Part shown: piece after piece, positions 1-64,000 of the stretch | Position numbering within the stretch: the first letter of the stretch is position 1 | How the letters are laid out: every line of letters begins with the position of its first letter | From: Archangium violaceum | Lineage (GTDB): Bacteria; Myxococcota; Myxococcia; Myxococcales; Myxococcaceae | Direction: 5' to 3' | DNA length: 64,000 nucleotides | Assembly: GCF_016859125.1 (NCBI RefSeq) | Contig: NZ_CP069338.1 | Span: 10,543,501-10,607,500 of the forward strand | Notes under the pieces: model-generated | What the model saw: the letters and a program-made list of their open reading frames with translations, nothing else | Database searches by the model: none | Told to the model about the DNA's origin: nothing | Position numbers and translations under genes: made by a program

Positions 1-50
1 CGCGCGCGATGGAAGAAGTGACGGGACGTCACATCGTGTTCGTGGGTTGA
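1..50 (+). CDS. C-terminal end of an unidentified protein (partial at left edge)
   Basis: The frame beginning at base 3 is open from the window edge and reads [15 protein letters not shown] before a TGA at 48-50. It could be the last residues of a gene starting outside the window. Fifteen residues are too few to name a family. A GC-rich frame of this length can stay open by chance, so this is a weak call. Confidence 0.25.
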
Positions 51-133
51 GGGAGCGATCGCCAGCACGCTCCCCCGCCCCCCGGACGCTCACATTCCCG
101 GCGCGAGCCCGCACGCCGCGTTATTTTCGGGGC

Positions 134-793
<660 letters not shown>

Positions 794-814
794 CGGCGGC
801 CGGAGCCATGCGCC

Positions 815-2068
815 CTACTCCGAGCGCATGGCCTCCACCGGATCCAACCTCGCGGCACGCGCCGCGGGGTAGATGCCGAACACGAGCCCCACGCCCGAGC
901 TCATCCCCAGCGAGAGCGCCACGGCCCAGCCGGGCACCACGGTGTTGAAGCCCAGCATCCACCTCGCGAGGAAGGCCAGCCCGTAGCCGAGCCCCACGCC
1001 GATGGCGCCACCCATCAGCGACATCATCACCGCCTCGGTGGCGAACTGGCCGAGGATGCGCCACTTGCGCGCGCCCAGCGCCTTGCGGACACCGATCTCC
1101 TTCGTCCGCTCCGTCACCGACACCAGCATGATGTTGAGGATGCCGATGCCGCCCACCACCAGCGACAGCAGGCACACCCCGAAGCTGGCGATGGTGATCA
1201 CCTGGGACAGGCTGTTGAAGGTCTCGGTCATCGACTCGTTGGTGCGCACCTCGAAGTCGTTGGGCGCCAGCGGAGCCACGTCGCGCCGGCGGCGCAGCAG
1301 GTTCGTCACCTCCTCCTGCGCCTTGGAGAGCAGCTCCGGCGACCGGGCCTGCACCGTCAGGCTCACCGAGTTCACCGTCCCATAGAGCGTCTCATAGGCG
1401 CGCAGCGGCACGAAGACCACGTTGTCCATGCTCATCATGCCCAGGAAGCTGCCGCGCCGCTGCAGCACCCCCACCACGGTGAAGGGGCGGCCCTTGATGC
1501 GGATCTCCTGGCCGAGCGGCTCCATGCCCGGGAAGAGCGTGTCCACCACGTCCAGCCCCAGCACCGCGACCTGACGCCCGTCCACGGCCTCCACCTGGCC
1601 GAAGAAGCGCCCCGAGGCGATGGAGATGCCGCTGGTGTCGATGTACTCGGCCGTGGAGCCCGTGACGCGCACCGAGGGACGCGTCTCCACGCTCGAGGTG
1701 GAGAGTTTCTGGCCCCCCTTGGTGTCCGCCGCGGACACCACGCCCACCGAGGGGCAGAACTCCTGGACGGCGCGCAGGTCCTCCAGCGTCAGATCCTTGC
1801 GCTTGGCGTACATCCGCCAGTTCACCCGGCCGAAGCCCGAGGGCCACTTGCTCACCTGGAAGCTGTTGGCGCCCAGCTGCGACAGGTCGTTGTTCACCTT
1901 GAGGCGCAGGCCCTCGATGAGGGCCATCATGGTGATGACCGTCGTCACGCCGATGACGATGCCCAGCAGCGTGAGCAGCGAACGCAGCGGGTTGCCCAGG
2001 AACGTCCCCAGGGCCAACCGCAGGTTGTCGGCCATCGCCAATAGGTTGGCCTCGATGCGTCGGTACAT
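815..2068 (-). CDS. MacB-like ABC transporter permease (second of two)
   Basis: A 417-aa inner-membrane permease of the MacB/FtsX superfamily. One transmembrane segment near residues 20-45 (LRSLLTLLGIVIGVTTVI) is followed by a large periplasmic MacB_PCD-type domain. Three C-terminal helices follow, with the conserved stretch VVGGIGILNIMLVSVTERT and EIGVRKALGARK. It is last in the operon, 7 nt after the other permease, and the two share architecture and the C-terminal signature (DPVEAMRSE versus DPVEALRYE). This suggests a heterodimeric permease working with the ATPase at 3305-4063. The substrate cannot be read from the sequence. MacAB-type pumps export macrolides, peptides, siderophores or lipoprotein-like molecules. 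Confidence 0.93.
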   Translation of the reverse strand: MYRRIEANLLAMADNLRLALGTFLGNPLRSLLTLLGIVIGVTTVITMMALIEGLRLKVNNDLSQLGANSFQVSKWPSGFGRVNWRMYAKRKDLTLEDLRAVQEFCPSVGVVSAADTKGGQKLSTSSVETRPSVRVTGSTAEYIDTSGISIASGRFFGQVEAVDGRQVAVLGLDVVDTLFPGMEPLGQEIRIKGRPFTVVGVLQRRGSFLGMMSMDNVVFVPLRAYETLYGTVNSVSLTVQARSPELLSKAQEEVTNLLRRRRDVAPLAPNDFEVRTNESMTETFNSLSQVITIASFGVCLLSLVVGGIGILNIMLVSVTERTKEIGVRKALGARKWRILGQFATEAVMMSLMGGAIGVGLGYGLAFLARWMLGFNTVVPGWAVALSLGMSSGVGLVFGIYPAARAARLDPVEAMRSE

Positions 2069-2075
2069 GTCGTGC

Positions 2076-3308
2076 TCACTCGTAGCGGAGGGCTTCCACC
2101 GGATCCAGGTTCGCGGCCCGCGCCGCCGGCCAGATGCCGAACAGCAGTCCCACCAGCGCGGCGAAGCCCACGCCGCCCACGATGGTGAGCCACTGCACGT
2201 CCGCCGCCAGCGGGGTGATGAGGGACACCAGCTTGGCCGTCCCCAGCCCCACCACCGTGCCCAGCAGGCCGCCCACCGCGGACACGGCGGAGGCCTCCAT
2301 GAGGAACTGCACCACGATGGTGCGCTTGCGGGCCCCGAGCGCGCGCCGGATGCCGATCTCCCGCGTCCGCTCGCGCACCGACACCAGCATGATGTTCATG
2401 ATGCCGATGCCACCCACCAGCATGGTGATGAAACCCACGCCCAGGGCCACGCCATAGAGCGCACCGGTGAGCTGCTCGTACGTCTGCGCCAGCTGCTCCG
2501 GACGGTTGATGGAGAAGTCGTCCGGGGCCTCCGGGGGCGTGCTCCGCACGCGCCGCAGGATGCCGATGAGCTGATCCTCCGCCTTGCGCACGTCCTCCGC
2601 GCGCTCCACCGCGATGGCGATGCTGAAGGGGCGGCTCTTGCCGAAGGTGGAGTAGAACGTCTTGAAGGGCATCAGCACGATCAGATCCTGGTCTTCATCC
2701 AGGAGCTTGCCCTTGCGCGACAGCGTCCCCACCACCTGGAAGGGCCGGCCGTCGATGCGGACGGAGCGGCCCACGGGATCCAACCCCGGGAAGAGCCCCT
2801 CCGCCACTGAGGCGCCGATGACGACCACGGGCCGGGAGGTGGCGTCGTCCGCCTCGGTGAGGGTACGGCCGGCCACCACCTGGAAGGAGCCGATGGAGAA
2901 GTACTCCTGCCTCACCCCGCCAATGTCCACGGAGGACAGCTGCTCGCCCCCGAAGGCCACGTCCCCGGTGCGGTTCACGTAGGGCGAGATGGCGGTGATG
3001 TACGTCGACTGCGCGCGGATCTGCTCCACCTGCGGCAGGGTGAAGTTCTTCCGGTTGCGGTACAGCCACCAGTCGCCCTTCATCACCCAGGGGAACTTGG
3101 AGACGTAGAGGGTGTTGGAGCCGATGGAGGCCAGCTGTTTGTCGAAGGAGGCGTTGAGCCCCTGGATGATGCCGATGATGGCCAACAGCGTGGCCACGCC
3201 GATGCCAATGCCCACCGTGGTGAGCACCGTGCGCATCCGGTTGGCCCCCAGCGAGAAGAGCGCGATGCGCGCCCCCTCGAGCACATCCACGCGCACCGCC
3301 CTGCTCAT
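2076..3308 (-). CDS. MacB-like ABC transporter permease (first of two)
   Basis: A 410-aa permease with the MacB layout: an N-terminal helix ([20 protein letters not shown]), a periplasmic domain of about 230 residues, and three C-terminal helices containing [19 protein letters not shown] and [12 protein letters not shown]. The start overlaps the stop of the ABC ATPase gene by 4 nt (3305-3308), a pattern of translational coupling. Together with the second permease it probably forms the membrane part of the mechanotransmission pump, which pushes periplasmic substrate through the adaptor and TolC-like channel encoded upstream. Confidence 0.93.
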
Positions 3309-4063
3309 GCGCCCCCCACGGCCTGCGTCTGGGGCACGTCGCCCAGGGCCACCTGACGCCCGGGGCCGTCCGCGACGATCTGCCCGTCACTGAGCCGGAT
3401 GGCCCTCGGGCAGCGCGCCGCCAGCTTCGGCTCGTGCGTGACGAGCACCAGCGTGTTGCCCGCGCGGTGCAGCTCCTCGAACAGCCGGACGATCTCCTCA
3501 CCCGTGGCCGAGTCCAGGTTGCCCGTGGGCTCGTCCGCCAGGAGCATGGAGGGCTCGGCCACCAGCGCCCGGGCGATGGCCACGCGCTGGCGCTGACCAC
3601 CGGACAGCTCGTTGGGCCTGTGGTGCATGCGGTGCTCCAGGTGCACCTTCGCCAGCGCGGCCTTGGCCCGCTCGCGCCGCTCCCTGGCCCGCATGCCCCG
3701 GTAGACCAGCGGCAGTTCCACGTTGGCCAGCGCCGTCTCGCGCGGCAGCAGCTGGAACGTCTGGAAGATGAAGCCGATCTCCTCGTTGCGCACCACGGCG
3801 AGCTCGTCGTCCGTCATGCGCGACACATCCTTGTGGTTGAGCAGGTAGCGGCCGCTGCTGGGCGTGTCCAGGCAGCCCAGCACGTTCATCAGCGTGCTCT
3901 TGCCCGAGCCGGACTGGCCGATGATGGCCACCCACTCGCCGCGGCTGATGCCGAAGGAGACGCCGCGCAGCGCGCGCACCTCCTCGCCGCCCACGTGGAA
4001 GACACGGGTGACGTCCTGCACATCGATGAGCCGGGAGTCCCCGGCGCCGTTGGACTCGCTCAC
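3305..4063 (-). CDS. ABC transporter ATP-binding protein, MacB/LolD type
   Basis: A 252-aa nucleotide-binding subunit. Visible motifs are Walker [10 protein letters not shown], the signature [15 protein letters not shown], Walker [12 protein letters not shown] and the H-loop VLVTHEP. The sequence [20 protein letters not shown] is typical of the MacB/LolD/FtsE clade. In E. coli MacB the ATPase and permease are one chain; here the ATPase is a separate gene followed by two permeases. It overlaps the adaptor gene and the first permease by 4 nt each, so all subunits are probably made together. Confidence 0.95.
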
Positions 4064-5328
4064 GACTTCTGCCCACCCCGGCCGCCACCCGGGCCACCCG
4101 GCTGCGGCTCGCGCACCGTGTCGCCGGGCTTCAGCTCCTTGGACAGCGTGCGGTAGGGGCCCTCCACCACCCGCTCGTCCGGCTCGAGCCCCTCGAGGAT
4201 CTCCAGATCCGTGTCGGAGGCGATGCCCGTGCGCACCCGGCGCAGCTGCGCCTTGTTGTCCTTGTCCACCACGAAGACCACCTTGGCCAGCGTCTCCGCG
4301 CGGCGGGCCACCGTGAGGCCCCCACCCTCCACGGGCGGCTTGTAGTCCGGCAGGCTCCGCTCCGGACGCACCGTCACCGACTGGATGGGGACGAGCACCG
4401 TGTCGTCATGCGTCTCCGCGGAGATCCGCACCTCGGCGCTCATGCCCGGCAGCACCCGCGCCGGCCGCGTGTTCAGCGCCACCTTCACCGGGAAGGAGGT
4501 GACTTCCGCCTCGGTACCCTCGTTCTTGATGAGCGCCTTCTGGGCGATCTCCACCACCGAGCCCTGGTAGGACTCACCCTCGAGCGCGTCCACGGTGATC
4601 TCCGCGGGCTGGCCGGGCTTGAGGTGCACCACCTCGTGCTCGCCCACCTCGAACTTCACCTCCATGACGTTGAGCGCGGCGATGGTCATCACCACGTCCT
4701 CGGAGAGGTCCGAGCCACGCACCCGCTCACCCACCTCGCGCGACAGCTCGATGACCGTGCCATCGATGGGCGAGAGCAACGTCGTCTTGGAGAGATTGTT
4801 CAGCGCCTCCTCGTACACGGCGGAGGCCTGGGCCAGACGCTGCTGAGCCGCGGCCAGCCGCCCCATCGCCGAGTCCCGCGCCGACCGCGCTTGATCCACC
4901 TCGGCCGCCGAGGCCAGCTCCTTCCTGCCCAGCTCCTCCACGCGGGCGAGCTCGGCCGCCGTGCGATCCGCCTCCACCTGGGTCACCTGCGCGTCCGAGC
5001 GCGCCGCGTTCTGCGCCGCCAGCGCCTGCTTCACCGTCGCCTCGTAGCGCCTGCGATCGACGCGGCCCAGCACCTGCCCCTTCGCGACCCGCTCCCCCTC
5101 CTTCACCAGCAGCTCCGTGAGATCGCCGGAGAGGCTGGAGGAGATCTTCACCGTGGTGGCCGCCTGCACCTTGCCGGCGCCGGTGATGGTGCGGGTGATG
5201 CTGCCCTTACGGGCCTTCGTCACCTGCGCCTCCACGGTGGGCGGGGGGCGATCCTTCAACCCTCCAGCGGTGATGGCCGCGGCTCCGAGGAACAGCCCCC
5301 CTGCGATGACTGCCTTCCACCACTTCAT
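4060..5328 (-). CDS. Periplasmic adaptor (membrane fusion) protein, MacA-like
   Basis: A 422-aa adaptor of the HlyD/RND-MFP family. An N-terminal membrane anchor ([18 protein letters not shown]) is followed by a biotinyl-lipoyl half ([20 protein letters not shown]). An Ala/Gln/Glu-rich coiled-coil hairpin spans about residues 90-170, and the second lipoyl half follows ([20 protein letters not shown]). Beta-barrel and membrane-proximal domains complete it. It would bridge the inner-membrane MacB-like complex to the TolC-like protein. The C-terminal tail is Gly/Pro-rich ([12 protein letters not shown]). It overlaps tolC and the ATPase gene by 4 nt each. Confidence 0.93.
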
Positions 5329-6653
5329 TTCGCCTCTCCCGGTGCCAGCGTTCCCATGGCCCGCATCAGCGCGAAGCGGGCGATCTCCACGTCAATCCTG
5401 TTCTCCAGCAGCGTCAGCTCGGCCTGCGTGAGCTTGAGTTGCGCGTCGCGCACCTCCAGCGTCGAGCTGACTCCCGCGTTGAAGCGCTCCTCCGCGAGCG
5501 TCAGCGCGGCGGCGGCCACCTTGCGGTTGGCCTCGGCCAGCTCCGTGGCGGCCAGCTGCGTCACCAGCGCCTCGTGCGCCTGACGCACCGCTCCTTCCAA
5601 CTCGCGCTCCGACTGTTGCAGGTTCAGCTCGGAGATCCGGCTCTGGTACTCCGCCCGGCGCGTCTGCGCCTGGGTGGTGAAGCCGTTGAAGAGATCCCAC
5701 GACAGCGAGATGCCGCCGGACACCGAGTTCTGCCGGTCCGGCCGGGAGAAGAAGATCTCCGCGTCCGGAGCCGCGTGCTGGAAGTTGCCCGAGAGGGAGA
5801 GGCGCGGCAGGTACCCGGCCCTGGCGATGCTCTCCTGGAGCTCCGCCGCGCGCAGTTGCTGGCGCAGCACCACCAGCAACGGCCGGCGGGTCCTCGCCTC
5901 CCGCAGCGCCATGTCCAGGGACGGCGCCGGCGCGGGCGGCTGGTTCATCACCCCCGGATCCACCGCCACCGCGGCCTCCGCGCCCGGCATGGCCAGCCAC
6001 GTGACCAGCCGCACCTGGTCCGCCGCCAGCTGCGACTGGCGCGTCACCACGGCGATGCGATCATTGCCCAGGTTCACCAGCGCGGACAGCTCCTCGGCCT
6101 TTCCCACCCGACCCGCCTGGTAGAGCGCCCGGGCCCGCTCGAGCTGCTGCTCGCTGCGCCGCACGTTCGCCTCCAGCACCTGGATGGTGGCCTGGGTGCG
6201 GAGGAGCGCGAAGAAGCGCTGGATGCCCTCCAACTCCGAGGTGTCCTGCTGCTCGAGCGCCTGGCCCCGAGCCGCCTCCAGCTGCGCCCCGCTCTGCGAC
6301 AGCCGTGCCCAGACGGCCCGGTCATAGAGGAGCTGCGAGACGGAGACGCCGAGGTTGAAGCCGGGGTACAGAACCTCCGGGGTGTCGGTCGGCAACCGCT
6401 GGAAGCCGCCCCCCTCCACGGGCACCACGTTGTAGTCGCGCTGGGGGCCCACGTAGTTCACGGAGGCCCCCGCCGAGAGCCGGACCTGGGGCAGCAGCGA
6501 CGAGCGGGCCACGCGCACATCCTGCTCGGCGCTGGAGGCCTGCAGCACGGCGGTCAGCGCCTGGGTGTTCTCCCGGCTCCGGACGCGCGCGTCCTCCAGG
6601 GTGATGGGCGTGGGGTTGGCGGCGAGCACCGCCGCGAGTACGAGCGCGTTCAT
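5325..6653 (-). CDS. TolC-family outer-membrane channel protein
   Basis: A 442-aa outer-membrane efflux protein. The two homologous OEP halves are recognisable by repeated ITLEDARVRSRENTQAL-type and ALREARTRRPLLVVLRQQL-type beginnings, long helical heptad segments, and the barrel strand motif SLSGNFQHAAPDAEIFF. I chose the ATG at 6653: it gives a short signal-peptide-like start (MNALVLAAVLAA) and overlaps the YIP1 gene stop by 4 nt. The frame is open further upstream, but that part lies inside the YIP1 gene in another frame. It would be the exit duct of the exporter encoded downstream. Confidence 0.93.
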   Translation of the reverse strand: MNALVLAAVLAANPTPITLEDARVRSRENTQALTAVLQASSAEQDVRVARSSLLPQVRLSAGASVNYVGPQRDYNVVPVEGGGFQRLPTDTPEVLYPGFNLGVSVSQLLYDRAVWARLSQSGAQLEAARGQALEQQDTSELEGIQRFFALLRTQATIQVLEANVRRSEQQLERARALYQAGRVGKAEELSALVNLGNDRIAVVTRQSQLAADQVRLVTWLAMPGAEAAVAVDPGVMNQPPAPAPSLDMALREARTRRPLLVVLRQQLRAAELQESIARAGYLPRLSLSGNFQHAAPDAEIFFSRPDRQNSVSGGISLSWDLFNGFTTQAQTRRAEYQSRISELNLQQSERELEGAVRQAHEALVTQLAATELAEANRKVAAAALTLAEERFNAGVSSTLEVRDAQLKLTQAELTLLENRIDVEIARFALMRAMGTLAPGEAK

Positions 6654-7390
6654 CGTGCACCTCCCGGAGGACCACGCGGAGGACCACCGGGCCCGCCAGC
6701 CGACATCGCGGGCAGGCCGATGAAGAACACCCCGACGAACAGGACGTAGAGGACGAGGCACAGCAGCACCGCCCGGCCCCTGCTCATCCCCGTGGCCGAG
6801 GAGAAGCCCAGCCCCAGCAGCCCCACGCTCCACAGGTTGAAGAAGTCCACCCCCTTGAGCACCCGCTGCAGCTTGGGGGACAGCCCGTCCAGCACGGCCA
6901 GGCTCGAGGGCACCAGGTCCGCCACGCGCGCCTCGGTGAGGGAGTACTGCGCCAGCGCGCAGACGGCGAAGATGGCGTGGTAGAGCGCGATGGGCAGCAT
7001 CGCCAGCGCCGCCGCCGACATGAACCGGCCGAAGGGCGCCGTCCTGTCGAACAGCCACGCGCACACCCACAGCGCCGCCGCCAGCACCAGCGTCAGCAGC
7101 GGCATCACGAAGACGCCCTTGGCGATCCCCGCCACCAGCGCCTTGCGCGAGGCGGTCTGGATCTCCTCGGAGATCTCGGTCTCCGTCATCCGCTCGAGCT
7201 TGCCGGTCATCTGCAGTTGCCGCACCACCGCGGGGCCAGCGTCCCAGCGGAGGGAAAAGGCGGTCCCGGAAGCGGACACGCACACGACGAGGATCAGGAG
7301 GGGCCAGAACCAGCGCCGGGCCTCGATGGCCGCGCCTGTCGCGTCGAGCGGGTCGACGAGCACGCGGGTGGGTTGGACGAGTGAGCTCAT
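6650..7390 (-). CDS. YIP1-family multispanning membrane protein
   Basis: A 246-aa protein with about five hydrophobic segments: WFWPLLILVVCVSASGTAF near the N-terminus, then helices around VFVMPLLTLVLAAALWVCAW, MLPIALYHAIFAVCALA, LWSVGLLGLGF and VLLCLVLYVLFVGVFF. The layout fits bacterial YIP1/DUF1282-type proteins, whose biochemical role is unknown. It ends in a Gly/Pro/Arg-rich tail. It is the first gene of the exporter operon and overlaps tolC by 4 nt, so it may assist assembly or regulation of the pump (inference). The ATG at 7390 was preferred because the open frame upstream lacks a plausible start; no good ribosome-binding site is visible before it. Confidence 0.8.
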   Translation of the reverse strand: MSSLVQPTRVLVDPLDATGAAIEARRWFWPLLILVVCVSASGTAFSLRWDAGPAVVRQLQMTGKLERMTETEISEEIQTASRKALVAGIAKGVFVMPLLTLVLAAALWVCAWLFDRTAPFGRFMSAAALAMLPIALYHAIFAVCALAQYSLTEARVADLVPSSLAVLDGLSPKLQRVLKGVDFFNLWSVGLLGLGFSSATGMSRGRAVLLCLVLYVLFVGVFFIGLPAMSAGGPGGPPRGPPGGAR

Positions 7391-7599
7391 ATGGAGGAGG
7401 TGTCGCGCAATCGGGATGTACGCCCAGGAGCGCGCCCTATTGCAAGCCAGGTGACACTGGACGCCCAACAGGCGGGCAGGCGGCCCATTCCCCGGGCTCC
7501 GGCCTGAAAATGGTAGGAGGTGTAGCGCCCTGTAGCGGAAATTTTGCCCGGCGGATCCGAAGGGTGTATTTGCTCGCCTGCCCGCTTGCCGGAGCACGA

Positions 7600-10164
7600 A
7601 TGGTCGACAGCACGGATCTCGCTCAGGTACTCCACGAAGCCAACGACATCGCTCAGAGCGTGGCACAGAAGCCTACCTCGGCGCACGTACTCCTGGCCCT
7701 CTTCACGGTGGAAAACCGGGCGCAGCTCCTCTTGAAGGAGAAGGGCATCGACGAGGACACCCTCCTGGAGAGGATGACCTCGCACCCCTCGGAGCAGGAC
7801 GGGCTGGTGCGCGAGCTGTGCATGCGGGCCCGGGAAATCGCCCAGAGCAGCGGCGCGCGCGAGACGGACTGCATGCACCTGCTGGTGGCCTTCACCCGGG
7901 TGCGCTGCGCCGCGAGCGAGCTGCTGGCCAAGACGGGCCTGCACCTCATCAACCTGGGCAACACCGCCCTCTCCTATTGCCTGAGCGGCAGCATGCCCCG
8001 GAGGCTCCAGCCGGGCCGCGGCTCCTCGATGGCGGTGGGCATGCCCCGGCCGAACCGGCCCCTGGGTGCTCCGCCCTCGGCCCCGCCCGCCTCTGCGCTC
8101 GCGCTGAGCGCGCTCCGCCCCGCCTCCGCGCCGCCCCGGACACCGTCCCGGCCCGCGATCTCCCCGCGCGACCTCATCGACGAGGTGCACGAGGACGTGG
8201 CCCCCGCTGCCGAGCCCACACCGGTGCCCCCGCGGCCCACGCGCACCCCGACCCCGGTTCCCGCCGCCCTGGCTCCGGCCGCGCCCCTGGCTCCGGCCGC
8301 GCCCCTGGTGGCTCCGGCCCCCGCTCCCACCCCGGCACCGCGTCCGGCCACGCCGGCCCGCGCCGCGCCCTCATTGGTGCTCGACGAGAAGCGCTTCCCC
8401 CTGCTCACCTCTCTGGGCCGCAACCTGAGCCGGCTCGCCCAGGAGGGAAAGCTGGATCCCGTGGTGGGCCGCTCCAAGGAGATCGAGGAGGTCATCGACG
8501 TCCTCGGCAAGCGGCGGACCAACAACCCGTGCCTGCTGGGTGAAGCGGGTGTGGGCAAGACGGCCGTGGTGGAGGGCGTGGCCCAGCGCCTGCTGGAGCT
8601 GCGCGGCTCCCTGGCCGAGAAGATCCTCCTCGAGCTGGACATGGCCACGCTGGTGGCCGGCACGCAGCTGCGCGGCGCGTTCTCCGAGAAGCTCAACGCC
8701 CTCAAGGATGAGGTGCGGCGCGCGGATGGGCGCGTGGTGGTCTTCATCGATGAGATCCACACGCTGGTGGGCGCGGGCTCCACCGGCGAGGGGCCGCAGG
8801 ACGCCGCCAACGAGCTGAAGACGGCCATGGCGCGCGGCGAGTTCCCCTGCATCGGCGCCACCACGCACGACGAGTACCGCAAGTTCATCTCGCAGGACCC
8901 GGCGCTGGAGCGGCGCTTCACCCCGGTGGTGGTGCACGAGCCGTCGGTGCCCGAGACGGTGGAGATCCTCCAGGGCATCATCGGCCGCTACGAGGACCAC
9001 CACGGCCTGCGCTACGCCCCCGAGGCGCTGGAGGCCGCCGCGTCCCTGGCCTCGCGCTACGTGACGGACCGCTTCATGCCGGACAAGGCCATCTCCGTGG
9101 TGGACCTGGCCGGTTCGCGCAGCCGCCGCGAGGGCAAGGAGCTGGTGGAGGCCTCGGACGTGGCGCGCGTGGTGGCGAAGATCGCCGGTATCCCCGAGGA
9201 GCGCCTGCTGATGACGGACTCGGCGCGGCTGCTCCGGCTGGAGGCGGACCTGGGCGAGCGCGTCATCGGCCACGAGGAGGCCATCAGCCGCATCGCCCGC
9301 GTCATCCGCCGCAACTACGCGGGCTTCGCCTCGCGCCGGCCCATGGGCTCCTTCCTCTTCCTGGGCCCCACGGGCGTGGGCAAGACGGAGATGGCGCGCG
9401 CGCTGGCCGAGGTGCTCTTCGGCAGCAAGGATCTGCTGGTGCGCCTGGACATGAGCGAGATGTCCGAGAGCCACGGCGTCTCCCGCCTCATCGGCTCGCC
9501 CGCGGGCTACGTGGGCTACGGAGATGGTGGCCAGCTCACCGAGCCGGTGCGCCGCCGCCCCTCGTGCGTGGTGGTGCTGGACGAGATCGAGAAGGCCCAC
9601 CGCGAGGTGCAGCTGCTCCTGCTCCAGGTGCTGGAGGAGGGCCGCCTCACCGACGGCAAGGGCCGGCACATCGACTTCTCCAACACCGTCATCATCCTGA
9701 CGACGAACCTGGGCGCGGAGGCCTTCCACCGCACCAGCCGCGCGATGGGCTTCGGGGCCTCGGCGGAGAGCCAGGGCGCGAACGACACGGACGCGGCCAG
9801 CAACGCCGCGCGCCAGGCCCTGCCGCCCGAGCTGTGGAACCGCATCGACGAGCGTCTCCCCTTCCGGCCCCTGGCCGAGGAGCAGGTGGCGCGCATCGCC
9901 ACGCTGCTGCTGGAGGGGAGCAGCCGGCGGCTCGCCACGGAGAAGGGCATCGAGTACGTGGCCGACGCGGACGTGGTGGCGTTGCTGATGAAGTCGGGCG
10001 GATTCGATCCGAAACTGGGCGCGCGGCCCATGCGCCAGGTGGTGCAGCGTCTGGTGGAGGCACCCCTGGCCGAGCGGATCCTCGCGGGCGAGTTCATGGC
10101 GGGCGACCGGGTGCGGGTGACCGTCCAAGGCGGAGAGCTGCAGTTCCTGCGCGAGAGCCGCTGA
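7600..10164 (+). CDS. Two-domain AAA+ Clp ATPase (ClpA/ClpC-like)
   Basis: An 854-aa Hsp100-type unfoldase. A Clp N-domain (about residues 1-140) is followed by a Pro/Ala-rich linker of roughly 110 residues, unusually long for the family. D1 has Walker A GEAGVGKT near residue 314 and Walker B VVFIDEIHTLVG. D2 has Walker A GPTGVGKTE near residue 589 and Walker B VVVLDEIEKAH. The two Walker A motifs are about 275 residues apart, as in ClpA and far less than in ClpB, so the ClpB middle coiled coil is absent. An MGF tripeptide near residue 715 may be a ClpP-docking loop. The ATG at 7600 is preceded by GGAG; upstream frame extension has no domain sequence. Confidence 0.92.
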   Translation: MVDSTDLAQVLHEANDIAQSVAQKPTSAHVLLALFTVENRAQLLLKEKGIDEDTLLERMTSHPSEQDGLVRELCMRAREIAQSSGARETDCMHLLVAFTRVRCAASELLAKTGLHLINLGNTALSYCLSGSMPRRLQPGRGSSMAVGMPRPNRPLGAPPSAPPASALALSALRPASAPPRTPSRPAISPRDLIDEVHEDVAPAAEPTPVPPRPTRTPTPVPAALAPAAPLAPAAPLVAPAPAPTPAPRPATPARAAPSLVLDEKRFPLLTSLGRNLSRLAQEGKLDPVVGRSKEIEEVIDVLGKRRTNNPCLLGEAGVGKTAVVEGVAQRLLELRGSLAEKILLELDMATLVAGTQLRGAFSEKLNALKDEVRRADGRVVVFIDEIHTLVGAGSTGEGPQDAANELKTAMARGEFPCIGATTHDEYRKFISQDPALERRFTPVVVHEPSVPETVEILQGIIGRYEDHHGLRYAPEALEAAASLASRYVTDRFMPDKAISVVDLAGSRSRREGKELVEASDVARVVAKIAGIPEERLLMTDSARLLRLEADLGERVIGHEEAISRIARVIRRNYAGFASRRPMGSFLFLGPTGVGKTEMARALAEVLFGSKDLLVRLDMSEMSESHGVSRLIGSPAGYVGYGDGGQLTEPVRRRPSCVVVLDEIEKAHREVQLLLLQVLEEGRLTDGKGRHIDFSNTVIILTTNLGAEAFHRTSRAMGFGASAESQGANDTDAASNAARQALPPELWNRIDERLPFRPLAEEQVARIATLLLEGSSRRLATEKGIEYVADADVVALLMKSGGFDPKLGARPMRQVVQRLVEAPLAERILAGEFMAGDRVRVTVQGGELQFLRESR

Positions 10165-10168
10165 GCCC

Positions 10169-11011
10169 GTGAGTCCTCCGCGTCGCCCGAGGGTGGTGGT
10201 GGTGGGCACGGGCCGGCTGGGCGGTGCGCTGGCCCTCGCGCTCGCCGCGAAGCGCTGGCCCGTGCGCGTGCTGGCGCGCTCCGAGGAGAGCCGGCGCCGG
10301 GCACTCGAGCTGGGACTGAAGCCCGCCACCGAGGCGGATGTGGCCCAGGCCCGGGTGTGCTTGCTGTGCGTGCCGGACAAGGCCGTGTCGCCGGTGGCCG
10401 AGGAGCTGAAGCCCCGGCTGGCGCGCGGTGCGGCCCTGGTGCACTGCGCGGGCGCGCTCTCGCTGGAGGCCCTGGGCCCCCCGCGCGGACGGGTCCTGGG
10501 CTCCTTTCATCCACTGGTCGCGGTGTCGGATCCACGCGACTCGCTGGCCGGCAACTCCGTGGCGATCAGCACCCGCTCCCGCTGGTTGCGCGAGGTGCTG
10601 GAGCGGATGGCGAAGGACGTGGGCCTGCGCGCCCTCCAGGTGCCGGAGAAGAAGCGCGCCGCCTACCATGCCGGGGCCGTGCTGAGCGCGGGGGGCGTGG
10701 TGGCCGCCCTCTCCGCGGCGGTGGAGGCCTTCCGTGCCGCCGGTATCTCCGAGGAGGACGCGCTCGCCGCGCTGCTGCCCCTGACGCGCTCGGCGCTGCG
10801 CGGTGTGGAGGCTCGGGGGCTGGCGGCCGGCTACACCGGACCCATCGCCCGAGGGGATTCGGGAGTCGTGGCGGCCCACCTCGCGGCACTACCCCCCGAG
10901 GCGGAGGCCGTCTACCGGCCGCTCTCGAGGCGCGGCCTGGAGCTCGTGGGGAAGCAACGGCTCACACCCGAGGCTCGTGCCGCCCTGGCGAAGCTCCTCG
11001 CCTCTACATGA
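10169..11011 (+). CDS. Rossmann-fold / DUF2520 domain protein
   Basis: A 280-aa protein starting with a dinucleotide-binding motif (VVVVGTGRLGGALALALA), then an NADP-reductase-like first half including VCLLCVPDKAVSPVAEEL and GSFHPLVAVSDP. The helical second half (AAYHAGAVLSAGGVVAAL) is typical of DUF2520 proteins, which resemble ketopantoate or pyrroline-5-carboxylate reductases. The substrate is unknown. The GTG at 10169 lies 4 nt after the Clp gene stop, so the two are probably co-transcribed. The 3' end overlaps the convergent immunity-like gene by 8 nt, which marks the left edge of the accessory island. Confidence 0.85.
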   Translation: MSPPRRPRVVVVGTGRLGGALALALAAKRWPVRVLARSEESRRRALELGLKPATEADVAQARVCLLCVPDKAVSPVAEELKPRLARGAALVHCAGALSLEALGPPRGRVLGSFHPLVAVSDPRDSLAGNSVAISTRSRWLREVLERMAKDVGLRALQVPEKKRAAYHAGAVLSAGGVVAALSAAVEAFRAAGISEEDALAALLPLTRSALRGVEARGLAAGYTGPIARGDSGVVAAHLAALPPEAEAVYRPLSRRGLELVGKQRLTPEARAALAKLLAST

Positions 11012-11615
11012 AAACCCACGGCACCTTCTCCAGAGCTGCGCGCAACTCCTGGGCTGTCGTGTCCAGCTTCTCGGCGACAGTGGGCGCGTGCCACGTCTCC
11101 GCCACTGTGCCCTCGGGATTCTTGGCAAGCCCCTCGATGAGGATCCTGAACCGACCGGGCCACTCGTGACGGCCCAGTTCGACCGCATGACCGCGCGGGT
11201 CCATGAAGGTGAAGCATGGCCAGCGCGGCAGTCGAATCGTGCTCATGTCGCAGTTGAAGAAACGGCAGCCATTGAGCCGCGCCTCTGAGAAGTCGCAGTC
11301 CTCAATTCCACCGACCCTCCATCTCTCGTCCAGGTCCTCGCGGAACCCGAAGTCGTTTCCGCCGAAGCGGCCCTTGAACCGGCACCCCTTCAACTTCATT
11401 GGCGCCCAGGGCAGCGTCTTCAGCTCGCTCTTCGCCTGGATGGTGCAGTCGATCAAACTCCCCGACAGCAGGTGCAGCCACCGCGCCGCCACGCTGAAAA
11501 CCAGCGTGCAGCGCCGGAGCGTGACGTTCGGACCCATCCAGTAGATAGCGTCCTTGGGGAACTCCAACCGCTCCCCATCGATCTCTCGGTCCTTGTAGTG
11601 GATGTTGGGAGTCAC
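11004..11615 (-). CDS. Putative immunity protein, pentapeptide-like Cys-rich repeats
   Basis: A 203-aa cytoplasmic protein without signal peptide. Its middle contains spaced repeats of the kind CTLVFSV, CTIQAK, CRFKGR, CDFSEARLNGCRFFNCDMS, suggesting a right-handed beta-helix of pentapeptide type. It starts with GTG at 11615, directly after the end of the SitA-like toxin gene on the same strand (7 nt after the stop of the putative native frame, or a 4-nt overlap with the stop of the open frame). That position is where Sit loci carry the gene protecting kin from the toxin, so an immunity role is inferred from context. No catalytic motif is seen. Confidence 0.7.
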   Translation of the reverse strand: MTPNIHYKDREIDGERLEFPKDAIYWMGPNVTLRRCTLVFSVAARWLHLLSGSLIDCTIQAKSELKTLPWAPMKLKGCRFKGRFGGNDFGFREDLDERWRVGGIEDCDFSEARLNGCRFFNCDMSTIRLPRWPCFTFMDPRGHAVELGRHEWPGRFRILIEGLAKNPEGTVAETWHAPTVAEKLDTTAQELRAALEKVPWVFM

Positions 11616-13210
11616 GCGGCCCTCAGAAGAAGATCATGCGGAAGAAGGTGCTCGCCATCCGGCGCCCGTGCAGCGCGAAGTTGGACTCCGTACCAGACAG
11701 GATCTCGTAGTGGTAGCTCTGGCCGCTCGGGCCGGTGACGTCCACACCTCGATGGTTCCAGGACAGTCCGCATCTCGTCGATGGCGAGCCGCTCCTCCGG
11801 TGAGAGCGCTGCCTGCGACCACTTCGCCGCCACCGCCCTCACAGCCGCCTGCAGCTCGTCGCCCAGCCTGTCCTCCGCCGGTATGTCCCTGTAGCTCTTG
11901 CCCCTTGGGAGGTGCCACCGTTCTCCGTTGCTGAGGACCACCTGCTTGTTGCCACCGCGGTGCTGAATCGCGACGGTGCCCGAGTGCCCGCCAGCAGCGC
12001 CAGAACCTCCGCTCCGCGCCAGGGCGTTCACCGCCACGGGAGCCAGAGTCGACGTGAGGACCGCGAGCGCCCGGCGCTCCTCCTCCACCACCACCTCCAC
12101 CGCGGCGACCTCTTCCATGGCCACGGCTACCGAGCCCTCGAGGCCCTGAGCCGTCCACTGGGCCTGCACCCGGTTGAATCTCGGCAGAGAGCGCAGGTGA
12201 GTGGCCACATCGCCGAGCGTCCGCCCACTGAGAGTGGCCACCGCCAGAACGAGGGCCCGAGCCGCGTCCGTCCCGATACGCCGCCCAAACTCTTCGCCCG
12301 CCTCACGCAGCTCCGCGAACGTAGTCGCCTCGTGGGCCTGGTGCGCCATGCGGGCCCATCCGTCCAGCAGGCCCCACACCGCATCCACTCCCAGCCAGGC
12401 CACGAGGAGCACGGACAGGCTCGCGGCCAGTCCCTTGGTGGAAGGCTCGGGCACGAGCCAAAGCGCCAGGTAGAGACTCGCGGCCCACACCAGCGAGGAG
12501 AGAATCGCCCGCGGACTCAGCTCCCGTCCCAGGGCCGCCCGCGTCTCGTCCAGTACCGTGCCGAAGGCCAGGGCGAGCGCCAGGGTGCGCCGGTCATCCG
12601 TGCGCAGGTAGGGCCCATCCGTGAAGAGGCCCAGGCAGTCACCACCGCCGCGACTCTCGCACCACCGCAGGTACTTCTCCTTCAACGCCGCCTCGGCCTC
12701 GGGGACGAGAGGTCCTCTGTCGTTGAGTGGCACCAGCGTGAGCACCCTGTCGCGGTACACCTCCGCGAGCAACTCCTCCTCCGGCATGGCCTGGAGCAGC
12801 CGCTGGGCGGCCTCCTGCGGCGTCCCCGTCACCTGGAAGCGGTGACCGAGTTGCCGCACAGCGTGCTGGAACTCGGCCTGTGTGAGGGCCACCACCCGGG
12901 TGTTGCCATACCCCTCGATAAGGTCCGCGTCGACGACGACCACCGGCTCGAGCGTGGACTCCGTCGCCCGAGCTTCTTTCGCCGATGGCAACCCCCAACG
13001 GCTCCCCCCTGCGAGCTGGTTGCCCATGGGCGCGTGCGTGGCGCACGCCGCATGAAGGAAGAGAAGGATGAGCCCAAAGGCCCCTACGGGTGCCCATTGC
13101 GGCGCGCCTCGCGTGCACTCTCTCCGAGCTGTCAGGCGACAGGAAGATTGACCCCCTCGGCGACAGTAACTCTGACCCCCACCCTCCTGCGGTGAGGCCC
13201 CTGGCCTCAC
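11612..13210 (-). pseudogene. SitA-type polymorphic toxin lipoprotein, disrupted
   Basis: The open frame encodes a signal-like segment (GAFGLILLFLHAAC) with a lipobox Cys. A domain shared with the product at 13505-14959 follows: GDCLGLFTDGP versus GDCLTLFDDGP, VPEPSTKGLA versus APEPVTKGVA, TFAELREAGEEFGRRIG versus SFAELREVGDRLGRVIG. The Ser-rich, shuffled-looking tail after LSPEERLAIDEM is not protein-like. Another frame of the same strand gives SWNHRGVDVTGPSGQSYHY, continuing to STFFRMIFF and a TGA at 11623-11625. A frame change at about 11745-11790 therefore interrupts the toxin tip. The start is also doubtful: the GTG at 13210 lies in IS-end-like repeats and makes the signal peptide far too long. 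Family knowledge: SitA lipoproteins move between myxobacteria by TraA/TraB outer-membrane exchange. Confidence 0.72.
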
Positions 13211-13371
13211 GCAGTCAGCCCACTGCCCCGCGACGAGGACGCTGTCCAGTCCAGGTGCGCGTAGCGACTCGCGAAAGCGAGCCTGACCTGGACAGCACCG
13301 CAGGCTCGGGGCACGCGAGGTAGGGAGCTGCGCGCCGGACCAAGGGGGTCAACGTTAGTGGCGCGAGGGGG
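13135..13371. mobile_element. IS-end-like inverted repeats, possible mobile-element scar
   Basis: Two direct copies of a 22-bp motif, GGCGACA-N8-TGACCCCC, lie at 13135-13156 and 13159-13180. A related copy in opposite orientation (GGGGGTCAACGTTAGTGGCGC) lies at 13344-13364 and is followed by another run of five G. Multiple short repeats at facing ends are typical of IS21-like elements; no transposase frame lies between them, so this would be a deletion remnant or a small non-autonomous element. It sits between two divergent toxin genes and overlaps the 5' end of the disrupted one. The family assignment is tentative. Confidence 0.4.
13242..13295. repeat. Extended hairpin between the two toxin genes
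   Basis: CTGTCCAG at 13242-13249 pairs with CTGGACAG at 13288-13295. Inside this, CTCGC-GAAA-GCGAG (13268-13281) forms a perfect 5-bp stem with a GNRA-type loop. It lies in the middle of the putative mobile-element scar. It might be part of that element, a folded RNA or a protein-binding palindrome. No T-run follows on either strand, so it is not a classical terminator. Confidence 0.5.
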
Positions 13372-13504
13372 TTCGTTTCTGCTGTCGCTCTACAGGCTTA
13401 AGGCGCCTCACCAGACCCGGCGGCTTGACGTGGCTGTTAGCCGGTTCCTGTAATCGGCGGGTTCTGGCTTCCAGCTCGGGCGACTCGTCCGGAAAGGTGC
13501 GGCA

Positions 13505-14959
13505 ATGTCTAGACATTCTGCCAACTCGTGCCCGGTGGACGAGCGGCGCCCTCTGCGCGTGGGCGCGCTCGCTTTGGCTGCGCTGATGCTGCTTTCCGCT
13601 TGCGCAACGGCACCCTCGGGCGGAGGGTTGACGGCGTACCGCTACAGTCAACCCACTCCCGAGGACGCCCGCGAGGCGTGGACGCTGGAGACGGAAACCG
13701 ACGACGAAGGCACAGGCGAGCGCGAAGCCATCTTTTCCAACCTGCCCACGGACTTTCAGCCGGTGCGGGTCAGCGAATCCGAGCTTACGGCCGCTCTGAC
13801 AACGTTTTGGCTCCAAGTCCCGCTGCGGGTGTCCACCTCATGCTTCCCGCTGTACGTCGGCCGAAAGCTGGCGCTAGCGTCCGCGTCTTTGAGTGACGAA
13901 GCGTGGCAATCAGACCTTGCGCAGTCCTATGGGCGATTTTGCGAGCGGCGCCGTACTCCTGGTGACTGTTTGACTTTGTTTGATGACGGGCCCCGCCTGC
14001 AAGCTGACGATAAGCGCAGCATCGCCCTTGCCCTGGCGGTGGGGCCTGCCCTGGAAGGTGTGGACGCGGAGGTGCGGGCCATGCTCAACCCTACGCGGGT
14101 GCTGGCTACTCTCAGCTTCACCATTACAGCATACATGGCGCTTTTGCTTGCACCTGAGCCTGTCACGAAGGGCGTTGCGCTCGCATTCTCCGTGCTCATG
14201 TGGGGCTATCTTGGATGGGAGTTCTTCGATCTGCTGCGGGCCTATGCGCAGCTTTATGAAGATGCGCCGCAAGCCTCTAGCTTTGCGGAACTGCGGGAGG
14301 TGGGTGACAGGCTCGGAAGAGTCATCGGTCCCAATAGCGTGCGAATTCTCGTCATGGTGGCGACGGCGGCAATAGGTGAAACGGCGGCGCTCATGTCGAA
14401 AGGGCCGAAGCTTCCTGGCTTCGGGCAAGCCTCGCGCACCGTCGAGGCAAACACCGGGCTCCGCCTAATGGATGCGGCAACCGGCGCCGAGCGAATCATT
14501 GTTTCCGTGAACGAGGGTACGATCCGCGTTTTCTTGCCAGTCAACGCAGTGTCAATGAGTGCACGTAACGGGGGCGGCGAGCGCTCCGCGCTCAAAGCTA
14601 GTGAAGCCCCAAAGGGCGGCAGACTTCTCCCTAATGGTCATCGTGCCTTTAGTTCGTTCAGAGCCTTCAAACGTCAGATGGGCAAAGCTGGCGAGGGCCA
14701 GGAGTGGCATCATCTTGTCGAGAAGCACAAGTTCAACATCAAGCGCTTCGGCGCCGAGGCCATTCACAACACCGAGAACGTAATTCCATTGGAAAAGGAC
14801 CTGCACACGAGAGTTAGTGCGTTCTATTCTGCGAAGAATCCCTACGTTACCAACTCGAACAACTTGACGGTACGAGAGTGGATCAGAACGCAAAGCTACG
14901 AGGCGCAGCGTTCGTTTGGATTGTTTGTTGTCAAGAAGATCAGGAGTGGGGAATTGTGA
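13505..14959 (+). CDS. SitA-type polymorphic toxin lipoprotein with HNH-like C-terminal domain
   Basis: A 484-aa protein. An N-terminal lipoprotein signal (VGALALAALMLLSAC, lipidated Cys near residue 33) is followed by the delivery domain shared with the disrupted toxin at 11612-13210, including hydrophobic stretches around TITAYMALLLAPEP. The last 100 residues differ completely. They read GQEWHHLVEKHKFN (His402-His403), NTENVIPLEKDLHTRVSAFY, resembling HNH/endonuclease VII-type toxin tips, so DNA cleavage is inferred. The ATG at 13505 follows GGAAAGG. The stop overlaps the next gene (GTGA), coupling it to its likely immunity protein. Base use is clearly more AT-rich than flanking genes, especially over the toxin tip, consistent with transfer. 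NCBI-style names such as SitA5 or SitA6 may apply; I cannot decide which. Confidence 0.82.
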   Translation: MSRHSANSCPVDERRPLRVGALALAALMLLSACATAPSGGGLTAYRYSQPTPEDAREAWTLETETDDEGTGEREAIFSNLPTDFQPVRVSESELTAALTTFWLQVPLRVSTSCFPLYVGRKLALASASLSDEAWQSDLAQSYGRFCERRRTPGDCLTLFDDGPRLQADDKRSIALALAVGPALEGVDAEVRAMLNPTRVLATLSFTITAYMALLLAPEPVTKGVALAFSVLMWGYLGWEFFDLLRAYAQLYEDAPQASSFAELREVGDRLGRVIGPNSVRILVMVATAAIGETAALMSKGPKLPGFGQASRTVEANTGLRLMDAATGAERIIVSVNEGTIRVFLPVNAVSMSARNGGGERSALKASEAPKGGRLLPNGHRAFSSFRAFKRQMGKAGEGQEWHHLVEKHKFNIKRFGAEAIHNTENVIPLEKDLHTRVSAFYSAKNPYVTNSNNLTVREWIRTQSYEAQRSFGLFVVKKIRSGEL

Positions 14960-15309
14960 GGAAACTAGAGAAAATCGTGGAGGAATTTGCGGAGAACGTG
15001 GCCGCACAAACAGATGCGATAATGAGAGGGGATTCCAAGACCGGCAACAAACACGCTAATCGTTACATAGCTGCGCTTAAGAAATTGCGGTCGGAGGGCA
15101 ATGTCGGACGTGACGCACTCTCCGTCCTGCTAAAGCATCCGCGCTCGGATGTGCGCGTCGGTGCTGCTGCGTTCTTACTGCGTTACCGGACAGCAGAGGC
15201 AAAAGCAGTGCTAGAAGCAGCCGCTAGCGGGGGCGGAGTTGCGGCTATCAATGCGACCATGGTTCTGAAACATTGGGAGGACGGTACATGGAACCTGGAT
15301 CCTGAGTAG
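14956..15309 (+). CDS. DUF2019-type immunity protein
   Basis: A 117-aa soluble protein starting with the GTG at 14956, which overlaps the toxin stop in a GTGA arrangement. The sequence ALSVLLKHPRSDVRVGAAAFLLR and AEAKAVLEAAASG is HEAT-like and matches the character of DUF2019 proteins, which often act as immunity partners of nuclease toxins. It has no signal peptide, so it would act in the cytoplasm, where an HNH-type toxin would attack. An in-frame ATG at 14878 lies inside the toxin gene and is not favoured. The gene shares the low-GC character of the toxin tip. Confidence 0.75.
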   Translation: MRKLEKIVEEFAENVAAQTDAIMRGDSKTGNKHANRYIAALKKLRSEGNVGRDALSVLLKHPRSDVRVGAAAFLLRYRTAEAKAVLEAAASGGGVAAINATMVLKHWEDGTWNLDPE

Positions 15310-15317
15310 GGCGCCGC

Positions 15318-15536
15318 GCGAACCTCGGGCCGGTGAAGGACGCCGCGAGCGGCGCGACAGCAGACACGGCGCGAGCCTCGGGCCGGTGGAGGCCACCAGG
15401 GCCCGGCAGGCGAAGCTCGGGGCGGTGGGGGTCACCAGGGTACGACGGCAGCCACGGCAGGCACCTTGGTCCGGTGGAGGCCACCAGGACCCAGCAGGCG
15501 AAGCTTGGGCCCGGTCGATGCCACCAGGGCCCGGCA
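15318..15536. repeat. Degenerate tandem repeat of roughly 40 bp units
   Basis: About five units share the core CGGGCCGGTGGAGGCCACC followed by AGGGCCCGGCAGGCGAAGC. Unit starts are near 15318, 15369, 15409, 15460 and 15497, so unit length varies from 37 to 51 bp. Most units contain the small palindrome GGTGG-AGG-CCACC or a variant. Spacing and divergence argue against CRISPR. Function is unknown; it begins immediately after the immunity gene. Confidence 0.6.
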
Positions 15537-15921
15537 CTAGTAGGCCAAGGCATCGGCGCCAGAAGTCAGCCCGAGGGGCGGAGTGCTCGCCGCTTGTTGC
15601 CAGCGAGGGGTCCAAGGGGAGTAACGCAGTCCTCTCGGGGCCTGCTCAGGCTTCACTCGCGTTGCGGCCTGCGCACTCGCTCGACCTCCTTTCGGGGCCT
15701 TCTTCTTCGGGGCTTCGGCTCAGAGGGTCACCCCTCTTCACCGCCCGATGGCTTCCGAGGTGCATCGACAATTCCTCGGGTGGGACTTCCACCCACTGGT
15801 GACGTGCACCTTTCACGGCGCACCCAAAAAAGGACCAAAGTGAACGGACGCGCCTGGACTCTCCCGGACAGATGGGCGGCCCATCTTCAGAGGGAAAACA
15901 GGGGTGGGCCTCTGGCCCCGA

Positions 15922-15968
15922 GTGGAGGCAGCTCCACCCTTGGCGGCTTCGATTCCCGCCGCCTCCAC
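15922..15968 (+). other. tRNA/tmRNA 3'-end-like minihelix, possible attachment-site scar
   Basis: GTGGAGGC (15922-15929) pairs perfectly with GCCTCCAC (15961-15968). Inside, GGCGG (15942-15946) pairs with CCGCC (15956-15960) around TTCGATTCC. This is the shape and loop sequence of a T-arm stacked on an acceptor stem. The rest of a tRNA is missing and there is no CCA end. The 3' ends of tRNA and tmRNA genes are common integration sites, so this may be the duplicated end left by an integrated element. No second copy was found in the window. Confidence 0.35.
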
Positions 15969-16241
15969 TTCGAATCTTCCGGAAAGGACTCAGCCGCCAG
16001 CCGGGCCGGCGCGCTCATCCGCCTCGGTACGAAGCCTCTGACACGTGCGGCCGACACGTGCGGCCCACCCGGCCCCCTTGCTCAGTCGATACGCGTCCAG
16101 GCCGTGCCATCGAAGGCCATGATGTCCTTGCCTCCGAAGACCAGAGGACGCCATCCGCGGTACTGAGCTGGTAGCAAGTCCGCGGGCTGTCATCCCCAAA
16201 GGCGACGGGAACCAGCTTGTCGGCCAAGAGGGTATGGAGCC

Positions 16242-16840
16242 CTGTTCTCGTCGGCCAAGCGCGCGCAGATTCTCAGTGGCGCGTTGGAGGCCTTCCGTGA
16301 GCTGGGGTATGAGCGCGCCAGCGTCGATTTGATTGCCGCCCGCGCCGGAGTCTCCAAGGCGACGGTCTACAACCACTTCGCGGACAAGGAGGCCCTCTTC
16401 CTCGCGTGCTTCTCCGAGGACGCCCACGCGATGGAGGAACGCCTGACCGAGCTGTTGGACACGCCCACGGGCGACCTGGAGCGAGATCTCCAACAGATCG
16501 GGGAGGCCGCGCTGCGCCTGTTCTTCTCGCCTGCCGCCATCCAGCGGCATCGCATCTTCGCGGCACAGGTGGACCGCTTTCCGGAGCTCGGGGTCACGCT
16601 GTTCGAGCACGGCCCTCGGCCATGCATCAACGGATGGCCCGCTACCTGGAGCGAGCGAACGCGACGGGGACCTTGCGGATGGATGACCCCGAGCAGACCG
16701 GAATGGACTTCTTCTGCCTCTGCGCTGGCGACCACCAGCTCCAGGCGGAGCTCGGGGTCTTCAAGCAAGTCTCGGACGAGCAGCTCCGCGCCAGGGTCGC
16801 TCACGCGGTGCGCTTGTTCCTCCTCGCCTACCGCCCGTGA
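16242..16840 (+). pseudogene. TetR-family regulator, N-terminally truncated and frameshifted
   Basis: The first frame encodes a typical TetR helix-turn-helix: AFRELGYERASVDLIAARAG, VSKATVYNHFADKEALF. It runs to LGVTLFEHGP. Around 16611-16613 the family-like sequence continues in a different frame as SAMHQRMARYLERANATG through RVAHAVRLFLLAYRP and the TGA at 16838-16840; one missing base would explain this. No ATG or GTG precedes the HTH in frame, so the native start also seems lost, probably at the recombination junction. A 10-bp direct repeat GTCGGCCAAG occurs at 16219-16228 and 16250-16259 at that junction. The target genes are unknown. Confidence 0.75.
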
Positions 16841-16862
16841 GACACGGGGGCGAGGGCCGGAT

Positions 16863-16897
16863 ACCCTCACCCCCACCCTCTCCCAGAGGGAGAGGGA
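16863..16897 (-). repeat. Convergent-gene palindrome, copy A
   Basis: CCCTCTCCC (16876-16884), AGA, GGGAGAGGG (16888-16896), preceded by ACCCTCACCCCCA. It lies between the TetR remnant (plus) and the hypothetical gene at 16906 (minus). The asymmetric tail (GGTGAGGGT when read on the minus strand) gives it an orientation opposite to copies B and D. It may serve as a two-way transcription terminator. Confidence 0.75.
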
Positions 16898-16905
16898 GTT
16901 TGGTC

Positions 16906-18189
16906 TCAGGCCAGGATGATTCGCGGCGCGTTCAGCGCCTGACGCACCACCGCCATCACCTGCTCGGACATGGCGTCGCCCTCGGTCATCTGCCGCAGGC
17001 ACAGCTCGCCCTTGCCCTCCGTCACCACCTTCTTGAGATCCGTCAGCAGCACCGAGGCCGCCTTCAGCATCTCCTCGTTCTGCGGATTCGGCGGCGCGCC
17101 CTTCCCCGCCTTCTCCTCCATGTACTTCGTGAACCGGCGCACCGCGTCCACCATCTGGTTCGCGTCGAAGCGCTCCAGCAGCGGCTTGATGCGCGTCGTG
17201 TCCAGCTTCAGCAGGTGCAGCGGCGCCCGCGAACGCTCGAACGCCTTGTGGATCGGGCTCACCTCGGAACGCTCGAACGCGCCCAGCAGCCCCTCCTCCG
17301 GCGCCTGCACCGAGTGCGGCACCACGTCCACGAAGAGCTCCAGCGGCGCCGCGCCCTGGTTGAACGCCTCGATCTCCTCGTCGTCCACCGGCGGGAAGCT
17401 CTGCGGCGCGCCGATGAAGAGCAGCGGGAGGATCAGCTGGCCCCAGAACTCGTTCTGCGCCGCCCCCGTGCTCGCCACCGTGCCGAACAGGTGGCCCATC
17501 AGCTCCACGATGCGCGGCGCCAGCTCCACCTGCTCCGCGATCGGCTTGTTCGGATCCATCTGCGGCAGCACCGAGAGCACCTGGCCCTCGAACTGCTGGC
17601 GCACCTCCGCCGGCAGCTGCGTGCGGCCGAGCGCGTCACGCACCTCCCGCATCAGCGCGTCCGGCTTCGAATCGAAGGCCTTCTGCACCTTGGCCGGATC
17701 CATCACCAGGAACTGCATGAAGCCCGGATCGATCAGCCGCTGGTAGTCCATGGGGCTGAGCTTCTGCCCTCCACCCGCGGCGCCAAAGCGCACCTCGCCC
17801 AGCCGGCGGCGGATGCTCGCGGCGATCTCGTCCAGCCTCGCCAGCTTGCCCTGGGCCAGCGCGTTCATCACCTCGTTGAACGGCGAGATCACCATGAGCG
17901 CGTCCGGGAAGCCCACCGAGGCCCCCTCCGGAGACTCCCGGTTGAGGAACCAGAAGGCGTTGTGCTCACCGGCCAGACGCTCGGCGAAGGCACCGGCCAG
18001 ACCCAGCGCCAGCACCTGGTGGTTCGGGTTGTTCACCTGGAAGGCGCCACCGAGCAGCTTCGGGACGGATGCTTCCACCTCCGTCCAGGGGGCCTTGAGA
18101 AGATCCACCGGCTTGCCCTCGACCTGCTGGAGGGCGGCGGCAACCTGAGCCTGGGCGGATTGAACATGCGGAGGGGCGGGATGAGCCAT
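16906..18189 (-). CDS. Hypothetical myxobacterial protein
   Basis: A 427-aa soluble, mostly helical protein with no signal peptide, membrane segment or recognised catalytic motif. It begins MAHPAPPHVQSAQAQVAAAL and contains acidic and amphipathic segments such as ELAPRIVELMGHLFGT, FPPVDDEEIEAFNQGAAP and HLLKLDTTRIKPLLERFDA. I preferred the ATG at 18189, with AGGA upstream, over the longer frame to 18279, because the extra residues look non-domain-like. It is divergent from the protease-like lipoprotein gene, sharing a 107-bp intergenic region. Function unknown. Confidence 0.75.
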   Translation of the reverse strand: MAHPAPPHVQSAQAQVAAALQQVEGKPVDLLKAPWTEVEASVPKLLGGAFQVNNPNHQVLALGLAGAFAERLAGEHNAFWFLNRESPEGASVGFPDALMVISPFNEVMNALAQGKLARLDEIAASIRRRLGEVRFGAAGGGQKLSPMDYQRLIDPGFMQFLVMDPAKVQKAFDSKPDALMREVRDALGRTQLPAEVRQQFEGQVLSVLPQMDPNKPIAEQVELAPRIVELMGHLFGTVASTGAAQNEFWGQLILPLLFIGAPQSFPPVDDEEIEAFNQGAAPLELFVDVVPHSVQAPEEGLLGAFERSEVSPIHKAFERSRAPLHLLKLDTTRIKPLLERFDANQMVDAVRRFTKYMEEKAGKGAPPNPQNEEMLKAASVLLTDLKKVVTEGKGELCLRQMTEGDAMSEQVMAVVRQALNAPRIILA

Positions 18190-18296
18190 TGATGGATCCT
18201 GTTCCGGGTACTCGACCGTGACGAAACGGACGACCCCCTTACCCTGAAAACCAAGTTCATCGCCACGATTTGTGACCACACCTAGGATGGGGGCGT

Positions 18297-21191
18297 ATGC
18301 CGCGCCGCCTCCCCCCCCTCCTGCTGCTCCTGCTCTCCCTCGCCGGGTGCGCCTTCGTCACACCCCGTTTCCCCCAGAACATCCAGGCGGACTTCGCCCG
18401 GGAGGACATGCGCAAGCTCTCCACGCGGACGCTGGAGCTCTACTACCCCGCCCGCCTGCGCCCCTCCGCCCTGCGGATCGCCGCCCGCGTGGAGGACTGC
18501 GTCGAGCGGCTGCGCCTGCTCACGAAGAGCCCCCGGAAGCGCGCCCGCGTGCTCGCCTACCTGACGGGCGCGGACTTCAACAACGCCTACGTGACGCCGG
18601 ACTACTCCAGCATCCCCCAGCAGATGGTGCTGCCGTCGCATATGTCACTGGAGCTCTTCAACCTGCTGGGCTTCGGCCCCGCGGAGCTCGGTGAGGTGGG
18701 CTGCCACGAGGCCGTCCACTACGTGCAGCTCCAGCAGACGGATGGACTCTGGGGCGTGGTGAACACCGTCACCGGGGGCCTCTTCCAGCCCAACTCCCTC
18801 ACCGAGTCCTGGTTCCTCGAGGGACTGGCCACCTACTACGAGGGGCACCTGGGCAAGGCCCGGGGACGGCCGCACAGCCCCGTGTGGCACGGCTTCTTCG
18901 AGGCCGCCAACGCGGCGCTCGGGGGGGACTTCCACGGCGGCTACCTCTCCCCCGAGCACCGGCGGATGGATCCGTTCGGCGGCAACTACCTCACCGGCAG
19001 CTACTTCGTGGCGTGGCTCGCGGAGCGCTACGGCGAGGACAGGCTGTGGCGGTTGGTGGAGGAGCAGGGAGAGACCCTCATTCCCCCTGTGGCGGTGACG
19101 CTGCGCTTCAACAACGTGTTCGGCCGTACCATCGGCCAGCTCTTCGAACAGTTCAGCGAGGAGCTCGCGGCGAAGCAGCAGCGGCGCGAGCGCCCCGGCA
19201 CCCAGCAGGTGCTCGCTCCGAACGTGGGCTACTTCGCCCGGCTCGCGGCCTCGCCCGCCGACGGCGCCATCGCCACCGTGGACGTGGGCCGCGAGTCCGT
19301 CTCCCGCCTCACCGTGCGCGAGCGCGACGGCTCCCTCCGCTTCAGCCGCTCCCTCACCCAGTTCCTCCCCGGGCGCCGGTGGCTCTCCACCCACCCCCTC
19401 AACATGAGCGGCCTGTCCTTCACCGCCGACGGGCGCTTCCTGCTCCTCACGGTCTCGGACATCGACTCCCTGGGCAGCAACGTCTCGCGCGTGTGGCAGG
19501 CGGACGCGCGCACCGGCGAGGTGGTGAAGACCTGGGAAGGCATCGAGGGCATGGGCGGCGGCGTCACCCCGGATGGCCGCGCCTACGTCTTCGTCCACGT
19601 GTCGGGGGACACCTCCAACCTCCACCGGTTGGACCTCGCCACCGGCGAGCGCACGCCGCTCACGCACTTCGAGGGGAGCCAGTCGCTCGGCCCGCCCGCG
19701 GTGTCTCCGGACGGCCGCATCGTCTTCTCCCGGCTGACGGAGCACGGCTGGAACCTGGCGCTGCTCGAGGCCGATGGCACCGTCCGCGCGCTCACCGGGG
19801 ACGAGCACTTCAACTACGCGCCCCGCTGGCTGGACGCGAACCGGATCGTCTTCCTCCGCGAGCACGAGGGCCGATGGCAGGCCCATGTCCTCGACCTGGC
19901 CAGCGGCGAGCTCTCGCGCATCACCGACGCCCCGCACCTCGTCATGGACGTGGCCCCGCTCGGTGACTCGGACGTGGTCTTCCTCAACCGCGACGGCTTC
20001 GACTTCTCCCTGGATCGCGCCCCCCTCACCCCCGTGGCCGCTCCCGAGGCCGTCGCCGCCACCTCGAAGGCCTCCGCGCCGTACCAGGGGCACGAGCTGG
20101 ACATCCTCTCCGACGTGCCGTACTCGCCGCTGGAGGGCCTCTTCCTCCCGGAGCTGCGCGCCCCGTACGTCTACGCGCTGCCGGACGTGGACGACACCAA
20201 CAGGTTCATCGGCTACGCCGGAGTGGCCCTGGCGGGACAGGATCGGCTGGGCTTCCACCAGTACGCGCTGCTCGTGGAGGCCAACACGAGGCTGCGCCAG
20301 CCCAACGTCTCCTTCAGCTACGGCACCTCGCTGACCACGCCCTGGTACACGTCGCTGTCCGCGGTGCGCATCGCGCAGGCGGACCGGAGGGACCTGCAGG
20401 CCGCGCTGTCCACGTCCCGCGTCTTCTGGACCACGCCCGTGAGCTTCAACCTGCTCGCGCTGCGCCGCGACTGGTACGCCACCTCCAGACACCCCAACGT
20501 GCACACCTCGCTCATCGGACCGGAGGCCGCCATCTCCTACCTCGCGAGCGAGGGCACCTCCTACGGTGGCACGCAGCGCGGCCTGGGCCTCTCACTGGGC
20601 GCCGGGGTGTACCCGCTCGCCTTCGACGACGCCGAGCCCTTCGCGGACGTGCGCGCCGAAGCCACCGCGTACCTGCCGGGACTGCCCCTGCTGAAGCGCG
20701 ACAACCTCCAGCTCACCGCCACCGCCCGCTACCTGCCGAACGCTCCCGAGGGGCTCCTCCAGGTGGGCGGCATCCCCTTCGGCTCTCCCCTCGTCCTGCG
20801 CCGCGAGGGCCCCGAGGACACGCGCACCCTCCCGCTCCGCCTCCAGCCGGGCACCTCCTTCTCCGAGTCCCTGCGCGGCTACGAGGACTTCGCCCTCAGC
20901 GCGCGCAACGTCCTCATCGCTTCCGCGCGTTACCGCTACCGCATCATCTTCGACTACGGCTGGACGTCCTTCCTCTGGCTGGGGCCCTCCTTCTTCATCA
21001 GCCAGTTGGAGCTGGAGGCCTTCGGTTCCTGGGCGCGCACGGACCTGAGGGACAACCACCGGGCCGCGGGAGGCGCCGTCTTCCTCCACACCACCTTCGG
21101 ACAAGCGGCCGGTGTCTCCTTCTTCTACCAGTACGCCCGGCGCTTCGATGATGGGCTCGGGGACCTACACCTGCTGGGGTTCTCCCTCTAG
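18297..21191 (+). CDS. Lipoprotein with HExxH peptidase, beta-propeller and beta-barrel parts
   Basis: A 964-aa exported protein. The signal PPLLLLLLSLAGC marks a lipoprotein. Residues about 50-310 look like a Peptidase_MA-type gluzincin: HEAVH at 137-141 and SWFLEGLATYYEGH with the likely third ligand Glu175. Residues about 315-600 hold propeller blades of the TolB/PD40 type (MSGLSFTADGRFLLLTVSD, PPAVSPDGRIVFSR). The last 330 residues alternate as amphipathic strands and end LLGFSL, as in an outer-membrane barrel. Similar three-part proteins are known in myxobacteria and Bacteroidetes, but the substrate is unknown. Monocistronic; 230 bp without a gene follow. Confidence 0.85.
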   Translation: MPRRLPPLLLLLLSLAGCAFVTPRFPQNIQADFAREDMRKLSTRTLELYYPARLRPSALRIAARVEDCVERLRLLTKSPRKRARVLAYLTGADFNNAYVTPDYSSIPQQMVLPSHMSLELFNLLGFGPAELGEVGCHEAVHYVQLQQTDGLWGVVNTVTGGLFQPNSLTESWFLEGLATYYEGHLGKARGRPHSPVWHGFFEAANAALGGDFHGGYLSPEHRRMDPFGGNYLTGSYFVAWLAERYGEDRLWRLVEEQGETLIPPVAVTLRFNNVFGRTIGQLFEQFSEELAAKQQRRERPGTQQVLAPNVGYFARLAASPADGAIATVDVGRESVSRLTVRERDGSLRFSRSLTQFLPGRRWLSTHPLNMSGLSFTADGRFLLLTVSDIDSLGSNVSRVWQADARTGEVVKTWEGIEGMGGGVTPDGRAYVFVHVSGDTSNLHRLDLATGERTPLTHFEGSQSLGPPAVSPDGRIVFSRLTEHGWNLALLEADGTVRALTGDEHFNYAPRWLDANRIVFLREHEGRWQAHVLDLASGELSRITDAPHLVMDVAPLGDSDVVFLNRDGFDFSLDRAPLTPVAAPEAVAATSKASAPYQGHELDILSDVPYSPLEGLFLPELRAPYVYALPDVDDTNRFIGYAGVALAGQDRLGFHQYALLVEANTRLRQPNVSFSYGTSLTTPWYTSLSAVRIAQADRRDLQAALSTSRVFWTTPVSFNLLALRRDWYATSRHPNVHTSLIGPEAAISYLASEGTSYGGTQRGLGLSLGAGVYPLAFDDAEPFADVRAEATAYLPGLPLLKRDNLQLTATARYLPNAPEGLLQVGGIPFGSPLVLRREGPEDTRTLPLRLQPGTSFSESLRGYEDFALSARNVLIASARYRYRIIFDYGWTSFLWLGPSFFISQLELEAFGSWARTDLRDNHRAAGGAVFLHTTFGQAAGVSFFYQYARRFDDGLGDLHLLGFSL

Positions 21192-21421
21192 GTATCCCTG
21201 GAAGCGAGACCCTCGGGGGCACCCATCCATCCACCAGTCAACGAGTCGGGCCTTTCCGTGAATGCGGCGAAGGTTTGATCGCGCCTGTTCCCTTGCGCCC
21301 AGCGCCGGACGACAGCAGTTTGCCGCACCCTCTGAGAAGACGCGCGAGGCGTGGGTGACATCCACCCCTCCCCTTGGGGCCGGGCGCGCATGGAGGGCGA
21401 CTGTCACCGGAGGTCACGCGG

Positions 21422-22630
21422 ATGAGAACGAGTGCCAACCCCGCTCCCGAGTCCGTGCTGGTCGTGGATGACGAACCGTCCCTGCGCGCCATCATGTCCT
21501 TCATCGTGCAGCGCACCGGGGCCATCCCCGTGCAGGCACCGGACGCGGCCACCGCGCGCCAGCTCGCCGCGAAGCACTCCTTCGCCTGCGCGCTCATCGA
21601 CAAGAACCTGCCGGGCGAGAACGGCCTGGACTTCCTCAAGTGGCTGCGCTCGGTGCAGCCCGGATGCAACGCCCTCATCGTCACGGCCTACGGCAACGTG
21701 GACAGCGCCGTGGAGGCCCTGCGCCTGGGCGCCTTCGACTACCTGCTCAAGCCCTTCGAGGTGGACGCGCTCGCGCACCGGATCAAACTGGCCCTGGAGC
21801 AGTACCGCATGCGGCAGGAGCGCGAGCGCATGCAGGCCATGCTCATCCAGGCGGATCGGCTGGCCTCGCTCGGGCTGCTCGCCGCCGGCGTGGTGCACGA
21901 GGTGAACACGCCCCTGGCCTACATCCTCTCCAACCTGGACTGGCTCGACGAGGAGCTGCCGGCCCTGCGCAAGGGGCTCGAGCGCCAGGGCCCGGAGCAG
22001 CGCGCGCTCGCCGAGCGTCTGGAGACGGTGGAGTCCACCCTGCGTGACATCCGCGAGGGCGCCGAGCGCGTACGCCACATCGCCCGCGACGTGAAGGCCT
22101 TCGCGAGGGATCCGGGTGACGCGAGCATGCTGGTGGATCTGCGCGAGGTGCTCGAGGCGGCCCTGAAGATGGCGCTGGTGCACATCCGCTACCGGGCCCG
22201 TGTGGTGCGCGACTACCAGGAGGTGCCGATGGTGATGGCCAACGAGCCCCGCCTGGCGCAGGTCTTCCTCAACCTGGTGGTCAACGCGGCCCAGGCCATC
22301 CCCGAGGATGGGGCCGAGCATGAGATCCGCGTCCGGCTGTGGACGGGCCCCAACGGCGAGGCCTGCGCCGAGGTGGGCGACACCGGCCTGGGCATCCCTC
22401 CGGAGAACATGGCGAACCTCTTCGAGCCCTTCTTCACCACCAAGAGCGAGGGAGAGGGCACGGGGCTGGGCCTCTTCATCTGCAAGTCCATCCTCGAGTC
22501 CTTCGGCGGCACCATCACCGTGGACAGCCGTCCGGGCGAGGGCACCACGTTCCGTCTCACCCTGCCCCCGCACGCGAGCGCCTCCCGCGCCGTCAGTCCC
22601 CTGGAGCCGGTGAGCGCCGCCGTCTCGTGA
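21422..22630 (+). CDS. Receiver-histidine kinase hybrid
   Basis: A 402-aa soluble protein with a response-regulator receiver first (VLVVDDEPSLRA, phospho-acceptor Asp60 in IDKNLPGENG, Lys in YLLKPFE). A histidine kinase core follows: H-box AAGVVHEVNTPLAY with His159, N-box LNLVVNAAQAI, G1 DTGLGI, F-box FEPFFTT, G2 GTGLGLFI. The receiver precedes the kinase and there is no sensor or membrane segment, so it probably works downstream of another kinase. The ATG at 21422 has GGAGG at good distance. It converges with the TIG-domain lipoprotein gene with a 6-nt gap. No cognate partner is adjacent. Confidence 0.92.
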   Translation: MRTSANPAPESVLVVDDEPSLRAIMSFIVQRTGAIPVQAPDAATARQLAAKHSFACALIDKNLPGENGLDFLKWLRSVQPGCNALIVTAYGNVDSAVEALRLGAFDYLLKPFEVDALAHRIKLALEQYRMRQERERMQAMLIQADRLASLGLLAAGVVHEVNTPLAYILSNLDWLDEELPALRKGLERQGPEQRALAERLETVESTLRDIREGAERVRHIARDVKAFARDPGDASMLVDLREVLEAALKMALVHIRYRARVVRDYQEVPMVMANEPRLAQVFLNLVVNAAQAIPEDGAEHEIRVRLWTGPNGEACAEVGDTGLGIPPENMANLFEPFFTTKSEGEGTGLGLFICKSILESFGGTITVDSRPGEGTTFRLTLPPHASASRAVSPLEPVSAAVS

Positions 22631-22636
22631 GGCGGC

Positions 22637-25441
22637 TCAATCCTGCAAACGGAAGAGCCCCGCCGGCCCGGTGCCATCGCCGGCGGTGAGGTAGACGGAG
22701 CCGGTGCCGCCGATCGTCCTGCCGTCGAAGACGCGCGTGGCGCCCACGCCCAGCCCGTTGCCACCCAGGCCCTCGCATCCGGCGGGGTATTGCGCGGCGG
22801 AGCAGTCGCCCATCCCCTTGAAGTCGTCGCGGTTGAGGGGGGCGGCCGTCACGGCGCGCAGCAGCACCACGCCCCGCTCGCCGTTGTCGAAGCCCACGTA
22901 GAGGGCCTTCGTGGTGGCCACCAGGAGCGAGAGGGAGACGTTGCCCGGATCATTGAACTGGGTGAGCAGCGTGTCCCCCGTGGAGTTGGGAGCCACGAGG
23001 GACCAGTCACCCGGATCGCAATCGGTGAGGGAGCCCGTCCGCTCCGGGCCGCACACGAAGAGCTGCGCCCCTTTCACCCCCGCTGGACTCGAGATGTTGC
23101 GCGCGAGGTAGAGCCGCCCCTGGAACACGGCCAGCTGAGGCACGGCCCTGTCCGCCGGCTCGAGGTCCGCCGTCTTGGTGGTCGTCCTGCCGGTCCGAGA
23201 GGTCCACGCCAGGAGCGAGGGCGTGCAGGAGGCCCAGTCCCCCGGAGCCGAGCCGTAGGAGCGCGGCATGGGCGTCGTCGAGCGCATGCACCCACCGTTG
23301 TTCGCCAGGTAGAGGCGATCATTGAACCCGGTCAGGGTGTCGATCATCTGCATGAGGGCGCCGTTCCTCGGCGTGCCGCCCTGGCCGACGCCCGGCATCT
23401 TCTCGGCCCTCAGGTCCTCCGCGTCCATGTTCCGGGAAGGCGCGTAACCGGGATCCACCCTGGGCAGGTTCTTGATGACGAGCAGGTAGGGCCGGCTGCC
23501 GCCCGTGTCCGGGAAACCGAGGTAGAGGCGGTCCTTGAAGAAGTAGGCCGCGGAGAAACCCCGCGTCTGCGCTCCGAGCAGGGCCGAGAGATCCAGATAG
23601 CGCAGGAACATCGTGCCGAGATCGTCGGTGTCCTGGCCCAGGTAGACGTAGTCCAGGTCTCCCCCGCTCCTGGCACCTCCAATGCCCAGCCACTCCCGCG
23701 TCCCCACCCGGCCGGAGAAGAAGAAGCCGCGGCCATTCTCGTTGTCCGGACCACACGCGGGCGTGTTGATCCAACAGCCCGTCACACCGATGGAGCGATA
23801 GGGCGCCGCGGAGACGTTCTGGCTGGAATTGCCCGTCGTGTCCTTGTGCAGGAAGAAGCTGAAGCCGCGGGCCCCGAGCCCGTCCAGGTCCACGCTCACG
23901 CCCCTCGTTCCCGAGCGGTTGGGGCCCAGGTAGAGGCGGCCGCCGTACTCGAGCACCTGGGCGAAGGGAGAGCCATCCCCAAGGGGATCGTCGAGCAGTG
24001 GCTCCACCTCCCAGACGGAGACTTCGTCCGAGGAGACCTCTCCGGAGGACACGGACGCACCCGAGCTCGCGTCGATTCCACCCGCGGCTCCCGTGAAGAA
24101 CACCTTGCCCTGCCGGGCGCCGCGGTAGCGCCAGGTGAAGGTGGTGCTGGCTCCACCCGCGAGATCCATCGGCAGGGAGTCCTCCGCCTGGACGGGCACC
24201 ACCACCACGCCGCTGCTCGCCGCCGGAGGGACGGGCCGCACGTCCAGGACCGTGGAGCTCCCGGTGTTGGTCACCTTCAGGCTCACCGTGAACTCGCGCC
24301 CCATCCAGACCCGGCCGGGCGCCGAGAGTGAACCGGAGAGCGAGGGGTACCGCTGCACGATCAGCGCGGAAGAGGAGACACGCGGGGCGGACACCAGGGT
24401 TCCATCCGTCTCGTCCTTCCCACTGGCCGCCGCGCTGAAGAAGCACGAGCCCTCGCCCGTCGCTCTGAGACGCGCGCTGAACACCACGCGCCCCTTGCCG
24501 GGAATGTCCTTCACGCGCTCCGACTCCGGCCAGGACACGAGCGACACAATCTCATCTCCCTCGAGTCGCGCGTCCTGGACTTCCACCTGGAGCACTGGAG
24601 TGTCCCCCGGGTTGGACACCTCCAGTTCGACGTCGAACTCCTGCCCCACGTCGACGGGTTGAGTAAACGGGAGGAACCTCGCCGTCAGGACCGCGCGCTC
24701 CCGTATCTGGATCGGCACAGGCTCCACGGCGGGAGCCCGGAGCTCCACGCCCACCGTGGACTCGACGCCCCGGACCTCCAACGTGAGGAGCAGGTCTCCC
24801 GGCGCGTCGGCACCGAGCTCCCATGAAAAGGTAGAGCTCCCGCCCGGGTCGATGTTGGTGGGCTCGGGCGCCGTGATGACCTTTACCTGCCCCTCGCCCA
24901 CGAAGCGCAGCACCGGAAGGACCGCGTTCGCCGCCGTGCCGCCCGTGTTCTTCACCTCCAACAGCAGCGGGATCCGCTCCCCCACCAAGAACTTCGTCGG
25001 CTGCAACCTGACCCGCGCGTCCAGCCGCGCGAGCATCCGGTCCGAGGAGAAGTACGCGTCTGGCATCTCCACGCGCCGCCCCAGGGGCCCCACCACCACC
25101 AGTGGGTGCATGCCGAGCGGGAATCCCTGGGGAACGCGCGCGCTCAGCGTGTGCTCATCCAGCCGGGTGACGTCCTCCAGGGCCACCCCGCCGAGGAAGG
25201 CCTCGAAGCGCGCGTCCACCGTCACCGGCTCCTCGCCGCCGATGTGCTGGGTGGGAACCTCCAGGAAGTTGTCGCCCTCGATGAACACGGACACCGGCTC
25301 CGTGTTCATCCCCCAGGACGGCTCCACGTGCAGGGGACGCGGATCGAGCTCGGCCCCCGGTTCCCGGGAACACGCGGCCGCGAAGGCGCAGAGCCAGAAC
25401 ACCGCGAGCCACCGAGGACGGCCAGGATCAGAAGAGCGCAA
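22637..25441 (-). CDS. Large lipoprotein with TIG and CARDB-like domains
   Basis: About 934 aa. The signal RWLAVFWLCAFAAAC predicts a lipoprotein. Near residues 35-140 lies an IPT/TIG domain (HVEPSWGMNTEPVSVFIEGD ... LSARVPQGFPLGMHPLVVV). Two or three CARDB-like Ig domains follow (IPLLLEVKNTGGTAANAVL; FDVELEVSNPGDTPVLQVEV; FTVSLKVTNTGSSTVLDVRP). The C-terminal half is a Gly/Asn-rich propeller-like region with repeated RLYLG or RLYLA strands. The start is uncertain: the TTG at 25441 gives a basic n-region and a 14-nt overlap with the gene before it. The architecture resembles myxobacterial proteins annotated as gliding protein AgmC, but I cannot confirm that. Last gene of the kinase-FecR operon. 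Confidence 0.72.
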   Translation of the reverse strand: MRSSDPGRPRWLAVFWLCAFAAACSREPGAELDPRPLHVEPSWGMNTEPVSVFIEGDNFLEVPTQHIGGEEPVTVDARFEAFLGGVALEDVTRLDEHTLSARVPQGFPLGMHPLVVVGPLGRRVEMPDAYFSSDRMLARLDARVRLQPTKFLVGERIPLLLEVKNTGGTAANAVLPVLRFVGEGQVKVITAPEPTNIDPGGSSTFSWELGADAPGDLLLTLEVRGVESTVGVELRAPAVEPVPIQIRERAVLTARFLPFTQPVDVGQEFDVELEVSNPGDTPVLQVEVQDARLEGDEIVSLVSWPESERVKDIPGKGRVVFSARLRATGEGSCFFSAAASGKDETDGTLVSAPRVSSSALIVQRYPSLSGSLSAPGRVWMGREFTVSLKVTNTGSSTVLDVRPVPPAASSGVVVVPVQAEDSLPMDLAGGASTTFTWRYRGARQGKVFFTGAAGGIDASSGASVSSGEVSSDEVSVWEVEPLLDDPLGDGSPFAQVLEYGGRLYLGPNRSGTRGVSVDLDGLGARGFSFFLHKDTTGNSSQNVSAAPYRSIGVTGCWINTPACGPDNENGRGFFFSGRVGTREWLGIGGARSGGDLDYVYLGQDTDDLGTMFLRYLDLSALLGAQTRGFSAAYFFKDRLYLGFPDTGGSRPYLLVIKNLPRVDPGYAPSRNMDAEDLRAEKMPGVGQGGTPRNGALMQMIDTLTGFNDRLYLANNGGCMRSTTPMPRSYGSAPGDWASCTPSLLAWTSRTGRTTTKTADLEPADRAVPQLAVFQGRLYLARNISSPAGVKGAQLFVCGPERTGSLTDCDPGDWSLVAPNSTGDTLLTQFNDPGNVSLSLLVATTKALYVGFDNGERGVVLLRAVTAAPLNRDDFKGMGDCSAAQYPAGCEGLGGNGLGVGATRVFDGRTIGGTGSVYLTAGDGTGPAGLFRLQD

Positions 25442-27371
25442 GGCGATACCCCAGATGCAGACCGCCTCCTCGCAGCGTGCCACGCAGCACGTGCAGGGAC
25501 GGATCGTCGAACCAATTGAAACGGGCCTCGAGGAAGGGCTGTCCCGGTCCGAGCTGGAGCCCCACGCCCACCATCGCCTGCGCCCCGAGCACCCACGTGC
25601 CCTCCTCCAACACGGGCCCACCGCCCAGCGACACGCGGCCGTGCACCCAGGCCACCGAGGGACCCGCGGCCACCCACCCCTGGAGTCCCCGCTCCCGCAG
25701 GCTACGCAGCCCCACCGCCGCGGTGAGCTCGGATAGCGAGTTGTGACCCGTGAAGCCGGGCACGTTCGCTCCGCCCGCGAACGAGAACCGCAGATGACCC
25801 GCGTCGAGCAGCAACCCCACGGAGGGCCATTGGATGACCGGCCACGCCTCCAACCGCAGCCCCACGGACGGAGCCACCACCTCCGCGAAGTTCGTCACCA
25901 GGCCCGCGCGCGGCGACACCAGCAGCAGGGGCCGGCGGCGCAACAGCGGGAGCACCCCCCGTCCGCGCACCTGCCCCACCCGTACCTCCAGCGAGGAGAC
26001 ATGGTCCTCTTGCGCCTCGTGCGGCACGTACCGCAACTCGTACCGCCCCGGCTCCTTCGGCAGGAGCGTGCTCGCCGAGCCTTCCACGCGCGTGACCTCG
26101 GGCTGGGGCTCGCGCACCGGGTTGCCGAAGCGATCCTCCACGGAGATGCGCCACGCCGCCTCGGACCGGCCATCCGCCACCCGCATGGAATGCCGCGGCA
26201 CCACCTCCACCCGAGAGGGAGCGGCGGCGCGCAGCACCAGCGTCTTCGTCCCCACCGGCTCGGAGAGCCCTTCCACGAGCAGCCGCAACTCCAGCCGCTC
26301 CCGTCCTCCGAAGCGCGGCCTGATGCCGAACACCCCGGAGTACTCGCCCGGTTGACGCTCGGTGAGCACGCCCTCTCCCTCGGGGTCGGACTCGAGCCGC
26401 AGCCAGGCACGCGTCGGGTTGCCCGCGGCGTCCCGCACGGAGACCTCCACGGCCATCCGGATCTCCTCGGCGGCCACGACCTCCTCCCGGTCCACCTTCA
26501 TCTCGAAGTGCCGCGCCGGACCGGGAACCCCCTCCAGCTTCACGCCCACGGACCACCGCCGGTCCCCAGGCACCGAGCCCTTCAGCTCCAGCTCCCCGAG
26601 GGGCCCCGGGGGCACGGTCCACCGCAGGAGCAACACGCCCGGCTCCAGCTCGGACAGCGAGCTCACGCGTCCGCGCGACACGGAGAAGGAGAAGGCCCCC
26701 AGACCCGGAGCGCCTCCCTCCGGACCCAGGGTGTAGAGGCGGATGTCCACCACCTCCTCGAGATCGGCGCGCACCTCCCGGCGATTGGCGACGGCGTGGC
26801 TCAACGAGCGCGGCGGCAACCCGAGATCGATGCGCTTGCGCCCGAAGGAGGCCTCGCGCACCCCGGGCGGCACCTCCACGGGGATGCGCGCGAGCCCCCT
26901 CGCGTTCGCCTGGACGGGCCCGAAGGTCCGCTCCCCCACCTGGAGTGTGACGGGCGCTCCGGGCCGGGTGCGCACCTCGGCCTGGCCCTGGCCCCAGAGC
27001 GGGAGCACCGACCACCCCTCGAGCGTCCCCCGGGGCCCTTTCGCCAACGCGACGAGGATGACCTCCAGGGGAAGGCTCTGTCGCGGAGGCACATACGTGG
27101 CCAGGTAGACGCCCGGCTCCACCCGGGCCGGCGGCCCGAGCTCGCCACGGCTGGCGAACAGTTCGAGACCGGTGGCCTCGGGATCCAGCTCGATGCGCAC
27201 CTCCGCCTCGCGATCCGCGCCGAGCAGCACGTGCTCCGGAACGCACCGGATGCGGATGCCTCGTCTCGAGGAGCCGCTCGGGGCGCTCGGCCCGGCCGCG
27301 AGGGCGGACCCTCCACCCACGAACAACCCCACGAGGAGGAGCAGCAACGGCACCGGGCGCGAACACATCAT
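25428..27371 (-). CDS. Exported Ig-like / outer-membrane barrel protein
   Basis: A 647-aa protein with a clear Sec signal (LLLLLVGLFVGGGSALA). Several Ig- or invasin-like domains carry motifs of the VRDAAGNPTRAW and VEDRFGNPVREP type near residues 310-440. The last 190 residues look like a small beta-barrel: alternating strands, Gly-rich turns, and a terminal aromatic (LHLGYRLALF) as used for BAM-dependent insertion. It follows the FecR gene by 4 nt and overlaps the lipoprotein gene after it. Such a protein could display Ig domains at the surface or periplasm and connect them to the FecR protein. Function is inferred only from domains. Confidence 0.75.
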   Translation of the reverse strand: MMCSRPVPLLLLLVGLFVGGGSALAAGPSAPSGSSRRGIRIRCVPEHVLLGADREAEVRIELDPEATGLELFASRGELGPPARVEPGVYLATYVPPRQSLPLEVILVALAKGPRGTLEGWSVLPLWGQGQAEVRTRPGAPVTLQVGERTFGPVQANARGLARIPVEVPPGVREASFGRKRIDLGLPPRSLSHAVANRREVRADLEEVVDIRLYTLGPEGGAPGLGAFSFSVSRGRVSSLSELEPGVLLLRWTVPPGPLGELELKGSVPGDRRWSVGVKLEGVPGPARHFEMKVDREEVVAAEEIRMAVEVSVRDAAGNPTRAWLRLESDPEGEGVLTERQPGEYSGVFGIRPRFGGRERLELRLLVEGLSEPVGTKTLVLRAAAPSRVEVVPRHSMRVADGRSEAAWRISVEDRFGNPVREPQPEVTRVEGSASTLLPKEPGRYELRYVPHEAQEDHVSSLEVRVGQVRGRGVLPLLRRRPLLLVSPRAGLVTNFAEVVAPSVGLRLEAWPVIQWPSVGLLLDAGHLRFSFAGGANVPGFTGHNSLSELTAAVGLRSLRERGLQGWVAAGPSVAWVHGRVSLGGGPVLEEGTWVLGAQAMVGVGLQLGPGQPFLEARFNWFDDPSLHVLRGTLRGGGLHLGYRLALF

Positions 27372-27375
27372 GATG

Positions 27376-28335
27376 TCAGGGCGCTTCCTTCCACCGGAAT
27401 CTCACCGATTCCGTCCGAGGCCTGACGCGCACGCGGGGGCGGCACGCCAGCATCATTTCGCGGATCTCCCCCCCCGGCTCCCTCGCCACCACCTTCACCT
27501 GGGAGAGGCCCTCGAGGCGCGGGACGTCCTTTCGGAAGGAGCCATCCTGGGCGACCTCCGTGGGCTCGCCTTCCACGAACACCTCCGTCCCCACGCGCAC
27601 CTTCCCGGTGAGGGACACGCACAGGGCCTCGTTCGCGGAGGCCTTCGTCGCGACCTTCAGCAGCACCTCCAACGGGATGGGCTCCGGGGCGAGCGGCTTC
27701 GCGCCCTCGAGCACCAGCGACTGCTGCCCGGCGCCGACCTGGACGGTGACTCCCGCGGAGGACAGGTCCACCGAGCCCCCCCGCGTGGCCACCGCCACCA
27801 CGGCCCCGTTGCGCAGCATGGTGAAGCGCGCCTCCCGCGTCTCGGCCACCGTGCCGTTCCCGCTCTGCACGCGCAGCACCCGGTCCCTCTTCCCGCGGTA
27901 GTCCACGTCGAGCCGGCCTCGCGCCAACCGGATGGTGTGGACGGCGCGCGTCACCGCGCCCATCCGCACCTCGGAGCGCTCGGGGATGGACAGCCGTGAC
28001 GCCTCGTCCCCCACCCAGAGATCCACCCGGGCACCGGGACTGGTGCGGACGGAGTCGTCGGCGGCGAGCTCGTCTCCCACGCTCAGCGCCTTCCACTGCT
28101 CCCCATGGGCCCACTCCACCAGGCCCACCACCTCGATGACCGTGGCACGCACCTCCGGTACCTGGGCCGGAATGGGCCGGGAGCCCGCGACCGTGGACAC
28201 GGCGGCGGCCACGCGAGGCGGCCCGGCGGTCCCCACTCGCTCGAAGACGAACCAACCCCCCAGCGCGATCAGGGACACCAGGGCCAACCCGAGCACCAGG
28301 GTCCGGCCAAACGAGTCCCGTGACGATTTCCTCAT
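27376..28335 (-). CDS. FecR-domain membrane protein
   Basis: A 319-aa protein with one N-terminal membrane helix (LVLGLALVSLIALGGWFVF) and a periplasmic FecR domain. Evidence is GDELAADDSVRTSPGARVDL, SRLSIPERSEVRM, the FecR-like RLARGRLDVDYRGKRDRVL and VATRGGSVDLSSAGVTVQVG. FecR proteins usually relay signals from an outer-membrane receptor to a sigma factor; no sigma factor is adjacent here. Instead it overlaps a sensor kinase gene by 4 nt and precedes a barrel protein by 4 nt. This suggests an outer-membrane to kinase relay (inference). The C-terminal 100 residues form an additional carbohydrate-binding or Ig-like fold. Confidence 0.88.
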   Translation of the reverse strand: MRKSSRDSFGRTLVLGLALVSLIALGGWFVFERVGTAGPPRVAAAVSTVAGSRPIPAQVPEVRATVIEVVGLVEWAHGEQWKALSVGDELAADDSVRTSPGARVDLWVGDEASRLSIPERSEVRMGAVTRAVHTIRLARGRLDVDYRGKRDRVLRVQSGNGTVAETREARFTMLRNGAVVAVATRGGSVDLSSAGVTVQVGAGQQSLVLEGAKPLAPEPIPLEVLLKVATKASANEALCVSLTGKVRVGTEVFVEGEPTEVAQDGSFRKDVPRLEGLSQVKVVAREPGGEIREMMLACRPRVRVRPRTESVRFRWKEAP

Positions 28336-30188
28336 GTCAGGTGCGCCTCCCCTCCGGCCGCGGGAAGGATGATGGTGATGGTGGTGCCCAGCCCCTCGGC
28401 GCTCTCCACGCGGATGCGTCCGTGGTGGGCCTCGACGATGCGGTGCGCCACGGACAGCCCCAACCCCACCCGCTCGGGCTCGTCCTTGGTGGTGAAGAAG
28501 GGATCGAAGATGCGCTCGCGCATCGACTCGGGGATGCCCTTGCCGGTGTCCTTGACCGACAGACAGACCGCGTCGCCCTCCACCGCCGCGAGCCCCACCG
28601 AGAGCGTGCCTCCCCCCGGCATCGCGGTGAGCGCGTTGCGCAGCAGGTTCGTCACCACCTTCTGGAGCTGATCCGCGTGCCCCAGCACCCGTGGCACCGG
28701 CTCGTTCAGCTCACAGGACAGCGAGACACCGCGCGATTGGAAGTCGTCGCGCAGCTCGTGGAGCGCGGCACGCACCGGTTGGCTCGGATCCAACGGACGG
28801 CCCGCCCCCGCCCGCTCCTGCTCCGCCAGCTGGCTCAGCTCCCGGATGATGCGGGCCATGCGGCGGGCCTGCTCGAGCGCCATCGTCAGGCTCTGGCCCA
28901 CGCCCGACTGGGCGGGCACCTCCTCGCACGCCAGCGACAGCAGGCCGAGGATGCCCGTGAGCGGATTGTTGAGCTCGTGCGCGATGCCCGCGCTGAGCGA
29001 GCCGAGCGCCGCCATCCGCCGGGTCCGGGCGATCTGATCCTGCGCCTCGCGCAGCTGCCGGGTCCGCTCGTCCACGCGCTGCCGCAGCTCCTCGCTCCAG
29101 CGCCGCAGCTCGGCGTCACGCCGTTGCAGCTCGTCGGCCATGTGGTTGAAGGAGCGGGCGAGCAGTCCGAGCTCGTCGCGGCCCTCCTGGGGAACGCGCT
29201 GGTCGTAGCGCCCCTCGGCGAGCGCGGCCACGCCCTCGGAGAGCCGGGCGACGGGCTGACTCACGCCCCGGGCGAGCACGAAGCCGAGCACCCCGGTGGC
29301 CGCCAGCGCCATCAGCGCCCAGAAGAAGGTCGAGCGCCGCACGTGCTCGGCCGGAGCGAAGGCCATGCTCGCCTTGCGTCCCACCACCGCGCCCCAGCCG
29401 AGGTTCGGCACGGGAGCGAAGGCGGCGAGGTACTCGATGCCGTCCACGCCGAGCACGGTGCGCACCACGGGCCCACCCCGCGCCAGACCCTCGGCCACCA
29501 GCCCACGCTCCTCCTCGCTCAGCTGGCGCTCGGGAGGGGAAGCCACCGGGACACCCTGGGCATCCACGATGAAGGCCAGCCCCCCCTCGCGGGTCAGCTC
29601 CTCCACGCGCTTTCCCATCTCGGCGAGCGACAGCTCCGCCAGCAGCAGCCGGGAGGCCTCCTCGTCCGCGCGCACCGCGAGCGCCACGCGCCCCCCGGAG
29701 GAGCCGGGCGTGCGGTACGGAGGACCGATGGCCGCGCCAATGGACAAGGCGTCCCGCACGGGCGCCTGCCGCGAGAAGAGGGCCAGCGAGTCCTCGGTGA
29801 CGCGCTGCCGGCTGCCCTCGCCCTCTCGCTCCGAGGAGAACACGGCGGGGGCGATGGCGCGGCCCTGCCCGTCCACCAGCACGAGCAGGTTGAGGGAGCC
29901 GAGCTGCCGCAGGGGGATGCTCAACACCGCGGAGGCCTCCTGGGCCCGGAGCGTCTCGAGCGGGAGGTACCCGGCGGCCATGCGCAGGTTGTCCACGCCC
30001 GTGAGGACGAGCTGGCTACAGGAGCGCGCGAGGTCCGTGGCCGCCTGCGTCTGGAGTCCGCCCACCAGCCGGAGCAGCTCGTCCCGGTTGGCGCGGGAGG
30101 CCAGTCCGCCCAGCAGCAACACGGGCACCACGCCCACCAGGGCCAGGACGAGCATCAACCGCGAGGCGAAGCGCACGGGCACGGCCAT
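28332..30188 (-). CDS. Membrane sensor histidine kinase with extracytoplasmic domain and HAMP
   Basis: A 618-aa kinase. TM1 (LMLVLALVGVVPVLLLGGLA) is followed by a Cache-like periplasmic sensor of about 250 residues. TM2 (FFWALMALAATGVLGFVLA) and a HAMP segment (RGVSQPVARLSEGVAALAEG) follow. The core has H-box SAGIAHELNNPL with His near residue 404, N-box NLLRNALTAM, G1 DTGKGI, F-box FDPFFTT and G2 VGLGLSVA. The ATG at 30188 with GGAAGGGG upstream was chosen over the longer open frame. First gene of the four-gene operon, overlapping fecR by 4 nt. No response regulator is in the operon. Confidence 0.92.
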   Translation of the reverse strand: MAVPVRFASRLMLVLALVGVVPVLLLGGLASRANRDELLRLVGGLQTQAATDLARSCSQLVLTGVDNLRMAAGYLPLETLRAQEASAVLSIPLRQLGSLNLLVLVDGQGRAIAPAVFSSEREGEGSRQRVTEDSLALFSRQAPVRDALSIGAAIGPPYRTPGSSGGRVALAVRADEEASRLLLAELSLAEMGKRVEELTREGGLAFIVDAQGVPVASPPERQLSEEERGLVAEGLARGGPVVRTVLGVDGIEYLAAFAPVPNLGWGAVVGRKASMAFAPAEHVRRSTFFWALMALAATGVLGFVLARGVSQPVARLSEGVAALAEGRYDQRVPQEGRDELGLLARSFNHMADELQRRDAELRRWSEELRQRVDERTRQLREAQDQIARTRRMAALGSLSAGIAHELNNPLTGILGLLSLACEEVPAQSGVGQSLTMALEQARRMARIIRELSQLAEQERAGAGRPLDPSQPVRAALHELRDDFQSRGVSLSCELNEPVPRVLGHADQLQKVVTNLLRNALTAMPGGGTLSVGLAAVEGDAVCLSVKDTGKGIPESMRERIFDPFFTTKDEPERVGLGLSVAHRIVEAHHGRIRVESAEGLGTTITIILPAAGGEAHLT

Positions 30189-30326
30189 TCCCCTTCCAGC
30201 AGATGCGGAGGATTGCAGCACAGGGGCCCGGCGTGGATCCGACGGAGGCGCGGTATGACGTCGCGCCGTGAACGTGCCCACCTGGCCGGCGTTGGGAGGC
30301 GGACAGGACGGGTGCTCGAAATGAAA

Positions 30327-30378
30327 CCGCCCCCCGCCCCGGTCCTGGAATGATCCAGGAACGAGGAACGGGGGGCGG
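30327..30378 (-). terminator. Two-stem terminator downstream of the lipoprotein operon
   Basis: CCGCCCCCCG (30327-30336) pairs with CGGGGGGCGG (30369-30378), and inside TCCTGGA-ATGA-TCCAGGA (30343-30360) forms a second stem. Read on the minus strand, the outer stem is followed by TTTCATTTC, as expected for an intrinsic terminator of the genes at 30407-32109. A third small palindrome (CCGCCG-TGA-CGGCGG, 30381-30395) lies just before it. Confidence 0.75.
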
Positions 30379-30406
30379 AGCCGCCGTGACGGCGGTGCCG
30401 TCCGGC

Positions 30407-31390
30407 TCAGTACACGACGAGCGGGTGTGGCTCGTAGTAGCCCACGACGGTGAGCACCGGCAGCTTGGGGGCCTCGTCGTCGTCCTCGCCGCCGCCCGAG
30501 GTGGTGCGCAGCCCGTCGAAGCGCGCGAGCACGACGAAGTCCCTGCCCGGCGCGAAGAAGGGATCCGCGTTCCGCAGCCGGCCGAGCGCCTCGAGTCCGG
30601 TCTCGCCGGAGACGTTGTCGAAGCGCCGGACGGTGGACGAGCTCTCCTCACGCTCGCTGGTGGAGAGCTGCCCGCCCAGGTTGGAGCGGCCGATCAGCCC
30701 CACGTCCCCGCCGATCGCGCCGGAGCGCACGGACACCGAGTCCTTGCGCGTCGCGTAGCCCACCGGCTGCTCACTCTCCACCGAGCCCAGATCCTGCTCG
30801 ACGAGCCACACCGTGGGCTTGTCGCCCTCGCTGCGCACGTCGGCGACCTGGGCGCGCAGCAGCAGGTAGCGGCCCTTGTAGATGTCCGGCTGCGCGATGG
30901 CGGCCGCCAGCCCGAAGATGGGCACCTTGCGCTCGTGCAGCAGCCGCAGCTCGCCCTCCACGCTGCCGCCGCGCTTGGCCACCACCTGGGCGATCATCTG
31001 CGCCGCGTCCGGACGGACCCGCAGCTCCTCGGCCCACGCGTCACTCAGCAGCGCGCCCAGCAGCGTGAAATGGGAGGACTGCACGCACGACCTCAGCGCG
31101 GCCCAGGCCTCGTCCCGGGACGTGGGGAGCAGCCTTCGCGCCGCCACCTCGCACTGCGCGGGCGTCGCGTAGCGGGCGCCGAACGCCTTCTCCGAGGGCC
31201 TCGAGGGCCTGGGGGCGGGCCCGCTCCCGTCCACGAGGGCGGAGCGCTCCTCCACCGGGCGCCGCCGGAACTCCTGGGCATCCACCGAGTGGGAGTGCTT
31301 CGACGAGCCACACCCCACCACGGCCACCGCGCACAACAGGGCCGCACCCGAGCGGGCGGCCACTTTCGACATCTTCTGGAAGGCAGACAT
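30407..31390 (-). CDS. Hypothetical lipoprotein
   Basis: A 327-aa protein with a lipoprotein signal (AARSGAALLCAVAVVGCGSS). The mature part is mixed alpha/beta, with IYKGRYLLLRAQVADVRSEG and FFAPGRDFVVLARFDGLR, which resemble OB-like DUF4131/YgiW-type folds only loosely. No catalytic motif was recognised. The ATG at 31390 has GAGGAA just upstream; a second ATG 15 nt earlier would place that site inside the gene. It follows the Cys-rich gene by 29 nt on the same strand, so both are probably one transcript ending at the terminator around 30327-30378. Confidence 0.8.
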   Translation of the reverse strand: MSAFQKMSKVAARSGAALLCAVAVVGCGSSKHSHSVDAQEFRRRPVEERSALVDGSGPAPRPSRPSEKAFGARYATPAQCEVAARRLLPTSRDEAWAALRSCVQSSHFTLLGALLSDAWAEELRVRPDAAQMIAQVVAKRGGSVEGELRLLHERKVPIFGLAAAIAQPDIYKGRYLLLRAQVADVRSEGDKPTVWLVEQDLGSVESEQPVGYATRKDSVSVRSGAIGGDVGLIGRSNLGGQLSTSEREESSSTVRRFDNVSGETGLEALGRLRNADPFFAPGRDFVVLARFDGLRTTSGGGEDDDEAPKLPVLTVVGYYEPHPLVVY

Positions 31391-31419
31391 GATTCCTCGC
31401 TCCATCCCGCCGGTCGCCA

Positions 31420-32109
31420 CTACAGCGACCCCGTCGCGTGGGACGGCGGGTGCACCCGCTTCACCGGCCGCCAGTCCCCGGACGCGGGGTGGGAGACCGG
31501 CATCATCAGCGAGCACGCCTCGCCGCACTGGTTGGACAGACACGCGAGCGCCGTCGCGCCCAGCTCCTGGTGGGATACGTTCTCGTGGCACCGCTCACCC
31601 GCGACCGGGCAGCCACGCTTCTCGGCGCACTGGCAGCAGGCCGAGGCCACCGTCGCCATCATCGCGGTGTCCTGCAACACCGTGGACAGCTGGCGGTAGC
31701 AGGTGCGGGCGGCTGGCGCGAAGCGGCCCTTCGCGTCGATGACGGGCACCGTCCCGTCCAGGCCACACGCGTCCTCCGCGGCGTCGGCGTACTTGCGCTC
31801 GCACGTCGCCACGAGGTTCTTGTCCGCGGCGACGCCCGAGGGCGGCTTCGCGGCCTGCAGGCACAGCGTGTGTCCGATTTCCTTGAGGGTGCGGATGTTG
31901 CTCGAGGCCTGCGACTGCACGTCCGTGGAGGACGCCACCTCGGCCTCGAAAACACATTCACGGCCCGATCTCAGCGTCTCCACGGTGCACGCCCAGGCCG
32001 TGGGCGACTCGTTCACCAGGGGCGGTGCACCGAGCGCTTCGGGTGGCAGGGTCGTGCCAGCGGCGTCCGGAGCCGAACAAAGAAGGGCAAGAATTACGGC
32101 GGTGATCAT
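31420..32109 (-). CDS. Secreted cysteine-rich protein of unknown function
   Basis: A 229-aa protein with a short signal peptide (MITAVILALLCSAPDAAG). The mature chain carries about fourteen cysteines in patterns such as ACTVETLRSGRECVF, ACCQCAEKRGCPVAGERC and CLSNQCGEAC, which would form disulfides outside the cytoplasm. There is no enzyme motif. The ATG at 32109 follows GGGGGG; upstream extension lacks signal-peptide character. Likely first gene of a two-gene transcript with the lipoprotein at 30407. The 297-bp region to the divergent transporter gene (32110-32406) shows no gene. Confidence 0.75.
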   Translation of the reverse strand: MITAVILALLCSAPDAAGTTLPPEALGAPPLVNESPTAWACTVETLRSGRECVFEAEVASSTDVQSQASSNIRTLKEIGHTLCLQAAKPPSGVAADKNLVATCERKYADAAEDACGLDGTVPVIDAKGRFAPAARTCYRQLSTVLQDTAMMATVASACCQCAEKRGCPVAGERCHENVSHQELGATALACLSNQCGEACSLMMPVSHPASGDWRPVKRVHPPSHATGSL

Positions 32110-32406
32110 GGTGCCCCCCAGCGTAGGACCAACGCGTCCCATACTCAAACGGGCCCGGGTCGGCGGGCAACCATGAGTTCTCCTCATGCACGATGGCCAT
32201 CATTGCCTGGCTTTCATTGGCGGAAACACGAAACCCCGGAGCCCCACCTCGCCTGGGACTCGTCGTGCACCAGGTGTCACGGGAGGTCACGCACCGGAGG
32301 CCACCGCGAGAGGGAAGGCGCGAGTGTTGATTGCCCGCCTGCCCTCCGTACGAGAGCGCGCTTCGTTCTGGAAATTCCGGTTTTCGACAGGTAGAGTGCA
32401 CTCCCC

Positions 32407-35400
32407 GTGGCAGTCCAAGAGTCGCAGTCCTGGGGCCACCGCCTGTGGCCCGCGGCGACGTTCCAGTTCGCCCTCATCGCCGGCGTGACGCAGCTGAAGA
32501 CGGCTGCCAACGCACTCGTGTTGTCGCGCTTCGAGTCGCATGCGATGCCCTACCTGTACCTGGTGGGCGCGCTGCTCGTGGCGACGCTGACGCTGCTGCC
32601 GCGCAAGGAGCCCGGAGCGGCGAGAGAGTCCCTGAGCGTGCTCACCGGCGTGAGCGGGCTGGTGGTGCTGGGGCTGGCCGCGGGCGTGTCCGTGGGCCAG
32701 AGGATTCCGGCGCTGGTGCTGTACCTCTTCGTGGATGCCTTCACCACGTTCATCTCCCTGCGCTTCTGGGGGCAGATGGCGTCGGCCTTCGACGCGCGCG
32801 AGGCCCGGCGGGCATTCACGGCGCTCAACGGCGTGGGCATGGCGGGAGGCATGCTGGGCGGCCTGCTCGTCCAGGGGCTCGCCGAGCGGCTCGGCACCGC
32901 CTCCATCATCGTGGGCGGGGCGCTGTCGCTCTACGCCGCGGCAGTGGCCTTCCACTTCCACCAGGGCGAGTCGCGGCACCCCTCGCGCACGCGCAACCTC
33001 GCGCCGTCCGTGGCGGCCTGGGAGTACCTCTCCACCAGCAGCTATGCCCGGGTGCTGGCGGCGCTGGGCGTGAGCTTCGCGGTGCTGTCCTCCTTCGTCG
33101 ACTACTTCTTCCGCCTGCGCGTGGAGAACACACTCAGCGAGGACGGGCTGGCGGCGCTCTTCGGCTCGCTCCAGCTGTGGATCGGCCTGGTATGCGTCGT
33201 CTTCCAGCTGCTGTTGGCCGAGCGGCTGCTCAAGCGGCTCGGGCTGATGCGCTACCTGGCGCTGCTGCCCGGGGCGATGGCGCCGCTGGCGGTGGCCTCG
33301 CTGGTGACGACGGACCTGTGGCCGGTGCACCTGCTGCGGCTGCTGGAGAACGCGGTGAACTATTCGCTGCTGCCGGTGGGCGTGCAGCTGCTGTACTCGG
33401 CGGTGCCGGACGAGGAGCGCGAGGCGCTGCGCGGCGCGGTGGAGGGGCTGCTGCGCAAGGGCGGGACGGTGCTGGCGGGCGTGCTGCTGATCGGCGCGGG
33501 CCGCGCGGCCAACGGCGTGTCCATGGCGCTGGCGGTGGTGGGCCTGTGCGGGTTGCTCGGCGTGCTGCTGCTGCGGCTGAGGCCGGCCTACGTGGAGGCG
33601 CTGGGCGAGCAGGTGGGCGCCTCCCCCGAGGACGAGGCGCTGGGCCGCGAGGATCGCAAGCTACTGGTGGAGGCGCTGGGCTCGAGCGCGCCGGATCGCG
33701 TGCTGCACGCGATGGAGCTGCTGACGCAGGAGGGATTGCCGCTGCGGCCCCACCTGTCCGTGCTGCTGCGCCACACGCACGAGCGGGTGCAGGAGCGGGC
33801 GGTGAGCCTGGCGTTGGAGCTCCAGGCCTCCGAGACGGCGCCGCTGCTGGAGCAGCTGGTGACGCAGGGTCCGCGCCGCGCGAGGGACAGCGCGGTGTGG
33901 GCGTTGGCGAAGCTGGCGCCGGATCGGGCGGAGGTGCTGCTGCCGCCGCTGCTCCAGAGTCCGGACATCGGGCTGCGCTGCGCGGCCATTGGCGCGCTGC
34001 TGACCACGAGGTGGCGCGCGGCGGCGCTCGTGTCCCTGGGGGCGCTGGCGGCCCGGGGCGCACAGGCGCCGGTGGCGGATCGCCGCGAGGTGGCCCGGCT
34101 GTTCGGCCGGCTGAAGGACACGAGCTACACGCCCATGCTGACGTCCTTCCTGGGCGATCCGGACAGCACGGTGCGGCGCGTGGCGGTGCGCTCCGTGGGC
34201 GAGGGCGGCTACGTGAAGCTGGCGCCCCGGTTGCTGACGTTCCTCACCTGGCGCGAGGAGCGGCGCGAGGCGCGCGAGGCCCTGGCCGCGCTGGGTGACG
34301 AGGTGACGCCACTGCTGGAGGCGACGCTCAACGACCTGGCCGCGCCGCTGCCCATGCGGCTGCAGATCCCCCGCGTGCTGCGCCACATCGGCACGCCGGC
34401 GGCGCTGCACGCCCTGCTCTTCTCCAACGTGCGCGACGATGCCCGGCTGCACTTCCGCATCGGCGCGGAGCTCTCGCGCCTGCGCGACGAGCACCCCGAG
34501 CACCCGGTGGACGTGGAGCGCGTGCGCGAGGCCCTGGGGCGGCGGCGCGACGTGTACCGCGCCCTGGTGGAGCCCTTCCGTGACCTGCGCGCGGAGCTGG
34601 GGGACCACTCGCTGCTCACGCGCATGGTGGGGGATCGGCTGGATCAGGCGCTGGAGCTGTCCTTCTTCCTGCTGGGCCTGCTGCACCCGCCCCAGGTGAT
34701 GCGGCGCGTGCACCAGCAGGTGGCGGGACAGGACGCGCGGCGGCGGGCATACGCGCTGGAGCTGCTGGAGACGCTCACGAACGAGCAGGACCGGGAGCTG
34801 GTGCGCGAGCAGGTGGAGCTCCACCACCGGGATCTGCCTCCGGGCACGCCGGGCCGGTTGGAGGCGCACCTGGCGTGGCTGTGCCGCAGCGAGGATGTGG
34901 TGCTGCGCGGTTGCGCGCGCTACGTGGCGGGCCGGATCGGCATGGACGTGCCACCGGCACAGGAGGGAGACATGAGTCAGGCGACGGTGCAGAAGCTGTT
35001 CCTCCTGGAGGAGGTGCACGTCTTCTCGCAGAACGACGTGGACGACGTGGCGGCGGTGGCGGCCATCGCCCGCGAGGCGCGCTTCCGCGCCGGCGAGCGC
35101 GTCTACAGCGAGGGAGACCCGGGAGACGCGCTCTACGTCATCGTCGAGGGCGCGGTGGACGCCATCAGCAACGGCGAGCACGTGTTGCGGATGCGGGCCA
35201 AGGAGACCTTCGGCGACGTGAGCCTGCTGGATGGCGCCCCCCGCCCCAACGACGTCGTGGCGGTGGAGGACACGCGGGTGCTCATCATCGACCGGCGCGA
35301 CTTCCTCGATCTGCTGGCGGACCGCCCGGAGCTGCTCACGGGCTTCTTCCGCGCGGTGAGCCAGCAGCTGCGCGCCGTCATCCAGGCTTCGGAGACGCGG

Positions 35401-35493
35401 CAGGCGGGGGAGCTGCTGGAGCTGGGGGAGCACCAGAAGAAGCAGCAGGAAGAGGAGCCGCCTCCGCCTCCGGAGCGGAAGGCCGCGGGCTAG
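32407..35493 (+). CDS. Npt1-like transporter fused to HEAT repeats and a cyclic-nucleotide-binding domain
   Basis: A 1028-aa protein. Residues about 10-400 form some 10-12 membrane helices resembling the ADP/ATP (Npt1/Npt2) or MFS carriers (TQLKTAANALVLSRFES; FTALNGVGMAGGMLGGLL). Residues about 415-800 are HEAT-like helical repeats (DSAVWALAKLAPDRAEVLL; TVRRVAVRSVGEGGYVKLA). Residues about 855-1005 are a cNMP-binding domain with RVYSEGDPGDALYVIVEG and the phosphate-cassette-like FGDVSLLDGAPRPNDVVA; the usual Arg of the cassette aligns with Pro-Arg-Pro here. The GTG at 32407 is the start. It probably couples membrane transport to a nucleotide signal, though the transported molecule is unknown. 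The 3' end overlaps the convergent gene by 116 bp. Confidence 0.88.
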   Translation: MAVQESQSWGHRLWPAATFQFALIAGVTQLKTAANALVLSRFESHAMPYLYLVGALLVATLTLLPRKEPGAARESLSVLTGVSGLVVLGLAAGVSVGQRIPALVLYLFVDAFTTFISLRFWGQMASAFDAREARRAFTALNGVGMAGGMLGGLLVQGLAERLGTASIIVGGALSLYAAAVAFHFHQGESRHPSRTRNLAPSVAAWEYLSTSSYARVLAALGVSFAVLSSFVDYFFRLRVENTLSEDGLAALFGSLQLWIGLVCVVFQLLLAERLLKRLGLMRYLALLPGAMAPLAVASLVTTDLWPVHLLRLLENAVNYSLLPVGVQLLYSAVPDEEREALRGAVEGLLRKGGTVLAGVLLIGAGRAANGVSMALAVVGLCGLLGVLLLRLRPAYVEALGEQVGASPEDEALGREDRKLLVEALGSSAPDRVLHAMELLTQEGLPLRPHLSVLLRHTHERVQERAVSLALELQASETAPLLEQLVTQGPRRARDSAVWALAKLAPDRAEVLLPPLLQSPDIGLRCAAIGALLTTRWRAAALVSLGALAARGAQAPVADRREVARLFGRLKDTSYTPMLTSFLGDPDSTVRRVAVRSVGEGGYVKLAPRLLTFLTWREERREAREALAALGDEVTPLLEATLNDLAAPLPMRLQIPRVLRHIGTPAALHALLFSNVRDDARLHFRIGAELSRLRDEHPEHPVDVERVREALGRRRDVYRALVEPFRDLRAELGDHSLLTRMVGDRLDQALELSFFLLGLLHPPQVMRRVHQQVAGQDARRRAYALELLETLTNEQDRELVREQVELHHRDLPPGTPGRLEAHLAWLCRSEDVVLRGCARYVAGRIGMDVPPAQEGDMSQATVQKLFLLEEVHVFSQNDVDDVAAVAAIAREARFRAGERVYSEGDPGDALYVIVEGAVDAISNGEHVLRMRAKETFGDVSLLDGAPRPNDVVAVEDTRVLIIDRRDFLDLLADRPELLTGFFRAVSQQLRAVIQASETRQAGELLELGEHQKKQQEEEPPPPPERKAAG

Positions 35494-36727
35494 CCGTTCC
35501 CGCCTCCAGGCCGGCCCCGCCCGCCACGAGCAGGTGGCCGGCGGCCACGGGGATGAAGGGACGCAGGAAGCACTTCACCAGCGGAAGCATCGCCACCGCC
35601 CGCACCACCGCGAGCCCGCCCAGGCTCCAGGGCTGCCGCTCCACGCTGACGATCGGGGAGAACACCGGGCGGGTGAAGGTCGTCCACACCGAGCCGTAGG
35701 CGCCCATCATCGAGCGCACGGGCGCGACGCTCGACGCGACGCGCGAGGCGGTGAGCCGCTTCCATCCGCGCAGGAACCAGGGCTCTCCGGCCGCGGACTC
35801 GTTCCAGGCCAGGGCGCTCTTGCCCGCGGTGAAGACCACGAACCACCAGGCGCCCCACACGGACAGCAGCACCGTCAGGAGCCCGTCGTGTCCGGGAAGG
35901 AACCTCGTGGTGAACCACAGCAGGGGCGCCCCGGCGGCGAACACCACGAAGGCCCGCCAGCGGCGCTTCAGCTTGTTGCGCATCCACGGCAGGTTGAGCC
36001 GGACCCTGGGGGTGAGCGGCTCGTCCTCCGGCGCGAGCCCGGTGCGCAGGCTCGCCTCGCGCGAGAGCACCGTGTGGTAGTCGCGCGACAGGGCGATGAC
36101 GATCCACTGGGCGATGTGCAGCGAGGACAGGAGCGCCGCCCAGTACACGAACCGGTGGACGGTGCGTTTGCGCGGGCCTTCGGCCTTCTTCGCCTCATCC
36201 AGGGCCTCCTGCACGGCGACCCGCACCGTCTCCTGGTCCGCTCCCGCCTTCACGGCGAGCGCCGCCACGCCCCGCGCCACCTGTTCGATCTCCTGCTGCT
36301 GCTCCACCTGATGCTGGATGTCCTTCGCCCGTTCCGCCTCCTGGCGGACCTCCGCCACCTCTTCGGACCACTCCTCGGGTCCGACGGACTCCACGACCTC
36401 CTCGCCCGGGCCCGTGAACACCACCCCCAGCGCCACGACGACGGCCACCTGGATCAGGCTGACCTTCAGGTAGCGCCGTCGGGTCTCCTTGTCCGCCAGC
36501 AGGACACGCGCCAGGTGGAACGGCAGGCACAGACCGTGGACGAACTGTCCCAGCCTGTTCACTGGCAACGGAACACTTCGTTGGTGGAAATGGTCCGCGC
36601 CCCGACGCACGTCCGCCCACACCTGCCACAACCTCTGCTCGTAAGCGGAGGCCGGCACGGGCTCATGACTCCCCCCACCCTGCCCCCTGCTCGGAGGAGG
36701 TAGGACGTCCTTCTGGTGGCTGTGCAC
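35378..36727 (-). CDS. Hypothetical multispanning membrane protein
   Basis: A 449-aa protein. A helix at about 95-115 (VSLIQVAVVVALGVVFTGPG) is followed by an acidic coiled coil (SEEVAEVRQEAERAKDIQHQ) rich in Glu and Gln. More helices follow around FVYWAALLSSLHIAQWIVIAL, FVVFAAGAPLLWFTTRF and LLTVLLSVWGAWWFVVF, and the tail is Ala/Pro-rich (APPAPAAPPPAASPKPG). No family was recognised. Its last 39 codons lie antisense to the end of the transporter gene; the low-complexity tail could be an extension tolerated by chance. The start at 36727 is the first ATG; later starts are possible. Confidence 0.75.
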   Translation of the reverse strand: MHSHQKDVLPPPSRGQGGGSHEPVPASAYEQRLWQVWADVRRGADHFHQRSVPLPVNRLGQFVHGLCLPFHLARVLLADKETRRRYLKVSLIQVAVVVALGVVFTGPGEEVVESVGPEEWSEEVAEVRQEAERAKDIQHQVEQQQEIEQVARGVAALAVKAGADQETVRVAVQEALDEAKKAEGPRKRTVHRFVYWAALLSSLHIAQWIVIALSRDYHTVLSREASLRTGLAPEDEPLTPRVRLNLPWMRNKLKRRWRAFVVFAAGAPLLWFTTRFLPGHDGLLTVLLSVWGAWWFVVFTAGKSALAWNESAAGEPWFLRGWKRLTASRVASSVAPVRSMMGAYGSVWTTFTRPVFSPIVSVERQPWSLGGLAVVRAVAMLPLVKCFLRPFIPVAAGHLLVAGGAGLEAGTASPRPSAPEAEAAPLPAASSGAPPAPAAPPPAASPKPG

Positions 36728-36839
36728 GGCATGACGCTAACACGAGGGAGCGAGCGAGGCGGGAGGCCCCCTTTTTGACGACCCCGGGGGGGAGGTGTGC
36801 TATTCGCGCAGACGTATCGCCAACAAAGTCGGAGCCCTC

Positions 36840-38450
36840 ATGCATCAAGAGTCCGAGTCCAGGCCGGCGACGGGTGGGAAGACCCCGTGGCGCCGTGCTT
36901 CCGGTGTGGTGGCCTTCGCCCTCCTGGGCACGCTCACCGGCTGCGACAAGAATGCCTCCCAGGAGAACAAGCCCGCCGCGACGGCCCAGCCGGCGCAGGC
37001 CCCCGCGCCCAAGCCCGCCGCGCCCAAGCCGACCACGGTGACGGTGCTCATCACCGGTAGCGCCAACGGTCAGCTGCTGCCCACCACCCCCGAGGGTGGG
37101 TCGCCGACGATCGGCGCCGCCGAGCTGCTCGGCTGGTGGACGGCCAAGGAGAAGCACTGTGCCGGCCAGGTGAAGGACGGCCAGGCCGCCTGTCAGGACG
37201 CCACCACGCTGGCGCTGACCATCGGCGATGCCTGGAACGGCCCGGCCATCTCCTCCTTCTTCTACGGCGAGCCCACCGCCGCGGTGATGGGCCGCATGGG
37301 CTTCGCCGCGTCCGCCCTGGGCAACCACGAGCTGGACTATGGGCTGGAGCAGTTCCAGAAGAACCACCAGGCGGGTGGCTTCCCCTTCCTGGCCGCCAAC
37401 CTGAAGGTGAAGGACGCGGCGCTGGCCAAGGGCTGGGAGCTGCCGGGCTTCAAGGTGTTCGAGCGCCAGGGCCTGAAGGTGGGCGTGGTGGGCCTGACGT
37501 CGCCCAAGACGGTGACCACGGCGATGGCCGGACGCGCCGAGGGCCTGGAGGTGGTTCCCGACGAGCAGGCCCTGACGAGCGCGGTGGGCGAGGCCCAGAA
37601 GGCCGGGGCGGACACCGTGGTGGTGCTCGCGGACGAGTGCCCGCGCGATCTGCAGCCGATCGTGGGCAAGCACCCCGAGTGGAAGGTGTCGGTGGTGGCG
37701 GGTGGCCGCTGCGCGGAGCCGGTGAACACGAAGGAGGGCAACACCACCTACGTGTCGCTGGGCCGGGGCTTCGACAAGTACCTGCGCACCGCCTACACCT
37801 ACGACGCCTCGAAGCCCGAGGGTGAGCAGGTGACGGCCGTGGAGACGTCGCTGGTGGACGTGACGAGCGGCGAGGGCGCTCCGGCTCCGGACGCCGAGCT
37901 GGCCAGGCAGATCGCCGACTACAAGACCCGGCTGGACACGGCCCTGGGCGAGCAGATCGGCTTCACGAAGAAGGCCTTCGAGAAGGACTCGAAGCAGCTG
38001 GGTGCCTGGGTGACGCGCGCCATCCAGGCGCAGCTGAACACGGACGCGGTGGTGCTCAACCGCAAGGGCTTCCGCGAGGGCCTGCCGGCGGGCCAGGTCA
38101 CCAAGGGCTCCGTGTACTCGGTGATGCCGTTCGAGAACTCGCTGATGGTGGTCGAGGTGAAGGGCGAGGATCTGGCGCGCCAGCTGGCCAACCCGGAGGC
38201 GGTGTTCTCGGGCTTCACGGCGGCCGGCAAGGGCAGGTTCAAGGACGCCAAGGGCAAGCCGCTGGATCCGAAGAAGGAGTACAAGGTCGCGACGGTCGAA
38301 TACCTCTACTTCGGGGGTGACGGCTTCGAGTTCGAGAAGCTGGATCCGGAGCCGGGCGAGACGGGCATGTCGTGGCAGACGCCCGTGATCGACTGGACGA
38401 AGGAGCAGAGCACGACCGAGGCGAAGCCGCTGGACAAGGTGATCAAGTAG
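36840..38450 (+). CDS. 5'-nucleotidase-like lipoprotein with degenerate active site
   Basis: A 536-aa lipoprotein (signal VVAFALLGTLTGC, then an Ala/Pro linker). It has the UshA/5'-nucleotidase layout: metallophosphatase domain to about residue 320, then the C-terminal substrate-binding domain (VVLNRKGFREGLPAGQVTKG; VYSVMPFENSLMVVEVKG). GNHELDYG and a GD motif (TIGDAWNGP) remain. The first ligand motif DxH is replaced in LITGSANGQLL, the usual histidine after the third strand is replaced (VVLADECP), and GHxH is replaced by GGRCAEP. It therefore probably binds rather than hydrolyses nucleotides or related ligands. The ATG at 36840 has GGAG. Monocistronic, followed by palindrome copy B. Confidence 0.85.
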   Translation: MHQESESRPATGGKTPWRRASGVVAFALLGTLTGCDKNASQENKPAATAQPAQAPAPKPAAPKPTTVTVLITGSANGQLLPTTPEGGSPTIGAAELLGWWTAKEKHCAGQVKDGQAACQDATTLALTIGDAWNGPAISSFFYGEPTAAVMGRMGFAASALGNHELDYGLEQFQKNHQAGGFPFLAANLKVKDAALAKGWELPGFKVFERQGLKVGVVGLTSPKTVTTAMAGRAEGLEVVPDEQALTSAVGEAQKAGADTVVVLADECPRDLQPIVGKHPEWKVSVVAGGRCAEPVNTKEGNTTYVSLGRGFDKYLRTAYTYDASKPEGEQVTAVETSLVDVTSGEGAPAPDAELARQIADYKTRLDTALGEQIGFTKKAFEKDSKQLGAWVTRAIQAQLNTDAVVLNRKGFREGLPAGQVTKGSVYSVMPFENSLMVVEVKGEDLARQLANPEAVFSGFTAAGKGRFKDAKGKPLDPKKEYKVATVEYLYFGGDGFEFEKLDPEPGETGMSWQTPVIDWTKEQSTTEAKPLDKVIK

Positions 38451-38493
38451 TCCGCGAGCACGAAGGACACGAACCGGGGCCCGGCATTCCCAC

Positions 38494-38532
38494 CTCCCCT
38501 CTCCCGCCGGGAGAGGGCCAGGGTGAGGGTAC
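38494..38532 (+). repeat. Convergent-gene palindrome, copy B
   Basis: CCCTCTCCC (38497-38505), GCC, GGGAGAGGG (38509-38517), then CCAGGGTGAGGGTACC. It lies between the 5'-nucleotidase-like gene (plus) and the PAS kinase gene (minus), about 45 bp past the first stop. Confidence 0.8.
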
Positions 38533-38555
38533 CGGGCCCCTCGTGTTGACGGCGT

Positions 38556-40445
38556 TCACCGGGCCGCCGCGGCCTCGAGCGCGCCCGACGAGATCAGGGA
38601 TCTCGTGGGCTCCACGAGAGAGGCGTCCCGGGTGGGCAGCTCGAGCGTGAAGGTGGCGCCCCGGTTCTGCCCGGCACTGGTGCAGAAGAGCGCGCCCCGC
38701 ATCTCCTCGGCCGCCAGCGCGCTGATGTGCAGCCCGAAGCCGTGCCCGTCCCGCTTCGTGGTGAAGCCCTGGGTGAAGAGGCGCGGCAGGTTCTCCGGGA
38801 CGACACCCACCCCGTTGTCCTCCACCTCGATGCGCAACCGTCCCCCGAGCCCGGGCCCCACCCGGAGCGTGAGCAGCTTGTCCTCGCGCGCGGCCTCCAG
38901 CAACGCGTGACGGGCGTTGCTCACGAGGTTGAGCAGGATTTGAAGCAGCTTGTGCCGGTCCACCCAGACCGGCGGCATCTGGGCATACTCACGCCGCACC
39001 TCGATCCCCACCTTCTCGAAGGACAGGGCGTGCAGGCGAATCGCGTCGTCGAGCAGCTCCGGTATCGGGAGCAGCTCCATCATCCCCGAGGACGACGCAT
39101 GCGCCTGCTGCATGCTCACCACCGCCTTGATGTGATCCAGGTTCTGGCAGAGCGTGCGCATCTCCTCCAACACGGCGTCGCGCTCCTCCGTGAGCCGCCG
39201 GGCCAGTGCCTTCAGGTAGACCGGGAACTGCCGCCCCCGGGAATCCGTGGTGAGGAAGGAGCCCAGGTCCACCGCGTTCTCCTCCAGCAGCTCCGCGGCC
39301 CGGCTCATGGCGGGCACACGCAGACCGTGCAGGCGCTCGGTGACGACCCCCGCCGAGACATTCACGCTGTTGAGCGCGTTGCCCACGTTGTGGAGCACCC
39401 CCGTGGCGATCTCCGCCATGCCCGCCTGCCGCGACACGTCCAGCAGGTTGCGGTGCATCTCACTCAAGCGGGCCTCGGCCTCCTTGCGCGCGGTGATGTC
39501 CCGCCCGAAGAGCGTCGTCCCCACCACGCGCCCCTCCTCGCCCCGGACGGGGCTCACGGTCAGCTCCACCGTGAGCTGCCGCTCCTTCGGTGGAAGGAGC
39601 ATCTCCTCCTTCACGCGCTCTCCTCGCATCGCACGGGCCATGAACCCGAGCCACCGGGCCCGCTCCTCCACCGGGAACTCGCTGAAGCCGGGTTCGCCCT
39701 TCTGGAGCTCCCGGCCCATCACCCGCCGGAAGAGCTGCCTCGCCGAGCGGTTGGCGGTGATCACCCGCCCCTCCGCGTCCAGGGAGAGCACCAGATCATC
39801 GGTACTCTCGATGAGGCTGACGAGCTGGCCCTCGCTCTCGCGCAGCGTGCGCACCATGCGCTCGACCATGGCCTGCGTCTCGTCCCGCGAGGAGACGAAC
39901 AACCAGCTCATCGCCCAGGCGCACAGCACGTAGACGGCCGCGAAGCTGCACAGCACCGGCCCGGGGCCCTCCAGCGTGCCCCAGGTATGGAGCGGGAAGA
40001 CGATCCCCACGCACACGCAGGTGCTCAGGGAGAAGAGCAGGCCCAGGCGCCGGCCCAGCAGGTAGACCGACACCACCGGGACGAGCATGATCGAGGCATG
40101 CGTGGCCATCACCAGCTCCTTCATGCTGAGGATGTTGGTGATCAGCCCCGCGGTGAGGAGCAAACACAGCAGCAGCGCCAGGGGCCGCGTCGAGGAGGAC
40201 CAGCGCAGCAGCACCAGCGCGCCGCCAAACCCCACCGCGCACGCCACCCCCACCGCGATGATGCTCCGCGGAACGGGATTGAGCAGCGCCTGGAGCATGA
40301 TCAGCGCGTCGCACGCGAGCAGACCCCAGCACACCCCGACGAGCATCCGTGCCCGACCCAGCTCCAACGGAGATGCCCGGCGCAAGGGCTCCGATAGAAA
40401 GCCGTCCAACCGCTCCACGAACCCCACGCGTGGACCCTGGCTCAT
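38556..40445 (-). CDS. Membrane PAS-domain sensor histidine kinase
   Basis: A 629-aa kinase. Six N-terminal helices form a MASE-like sensor (VGVCWGLLACDALIMLQALL; ASIMLVPVVSVYLLGRRLGL). A PAS domain follows at about 205-330 (LVSLIESTDDLVLSLDAEGR; RDITARKEAEARLSEMH). The kinase core has the unusual H-box ATGVLHNVGNALNSVNV, N-box LLNLVSNARHALLEAA, G1 EDNGVGV, F-box FTQGFTTK and G2 HGFGLHISA. The HNxGN-type H-box is common in myxobacterial and other PAS kinases. No regulator is adjacent. Divergent from the PIN gene. Confidence 0.92.
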   Translation of the reverse strand: MSQGPRVGFVERLDGFLSEPLRRASPLELGRARMLVGVCWGLLACDALIMLQALLNPVPRSIIAVGVACAVGFGGALVLLRWSSSTRPLALLLCLLLTAGLITNILSMKELVMATHASIMLVPVVSVYLLGRRLGLLFSLSTCVCVGIVFPLHTWGTLEGPGPVLCSFAAVYVLCAWAMSWLFVSSRDETQAMVERMVRTLRESEGQLVSLIESTDDLVLSLDAEGRVITANRSARQLFRRVMGRELQKGEPGFSEFPVEERARWLGFMARAMRGERVKEEMLLPPKERQLTVELTVSPVRGEEGRVVGTTLFGRDITARKEAEARLSEMHRNLLDVSRQAGMAEIATGVLHNVGNALNSVNVSAGVVTERLHGLRVPAMSRAAELLEENAVDLGSFLTTDSRGRQFPVYLKALARRLTEERDAVLEEMRTLCQNLDHIKAVVSMQQAHASSSGMMELLPIPELLDDAIRLHALSFEKVGIEVRREYAQMPPVWVDRHKLLQILLNLVSNARHALLEAAREDKLLTLRVGPGLGGRLRIEVEDNGVGVVPENLPRLFTQGFTTKRDGHGFGLHISALAAEEMRGALFCTSAGQNRGATFTLELPTRDASLVEPTRSLISSGALEAAAAR

Positions 40446-40554
40446 CGTCTTCCCCGCAGTCGAAGTGATGAGCGACAGCTTCTTCCAGGCGCTCCGCGCC
40501 GTTCAACGGCGGGCCCGGGAATCTGCGGCAATTCGGATAATGCAATGTGCCACT

Positions 40555-41067
40555 ATGTCCCAAGTGTCCTCCACGCCCCTCCCCCCTCCGCTGTCCCTGG
40601 TCCTCGACACCAACGTGGCCCTGGATCTGCTGGTGTTCGACGACCCCGCCGTGCGCCCCCTGGTCCGAGCCCTCGAGGCGGGCGAGGCCACCGCGTGGGC
40701 GGATGGGGAGACGCTGGCGGAGCTGGAGTACGTCCTCGCCTACCCCTCCTTCGCGCTGGACGAAGCGGCCCGGCGCGCCGCCCAGGAGCGCTACAGGGGC
40801 CTCGTGCGCATCGTCGAAGGGGACCTGGACGCGACGTTGCCCCCCCTGCCCCGCTGCCGGGACCGGTCCGACCAGAAGTTCCTCGTCCTCGCCGCGCGCG
40901 CGCGAGCCACCTGGCTGGTGAGCAAGGACAAGCGATTGCTGTCTCTCGCCGACCGCCCGGGCCTGCCCTTCGGCATCCTCACCGCGCGGCAACTGGCGGG
41001 ATTGCTCGATGCTCAACATCCGCGGCAGGTGCTGGAGCGGCTCGCGGAGCTGGAAGCGCTCCGCTGA
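40555..41067 (+). CDS. PIN-domain putative ribonuclease (no adjacent antitoxin)
   Basis: A 170-aa PIN-family protein of the type annotated as toxin component of toxin-antitoxin systems. The acidic residues are in place: LDTNVALDLL, GETLAELEYVL, DRSDQKFLVLA and SKDKRLLSL. The ATG at 40555 (MSQVSSTPLP) is used; another in-frame ATG lies 15 nt upstream. No small DNA-binding antitoxin gene is found on either side: upstream is a divergent kinase, downstream the hydrolase remnant. It may be a solitary RNase or have lost its partner. Confidence 0.85.
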   Translation: MSQVSSTPLPPPLSLVLDTNVALDLLVFDDPAVRPLVRALEAGEATAWADGETLAELEYVLAYPSFALDEAARRAAQERYRGLVRIVEGDLDATLPPLPRCRDRSDQKFLVLAARARATWLVSKDKRLLSLADRPGLPFGILTARQLAGLLDAQHPRQVLERLAELEALR

Positions 41068-41145
41068 AGGTAGCCTTCGCCTGTCAATTGGCCGGCGGGG
41101 CATACCCTGCCGCGTCAAGGAACGATCCCACGGGGGGACATCACG

Positions 41146-42087
41146 GTGAAGACGCTTCACACGGAAGAGACTCGCGAGGTGGGCCGTGGCCGTACGCGCG
41201 ACCACGCGATGAAGGGGCTGACCCTTCACGCCAACGGGCTGAAGTTCTCCGCCATGGAGATGGGAAAGGGGCCGGAGCTCGTCTTCTGCCTGCACGGCTT
41301 TCCCGACCACGCCCGCTCCTTCCGCGAACAGATGCCCGCGCTGGCCAGGGCCGGCTACCGCGTCATCGCCCCAACGCTCCGCGGTTACGAGCCCTCCTCC
41401 CAGCCGCACGACGGTGACTACCACCTGGTGCGTCTGGCGGAGGATCTGCTGGGGTGGATGACGCACCTGGGCGAGCGCAAGGTCCACCTCATCGGGCACG
41501 ACTGGGGCGCGGTCATCGGCTACATCGCCACGGCGATGGCACCGGAGCGCTTCCACTCGTTCTCCGCGCTGGCGGTGCCCCACCTGCACAACCCGCTCGA
41601 CGCCTACCGGCGGACGCCCGTCCAGCTGCGCAACTCCTGGTACACGTTCTTCTTCCTGCTGCGGAAGGTGTCGGACTACGCGGTGCGATGGGACGACTTC
41701 CAGCTCATCGAGAAGCTCTGGCGCGACTGGTCCCCGGACTGGCGCTGGCCCGAGGAGGAGATGATCGCGCTCAAGCGCACCTTCCGGCAGCCGGGCGTGC
41801 TGGCCGCGGCGCTCGGCTATTACCGCGCCATCTAATCCATGTGGTCTCCCACGAACTGGCGGACCCACAGGCTGCTCCAGGCGCCCGTCCGGGTGCCCAC
41901 GCTCGCGCTCACCGGCGCGCGGGACGGCTGCCTCGACACGCGCCTGTTCGATCTGATGCGGCCCGAGGACTTCCCGGCGGGCCTGCGCATCGAGCGACTC
42001 CAGGGCGCGGGGCATTTCCTGCACCAGGAGAAGCCGGCCGAGGTGAACCGGCTCCTCGTGGAGTGGCTCGGCCAGCACCGGGCGTGA
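41146..42087 (+). pseudogene. Epoxide-hydrolase-like alpha/beta hydrolase with in-frame stop
   Basis: The first part (41146-41835, 229 aa) has FCLHGFPDHARSFREQMPAL and the nucleophile motif GHDWGAVIGY, with a cap domain following. A TAA at 41833-41835 stops it at GYYRAI. In the same frame the protein resumes as SMWSPTNWRTHRLL and runs to GARDGC and GAGHFLHQEKPAEV, which supply the acid and the catalytic His, ending at 42087. A single C-to-T change (CAA to TAA) would explain this. The first fragment lacks the His and should be inactive. The GTG at 41146 follows GGGGGG. Alternatives are a sequencing error or readthrough. Confidence 0.85.
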
Positions 42088-42102
42088 GGCCGGCCCCCGT
42101 CC

Positions 42103-44904
<2,802 letters not shown>

Positions 44905-45471
44905 GTCGCGCTCCTCCAGAGGCAATCTGGGGAGCGCCACACTCCTTGGCAAAAAGAGAATCCTTCCGCGACGCTTCGAGTCAATCGAAGTCCGCCTGGC
45001 CGCTCCCCGCTGACACCAGCCTGGGAGGCAGGCGCTCGGAGGCGAGCGCCTGCGCGAGGCCTCCTCGGGGTTGTTACGCGAGCAGGCGGGCACCTATACT
45101 CGTGCGCGGCACGCACGAAGCGTCGTGCGGGCCCCAGGTGACTGAACTCATGAAGCCCCTTTGCCCAGCTCCGATGAAGTCCGGTACGCGCTGGGCCGTG
45201 GTGCGCCGGGTTCTGCTCGCCCACGGCCGGGCAACTGCCTGGCTTGAGTCCCGCGCCGCCCGCCCCCGTTCCTAGAACCCCGGCGCGCGGCGTCCCCTCT
45301 CCTCCAGAGGCCCGTTCCCAGGTGGCCCTGTCCTGATGGCCCGTGAGGGCTGACACGGATACGGCTCCACGAGCGCCTGGCCCGCCGCCCGGCTTGCTTC
45401 AGCCCCAGCCTCGCACCCCTCACCCCACACCCACGCCGCAGCGCGGCCACTGCCCCATGAGGAACATTGGA
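44905..45471. other. Intergenic region between the P-type ATPase and the Rnk-like gene
   Basis: Over 560 bp between divergent genes no convincing gene was seen. It contains the strong hairpin at 45028-45053 and presumably the promoters of both flanking genes, though I could not identify a convincing sigma-70 box pair. Short open frames here lack domain-like sequence. Confidence 0.6.
45028..45053. repeat. Perfect 11-bp hairpin
   Basis: GCAGGCGCTCG (45028-45038), loop GAGG, CGAGCGCCTGC (45043-45053). No U-run follows on either strand. In this divergent promoter region it could be an operator, an RNA leader hairpin or part of an unrecognised small RNA. Confidence 0.6.
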
Positions 45472-45888
45472 ATGACCCAGGAGCGACACATCATCGTCAC
45501 GGAGACCGACCTCGAGCGCCTCCAGCGTGTGCTCGATGTGCACGGCAACGGGCGCAACGCCGAACTGGCCGAGATGCTGGAACAGGAGCTGGCCCGGGCC
45601 GAGATCATGAGCGCCCAGGAGGTCCCCGCGGACGTGGTGACGATGAACAGCACCGTCGTCTTCGAGGACGAGGAGACGGGCTCACGCCGGGAGGTCACGC
45701 TCTGCTACCCGCAGGACGCACGCAGCGACGAAGGCCGCATCTCGGTGCTCGCCCCCATCGGAAGCGCCCTCATCGGATTGTCCGTGGGCCAGTCCATCGA
45801 GTGGCCGTTCCCGGGCGGACGTACCCGGACGCTCCGCATCGTCGCGGTGCCGTATCAGCCAGAGGCGGCGGGGCACTTCCACCTCTGA
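45472..45888 (+). CDS. Rnk/GreA-like RNA polymerase-binding factor
   Basis: A 138-aa protein. A short helical N-terminal part (RHIIVTETDLERLQRVLDVH, typical of Rnk) is followed by a GreA/GreB C-terminal fold (VVFEDEETGSRREVTLCYPQ ... ISVLAPIGSALIGLSVGQSI). It lacks the long GreA coiled coil with its acidic tip, so it would bind near the RNA polymerase secondary channel without stimulating cleavage. In E. coli, Rnk was named as regulator of nucleoside diphosphate kinase. The ATG at 45472 has GAGGA at proper distance; an ATG at 45457 is less likely. Confidence 0.85.
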   Translation: MTQERHIIVTETDLERLQRVLDVHGNGRNAELAEMLEQELARAEIMSAQEVPADVVTMNSTVVFEDEETGSRREVTLCYPQDARSDEGRISVLAPIGSALIGLSVGQSIEWPFPGGRTRTLRIVAVPYQPEAAGHFHL

Positions 45889-45922
45889 CGCTGGCGCCAC
45901 ACGGCGTCCGAATCCGCCCGGC

Positions 45923-46483
45923 TCACAAGCCGTAGAGGTGGTGCTCGCGTGCGTAGGCGAGCACCCGCTCGGGCACCAGGTCCGTGGGCTGCTCGCCCCG
46001 GTTCAGACGCTCGCGGATCTCCGTGGAGGACACCTCCGCCAACGGAGGCCCCACGGTCCCCTCGGCCGGGTAGCCCGCGCGGTACAGCACCAGCACGCGC
46101 GCCATCCGCTGGATGCGGTCGAAGTCCTTCCAGTGCGGCAGATCCTTGAGGATGTCCGAGCCGATGATGAGCGAGAAGCGGGACTCCGGGTGCCGGGCGA
46201 TGAGGAACTCCAACGTGTCCACCGTGCGCCCGTCCTTGCCCACCTCGCTCTCCACCCGCGAGGTCTTCATCCAGCCGGCCGCGTCCTGGCACATCCGCTC
46301 GCACATGCTCACGCGGTGCTCGAAGTCCTCCGAGCGCTTGCCGAACGGGTGGCGGAACGTGGGCATGAGCCAGACCTCATCCACGCCCTGGGTGGCGCGC
46401 ACGTAGTGGGCGGCCAGCAGATGACCCACGTGGGGCGGATTGAACGAGCCTCCGAGGAGCGCGACCTGCAAGGGGGGCCTCAC
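45923..46483 (-). CDS. nadD: Nicotinate-nucleotide adenylyltransferase
   Basis: A 186-aa NadD, converting nicotinate mononucleotide and ATP to deamido-NAD in NAD synthesis. The nucleotide-binding motif GGSFNPPHVGHLLAA, the substrate region WLMPTFRHPFGK and the C-terminal SSTEIRERL are present. The GTG start at 46483 overlaps the stop of the phosphoesterase-like gene in a GTGA arrangement, so translation is coupled. Last gene of the cyclase/NamZ-like/phosphoesterase cluster. Confidence 0.93.
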   Translation of the reverse strand: MRPPLQVALLGGSFNPPHVGHLLAAHYVRATQGVDEVWLMPTFRHPFGKRSEDFEHRVSMCERMCQDAAGWMKTSRVESEVGKDGRTVDTLEFLIARHPESRFSLIIGSDILKDLPHWKDFDRIQRMARVLVLYRAGYPAEGTVGPPLAEVSSTEIRERLNRGEQPTDLVPERVLAYAREHHLYGL

Positions 46484-47163
46484 TTGACGGACAGCTTCGA
46501 GCGACGATCCACCGCCAGCGTCTGTGGCTCCAGGACCGTCTTCCCATCCAGCCGGAAGGCGGAGAAGCGCAGATCCCTGTCCTCACGCTCCAGCAGGGCA
46601 CACGTCTGCTCCGCGGCTCCGGCCAGCCGGCCCGGGGACATGAAGTAGCGCGGGCCGATCTGCACCAGCTTCGGCTCGGACTCCTTGCCGTGGATGAAGA
46701 GGAGCGCGTTGACCAGGTCGTCCCGGGTCAGATCGTTCTTGTCGTGGACGAGGCACACGAGCGACTCGCCCACCATGTCCAGCACCTTCCGGGGGATGCT
46801 CGGGTCCCTGTACTGGATGGAGTCCCGCTCCGGCGTGCGCAGGAAGTGCTCGCGCACGAGCATGGGATCTCCCTCGAGCTCCTTGAGCACGTCATCCGGG
46901 ATGGACAGCGAGCGCGGACGCGGCTTCTGCTCGGTGACGGCCAGCCAGCGGGCCACGTCCTCGATGAAGTCCGCCCCCGAGTACTCCCGGCCCCCCCGGC
47001 TGCGCTCCCGCCGGTCGAGGATCCACTCGTCCAGGTCGGAGTAGCGGCCCCCCAGGAAGATGAACCGCTGGGCACCCTTTCCCCGCAGCAGCTCATAGGC
47101 CGCGTCGAAGGCGGCCAGATCTCCATGGCTGTCGGACAGGATACCGATGACGTCTTGGCTCAC
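46480..47163 (-). CDS. Metallophosphoesterase-like protein with incomplete motifs
   Basis: A 227-aa protein starting like YfcE-type phosphodiesterases (VIGILSDSHGDLAAFDAAYE), which supplies the Asp and His of motif one. The second motif is altered (FLGGRYSDLDEW in place of GDxxD), GNHD is replaced by VHDKNDLT, and no late GHxH is visible (IGPRYFMSPGRLAG). An inserted helical segment of about 60 residues (LSIPDDVLKELEGDPMLVRE) replaces part of the core. It may be a regulatory or ligand-binding descendant, perhaps acting on NAD-related metabolites given its coupling to nadD (inference). It overlaps nadD and the DUF1343 gene by 4 nt each. Confidence 0.75.
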   Translation of the reverse strand: MSQDVIGILSDSHGDLAAFDAAYELLRGKGAQRFIFLGGRYSDLDEWILDRRERSRGGREYSGADFIEDVARWLAVTEQKPRPRSLSIPDDVLKELEGDPMLVREHFLRTPERDSIQYRDPSIPRKVLDMVGESLVCLVHDKNDLTRDDLVNALLFIHGKESEPKLVQIGPRYFMSPGRLAGAAEQTCALLEREDRDLRFSAFRLDGKTVLEPQTLAVDRRSKLSVK

Positions 47164-48353
47164 GACCCTCGAGCGTACAGCAGATGACGCTCCCTCCGCT
47201 TGGCGAAGTCCCGCGCCTGCGTCTCGAAGCCTTCTAGTAGACGGTCCAGCGACCAGCCGGCCTCGATTCCCTTGCGGACCTGATCCGTGCCGCAGAGCAG
47301 ATCGAAGGCGGGCACGTCGTCCACGAACTCGTAGGCGTCCTCACGCCAGGCGAACCCGCCCTCCTTCCCCAGCTCGTACAGGGCCTGGAAGATGGCGATG
47401 CCCGTCCGCAGGGGGAGGAAGGACTCGCGGTCGGTGACGTGGATGAAGGCTCCGTTGCAGGACACACCCTTGTACTTGTCGAAGGTGGGAGTGAATCCCA
47501 CGGCGCGGAAGCGGACCCCGGGAAGCTTCTCGCGCTCCAGGCGGGCGATCAGCGCGTCCGAGTCCACCCAGGGAGCACCGAACTGCTCGAAGGGACGGCA
47601 GGTGCCCCGGCCCTCGGAGACGTTGGTGCCCTCGCCCTGGCACATGCCCGGGTAGACGAGCGCGGTATCCGGGGTGGGCATGTTGGGCGAGGGCGAGATG
47701 AAGGGCAGCCCGGTGTCGGACCAGAAGAACTCGCGGCGCCAGCCCTCCATGGGCACGACGGTCAGGTCGCACCCGAAGCCCTGCTCGTCGTTGAAGAGGC
47801 GGGCCAGCTCGCCGGCCGTCATGCCGTGCCGGTTGGGGATGGGATACAGGCCCACGAAGGAGCGGTAGCGCTCCCCCACGAGGTTGCCCTCGATGGCGAC
47901 GCCGTTGAGCGGGTTGGGCCGGTCCAGCACGTAGAAGGGGATCCCCGCCTTGCCGGCGGCCTTCATGGCCAGGGCCATGGTGTAGACGTAGGTGTAGTAG
48001 CGGCTGCCCACGTCCTGGATGTCGAAGACGAGCGCGTCCAGGCCCTCCAACCACTCGGGGCGGGGCGAGAGCGACTCGAAGGTGGAGCCGTAGAGGCTGT
48101 GCACGGGGACGCCGGTGCGCCGATCCCTCGCATCACCCACGGCGACCATGTACTGGGCCTCGCCGCGCACGCCGTGCTCGGGGCCGAAGAGGGCCGCCAG
48201 CTTCACCCCGGGCGCCTGCATCAGCAGATCCGCCAGGTGGCGGAAGCTCGAGTCCACGCTGGTGGGATTGACGATGGCCCCTACCCGCTTGCCCTTCAGT
48301 GGCGCGAAGCCCTGCTCCACCCAGACATCCAGTCCCGTCTTCACCCGTGTCAT
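47160..48353 (-). CDS. DUF1343 / NamZ-like exo-N-acetylmuramidase family protein
   Basis: A 397-aa protein matching the DUF1343 family, whose characterised member NamZ (GH171) releases MurNAc from peptidoglycan fragments. Family-type stretches are VGAIVNPTSVDSSFRHLADL, LFGPEHGVRGEAQ, LVFDIQDVGSRYYTYVYTM, FYVLDRPNPLNG and PGMCQGEGTNVSEGRGTCRP. Most homologues are exported; here no signal peptide is visible from the ATG at 48353 (MTRVKTGLDVWV), so a cytoplasmic recycling role is likely. The gene follows the cyclase by 17 nt and overlaps the phosphoesterase-like gene by 4 nt. Confidence 0.9.
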   Translation of the reverse strand: MTRVKTGLDVWVEQGFAPLKGKRVGAIVNPTSVDSSFRHLADLLMQAPGVKLAALFGPEHGVRGEAQYMVAVGDARDRRTGVPVHSLYGSTFESLSPRPEWLEGLDALVFDIQDVGSRYYTYVYTMALAMKAAGKAGIPFYVLDRPNPLNGVAIEGNLVGERYRSFVGLYPIPNRHGMTAGELARLFNDEQGFGCDLTVVPMEGWRREFFWSDTGLPFISPSPNMPTPDTALVYPGMCQGEGTNVSEGRGTCRPFEQFGAPWVDSDALIARLEREKLPGVRFRAVGFTPTFDKYKGVSCNGAFIHVTDRESFLPLRTGIAIFQALYELGKEGGFAWREDAYEFVDDVPAFDLLCGTDQVRKGIEAGWSLDRLLEGFETQARDFAKRRERHLLYARGS

Positions 48354-48370
48354 GACATCCCCCACGTTCT

Positions 48371-49618
48371 TCAGCGTCCGAGCCGCTCCAGCGCCTTCTG
48401 CGCCGCCTTGCGCGAATTGCATCCGAGCTGGAAGAGGCCCCCGGATTCCTCGCCCGGTCCACCCTCCTCGGCCAGATCCTCCAGCGCGCCGCGCGCGGAC
48501 ACCCTCTTGAGATCGCCCAGCGCGTCCGCGGCATTGGCGCGCACACGGCACTCCGGGTGCTTCAACAGCTCCGCGAGCCGGTCCCCGGCGTCGTCGTTGC
48601 CGGCCTTCACCGCGGAACGGTAGAGCTCCACCGCCCGGTTGGGGGCGTCCAGCGCCTCGTCCAGCCGCCCCAGCAGCCAGGCCCGCTTGCCCGGGGAGTC
48701 CTTCTCCACGGAGATGAGATTCCGGGCGCGCTCCGCCAGCTTGAGCTTCTCGCTGGTGCTGGTGGCCTTCGCCACCTCCTTGATGGCGGCCTCGGCGGGA
48801 CTGTCGCGCAGCACGACGAAGCCCACCCCGAGCAGCAACAGCACCAGCGCGCCACCGCCCACCGCCACCTTCCTCGAGGTGGGCGACAGGCGCTGATGGG
48901 TCTTCACCGCCAGGATGGCCGTGCGGGTGCGCGCCACGATCTGCCCGCCGACGGCGGCCGCGGTGGCCGCCAGGTCCGTCCCCGGCGTGAGCTGGAGCGA
49001 GGGAACGCGCGAGAGCGCCAGGTTCCCGAAGGGCGGCTGCTCGTTCTCGAGCGGCGCCCCGGCCCCGGACGACACGTGCACCACGGAGGGCGTCTCCACG
49101 CGGTAGGGCGCGCGGGGCACGCGGAAGACGCGGATCTTCCCGGGGATGCCCTTGAGCTCGAAGGCGCCCACTTCCAGCGAGGGCACTTCCGCCTTGTTCA
49201 TGGCCAGGTAGACGGCCTCGGTGAAGAAGACCTCGCCGGCCTCGGCGATGGACTCCACGCGCGAGGCGATGTTGACGGGCTCGCCGAAGACGTCGTTGGA
49301 CTCCAGCCGCACCTCGCCCACGTTGATGGCCACGCGTACGTCCAGCCGCTCGGCATCCGAGGCGCCGCGGTTGTAGCTCCAGAGCCGGTCCTGGATGGCC
49401 ATGCCGCTGAGGACGGCCTGGGTGGGCGACTCGAAGGTCACGAGGAAGGCGTCGCCGATGGACTTGATGATGCGTCCGCCGAAGGCCTTGAAGACCGGGG
49501 CGAGGAGATCATGGTGCACCTTGAGCAGGCGCTGGTTCTCCTCGAGGGTTTGCCGGCTGGTGCGCTCGGTGAAGCCCTTGATGTCGGTGAACACAATGGC
49601 GAGGTTGGCGGTCTTCAA
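48371..49618 (-). CDS. Class III nucleotide cyclase with membrane helix and HEAT tail
   Basis: A 415-aa protein. An N-terminal adenylate/guanylate cyclase domain (about 1-175) shows the metal site VFTDIKGFT, IIKSIGDAFLVTFE with Lys and Asp, and the transition-state Asn/Arg in EPVNIASRVES, so it looks active. A linker leads to one helix (VAVGGGALVLLLLGVGFVVL) and a periplasmic or membrane-proximal TPR/HEAT-like tail (ECRVRANAADALGDLKRVSA). The only start in the frame is the TTG at 49618, immediately before the domain, without a clear ribosome-binding site. It may supply cAMP or cGMP for effectors such as the cNMP-binding transporter at 32407-35493 (inference). Confidence 0.87.
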   Translation of the reverse strand: MKTANLAIVFTDIKGFTERTSRQTLEENQRLLKVHHDLLAPVFKAFGGRIIKSIGDAFLVTFESPTQAVLSGMAIQDRLWSYNRGASDAERLDVRVAINVGEVRLESNDVFGEPVNIASRVESIAEAGEVFFTEAVYLAMNKAEVPSLEVGAFELKGIPGKIRVFRVPRAPYRVETPSVVHVSSGAGAPLENEQPPFGNLALSRVPSLQLTPGTDLAATAAAVGGQIVARTRTAILAVKTHQRLSPTSRKVAVGGGALVLLLLGVGFVVLRDSPAEAAIKEVAKATSTSEKLKLAERARNLISVEKDSPGKRAWLLGRLDEALDAPNRAVELYRSAVKAGNDDAGDRLAELLKHPECRVRANAADALGDLKRVSARGALEDLAEEGGPGEESGGLFQLGCNSRKAAQKALERLGR

Positions 49619-49678
49619 GGCGGGCGCAGTGTATGCAGTGGAGCCTGCGACGCAACGAGACAGGGAACGAAAGGTTCC

Positions 49679-50377
49679 CTACCGACGCGACGGGCGCAGG
49701 GGCCGCATCTTCTTGGGGGGAGCGGGCGGCTCCAGGCTCGCACGCACCTTCGCCGCCAGCTGGGGCCGGCCGGTGCGCTCATAGAGCTCGGCCAGGCGGC
49801 GGAGGACCAGGGCGTTGCCCGGCTGCTCACTTCTCAAGAGAAGCAACTCCTTTTCCGCGTCCGCCTCCCTGCCCTGCTCCTCGATGGTCCGGATGAGCTG
49901 GAGACGCACCTGTACCCACTCGGGGCGGGAGCGGCTGAGCAAGCGGTAGTGCATCTCGGCCTTGAGCCAGTCGCCCAGGGAGGCCCAGAGGCCGGCGACC
50001 CGGAATCGGGCATCCTCGTAGGACGCGCGATAGAAGAGGGCCTGTTCATAGGAACGGGCCGCGCGCAGGAGCTGGCCGCGCTCCTCCCACAACAGCCCAC
50101 GCAGGTAGTGGACCCGGGGGTTCTCGGGTGCCACGGCGGCGGCCACCTCCAGGTGGGCTTCGGCTCGGTCCAGGTTCTCCCCGAGCTTCAGCAGGAGACG
50201 GGCCGCTTCCACCCGGGGAAGGGCCTGGTTGGGCCAGGCCTGGACCACGGCCTCGACGGATACCAGGGCCCCGGAGGTATCACCCGACGCCTCCCGAGCC
50301 AGGGCCGATGTCAGATCCCCCGGGACGGGTGCGTCCATGGCCGCCGCGAGCGTGCCCGCTACCAGAAGCCAGAGCAT
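49679..50377 (-). CDS. Tetratricopeptide-repeat protein
   Basis: A 232-aa protein with a short signal-like start (MLWLLVAGTLAAAMDAP) and about five TPR units, e.g. LDRAEAHLEVAAAVAPENPR, RAARSYEQALFYRASYEDA, WLKAEMHYRLLSRSRPEW, and AEKELLLLRSEQPGNAL. It ends in a basic tail (KKMRPLRPSRR). It is probably periplasmic and acts as a scaffold; no enzymatic domain is seen. It lies 60 bp upstream of the cyclase on the same strand and divergent from mutS2. Confidence 0.8.
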   Translation of the reverse strand: MLWLLVAGTLAAAMDAPVPGDLTSALAREASGDTSGALVSVEAVVQAWPNQALPRVEAARLLLKLGENLDRAEAHLEVAAAVAPENPRVHYLRGLLWEERGQLLRAARSYEQALFYRASYEDARFRVAGLWASLGDWLKAEMHYRLLSRSRPEWVQVRLQLIRTIEEQGREADAEKELLLLRSEQPGNALVLRRLAELYERTGRPQLAAKVRASLEPPAPPKKMRPLRPSRR

Positions 50378-50446
50378 GGCGGGCTGATAGCAGAGCGATA
50401 CCCGCTGTCACAACCCTACTTCCTCTTGACGGCCGCCCGGCCGCGC

Positions 50447-52858
50447 ATGAAACCCATGACCGTGCAGATTGCTCAGAGAACGCTCGAGGACCTTGGATTC
50501 GCGGATGTGCTCCGTGCGCTGGCCCACCGTTGTCGGACCGAACCCGGGAGGGAGCGTGCGCTCGCCCGGCCGTTCCTCGAGGGTGAGGAACAGGTAGCGG
50601 AGGCCCTGGCGCTCGTCGCCGAGGCGCGGCGGCTGGCCCAGGAGCAATTTTCCCTGCCCCTCGGAGGGGTGACGGATCTGCGCGCCGCGCTGGAGCTGGC
50701 GTCCAAGGGGGGCCTGTTGGAGCCCCGGCAGCTCATCGCGTCGGCGCAGCTGCTGTTCGCCTTCGTCCGTACCCGCGAGGCGCTCGAGGAGCGGCAGCAC
50801 GTGGTGCCCCGGCTGGCGGCCATCTCCCGGCGGCTGCCAATGCTGGAGCAGCTGGCGGTGCGCATCGATCGGAGCTTCGAGGCGGACGGAGAGATTTCGG
50901 ACCGGGCGAGTCCGGAGCTGCGCGAGGCGAGGGACCGGGTGCGCGGACTTCACCGGCGCATCAAGGGCCGGCTGGAGGAGCTGCTCCACGACGAGAACTT
51001 CCTGCCGAAGCTACGGGAAAACTACTACACCATCCGCAATGGCCGGTACGTGGTGCCCGTGGTGTCCAACTACCGGGGCGAGGTGCCGGGCATCGTCCAC
51101 AACGCGAGCCAGACGGGGCAGACGCTGTTCGTGGAGCCCGAGGGCCTGGTGGGCATGGGCAACGACCTGGCCATCGCCCAGTCGGTGGTGACGGAGGAGG
51201 AGCGGCGGATCCTCCAGGAGCTGACGAACCAGCTCGGGCGCGAGGCGGCGAAGGTGCTCGAGGGCATCGCCGCGGTGGCGGAGCTGGACGAGGCGGAGGC
51301 GGCGGCGGTGCTGGCGGGCGACCTGAGGGCCTACGCCCCCGAGTTCATCGGGGTGGAGGGCCTGTCGCTGGTGCGGCTGCGGCACCCGCGGCTGGTGCTG
51401 AGGGACACCGAGGTGGTGCCCAACGACGTGGAGATGAAGGGCGAGGCGCGGGCGCTGGTGGTGTCCGGTCCGAACGCGGGCGGCAAGACGGTGACGCTGA
51501 CGGCGGTGGGCCTGTGCGCGCTGATGTTGCGAGCGGGCCTGCCCATTCCGGCGGGCGAGGGCTCGCGGATGCCGCTGTACCGCTCGGTGCACTCCACGGT
51601 GGGTGACGCGCAGGACCTGTCGCAGGGCCTGTCCACGTTCAGCGCGCACGTGGTGATGCTGCGGGACATCTCCCTGTCGGTGGGGAAGAACTCGCTGGTG
51701 CTCATCGACGAGATCGCCGCGGACACGGATCCCCGCGAGGGCGCGGCCATCGCCATCGCGGTGCTGGAGGAGCTGCTCACCAAGGGCGCGGTGGTGCTGG
51801 TGACCACGCACCTGGAGGAGCTGAAGGCGCTGGCGCACCTGGATCCGCGGTTCCTGAACGCGCGGGTGGGCTTCGATGCGAAGAAGATGGCGCCCACGTA
51901 CAAGCTGCAGCTGGGCGCGGCGGGTGCGTCGTCGGCCATCGAGGTGGCGTCGCGGATGGGGCTGCCGGAGCACATCTGCACGCGAGCGCGGGACCTGGCG
52001 ATGAACGCGGGTGGCGCGCTGGCGAAGGCGCTGGCGGCGGCGGAGGAGGACCGGCGCAAGCTTCAGGACGAGCTGGAGCGGGCGAAGGCGGAGGCGGAGG
52101 AGGCCGAGCGGCTGCGCAAGACGCTGGAGGAGCAGAAGCAGCAGTTCGAGCGCGAGCGCAAGGCGCGGCTGATGCGCTTCAACGAGGAGGTGGCGGCGGC
52201 GAGCGAGCAGGCGGCGTCGGAGGTGCAGGAGCTGCTGAAGACGCTGAGGGCGCAGGCGAACGAGAAGGCGGCGTCGGAGGCGCGTTCGCAGCTGTTGCAG
52301 CGGATGGAGGAGGCGAACCAGCGGGCGAAGGCGGCACGCGCGGAGCTGTTCCAGGTGGAGGCGCCAGCGCCCGCGGAGCTGCGAGTGGGGGCGTGGGTGC
52401 GGCACTCGGGATTGAACAAGGACGTGGAGATCCTGGAGCTGCACGGGGATCAGGCGCTGGTGGCGGCGGGCATCATGAAGATGCGCGTGCCGGTGTCGGA
52501 GCTGTCGGGGACGAGGACGGCGAAGCCGAAGGAGACGAAGTTCCCGGAGCGCAACAAGCAGGCGCAGCAGATCCAACGCGCGAAGGCGGCGGCACCGGAG
52601 GCGGTGGAGGCGACGAACTACCGCTGCGACGTGCGAGGCATGAGGGCCGAGGAGGCGCTGACGGAGCTGGAGTCCTTCCTGGACCGGGGCATGAGGAGCG
52701 GCGAGGAGTCGGCGCTGATCATCCACGGGCACGGGACGGGAGCGCTGCGGCAGGCCATCCGCGACTACCTGGCGGCCTCGCCATACATCCGGATGTTCCG
52801 CCCGGGAGAGAACCACGAGGGCGGAGACGGCGTGACGGTCGTGGCGCTGCGCGCCTGA
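50447..52858 (+). CDS. mutS2: Endonuclease MutS2
   Basis: An 803-aa MutS2. The N-terminal part is MutS domain III-like (LEDLGFADVLRALAHRCRTE). The ATPase has Walker A GPNAGGKTVTLTAVGL and Walker B LVLIDEIAADTDPREG. A long charged coiled coil follows (residues about 530-650), then a KOW-like region and a C-terminal Smr nuclease domain (CDVRGMRAEEALTELESFL; ALIIHGHGTGALRQAI). MutS2 suppresses homologous recombination and, in some bacteria, acts at collided ribosomes. The ATG at 50447 (MKPMTVQIAQ) or at 50456 is the start; the long open frame upstream is antisense to the TPR and cyclase genes. Confidence 0.95.
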   Translation: MKPMTVQIAQRTLEDLGFADVLRALAHRCRTEPGRERALARPFLEGEEQVAEALALVAEARRLAQEQFSLPLGGVTDLRAALELASKGGLLEPRQLIASAQLLFAFVRTREALEERQHVVPRLAAISRRLPMLEQLAVRIDRSFEADGEISDRASPELREARDRVRGLHRRIKGRLEELLHDENFLPKLRENYYTIRNGRYVVPVVSNYRGEVPGIVHNASQTGQTLFVEPEGLVGMGNDLAIAQSVVTEEERRILQELTNQLGREAAKVLEGIAAVAELDEAEAAAVLAGDLRAYAPEFIGVEGLSLVRLRHPRLVLRDTEVVPNDVEMKGEARALVVSGPNAGGKTVTLTAVGLCALMLRAGLPIPAGEGSRMPLYRSVHSTVGDAQDLSQGLSTFSAHVVMLRDISLSVGKNSLVLIDEIAADTDPREGAAIAIAVLEELLTKGAVVLVTTHLEELKALAHLDPRFLNARVGFDAKKMAPTYKLQLGAAGASSAIEVASRMGLPEHICTRARDLAMNAGGALAKALAAAEEDRRKLQDELERAKAEAEEAERLRKTLEEQKQQFERERKARLMRFNEEVAAASEQAASEVQELLKTLRAQANEKAASEARSQLLQRMEEANQRAKAARAELFQVEAPAPAELRVGAWVRHSGLNKDVEILELHGDQALVAAGIMKMRVPVSELSGTRTAKPKETKFPERNKQAQQIQRAKAAAPEAVEATNYRCDVRGMRAEEALTELESFLDRGMRSGEESALIIHGHGTGALRQAIRDYLAASPYIRMFRPGENHEGGDGVTVVALRA

Positions 52859-52901
52859 GCCACACCGGCGCACGAGCCTGAAGCAACAACGAGGCTGGAG
52901 G

Positions 52902-52925
52902 CCCCCTCTCCCAGTGGGAGAGGGG
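52902..52925. repeat. Convergent-gene palindrome, copy C
   Basis: CCCTCTCCC (52904-52912), AGT, GGGAGAGGG (52916-52924). It lacks the GGTGAGGGT tail of the other copies. It lies between mutS2 (plus) and the RNase R gene (minus). Confidence 0.75.
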
Positions 52926-52954
52926 ACATCCACGGAGCCTCGAGACTGCGTCCC

Positions 52955-55900
52955 CTAGCGCTTCTTCGCCTTCCGAGCGGGAGCGGTCTTCTTCGCCTTG
53001 GCGGTCGAAGCACGGGACTTCGGAGCCGAGGCACGCTTGGCGGCCGAGGCCCGCGTCGTCTTCTTCGCGGTGGGAGCCTTCTTGGCGGCCGCGACCCGAG
53101 CCGTCTTCTTCGTGGCACGAGCCGGCTTCTTCGCGGCGGCCTTCTTCGCGACGGGAGCCGTCTTCTTCGCACCCGTCCCCCGCGCGGCGGCCTTCTTCGC
53201 GGCGGCGCGAGGCGCAGCCTTCTTCCGAGCCCCGGCGGCGGCCCGCTTCTTCGCACGAGCCGGCTTCTCCTCGACCGCGGCGGCGGCCTTCCTGCGCCGC
53301 TTGGGAGGCACGGCCTGAACCGCCTCCCCGGTCGCCTCGCCCCCTTCGCGCGCGTCCAGCGCGGCCAGGGCGCGGATGCGATCGAAGCCCGCGGGCGCCG
53401 TCGGAATGATCCGCTCGACGATCTCGACGGACTCGGTCTGGCGCTCCACGGTGGGCGGAGCCACTTCCGCTGTCGCCACCTGCTCGGCCGGAGCCTGCTC
53501 CACGGCAGCGGCCTCGGCGGCCCGCAGCGCCTCGGCCTCGGCCATCGAGAGCCCGTGCTCTCCAACGACCCGCTCGGGACGACCCCAGCGCTCCCTCCGC
53601 TCCTTCTCCCTCGCGGCACGGGCGGCCTGCTTCCTCTCCTCGCGGGCCAGGTGCTTCTGCACCTTCTGCTCCTGGCGCTCCACGGCCTCGAGGGCCTTCA
53701 CGGCCCTGCCTGCGACCTCCAGGGCCTCGAACTCGATGCGCCGCAGGGCCAGGTTCACGTTGACGAGCCGCACCCGGGCCTTCTGTCCGACGCGGACGCG
53801 GAAGCCGCCCGGCAGCGTGAGGGCGTGCAGGGTCTTGTCGAAGCGGGCCCCGAACCCGAGCGAGTCCGCGCGGACGAGCCCCTCGACGTGCACGTCGTCG
53901 AGCTCCACGAAGAAGCCGAACTCGACGATGCCGGCCACGGTGGCGGCGAACTCCTCGCCGAGGCGGTCCTTCATCATCAGGGCGGCGTAGTAGGAGACGA
54001 CCTCGCGCTCCACCTGCATGGCGGCGCGCTCGCGCTCGGAGCTCTGGGAGGCCATGTCCTCCAGCAGCTGCTCCTCGCGCTCGAGCTGGGCGGGCGAGCG
54101 TTCCTGACCGCCACGGGACCAGTGCGCCTTCAGGAGCCGGTGGACGAGCAGGTCCGGGTAGCGGCGGATGGGCGAGGTGAAGTGGAGGTAGTACTCGGCG
54201 GCCAGTCCATAGTGGCCGATGTCCGAGGCCGTGTAGACGGCCTGCATCATCGAGCGCAGCAGGAGCTGGTTGAGGGCGCGCTCCTCGGGGTGGCCCTGGA
54301 GCTGGGCCATGAAGGCATTGAGTTCCTTCGAGGAGAGCTCCTCGGCCTGGAGGCGGAAGCCATAGGCCTGGGCGAGCTGGGCGAAGACGGCCAGCTTCTC
54401 CTCGTCGGGCTCACCGTGGTAGCGGTAGACGCTGGGCAGGCCCTGGTCGGCGAAGAACTTCGCCACCGCCTCGTTGGCGGCGAGCATGCACTCCTCGATG
54501 AGCCGGTGGCTGTCCTTGCGCTCGCGGCGCTCCATGCGAGCGGGCAGGCCGTCCTCGCCCATCACCACCTTGTGCTCGGGCAGGTTGAAGTCGATGGCGC
54601 CGCGCTCCTTGCGCATCCGCATCAGCACGCGGGCCAGCTCCATGAGCCGCTCGAAGTGGGGCTTGAAGGCGTTGCGATGGGGGACGTCCTTGCCGTCGAG
54701 CACGTCCTGCACCTCGTTGTAGGTGCAGCGGGCGTGGCTGCGCATGACGCCCGGGTACAGCTCGCTGGACACGAGCCGCCCGCTCCTGTCGAGCACCATG
54801 TCGGCGACCATGCACAGCCGGTCCTCCTCGGGGCGCAGCGAGCAGATGCCGTTGCTGAGCCGCTCGGGGAGCATGGGCAGCACGCGGTCCGGCAGATACA
54901 CGGAGGTGGCGCGGCGCAGGGCCTCGGCGTCGAGCGCGGTGCCCTCTCGCACGTAGTGCGTCACGTCGGCGATGGCCACCACGAGCCGCCACCCCTGCGG
55001 GTGGGGCTCGGCGTAGACGGCGTCGTCGAAGTCGCGGGCGTCCTCGCCGTCGATGGTGACGAGCGCCATCTGCCGCAGATCCCGCCGCTCCTCGCCGCGA
55101 GCCTCCTCCTCGGTGACCACCGGACGGATGCGGTCGGCCTCGTCCATGACCTCGGGAGGGAACTCGTCGGAGAAGCCCTGCGAGTAGGCGATGGAGAGCA
55201 CCTCGGTGCTCGGGTCCCCGGGCTTGCCGAGCGAGCCGGCCACCTCGCCGAAGAGGCCCTCGCCGGGCTCCAGCAGCTCCGCGCCGATGCCCAGGCGCAC
55301 CTTCACCACGTCCCCGTCTCGCGCCATCTGGGTGGGCGGGACGCGGATGTTGCCCTGGATCTGCAGGTTCTTGTCGTAGGGGATCACCAGCGCATGGCGC
55401 CGGCCTCGATCCACGTAGGTGCCGACGGCGAGCTGCCGGGTGCGGCCGACCACCTGGAGGAGACGGCCCTCCATGCGTCCGGGGCGGCCCCAGGCCTCCA
55501 CGATCACACGATCATTGTCGAGGGCCCGCGCGGCCTCCTGAGGCGGAAGGAAGATGTTGTCGCCCTGACCCGAGCTGGGGTGGACGAAGCCGTAGCCGTC
55601 GCGGTGCACGTGGAGGATCCCCTCCACGGTGGAGGTCTCCAGACCCTCTCCCCCGCCGCGTCCACCACGGCCTCGCGGCTCGAAACGCTCCTCGCGGAAG
55701 GCGCGTCCTCCGCCTCCACGACCGGGGCGGCGATCCTGCTCGAAACGACCGCGGGTGTCGGGCCGGCGCTCGTCCCGCGCGAAGCGTCCGCGGGGCTCGG
55801 GGCGACCCGCCTGCTTCCGGGTGTCGAAACGGCTACCCGAGGGCCGCTCCTGTCGGGCGAAACGATTCCGGGGCTCGGCGCCGAGCTCCTCGAGGCGACC

Positions 55901-56332
55901 GCGCGGGCCGCGGGGCTCCATTCGGCCTTCGCGCACGAAACGGCCCCGAGGCTCGGGCCGGTCCCCCCGCGAGAAACGTCCCTGGGGGGCGAAGCGTGCA
56001 TCACGAGCATCGGGCGCGGGCCGGGCCTCCTCCCGAGGACCACCCGCCCGGCGCTCGTCGAATTTTCCCCCCCGCTCGCGGTCGCGCCCCCCACCGGGAG
56101 CCTGCTCCCCACCGTTTCCATTGCCCTCATGGGAGGCTGGCCGCCTGCCCTGCAGGCTGAAGCGCTTGCCCTCCCTGATGAGCTCGCCTCGCCGGACCAT
56201 TTCCCGGAGCGTGCGCTTGAGCTGCGTCTGCTGACCGGGGTGCAGGTGGGTAAGCCGGAGCAGTTCCTTGACGCCGAGCGGGTGCTTGGACTCCGCCAGA
56301 TGTCGCCTCACGTCTTGATGAAGGTCGGTCAC
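52955..56332 (-). CDS. rnr: Ribonuclease R with Arg/Gly-rich insert and H1-like tail
   Basis: About 1125 aa, against roughly 800 in E. coli. Order: winged-helix start (DLHQDVRRHLAESKHPLGVK); an Arg/Gly/Asp-rich region at about 70-230 with repeated RFxRxxRPEPRGRF-like units; cold-shock domains; RNB catalytic core (VTIDGEDARDFDDAVYAEPH, with the metal-binding Asp cluster, and YLHFTSPIRRYPDLLVHRLL); an S1 domain (VAGIVEFGFFVELDDVHVEG); a basic linker; and a C-terminal 100 residues of KKA/AAKK repeats like histone H1. It degrades structured RNA 3' to 5'. The GTG at 56332 (preceded by GGGAA) is preferred over the TTG at 56344. Both basic regions probably bind RNA or DNA. Confidence 0.92.
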   Translation of the reverse strand: MTDLHQDVRRHLAESKHPLGVKELLRLTHLHPGQQTQLKRTLREMVRRGELIREGKRFSLQGRRPASHEGNGNGGEQAPGGGRDRERGGKFDERRAGGPREEARPAPDARDARFAPQGRFSRGDRPEPRGRFVREGRMEPRGPRGRLEELGAEPRNRFARQERPSGSRFDTRKQAGRPEPRGRFARDERRPDTRGRFEQDRRPGRGGGGRAFREERFEPRGRGGRGGGEGLETSTVEGILHVHRDGYGFVHPSSGQGDNIFLPPQEAARALDNDRVIVEAWGRPGRMEGRLLQVVGRTRQLAVGTYVDRGRRHALVIPYDKNLQIQGNIRVPPTQMARDGDVVKVRLGIGAELLEPGEGLFGEVAGSLGKPGDPSTEVLSIAYSQGFSDEFPPEVMDEADRIRPVVTEEEARGEERRDLRQMALVTIDGEDARDFDDAVYAEPHPQGWRLVVAIADVTHYVREGTALDAEALRRATSVYLPDRVLPMLPERLSNGICSLRPEEDRLCMVADMVLDRSGRLVSSELYPGVMRSHARCTYNEVQDVLDGKDVPHRNAFKPHFERLMELARVLMRMRKERGAIDFNLPEHKVVMGEDGLPARMERRERKDSHRLIEECMLAANEAVAKFFADQGLPSVYRYHGEPDEEKLAVFAQLAQAYGFRLQAEELSSKELNAFMAQLQGHPEERALNQLLLRSMMQAVYTASDIGHYGLAAEYYLHFTSPIRRYPDLLVHRLLKAHWSRGGQERSPAQLEREEQLLEDMASQSSERERAAMQVEREVVSYYAALMMKDRLGEEFAATVAGIVEFGFFVELDDVHVEGLVRADSLGFGARFDKTLHALTLPGGFRVRVGQKARVRLVNVNLALRRIEFEALEVAGRAVKALEAVERQEQKVQKHLAREERKQAARAAREKERRERWGRPERVVGEHGLSMAEAEALRAAEAAAVEQAPAEQVATAEVAPPTVERQTESVEIVERIIPTAPAGFDRIRALAALDAREGGEATGEAVQAVPPKRRRKAAAAVEEKPARAKKRAAAGARKKAAPRAAAKKAAARGTGAKKTAPVAKKAAAKKPARATKKTARVAAAKKAPTAKKTTRASAAKRASAPKSRASTAKAKKTAPARKAKKR

Positions 56333-56453
56333 GAGAGTTCCCAAAGCAGGGAGCCCGACGGGCCCTGAAAAAAATAAGCCCGGCAGGTCCCACAGGGGAC
56401 CCCCGGGCGGAAGAACGACGATGTCGCGAGGTCTCGGCTCGTCAGAAAGGCCC

Positions 56454-57809
56454 TCAGGGCTTGACGGTCACGTTGAGCTTGAACGAGCGCTCCACCTGAC
56501 CGGGGTTGAACGCCTTGGCGAGGAAGAACTCCACCTCGGAGGACCCGGGGTTGCGCGGGGTGAAGAAGAACTCGCGGGTGGCGGGGCCCCCATCGGAGCT
56601 CGGCTCGAAGTTGGCTTCCCGCAGACCCACGCGCTTGGCCGCCGTGGGCTCGATGGCCCAGGTGAAGCCCGGCTGCTCCTGCAGGCGCACGGTGAAGGCG
56701 TGGTTGAGTCGCACCTCGATGCTGCCGGGCTGCTCGCCCTCCACCTGCACGGTCTCCAGACCCTCGCGGGAGATGGGCCGGAGCTCGGAGGGACGCGGCT
56801 CCACGTTCTCCACGTCGATGCGGCCACCCCAGCCGGAGGACTTGTCCACCACGCCCGTGACGGAGAGCGTCTGGCCCAGGAACTTGCGCAGTCCCTTGGC
56901 GCCCTTGCCCTCGAGGATGAAGGACACCTGCTGCCGGGTGCCGCCATTGGACACCACCAGCACGAACTCCTCGCCCGTCATCTCCAGGTTGCCACGCAGC
57001 GCGGCGAAGCCCTTCATCCCCGCGCCCATGCCGGCCGAGATGACCTGCGACACCTCTCCAGGGGAGAGGTAGCGCAACCGGGGCTCCGCCTCCGCGGGCT
57101 CCGGCTCGGGCGCTTCGGCCTCCGGCTTCTTGGCGGAGAACTTCCGCACGTCCACCGTGCCGCCGTAGTTGGTGGTCTTCTTGATGAGACCGCTGACGGA
57201 CACCTTGTGATCCAGGTACGCCGGCAGCACCTCCTGATCCGGCCCCTGGAGGATGAAGTTCAGCTCGCGCTTGTCGCGGCCCACCACCACCAGACAGGGC
57301 AGACCGTCGAGCACGGTCAGACGACCCTTGAGGCTGCCCTCGCCCACCACGCCACGACCCGCACCGGCGGTGAGCAGTTGCTCCATGTCGCGCTTGTTGA
57401 GGGGCTCGGCCAGGGGGGGCAGCTTCGTGGCGCGGGGCCTCGGCTTCTCGGCCTGGGGCGGCATCACGATCTCCGCCCGGGCGGCGGCCTCCCTGCCCTT
57501 GGCGGAGCTCTCCTTCCCCTTGGGGGCGGCCTCCTTGCCCTTGGCGATCTCCTTCACCTTGGTGGCCGCCTTCACGGCGACCTCCTTCACCTGGGTGGCG
57601 GCCTTCTTCACGGCGGCGGCGGGCTCGGACTTCTTCTTCACCGCGGACGCCTTCTTCTCCGCCTTCGCGCTTCCAGTCGCCTTCGTCACCAACTTCGCGG
57701 CGGCCTTCGCCACGCTCTTGGACGCGGTCTTGAGGACACCCGGTTTCGTCGACTTGACCTTCTTCGCAGCGGGAGTCGCCTTCTTGGCCCCGGACCTGGG
57801 CTTGGCCAT
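56454..57809 (-). CDS. H1-like tail protein with C-terminal chagasin-like (I42) domain
   Basis: A 451-aa protein. Residues 1-110 are Lys/Ala-rich like histone H1 (KPRSGAKKATPAAKKVKSTK). Two related OB-like modules follow at about 120-225 and 240-340 (VSGLIKKTTNYGGTVDVRKF versus VTGVVDKSSGWGGRIDVENV). The last 100 residues resemble I42 cysteine-protease inhibitors: FTVRLQEQPGFTWAIEPT, then FFTPRNPGSSEVEFFLAKAF. There is no signal peptide, so it is cytoplasmic and perhaps nucleoid-associated. The ATG at 57809 follows AGGAGA. A strong promoter candidate lies about 90 bp upstream. The combination of parts is unusual and its function is unknown. Confidence 0.8.
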   Translation of the reverse strand: MAKPRSGAKKATPAAKKVKSTKPGVLKTASKSVAKAAAKLVTKATGSAKAEKKASAVKKKSEPAAAVKKAATQVKEVAVKAATKVKEIAKGKEAAPKGKESSAKGREAAARAEIVMPPQAEKPRPRATKLPPLAEPLNKRDMEQLLTAGAGRGVVGEGSLKGRLTVLDGLPCLVVVGRDKRELNFILQGPDQEVLPAYLDHKVSVSGLIKKTTNYGGTVDVRKFSAKKPEAEAPEPEPAEAEPRLRYLSPGEVSQVISAGMGAGMKGFAALRGNLEMTGEEFVLVVSNGGTRQQVSFILEGKGAKGLRKFLGQTLSVTGVVDKSSGWGGRIDVENVEPRPSELRPISREGLETVQVEGEQPGSIEVRLNHAFTVRLQEQPGFTWAIEPTAAKRVGLREANFEPSSDGGPATREFFFTPRNPGSSEVEFFLAKAFNPGQVERSFKLNVTVKP

Positions 57810-57895
57810 CGACGCTGTCTCCTTGAATTCCCGTGTCATCTCAACGGGTTGGCGCATCTACCCCCGACCGGACGCGGGCCTCGGGATCACCCGAG

Positions 57896-57924
57896 CTTGT
57901 AACGATGATCAGCTGGAGTGTCAA
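57896..57924 (-). promoter_or_regulatory. Sigma-70-like promoter with palindrome at the start site
   Basis: On the minus strand TTGACA (57924-57919) is followed after 17 nt by TACAAG (57901-57896), a perfect -35 and a 4/6 match to the -10. Directly downstream, the palindrome CTCGGG-ATCA-CCCGAG (57880-57895, plus-strand reading) covers the expected start site and may be an operator. It would drive the H1-tailed protein gene, giving a leader of about 80 nt. Confidence 0.55.
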
Positions 57925-58045
57925 ACAAAGTCTTGAATTTCCTAGGAACTTTGATCCCTGAAGCAGCCTGTCGCTACACACCTGTTTCGCATTGCCCGGG
58001 CAAGGCCGATCAGCCCTGGGAGATCACCCGGAGGGAGTCCGACCC

Positions 58046-59272
58046 ATGAAGGAAGATGCCGCGCTGCTGCCCGTAGAGGAGGCACGAGCCCGTACACTCG
58101 CCCTGGTCCAACCGTTACCCCCCGAGTGGGTCCGGCTGGACGAGGCCCTCGGGAGGGCCCTGGCGCGGGACGTGCGCGCGCAACGGACCCTGCCGCCCTG
58201 GGACAACTCGGCCATGGACGGCTTCGCGGTGCGCAGCGCCGACCTGACGGGTCCCCTGCCCGTCCGCCTGAAGGTGAAGGAGACGATCTACGCCGGCCAG
58301 ACGCCCCGGGAGGAGGTCCAGCCGGGAACCTGCGCGCGGATCATGACCGGGGCCCCACTGCCGGCGGGGGCGGACGCGGTAGTGATGCGCGAGCGGACCC
58401 GGCTGGCCCCCGAGGCGGACACGGTGGAGATCCTCGAGGCGGTGGGGCCGGGCCACTTCGTGCGGCCGAGGGGCGAGGACGCGCGGGAGGGTGAGCTCCT
58501 CCTCTCCCGGGGGACGCCGCTGGGGATTCCGGAGCTGGGGCTGGTGGTGGGCCAGGGGCTGCTGACGGTCCCGGTGCCGCGCCGCCCCCGGGTGGCCATC
58601 CTCTCCACCGGCGACGAACTGTGCCGGGCGGACGCCCCCGCCGAGGGTCGGATCGTGGACGCCAACGCCCCCGCGCTGAGCCTGGCCGTCCTGCGGGCGG
58701 GCGGAGTGCCCTCGGTGCTCGGCATCGCCCGGGACACGCTGGAGGACGTGTACCAGCACCTCGCGGCGGCCGAGGGGTATGACCTGGTGCTGACGAGCGC
58801 CGGGATGTCCGTGGGCGAACACGACTTCGTCCGCGAGGCCCTGGAGAAGCTGGGCGTGGAGCGGGACTTCTGGCGCGTGGCCATCAAGCCGGGCAAGCCG
58901 CTCGCCGTGGGCCGCAAGGGGGCCGCCGTCTACATCGGACTGCCGGGCAACCCCACCTCCTCGCTCGTCACCTTCGAGCTCTTCGTCCGCCCCGCCCTGC
59001 GCCGCATGCTGGGGCACGAGGACGTGGAGCCACCGCGGGTCTCCGGCAGGCTCGAGGGCGAGTTGCGCAAGCCCGAGGGGCTGGCCCACTTCGTCCGGGT
59101 GACGGCCGCCTGGCGGGACGGGGAGCTCTGGGCCCGGCCCCTGTCCACCCAGACGTCGGGCGCCCTGCGCTCGGCGGCCTCGGCGACCCACCTGCTCCAC
59201 TTTCCACGCTCATCCAGTAGGCTGGCTACTGGTGACAAGGTGGAATTGCTTCCTCTCTCCTGGGGAGCTTGA
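58046..59272 (+). CDS. moeA: Molybdopterin molybdenumtransferase MoeA
   Basis: A 408-aa MoeA, inserting molybdenum into adenylated molybdopterin. Family motifs are TLPPWDNSAMDGFAVRSADL, CARIMTGAPLPAGADAVVM, RPRGEDAREGELLLSRGTPL, ILSTGDELC, VLTSAGMSVGEHDFVREALE and IGLPGNPTSSLVTFELFVRP. The ATG at 58046 follows GGAGGGAG; the open frame upstream has no domain sequence. It precedes ribA by about 70 nt, so the two cofactor genes are possibly co-transcribed. No molybdenum-cofactor riboswitch was recognised in the leader. Confidence 0.95.
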   Translation: MKEDAALLPVEEARARTLALVQPLPPEWVRLDEALGRALARDVRAQRTLPPWDNSAMDGFAVRSADLTGPLPVRLKVKETIYAGQTPREEVQPGTCARIMTGAPLPAGADAVVMRERTRLAPEADTVEILEAVGPGHFVRPRGEDAREGELLLSRGTPLGIPELGLVVGQGLLTVPVPRRPRVAILSTGDELCRADAPAEGRIVDANAPALSLAVLRAGGVPSVLGIARDTLEDVYQHLAAAEGYDLVLTSAGMSVGEHDFVREALEKLGVERDFWRVAIKPGKPLAVGRKGAAVYIGLPGNPTSSLVTFELFVRPALRRMLGHEDVEPPRVSGRLEGELRKPEGLAHFVRVTAAWRDGELWARPLSTQTSGALRSAASATHLLHFPRSSSRLATGDKVELLPLSWGA

Positions 59273-59339
59273 AGAACGAACCATCACGGTTCGCATCCAT
59301 CTTGTGCCCCCGGATGTTGTGCGGGAGAAGGGTTCATTT

Positions 59340-60014
59340 ATGTCCGATACGCGTACACCTCAGGTTCTTCCAGCCCGCAAGAGCGCGTCCCTCCTGGAGA
59401 AGTTCTCCGAGGCGGATGTCCCCACGGAGCGTGGCGTGCTGCGCACGGTCGTCTTCCGCGAGAAGCGCAACGGGCGGGAGCACGTGGCGCTCGTGGTGGG
59501 GAACGTGCAGGGATTGGAGGGTGTGCCTGTCCGGGTGCACTCCGAGTGCTTGACCAGCGAGGTGTTCGGCAGCCTGAAGTGCGACTGCCGGGAGCAGCTG
59601 GACCGGGCGCTGGACTTCGTCACCCAGAACGGGTGCGGCGTGGTGCTCTACCTCCGCCAGGAGGGCCGGGGCATCGGCCTGGGAAACAAGATCAAGGCCT
59701 ACGCGCTGCAAGCCGAGGGCCTGGACACGTATGATGCGAACCGGAAGCTGGGCTTTCCGGATGATCTGCGCAGCTACGACGTCGCCGCCGAGATGCTGCG
59801 CATGCTCGGAGTGCGCTCGGTGGACCTGATCACCAACAATCCACTGAAAATTGCAGGCCTGGTGGAAGAAGGAATTCCGGTCCGTCGACGCATTCCCTCG
59901 CGTACGGAGCACAATCCGCATAACGTCGACTACCTGAGGACGAAGCGCGAGCGGACGGGGCACCTGATTGAGCTCTTCGCCGAGGACGACGACACGGAAG
60001 CGAAGGTTGGCTGA
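59340..60014 (+). CDS. ribA: GTP cyclohydrolase II
   Basis: A 224-aa stand-alone GTP cyclohydrolase II, first step of riboflavin synthesis. The zinc ligands appear in CLTSEVFGSLKCDCREQLD, the catalytic region in YLRQEGRGIGLGNKIKAYAL, and the C-terminal LITNNPLKIAGLVEEGI is typical. It is not fused to RibB, unlike many bacterial versions. The ATG at 59340 follows GGGAGAAGGG. It is followed by a metallo-beta-lactamase-fold gene that begins within its last codons. No FMN riboswitch was recognised. Confidence 0.95.
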   Translation: MSDTRTPQVLPARKSASLLEKFSEADVPTERGVLRTVVFREKRNGREHVALVVGNVQGLEGVPVRVHSECLTSEVFGSLKCDCREQLDRALDFVTQNGCGVVLYLRQEGRGIGLGNKIKAYALQAEGLDTYDANRKLGFPDDLRSYDVAAEMLRMLGVRSVDLITNNPLKIAGLVEEGIPVRRRIPSRTEHNPHNVDYLRTKRERTGHLIELFAEDDDTEAKVG

Positions 60015-60882
60015 GGACGAACAGGGGAGGACGACCGCCGAGGCGCGCGTCCCCTTCCATGTCCGTTTCTGGGGAGTGCGCGGCTCGATCCCGGCACCGG
60101 GTCCGAAGACGCAGCGCTACGGGGGCAATACGCCCTGCGTCGAGATTCGATGCGGGGACGAGTTGTTCATCTTCGACCTGGGGACGGGGGTTCGCGTGCT
60201 GGGGGAGGAGTTGCTCGCGGCGGGTGGACCCACGCGCGCGTCGATCTTCCTCTCGCACTACCACTACGATCATCTGCAGGGGCTGCCGTTCTTCACGCCC
60301 ATCTTCATCCCGAGGTTCACCTTCACGGTGTACGGGGCGCCTCGGGACGGGAGATCGGTGAAGGAGGTGCTGTCCGGGCAGATGGTGCATCCCTACTTCC
60401 CGGTGACGGCCGAGGAGACCTTCAAGGCCCAGCTGACGTACAAGGACCTTGGCTCGGGACAGCAGCTGGAGCTGGGCCCGGCGAGGATCCACACGCTGGA
60501 CCTGAACCATCCCGGAGGCAATCTGGGCTACCGGGTGGAGTGCGGCGGTAGGACGGTGGTGTACGCCACGGACGTGGAGCACGGCTGCGAGAAGGACGAG
60601 GAGTTGGTGGAGTTCGCGCGAGACGCGGACGTGCTCATCATCGACGCGATGTACACGGAAGATGAGTACCGGGGCCGCAAGGGCGCCGCGAAGATTGGCT
60701 GGGGCCACTCGACGTGGGAGTCGGCGGTGGAGACGGCCAACAAGTCGAAGGTGAAGAAGCTGGTGCTCTTCCACCACGAGCCCAAGCGGGACGACGATGC
60801 GATGGATCGCTTCGTCGAGGAGGTGCGCAAGCACCGTCCGGAAACGATCGCCGCCGTGGAGTCGGAGATCCTGAAGCTCTGA
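60007..60882 (+). CDS. Metallo-beta-lactamase-fold hydrolase
   Basis: About 291 aa. The fold is shown by FHVRFWGVRGSIPAPGPKTQ, YGGNTPCVEIRCGDELFIFD, the metal motif SHYHYDHLQG (HxHxDH), the later His in LDLNHPGGNLGYRVE and Asp in VVYATDVEHG, and a final HHEP. This subgroup includes phosphodiesterase-like enzymes, and acidic inserts (TEDEYRGRKG) suggest a nucleotide or phosphodiester substrate, which remains unproven. The start is uncertain: the TTG at 60007 overlaps the ribA stop, and another in-frame TTG lies at 59968. It probably shares a transcript with ribA. Confidence 0.88.
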   Translation: MAEDEQGRTTAEARVPFHVRFWGVRGSIPAPGPKTQRYGGNTPCVEIRCGDELFIFDLGTGVRVLGEELLAAGGPTRASIFLSHYHYDHLQGLPFFTPIFIPRFTFTVYGAPRDGRSVKEVLSGQMVHPYFPVTAEETFKAQLTYKDLGSGQQLELGPARIHTLDLNHPGGNLGYRVECGGRTVVYATDVEHGCEKDEELVEFARDADVLIIDAMYTEDEYRGRKGAAKIGWGHSTWESAVETANKSKVKKLVLFHHEPKRDDDAMDRFVEEVRKHRPETIAAVESEILKL

Positions 60883-60890
60883 GCAAAACC

Positions 60891-60924
60891 CCCTCTCCCA
60901 CTGGGAGAGGGCCGGGGTGAGGGT
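60891..60924 (+). repeat. Convergent-gene palindrome, copy D
   Basis: CCCTCTCCC (60891-60899), ACT, GGGAGAGGG (60903-60911), then CCGGGGTGAGGGT. It lies between the hydrolase gene (plus, stop at 60882) and the LipB-Nudix gene (minus, stop at 60947). Same orientation as copy B. Confidence 0.8.
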
Positions 60925-60946
60925 CTACCCCGGCAGGCTCAGGAGC

Positions 60947-62032
60947 TCACCCCGCGAGCACCCGGCTCGCCCGCCGCACGCCCTCGCGAAGCCCGCGGAA
61001 CGGAAGCCGTGCGAGCGCGGTGGGGACATCCACCCACTCGAAGGCATCGTGCTCGTCACCGAGATGGACCTCGAAGCCGCCGGTGCACCGGGCGGCGAAA
61101 CCGTTCTCCTCGACGAGCCGGGGAGGCACCACGGCGCCGACGGCGAAGGCATGGCGGTACTCCAGGTCGACCACCTCGGTGCGCAGTCCGGTCTCCTCGA
61201 ACAACTCGCGGGCGGCGGCGTCGCGCGGCATCTCGCCGGGCTCCAGACGGCCGGTGACGATCTGCCAGAACCCCCCGCGCTCGGGGCGCCGGCGCAACAA
61301 CAACACGCGGGCCTCGGGCCCCCTGCCCCGCATCAACGTGACGCTCACGGTGCGCGTGAGGGGCGCGGGCTCGACACGCTGGAGCTCGAAGACGTCGGCG
61401 AAGTGCCGGGCCAGCTTCTCCTCCACCTCAGCCATGGGCACGAGCCGGCCGAGCTCCTTCTGCAACGAGGTAACACCCGCCTCGCGGATGCCGCAGGGGA
61501 CGATGAGGTTGAAGTGGGGCAACTGCGTGTTGACGTTGAGCGCCAGGCCGTGACTGGTGAGCCAGCGCGAGAGGTGGACGCCGATGGCGGCGATCTTCCG
61601 GGCGTCGGGTGAACCTTCCTGGCCGATCCACACCCCGGGCCACTTGGGGATGGTGCCGGAGGTGATGGCGTACTCGGCGAGGGTGCGGATGACGCACTGC
61701 TCGACGTCGCGCACGTAGCGGCGCACGTCGTGGCGGTGCTCGGGCAGGAGGAAGATGGGGTAGGCCACGAGCTGCCCGGGCCCGTGGTAGGTGACATCGC
61801 CACCGCGATCGGTCTCGAAGACCTCGACGCCCTCTTCCGAGAGGCGCGCGTCGCTGGCGACGATGTTGGCGCGTTTGGCGGCACGGCCCAGGGTGAGCAC
61901 GGGCGGGTGCTCGAGCAGCAGCAGGACATCTCCGCAGAGGCCCTGGCGCCGGGTCTCGCCGAAGAGCTTCATGAGCTGGAGACCGTCCTCGTATTCGACC
62001 CGGCCGAGCCGGTACACCGTCAGCGTGTTCAC
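60947..62032 (-). CDS. lipB: Octanoyltransferase LipB fused to a Nudix domain
   Basis: A 361-aa protein. Residues about 1-215 are LipB, which moves octanoate from acyl carrier protein to lipoyl domains: LLEHPPVLTLGR, RGGDVTYHGPGQLVAYPI, the Lys in ARKIAAIGVHLSRWLTSHGL and the Cys in NLIVPCGIREAGVTSL. Residues about 225-361 are a Nudix domain with the box GRLEPGEMPRDAAARELFEE followed by TGL. The fusion could couple lipoylation to nucleotide or CoA clean-up (inference). The GTG at 62032 overlaps the AAA gene stop by 4 nt, and a dehydrogenase E2 gene, a target of lipoylation, lies just upstream. Confidence 0.93.
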   Translation of the reverse strand: MNTLTVYRLGRVEYEDGLQLMKLFGETRRQGLCGDVLLLLEHPPVLTLGRAAKRANIVASDARLSEEGVEVFETDRGGDVTYHGPGQLVAYPIFLLPEHRHDVRRYVRDVEQCVIRTLAEYAITSGTIPKWPGVWIGQEGSPDARKIAAIGVHLSRWLTSHGLALNVNTQLPHFNLIVPCGIREAGVTSLQKELGRLVPMAEVEEKLARHFADVFELQRVEPAPLTRTVSVTLMRGRGPEARVLLLRRRPERGGFWQIVTGRLEPGEMPRDAAARELFEETGLRTEVVDLEYRHAFAVGAVVPPRLVEENGFAARCTGGFEVHLGDEHDAFEWVDVPTALARLPFRGLREGVRRASRVLAG

Positions 62033-63396
62033 GACGTTCCCTTCCGTCGACCCCGGCGGGCCGGCCTGGCCTTCCCCTTCACCTTCTTCTTCACCTCCAG
62101 ACGCCAGGTGCCAGGGGGCACGCGGGCCAGGAGGGCCTGCAACTCATGCCCGGAGCGCGGCGAGCGGGCGGCTTCGGTGGCGAGGGCGGTGAGCGCCTCG
62201 TCGGAGAGGCGGCAGTCCTCGCGCGAGGCGAGCCGACGCCGGGCGATCTCGACCAGGTCCTCGACGCCGGGCTGCTCGAGCGGAACGAGGAGCTGCACCT
62301 GCTCCAACAGGACCACGGGCAGCGCACCACCCACGGCCTCGGAGAGCGCGGCGGTGGTGGGCACGGGCAGGCGGCCGGAGTCCGACAGGAGCACGGGACC
62401 CGAGACCGCTGACCCGCCCCGGGTGGTCATCAGGACGGTGCGCTCGGGATGACGGGCCAGGAAGGCGCCCAGCGCGGACTGCTCGGAAGGCGGGAGCCGG
62501 TCCACGTCCTCCACGAGGAGCACGGCGTCCGCCGGAGCGCGCTCCAGGGAGTCGGGACCGACGAGCACGCCCCTCCCCTGCTCCACGAGCTCCCGCATCC
62601 AGGTGCTCTTCCCGGAGCCCTCGGGCCCGAGCAGCAACACGCGGCGCACACCCGCCTCCAGGCCGCGCTCGAGACTCTCGCGAGCCGCCGCCTGCCCCAC
62701 CAGCGCGAACGAGACGGGCGACCGGGAGACGGGGGTCCGACGAGCGGCGGGTGCCACGGGGGCCACGCCGCCGAGCAACGCACCCGACTCGCCGATGCAG
62801 GACGAGCAGATGAACGCGCCCGCGGGACCGGCGACGAGCGCCCCCACCTCGGAGCGGGGTCGGCAGCAGAAGGAGCACCAGGCATCCAGAGAAGGATCGG
62901 CCCGGGTCGGTCCCCGTTCGATGAAGGGCTCTTCCTTCCTCACCTCCACGGGAGCATCGGTCCGCGCCACCTGCCCGCTCGGGACGTCCATGCTGAGCAC
63001 GGCGGCACGCACGACCTCCACGGCCGTGGCCACGGGATGGGTCCGGCGATCCACCGCCAGCTCGGCCTCGCGCAGGGCCTCATGAAGCGAGGAGGAGGTG
63101 TCCTCCTCGAGGACCCACACTCCGGGCTCGGGCTCCTCGTCGGGCTCGGGCTCGGGAGCCACCGGAGGCGAAACGGCCCGTGCCTCCGCCTCCACCTGGC
63201 GGATCTCCTCTTCCAGCTCCTTGCGGGAGGGATCCAACCGGAGGGCGTAGCGCAGGAGCTGCTCGGCACGGGGCATGTTGCCCGAGCGCCGGCAGAGATC
63301 AGCGGCGAGCCTCAGCAACTCGATGGCCCGGGGCTTGTCACCTCCGAGCTCCGCGGCCTGGGCGGCGCGGATGACGTCGCGAACGTTCTCGGCCAT
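62029..63396 (-). CDS. AAA-type ATPase with TPR-like N-terminus and ClpX-type zinc finger
   Basis: A 455-aa protein. Residues about 1-70 are TPR-like (AAQAAELGGDKPRAIELLRL; MPRAEQLLRYALRLDPSRKE). An acidic Glu/Pro linker follows. Near residue 170-205 lies a four-Cys zinc finger of ClpX type (WCSFCCRPRSEVGALVAG ... FICSSCIGE). The ATPase has Walker A LLLGPEGSGKST and Walker B AVLLVEDVDRLPPSEQSALG, and the C-terminus is Lys/Arg-rich. The P-loop domain is short, closer to NtrC- or DnaA-like ATPases than to ClpX. It overlaps lipB and lies 86 bp after the E2 gene, so it may act on that enzyme complex (inference). Confidence 0.82.
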   Translation of the reverse strand: MAENVRDVIRAAQAAELGGDKPRAIELLRLAADLCRRSGNMPRAEQLLRYALRLDPSRKELEEEIRQVEAEARAVSPPVAPEPEPDEEPEPGVWVLEEDTSSSLHEALREAELAVDRRTHPVATAVEVVRAAVLSMDVPSGQVARTDAPVEVRKEEPFIERGPTRADPSLDAWCSFCCRPRSEVGALVAGPAGAFICSSCIGESGALLGGVAPVAPAARRTPVSRSPVSFALVGQAAARESLERGLEAGVRRVLLLGPEGSGKSTWMRELVEQGRGVLVGPDSLERAPADAVLLVEDVDRLPPSEQSALGAFLARHPERTVLMTTRGGSAVSGPVLLSDSGRLPVPTTAALSEAVGGALPVVLLEQVQLLVPLEQPGVEDLVEIARRRLASREDCRLSDEALTALATEAARSPRSGHELQALLARVPPGTWRLEVKKKVKGKARPARRGRRKGTS

Positions 63397-63482
63397 GGGG
63401 AAGCATAACCTCCTCGAAGGCCGGGAGCGCGGTGCGCGAGCGCTCCCGGCGAGGCACGCGCCCCCGGCAGGCGGCCCGGCCG

Positions 63483-64000
63483 TCAGGCCATGGCCAGGAA
63501 CAGCATGTCCGGATGCTCCAGGAACTTGATGACCTCGTATACGAAGTCAGCGGCCACCTGGCCATCGATGACGCGGTGATCGGCGGAGATGGAGACGTTC
63601 ATCATCTCGCGCACGACGACCTGGTCGTTCTTGTCCACCACGGGACGCTTGCGCATGCGGTGGATGCCCATGATGGCCACCTCGGGGTGGTTGATGATGG
63701 GCGTGGCGAAGATGCCACCCGTCTGCCCGAGCGAGGTGATGGTGAACGAGCCGCCGGTGAGCTCCTCCATCTTCAGCTTGCGATCCCTCGCCGCGGTGCT
63801 GAGGCGGACGATCTCCTCGGCCAGCTCGCGCAGGGAGAGCCGATCCGCGTTCTTGATGACGGGAACGGTGAGCCCCTCGGGGGTGGCCACGGCGATGCCG
63901 ATGTTGAACTCGCCGCGCACGACGAGCTCCTGGGCGGCCTCGTCCATGTTGGCGTTGAGGTGCGGGTACTTCTTCATCGCCGCGATCACGGCCTTCACGA
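63483..64000 (-). CDS. 2-oxoacid dehydrogenase E2 (dihydrolipoamide acyltransferase), C-terminal part
   Basis: The last 172 residues of an E2 subunit, cut by the right window edge. The catalytic domain is clear: NIGIAVATPEGLTVPVIKNA, GGSFTITSLGQTGGIFATPI, and the active-site motif SADHRVIDGQVAADFVYEV with His and Asp. It transfers acyl groups from lipoyl arms to CoA in pyruvate or branched-chain dehydrogenase. The downstream LipB-Nudix gene provides lipoyl precursors, so the arrangement is functional. The lipoyl and E1-binding domains, and the choice between pyruvate and other dehydrogenases, are outside the view. Confidence 0.93.
   Translation of the reverse strand, partial: VKAVIAAMKKYPHLNANMDEAAQELVVRGEFNIGIAVATPEGLTVPVIKNADRLSLRELAEEIVRLSTAARDRKLKMEELTGGSFTITSLGQTGGIFATPIINHPEVAIMGIHRMRKRPVVDKNDQVVVREMMNVSISADHRVIDGQVAADFVYEVIKFLEHPDMLFLAMA

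Follow-up and report, generated by a model that had tools for sequence, protein, structure and literature searches.

An NTT-like carrier fused to HEAT repeats and a cyclic-nucleotide-binding domain in Archangium violaceum: a candidate cyclic-nucleotide-modulated transporter lacking the nucleotide-binding lysines

Archangium violaceum encodes a membrane carrier that is joined, in a single polypeptide, to a HEAT-repeat solenoid and a C-terminal cyclic-nucleotide-binding domain (cNBD). The gene lies on the forward strand at positions 32407–35493 of the window, i.e., the whole stretch of 64,000 nucleotides analyzed here, in a genome of 12.68 Mb assembled as one contig. Our best model, which we consider about as probable as its alternatives combined, is a carrier that a cyclic nucleotide modulates and whose cargo is some anion but not ATP/ADP. 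In general terms, a carrier from the NTT branch of the MFS fold would sit in the inner membrane, with its HEAT arm and its cNBD both in the cytoplasm, a placement suggested by the 12 transmembrane (TM) helices and the MFS topology. A cyclic nucleotide would dock on G936/D937/S939/R946, and the HEAT arm would transmit the ligand-driven movement to the membrane part, changing the transport rate. The cargo would probably be an anionic metabolite rather than ATP exchanged against ADP.

The reading frame is uninterrupted from a GTG start to the stop (1028 codons, 1028 residues). The alignment with congener proteins, 89% identical, starts at residue 1 and extends into the C-terminal region, i.e., over essentially the full length, and the named relatives at 88% identity are Archangium species. 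The full-length AlphaFold2 model (22 orthologues in the alignment; pLDDT 83, pTM 0.74) has 12 long membrane helices at residues 4–403 (32416–33615, forward strand), a helical solenoid at 414–843, and a cNBD at 858–996 (34978–35394, forward strand). Pfam HEAT_2 matches four stretches (1.2e-12) of the solenoid, which together with a helical linker spans residues 414–857 (33646–34977, forward strand), and cNMP_binding matches residues 892–972 (2.5e-19). The ~400 residues of HEAT-like helices and the C-terminal cNMP domain proposed in the initial annotation are thus both borne out, and the three parts follow one another in the order of NTT-HEAT-cNBD fusions. Since this fused layout is found in dozens of genomes, an assembly or frameshift artefact was ruled out. 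By the Nei-Gojobori method, comparison with five relatives gave dN/dS values of 0.18–0.35 in each of the three domains and 0.4–1.1 in the disordered C-terminal tail; the carrier, HEAT, and cNBD parts are all under purifying selection.

Structure comparison identifies the membrane part as a 12-TM NTT fold nearest to the solved NTTs. Using VIA-align, AtNTT1 (9j3m) ranked first (Z 37.3, rmsd 2.7, 398 residues aligned), followed by LacY as the next family (Z 30.7) and other MFS carriers at ~28 or less. A plain MFS carrier, the outcome that the initial annotation had named as fatal to its nucleotide-carrier-like membrane part, was rejected because NTTs top the comparison. Pfam profiles for MFS_1 and TLC (ATP/ADP transporter, PF03219) both match this region, the latter weakly, with 18.7 bits against a curated cut-off of 21; the orthologue at locus L028 scores 23.4 bits, above the cut-off, and two relatives of the split form described below reach 45–50. 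Among PDB entries, an NTT-domain profile of split relatives matched AtNTT1 (6.8e-19) and Chlamydia pneumoniae NTT1 (1.4e-16) and no others. Homology between fused and split carriers is clear (hhalign E 7.6e-69).

In AtNTT1, four charged residues, i.e., K155, E245, E385, and K527, have been identified as essential (PMC10654386); K155 probably serves ADP binding, K527 ATP binding, and E245 translocation (PMC3306366). A profile alignment maps them onto A34 (K31 to A34, 32497–32508), D110 (32734–32736), D232 (33100–33102), and T354 (K351 to T354, 33457–33468), respectively, all on the forward strand. The placements of A34 and D232 are backed by conserved neighboring motifs; that of T354 is less certain, as the helix could slip, and K351 lies one turn off. 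We compared 64 non-redundant fused proteins (61 of class A and three remote relatives), almost wholly from Myxococcota, with the cyanobacterial, Bacilli, and oomycete fusions left out, and found no Lys at the K155 or K527 position in any of them. Both acids are retained in 64/64, as Asp or Glu at the E245 position and as Asp throughout at the E385 position. The K31 position is Lys in 61/61 and the K351 position in 60/61 class A proteins, and both are Arg in the three remote relatives. Because the K155 and K527 equivalents are absent from all 64 relatives, classical ATP/ADP exchange is unlikely, judging from sequence, and the missing lysines are a concrete reason against annotating such proteins as ATP/ADP translocases. 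The loss of both essential lysines also weakens the link to transport of the Npt1/Npt2 type, the carriers named for comparison in the initial annotation. It is this loss of lysines, together with the retention of the two acids and of K31, R41, R236, R342, and K351, that points our best model to an anionic cargo other than ATP/ADP. The disappearance of both nucleotide-binding lysines of AtNTT1 (PMC3306366) from all relatives checked would also suit a transceptor or pseudo-transporter whose NTT part detects a ligand outside the cytoplasm but does not turn it over, the HEAT and cNBD parts relaying the signal. However, both transport-linked acids and the full set of 12 helices are retained under purifying selection, and we regard a transceptor as improbable.

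Downstream of the transporter, the window holds a lipoprotein-like 5′-nucleotidase homologue (36795–38450, forward strand) that is a conserved neighbor of the transporter in core Myxococcaceae; this synteny is seen only in the closer Myxococcaceae/Archangiaceae relatives, at about 68% identity and up. By inspection, its N-terminal metal motifs look lost, with TGSANG in place of TNDxHG and GGRCAE in place of GGHxH, although GNHE is kept, and the enzyme may be catalytically dead. An operon of transporter and 5′-nucleotidase was rejected, given that a gene on the opposite strand lies in between. The reverse-strand gene at 35378–36727 encodes a protein of 449 residues with no Pfam match, is convergent with the transporter and overlaps its 3′ end, and is syntenic in core Myxococcaceae. 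The nucleotidase homologue and the NTT fold and profile matches would fit a classical exchanger of ATP/ADP (or NTP/NDP), acting, e.g., on nucleotides from lysed prey and switched by cAMP along the lines proposed in PMC5381601. Set against the absent lysines in 64/64 proteins and the apparent lack of metal-binding motifs in the neighboring homologue, we consider such an exchanger very unlikely. No neighbor gene points to a substrate of the carrier. Some 13 kb from the transporter, a reverse-strand gene (48371–49618) combines a class III adenylate/guanylate cyclase domain with a membrane segment and HEAT-like repeats. Elsewhere in the window, a reverse-strand stretch (15657–15798) matches the Rfam group II intron D1D4-4 (94.7 bits), and the tested ORFs near it gave no reverse transcriptase or other Pfam match.

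The phosphate-binding cassette of the cNBD reads G936-D937-V-S-L-L-D-G-A-P-R946-P-N-D949 (35212–35253, forward strand). Compared with the cassettes of PKG/PKA, in which the residue roles are established (PMC3080414), the phosphate-binding backbone positions, the ribose acid, and the Arg are all in canonical register. The acid for the ribose 2′-OH is D937, an Asp where Glu is usual, as in many close relatives, and the phosphate Arg is R946; in the closest group (Archangium/Myxococcus), Asp/Glu and Arg are present in 21/21 proteins. The initial annotation had described this Arg as lying in an odd context, a remark that does not hold for the Arg itself, which sits exactly at its canonical position, and does hold for the three residues behind it, P947-N948-D949, against a canonical Ala/Ser/Thr-Ala-Thr. 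Fused cNBDs carry Pro-Thr/Asn-Asp directly after the cassette Arg. The cGMP-selecting Thr is absent, its position being Pro (Pro947) in 21/21 close relatives, and cAMP is therefore a likelier ligand than cGMP. The full-length AlphaFold2 model showed low confidence at the cassette, and a disordered loop with a lost P-helix was considered and rejected: a model of the domain alone (59 sequences) is of high confidence and shows a beta-roll with the P-helix predicted at 937–942. The top structural matches of this model, tied in Z with other cNBDs, are Clr, GlxR, and MtbCRP in their cAMP-bound state (Z 19–20; 20.0 for Clr-cAMP).

The main rival to our best model is a cNBD without a ligand. In this alternative, the fused domain has lost cyclic-nucleotide binding and is kept as a cap with a structural or dimerization role, the carrier being constitutive or gated by another partner. 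Its cassette departs from the canonical one of 16 stand-alone cNBDs, and most of the distant fused relatives have Gln, Ser, Gly, or His in place of the Glu; six proteins, all from a single family, carry His instead of the Arg. Along the same lines, the Pro and acid after the Arg and the Asp for Glu could mean weaker or changed ligand binding, which counts against our best model. By contrast, the Asp/Glu and Arg of all 21 Archangium/Myxococcus proteins, the predicted P-helix, and a dN/dS that constrains the cNBD as much as the carrier are not what a cap would suggest, and we rate it a possible but clearly less probable explanation than cyclic-nucleotide modulation. In favor of the latter, the same genome also has 20 or more matches to class III cyclase domains.

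Fused orthologues are spread across Myxococcota. Matches at E 1e-15 or better occur in 159/193 genomes of this phylum, a count that includes some cNBD-only or split-form matches. Many genomes have a second carrier of ~960 residues that lacks a cNBD of its own; in this split form, a stand-alone cNBD gene of ~137 codons lies near the carrier, in several cases 11–50 nt downstream and in others some kilobases off. The stand-alone domains have a canonical cassette, with Gly-Glu and Arg in 16/16 inspected. Because the split form sets a stand-alone cNBD gene beside the carrier, an arrangement also reported in PMC5381601, gating by a cyclic nucleotide gains circumstantial support, and we consider it plausible. 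In the window's own genome, only the fused form was matched with the transporter query; a stand-alone NTT/MFS-like carrier of 428 residues (locus L007, 1192–2478), 24% identical to the membrane part, is also present there. Two loci of split type (L052 and L056) hold ORFs of 1122 and 1163 residues, respectively, whose C-terminal ends match the cNBD, and may represent split forms that fused again independently. Another locus (L074) comes from a record under the name Comamonas sp. KCTC 72670, but its copy of the gene is of myxobacterial type (69% identical) and falls among the Myxococcus rows of the cNBD tree; this assembly is probably mislabelled or contaminated.

In the phylogenetic tree of the NTT domain, fused class A is monophyletic (SH-aLRT 97); its grouping with the split NTT-HEAT class is less certain (support 60, with a root made of two NTTs only). 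The fused and stand-alone domains form two sister groups in the cNBD tree, with a support of 87 on few columns, and join each other before the other cNBDs of the genome. A different reading of the fused Myxococcota clade is that its carrier was repurposed from nucleotide exchange, to another anion or to a sensor, and its cNBD shifted off cAMP/cGMP, with the canonical split version alongside in many of the same genomes; we hold this to be rather unlikely.

The layout itself is not new. Major, Embley, and Williams (2017) described NTT-HEAT and NTT-HEAT-cNBD fusions as well as a neighboring cNBD gene, traced the NTT-HEAT fusion to one origin, and put forward an adjustment of ATP uptake by cAMP (PMC5381601). 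The protein described here belongs to their NTT-HEAT-cNBD layout, in which the three parts are arranged identically, and their tree includes deltaproteobacterial members. Neither the systematic loss of both lysines nor the cassette divergence that, in Myxococcota, marks the fused but not the split cNBDs was found in the accessible text of that paper. For functional work on NTT-HEAT proteins, a literature search that left most subscription journals uncovered gave only PMC5381601 and one diatom paper using the term.

Compared to the solved NTTs, the plastid and chlamydial ATP/ADP translocators AtNTT1 (9j3j/l/m) and C. pneumoniae NTT1 (9j3n/o), the protein is alike in the fold of its membrane part, best matched by AtNTT1, and in both acids, but it is only ~11–16% identical in structural alignments and is without the K155 and K527 equivalents. 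Unlike the protein, classical NTTs have neither HEAT repeats nor a cNBD.

The sperm Na+/H+ exchanger SLC9C1 has a voltage-sensing domain where our protein has HEAT repeats. The two share a similar plan, a carrier with a C-terminal cNBD (8xq8 and others), although their carrier folds are unrelated. Classification as an SLC9C1-type protein was rejected, since the Foldseek pairing is cross-domain (TM-score ~0.12), with no whole-chain homology. If the cNBD does control the carrier, the protein would join a small number of secondary transporters in bacteria that a cyclic nucleotide switches directly.

A cNBD can acquire a different ligand when its cassette changes, as in the trypanosomatid PKA regulatory subunits, which bind nucleosides (PMC10959531). 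These subunits have lost the Arg and carry Glu in place of Ala202, whereas our protein keeps the Arg and has Ser939 at the Ala position. Lastly, the split NTT-HEAT carriers of Myxococcota (loci L038–L057) have homologous carrier and HEAT parts and a neighboring cNBD, but they are just 24–28% identical to the fused protein, rely on a separate gene for a canonical cNBD, and have Arg, not Lys, at the K155 position. Together, the fused and split forms make cyclic-nucleotide control testable with small soluble domains.

Follow-up and report, generated by a model that had tools for sequence, protein, structure and literature searches.

The window, i.e. the whole stretch of 64,000 nt that was analysed, belongs to a genome of 12.68 Mb in a single contig. 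It carries a gene for a 451-aa protein between the RNase R gene and a divergently transcribed neighbour. The features of this region are as follows:

52955..56344, minus strand: rnr, encoding RNase R with CSD1, CSD2, RNB and S1 domains (Pfam) and a Lys/Ala-rich C-terminal tail; its TTG start is uncertain
56378..56408, minus strand: a hairpin and then a U-run between the gene of the 451-aa protein and rnr, resembling an intrinsic terminator in its sequence
56454..57809, minus strand: gene of the 451-aa protein (tail, OB, OB, I42 fold); open reading frame with the stop codon included, conserved family-wide
56460..56753, minus strand: Ig-like domain of the I42/chagasin fold with degenerate inhibitory loops, residues 353-450 (Pfam, fold)
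56793..57062, minus strand: OB2, residues 250-339, homologous to OB1, with a sub-threshold DUF5818 match (profiles, AlphaFold2)
57135..57395, minus strand: OB1, residues 139-225, a helix plus beta-beta-beta-alpha-beta-beta (alignment, AlphaFold2)
57417..57434, minus strand: conserved linker motif RATKLP at the junction of the tail and OB1 (alignment of relatives)
57459..57809, minus strand: basic tail, residues 1-117, 25% K and 26% A, net charge +24 (composition)
57818..57824, minus strand: Shine-Dalgarno sequence AAGGAGA ahead of the ATG at 57809, a perfect match read from the sequence
57992..59272, plus strand: molybdopterin gene, which we take to be moeA-like; divergent upstream neighbour (position)

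The start at 57809 is the right one: AAGGAGA directly precedes it and the same signal is seen in most relatives, where it also stands upstream of TTG and GTG starts. The original prediction described an open reading frame at 56454-57809 on the minus strand that joins a tail, paired modules and an I42 end. Conservation, profiles and the predicted fold bear this out, and the architecture is firm. A signal peptide had been predicted to be absent, in agreement with the hydrophobicity of the tail, which averages at most 0.46 on the Kyte-Doolittle scale over any 15 residues; the protein is accordingly classed, from its sequence, as cytoplasmic-type. Known folds are joined here in a new, family-specific combination in which the inhibitor fold is disarmed. 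Searches with the 451-aa protein gave no matches in the PDB by sequence, none in PHROGs, and only weak, meaningless ones with PADLOC.

The distribution of the gene is narrow and nearly complete. With the protein as query, 57 of 58 genomes of the family gave a match, compared with 0 of 40 genomes from elsewhere in the same order. In a set of 195 genomes of the phylum, a profile built from 28 relatives matched 95 of 96 family genomes and 0 of 99 others, where the latter count takes 80 non-matching genomes as lying outside the family, as the kinship-sorted list suggests. The single family genome without the gene comes from an assembly that is 87% complete and split into about 900 contigs. A scan of genome contigs with the window protein, which finds close relatives only, gave five of them, and all five belong to the same group. 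No match to the 451-aa protein was found on plasmids, and none of the eight pattern matches on viral contigs is a relative. The gene is present in single copy, save for one copy split by a frameshift, and the genome sequences thus place it in the single-copy core of one myxobacterial family, the Myxococcaceae in the broad sense. Counts from the alignment refer to 55 relatives: L062, the frameshifted copy from a metagenome-assembled genome, was left out, L051 was missed by the ORF-based blastp search and found by tblastn, and L031-L035, which by their coordinates seem to be the same places as five loci of the genome set, were counted once. In the open-licence literature, no paper was found that joins Myxococcus and chagasin, or RNase R, lysine-rich and Myxococcus. 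The available portions of open-licence texts on essential genes, I42 architectures and family signature proteins hold nothing on the 451-aa protein. For this core gene, which has no name and occurs once per genome in a bacterial family that has been studied a great deal, no function was found in the literature searched.

The claim of two repeated, OB-like beta modules holds. The repeat is only visible with profiles: plain BLASTP of OB1 against OB2 as single sequences found nothing, and profile-profile comparison with hhalign aligned them over 88 columns with a probability of 98, an E-value of 1.3e-13 and 31% identity. Both modules are predicted as beta-beta-beta-alpha-beta-beta with the helix between strands 3 and 4, which is the OB order; the AlphaFold2 models were built from only 6 sequences and have a pLDDT of 73-77. 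OB folds dominate the structural neighbours of the pair in the PDB, with Z-scores of at most 7.9, and include bacterial SSB, RPA, Ten1, PriB, tRNA synthetases and Potempin A. No single OB family clearly tops the fold lists among the families listed, and for these models neighbours at this level support the fold, not a specific relative. The modules resemble OB nucleic-acid binders (SSB, RPA, PriB, Ten1 and the anticodon domains of class II tRNA synthetases) in strand order with a capping helix, in tandem arrangement and in the basic character of OB1, but differ from them in having no family sequence match above cut-off and in the Z-scores given above. Within the protein, conservation is highest in OB1, with a mean majority-residue share of 0.85, and its net charge is +4 to +6 in all 55 relatives. 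Proteins can be ligands of OB folds too, as the presence of Potempin A among the fold neighbours illustrates.

DUF5818 (PF19135) was considered as the family of OB2 and rejected. Its alignment to residues 273-338 spans nearly the whole model (E 0.022), but at 14.8 bits it is below the cut-off of 27, and matches of equal level occur in unrelated genomes, with matches in 14 of 14 control genomes. A DUF5818 match above cut-off does exist in the same genome, in an unrelated frame of 177 aa (G000:C1:8808725-8808838, L064).

The gene order around the 451-aa protein is conserved. In every locus whose contig runs on downstream for more than 250 nt (54 of 54), rnr follows on the same strand (52 recognised by the RNB core and two short loci by the CSD part). 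The moeA-like gene lies upstream in divergent orientation at 52 of 57 loci; one of the five exceptions lacks upstream sequence and three are reduced genomes, in which a ribA relative directly follows in place of moeA. Also kept as neighbours are ribA and a lipB-like gene. At L143 and L145, two loci of a sister family, moeA and rnr adjoin directly and are divergent, and at L144, from another family, rnr is flanked by a lipB-like ORF and a relative of the mutS2-like ORF. Because the gene is absent at all three loci and moeA and rnr adjoin in L143 and L145, it arose or landed once in the gap between moeA and rnr. Much of the linkage to rnr is accounted for by the gene order having been inherited.

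Of 55 loci, 12 have a hairpin with a U-run; 11 of these loci belong to genera g1, g11 and g4, and in most other genera the rule used did not find the hairpin. The hairpin at 56378-56408 is strong and similar across these 11 loci, and a simple terminator scan missed the copy in the window. In L047, an exported-type ORF of 234 aa without a known family (7597-8301) overlaps the stop codon of the orthologue and separates it from rnr. Since the hairpin occurs in the Archangium clade and an ORF lies between the genes in L047, one transcript shared with rnr is, as far as the sequences indicate, not general. Just past the window, about 16 kb from rnr, lies a second RNB-domain protein with an open frame of 638 aa (G000:C1:10614353-10615339, plus strand).

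A change in RNase R itself was found in genus g20, whose genomes G024, G037 and G043 are reduced to 2.1-2.7 Mb and have RNase R as their only RNB-family enzyme. Here, RNase R (L060:6925-8511; L059:176-1780, minus strand; L061:4244-5830) is only 533-535 aa long, beginning just before RNB and lacking CSD1, CSD2 and anything N-terminal of them; Pfam detects RNB and at most an S1 remnant. CSD2 was not found anywhere in these three small and partly fragmentary genomes and was found in 5 of 5 comparison genomes. Elsewhere in the family, both CSDs are present in RNase R wherever the locus extends far enough to include them, which amounts to 49 of 52 plus two short loci on whose stretch only the CSD part of the enzyme lies. 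The RNB active-site stretch IDGEDAKDFDDAV is intact in g20 (IDDEDAKDFDDAV in L060). The first start codons of rnr in g20 are 9-21 nt past the stop of the orthologue, which keeps the tail, the OB pair and the I42-fold domain, and the tails are the longest seen (191-224 aa).

According to two papers, the CSDs of RNase R bind RNA and gate the substrate into the catalytic channel (PMC12320835, PMC4042491). Like these CSDs (PF08206, PF17876), the OB pair consists of two OB-type domains in tandem; it is encoded beside rnr and is still there in the genomes whose RNase R no longer has such domains. Unlike them, it matches neither Pfam family, i.e. has no detectable sequence relation to them, and it is located on a separate polypeptide with an extra I42-fold domain and a long N-terminal tail. 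A neighbour with tandem OB modules that is kept where the gates of RNase R are lost is what a partner would look like. This is suggestive and no more, because it is one event in one genus.

The 451-aa protein is tentatively read, with somewhat less than even confidence, as a cytoplasmic nucleic-acid-binding protein of one family whose most likely role is that of an RNA-binding partner of RNase R. For this protein we infer RNA binding, contact with RNase R and a role for each domain. The disordered Lys/Ala tail would tether the protein to RNA or ribosomes, and the tandem OB modules would hold on to single strands of nucleic acid. The I42-fold domain, now without its protease-binding loops, could be reused as an Ig-like docking module for a partner, which may be RNase R. 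In genus g20 with its reduced genomes, the OB pair may substitute for the cold-shock domains lost from RNase R. The fold and repeat of the modules, the basic tail in 51 of 51 relatives, the restriction to the family, the linkage to rnr in 54 of 54 loci and the loss of the CSDs in g20 argue for a partner of RNase R. Against it, the order of moeA, ribA and the lipB-like gene is inherited as well, the hairpin and the L047 ORF part the gene from rnr, the CSD loss is one event, and the OB matches stop at Z 7.9 and concern the fold only. A further-reaching version is a split RNase R, in which the tail, the OB pair and the disarmed chagasin-fold domain replace the gating OB domains in one lineage and feed RNA in trans, while in the relatives with larger genomes they act as an additional loading subunit alongside the complete enzyme. 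This version we consider rather unlikely. If the partner role is true, RNase R would have in this protein an accessory subunit specific to the clade, and nature would offer an example of RNA-gating domains shifted to another polypeptide.

Alternatively, the protein could be a housekeeping protein that binds nucleic acid, or polyphosphate and ribosomes, with no link to RNase R, its neighbourhood being inherited from the single insertion between moeA and rnr. The conserved order of the moeA, ribA and lipB-like neighbours, the terminator-like hairpin in one clade and the gene between the orthologue and rnr in L047 are all consistent with this. It does not account for RNase R having lost its CSDs, with near-coupled spacing, in precisely those reduced genomes that keep the gene, and such an unlinked role seems doubtful, though it has to be taken seriously.

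Another alternative concerns the tail, which the original prediction had called H1-like and had used, together with the tail of RNase R, to propose a nucleoid-linked group. The tail (residues 1-117) is taken as disordered from its composition. It is basic in 51 of 51 relatives measured, with a length of 66-224 aa and a net charge of +15 to +55, and its sequence is poorly conserved in the family alignment. These statistics are based on 51 relatives, as L045 is cut and L029, L043 and L044 have no Shine-Dalgarno start under the rule used. The likeness to histone H1-like proteins stands for the Lys/Ala-rich basic composition but does not extend to homology, since neither histone H1 nor a bacterial H1-like family in Pfam or NCBIfam matches the 451-aa protein at E<=1; "H1-like" is a matter of composition only. 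Similarly, the Lys/Ala tail of RNase R exists in this genome (last 129 aa, 22% K, 36% A, net charge +40) but is not conserved across the family, in which only some genomes have this version and the Lys share of its C-terminal tail is 0.02-0.20 in the complete sequences measured. A K/R-rich C-terminus tied to ribosomes and SmpB is described as general for RNase R in the two papers cited above (PMC12320835, PMC4042491). Because such a C-terminus is general and the Lys/Ala version is unconserved, the tail of RNase R is weak evidence for a nucleoid group, and the shared composition is at least as good a pointer to RNA and ribosomes.

A nucleoid-associated protein would hold double-stranded DNA through the tail without sequence preference and single-stranded DNA through the OB pair, and its I42-fold domain would recruit a partner. 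The composition and charge of the tail fit this, as do SSB, RPA, PriB and Ten1 among the fold neighbours. A precedent from the same bacterial group is the chemoreceptor FrzCD of Myxococcus, likewise a cytoplasmic protein, which has no folded domain in common with the 451-aa protein. FrzCD is reported to bind the nucleoid via a positively charged N-terminal tail (PMC5716589). Nevertheless, basic tails bind RNA equally well, the OB matches take in tRNA synthetases, no H1 or nucleoid family is matched, and the sole link at gene level is to RNase R. A nucleoid protein seems somewhat less likely, with a modest lean towards a partner of RNase R in its place.

The C-terminal domain was predicted to match I42, and this was found: Pfam Inhibitor_I42 (PF09394) matches residues 366-447 with an E-value of 8.9e-7 and 29.5 bits against a cut-off of 27.2, and the model of the domain superposes on EhICP2 with Z 12.9 and on chagasin with Z 11.8. 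Several relatives fall just under the Pfam cut-off, and it is the only I42 match of the 451-aa protein's genome. Chagasin grips proteases via three loops with the motifs NPTTG, GXGG and RPW/F (PMC2607524). In the family of the 451-aa protein, all 55 aligned relatives have an L2 of the form E-x-x-[GR]-x-x-W, two residues short and without NPTTG and its threonines. GXGG is absent from a shortened L4 (6 members in an alignment together with 15 other I42 domains, and 26 rows of the family alignment), and RPW/F is absent from L6, where FFL[AGS]K is followed by, e.g., AFNP, ALTP or THNP (26 of 26 rows; these L6 counts come from the alignment rows, as the automated L6 pattern caught another FFL in some of them). 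In comparison I42 domains of the same phylum, L2 has its full length in 15 of 15, with xTG in 11 of 15 and R[PS][WF] in L6 in 11 of 15; the last two counts were read by eye, and L102 was excluded from this alignment for its short locus. Peptidase_C1, the papain family, has no match in this genome; of 14 family genomes tested, 3 show weak partial matches and the other 11 show none. A target from a foreign organism is conceivable.

The protein thus shares with chagasin/ICP (MEROPS I42) the Ig-like fold and a Pfam match above cut-off, but differs in the loss of the L2, L4 and L6 motifs across the whole family, in the fusion to a tail and an OB pair, in not being exported, and in the absence of a papain-type target from the genome. 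The domain is "chagasin-like" in fold only. The inhibition of cysteine proteases suggested by the original prediction is not upheld, as the three inhibitory loops are degenerate family-wide and Peptidase_C1 is absent from the genome; from these sequences, protease inhibition is unlikely. Accordingly, a functional I42 inhibitor on a nucleic-acid anchor would agree with the Pfam match and the chagasin-family fold (Z 11-12.9) and is very improbable given the loops, the missing target and the lack of a signal peptide-like stretch. Equally improbable is an inhibitor or regulator of another protease class with inhibitory OB modules as in Potempin A, since this OB-fold metallopeptidase inhibitor, though among the top fold neighbours (Z 7.5-7.8), ties in Z with SSB and Ten1 and targets metallopeptidases, and the 451-aa protein is cytoplasmic-type and basic.

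The I42-fold domain has newly conserved residues (AKRxxLRE, FFFTPRNPG and FFLAK), which suggest that it may still bind something. As the chagasin fold is kept though the inhibitor loops are lost, the I42 Pfam label alone would mislead annotators towards a protease inhibitor. True-looking I42 inhibitors also seem to exist beside the 451-aa protein in its bacterial family, because L095, L096 and L098 of the comparison set come from it. These are other I42 proteins from three genomes of genus g11 (match region about 1501-1776) that have kept RPW. The copy in L098 has an in-frame TAG, and the protein in L096 has, by eye, a lipoprotein-like N-terminus.
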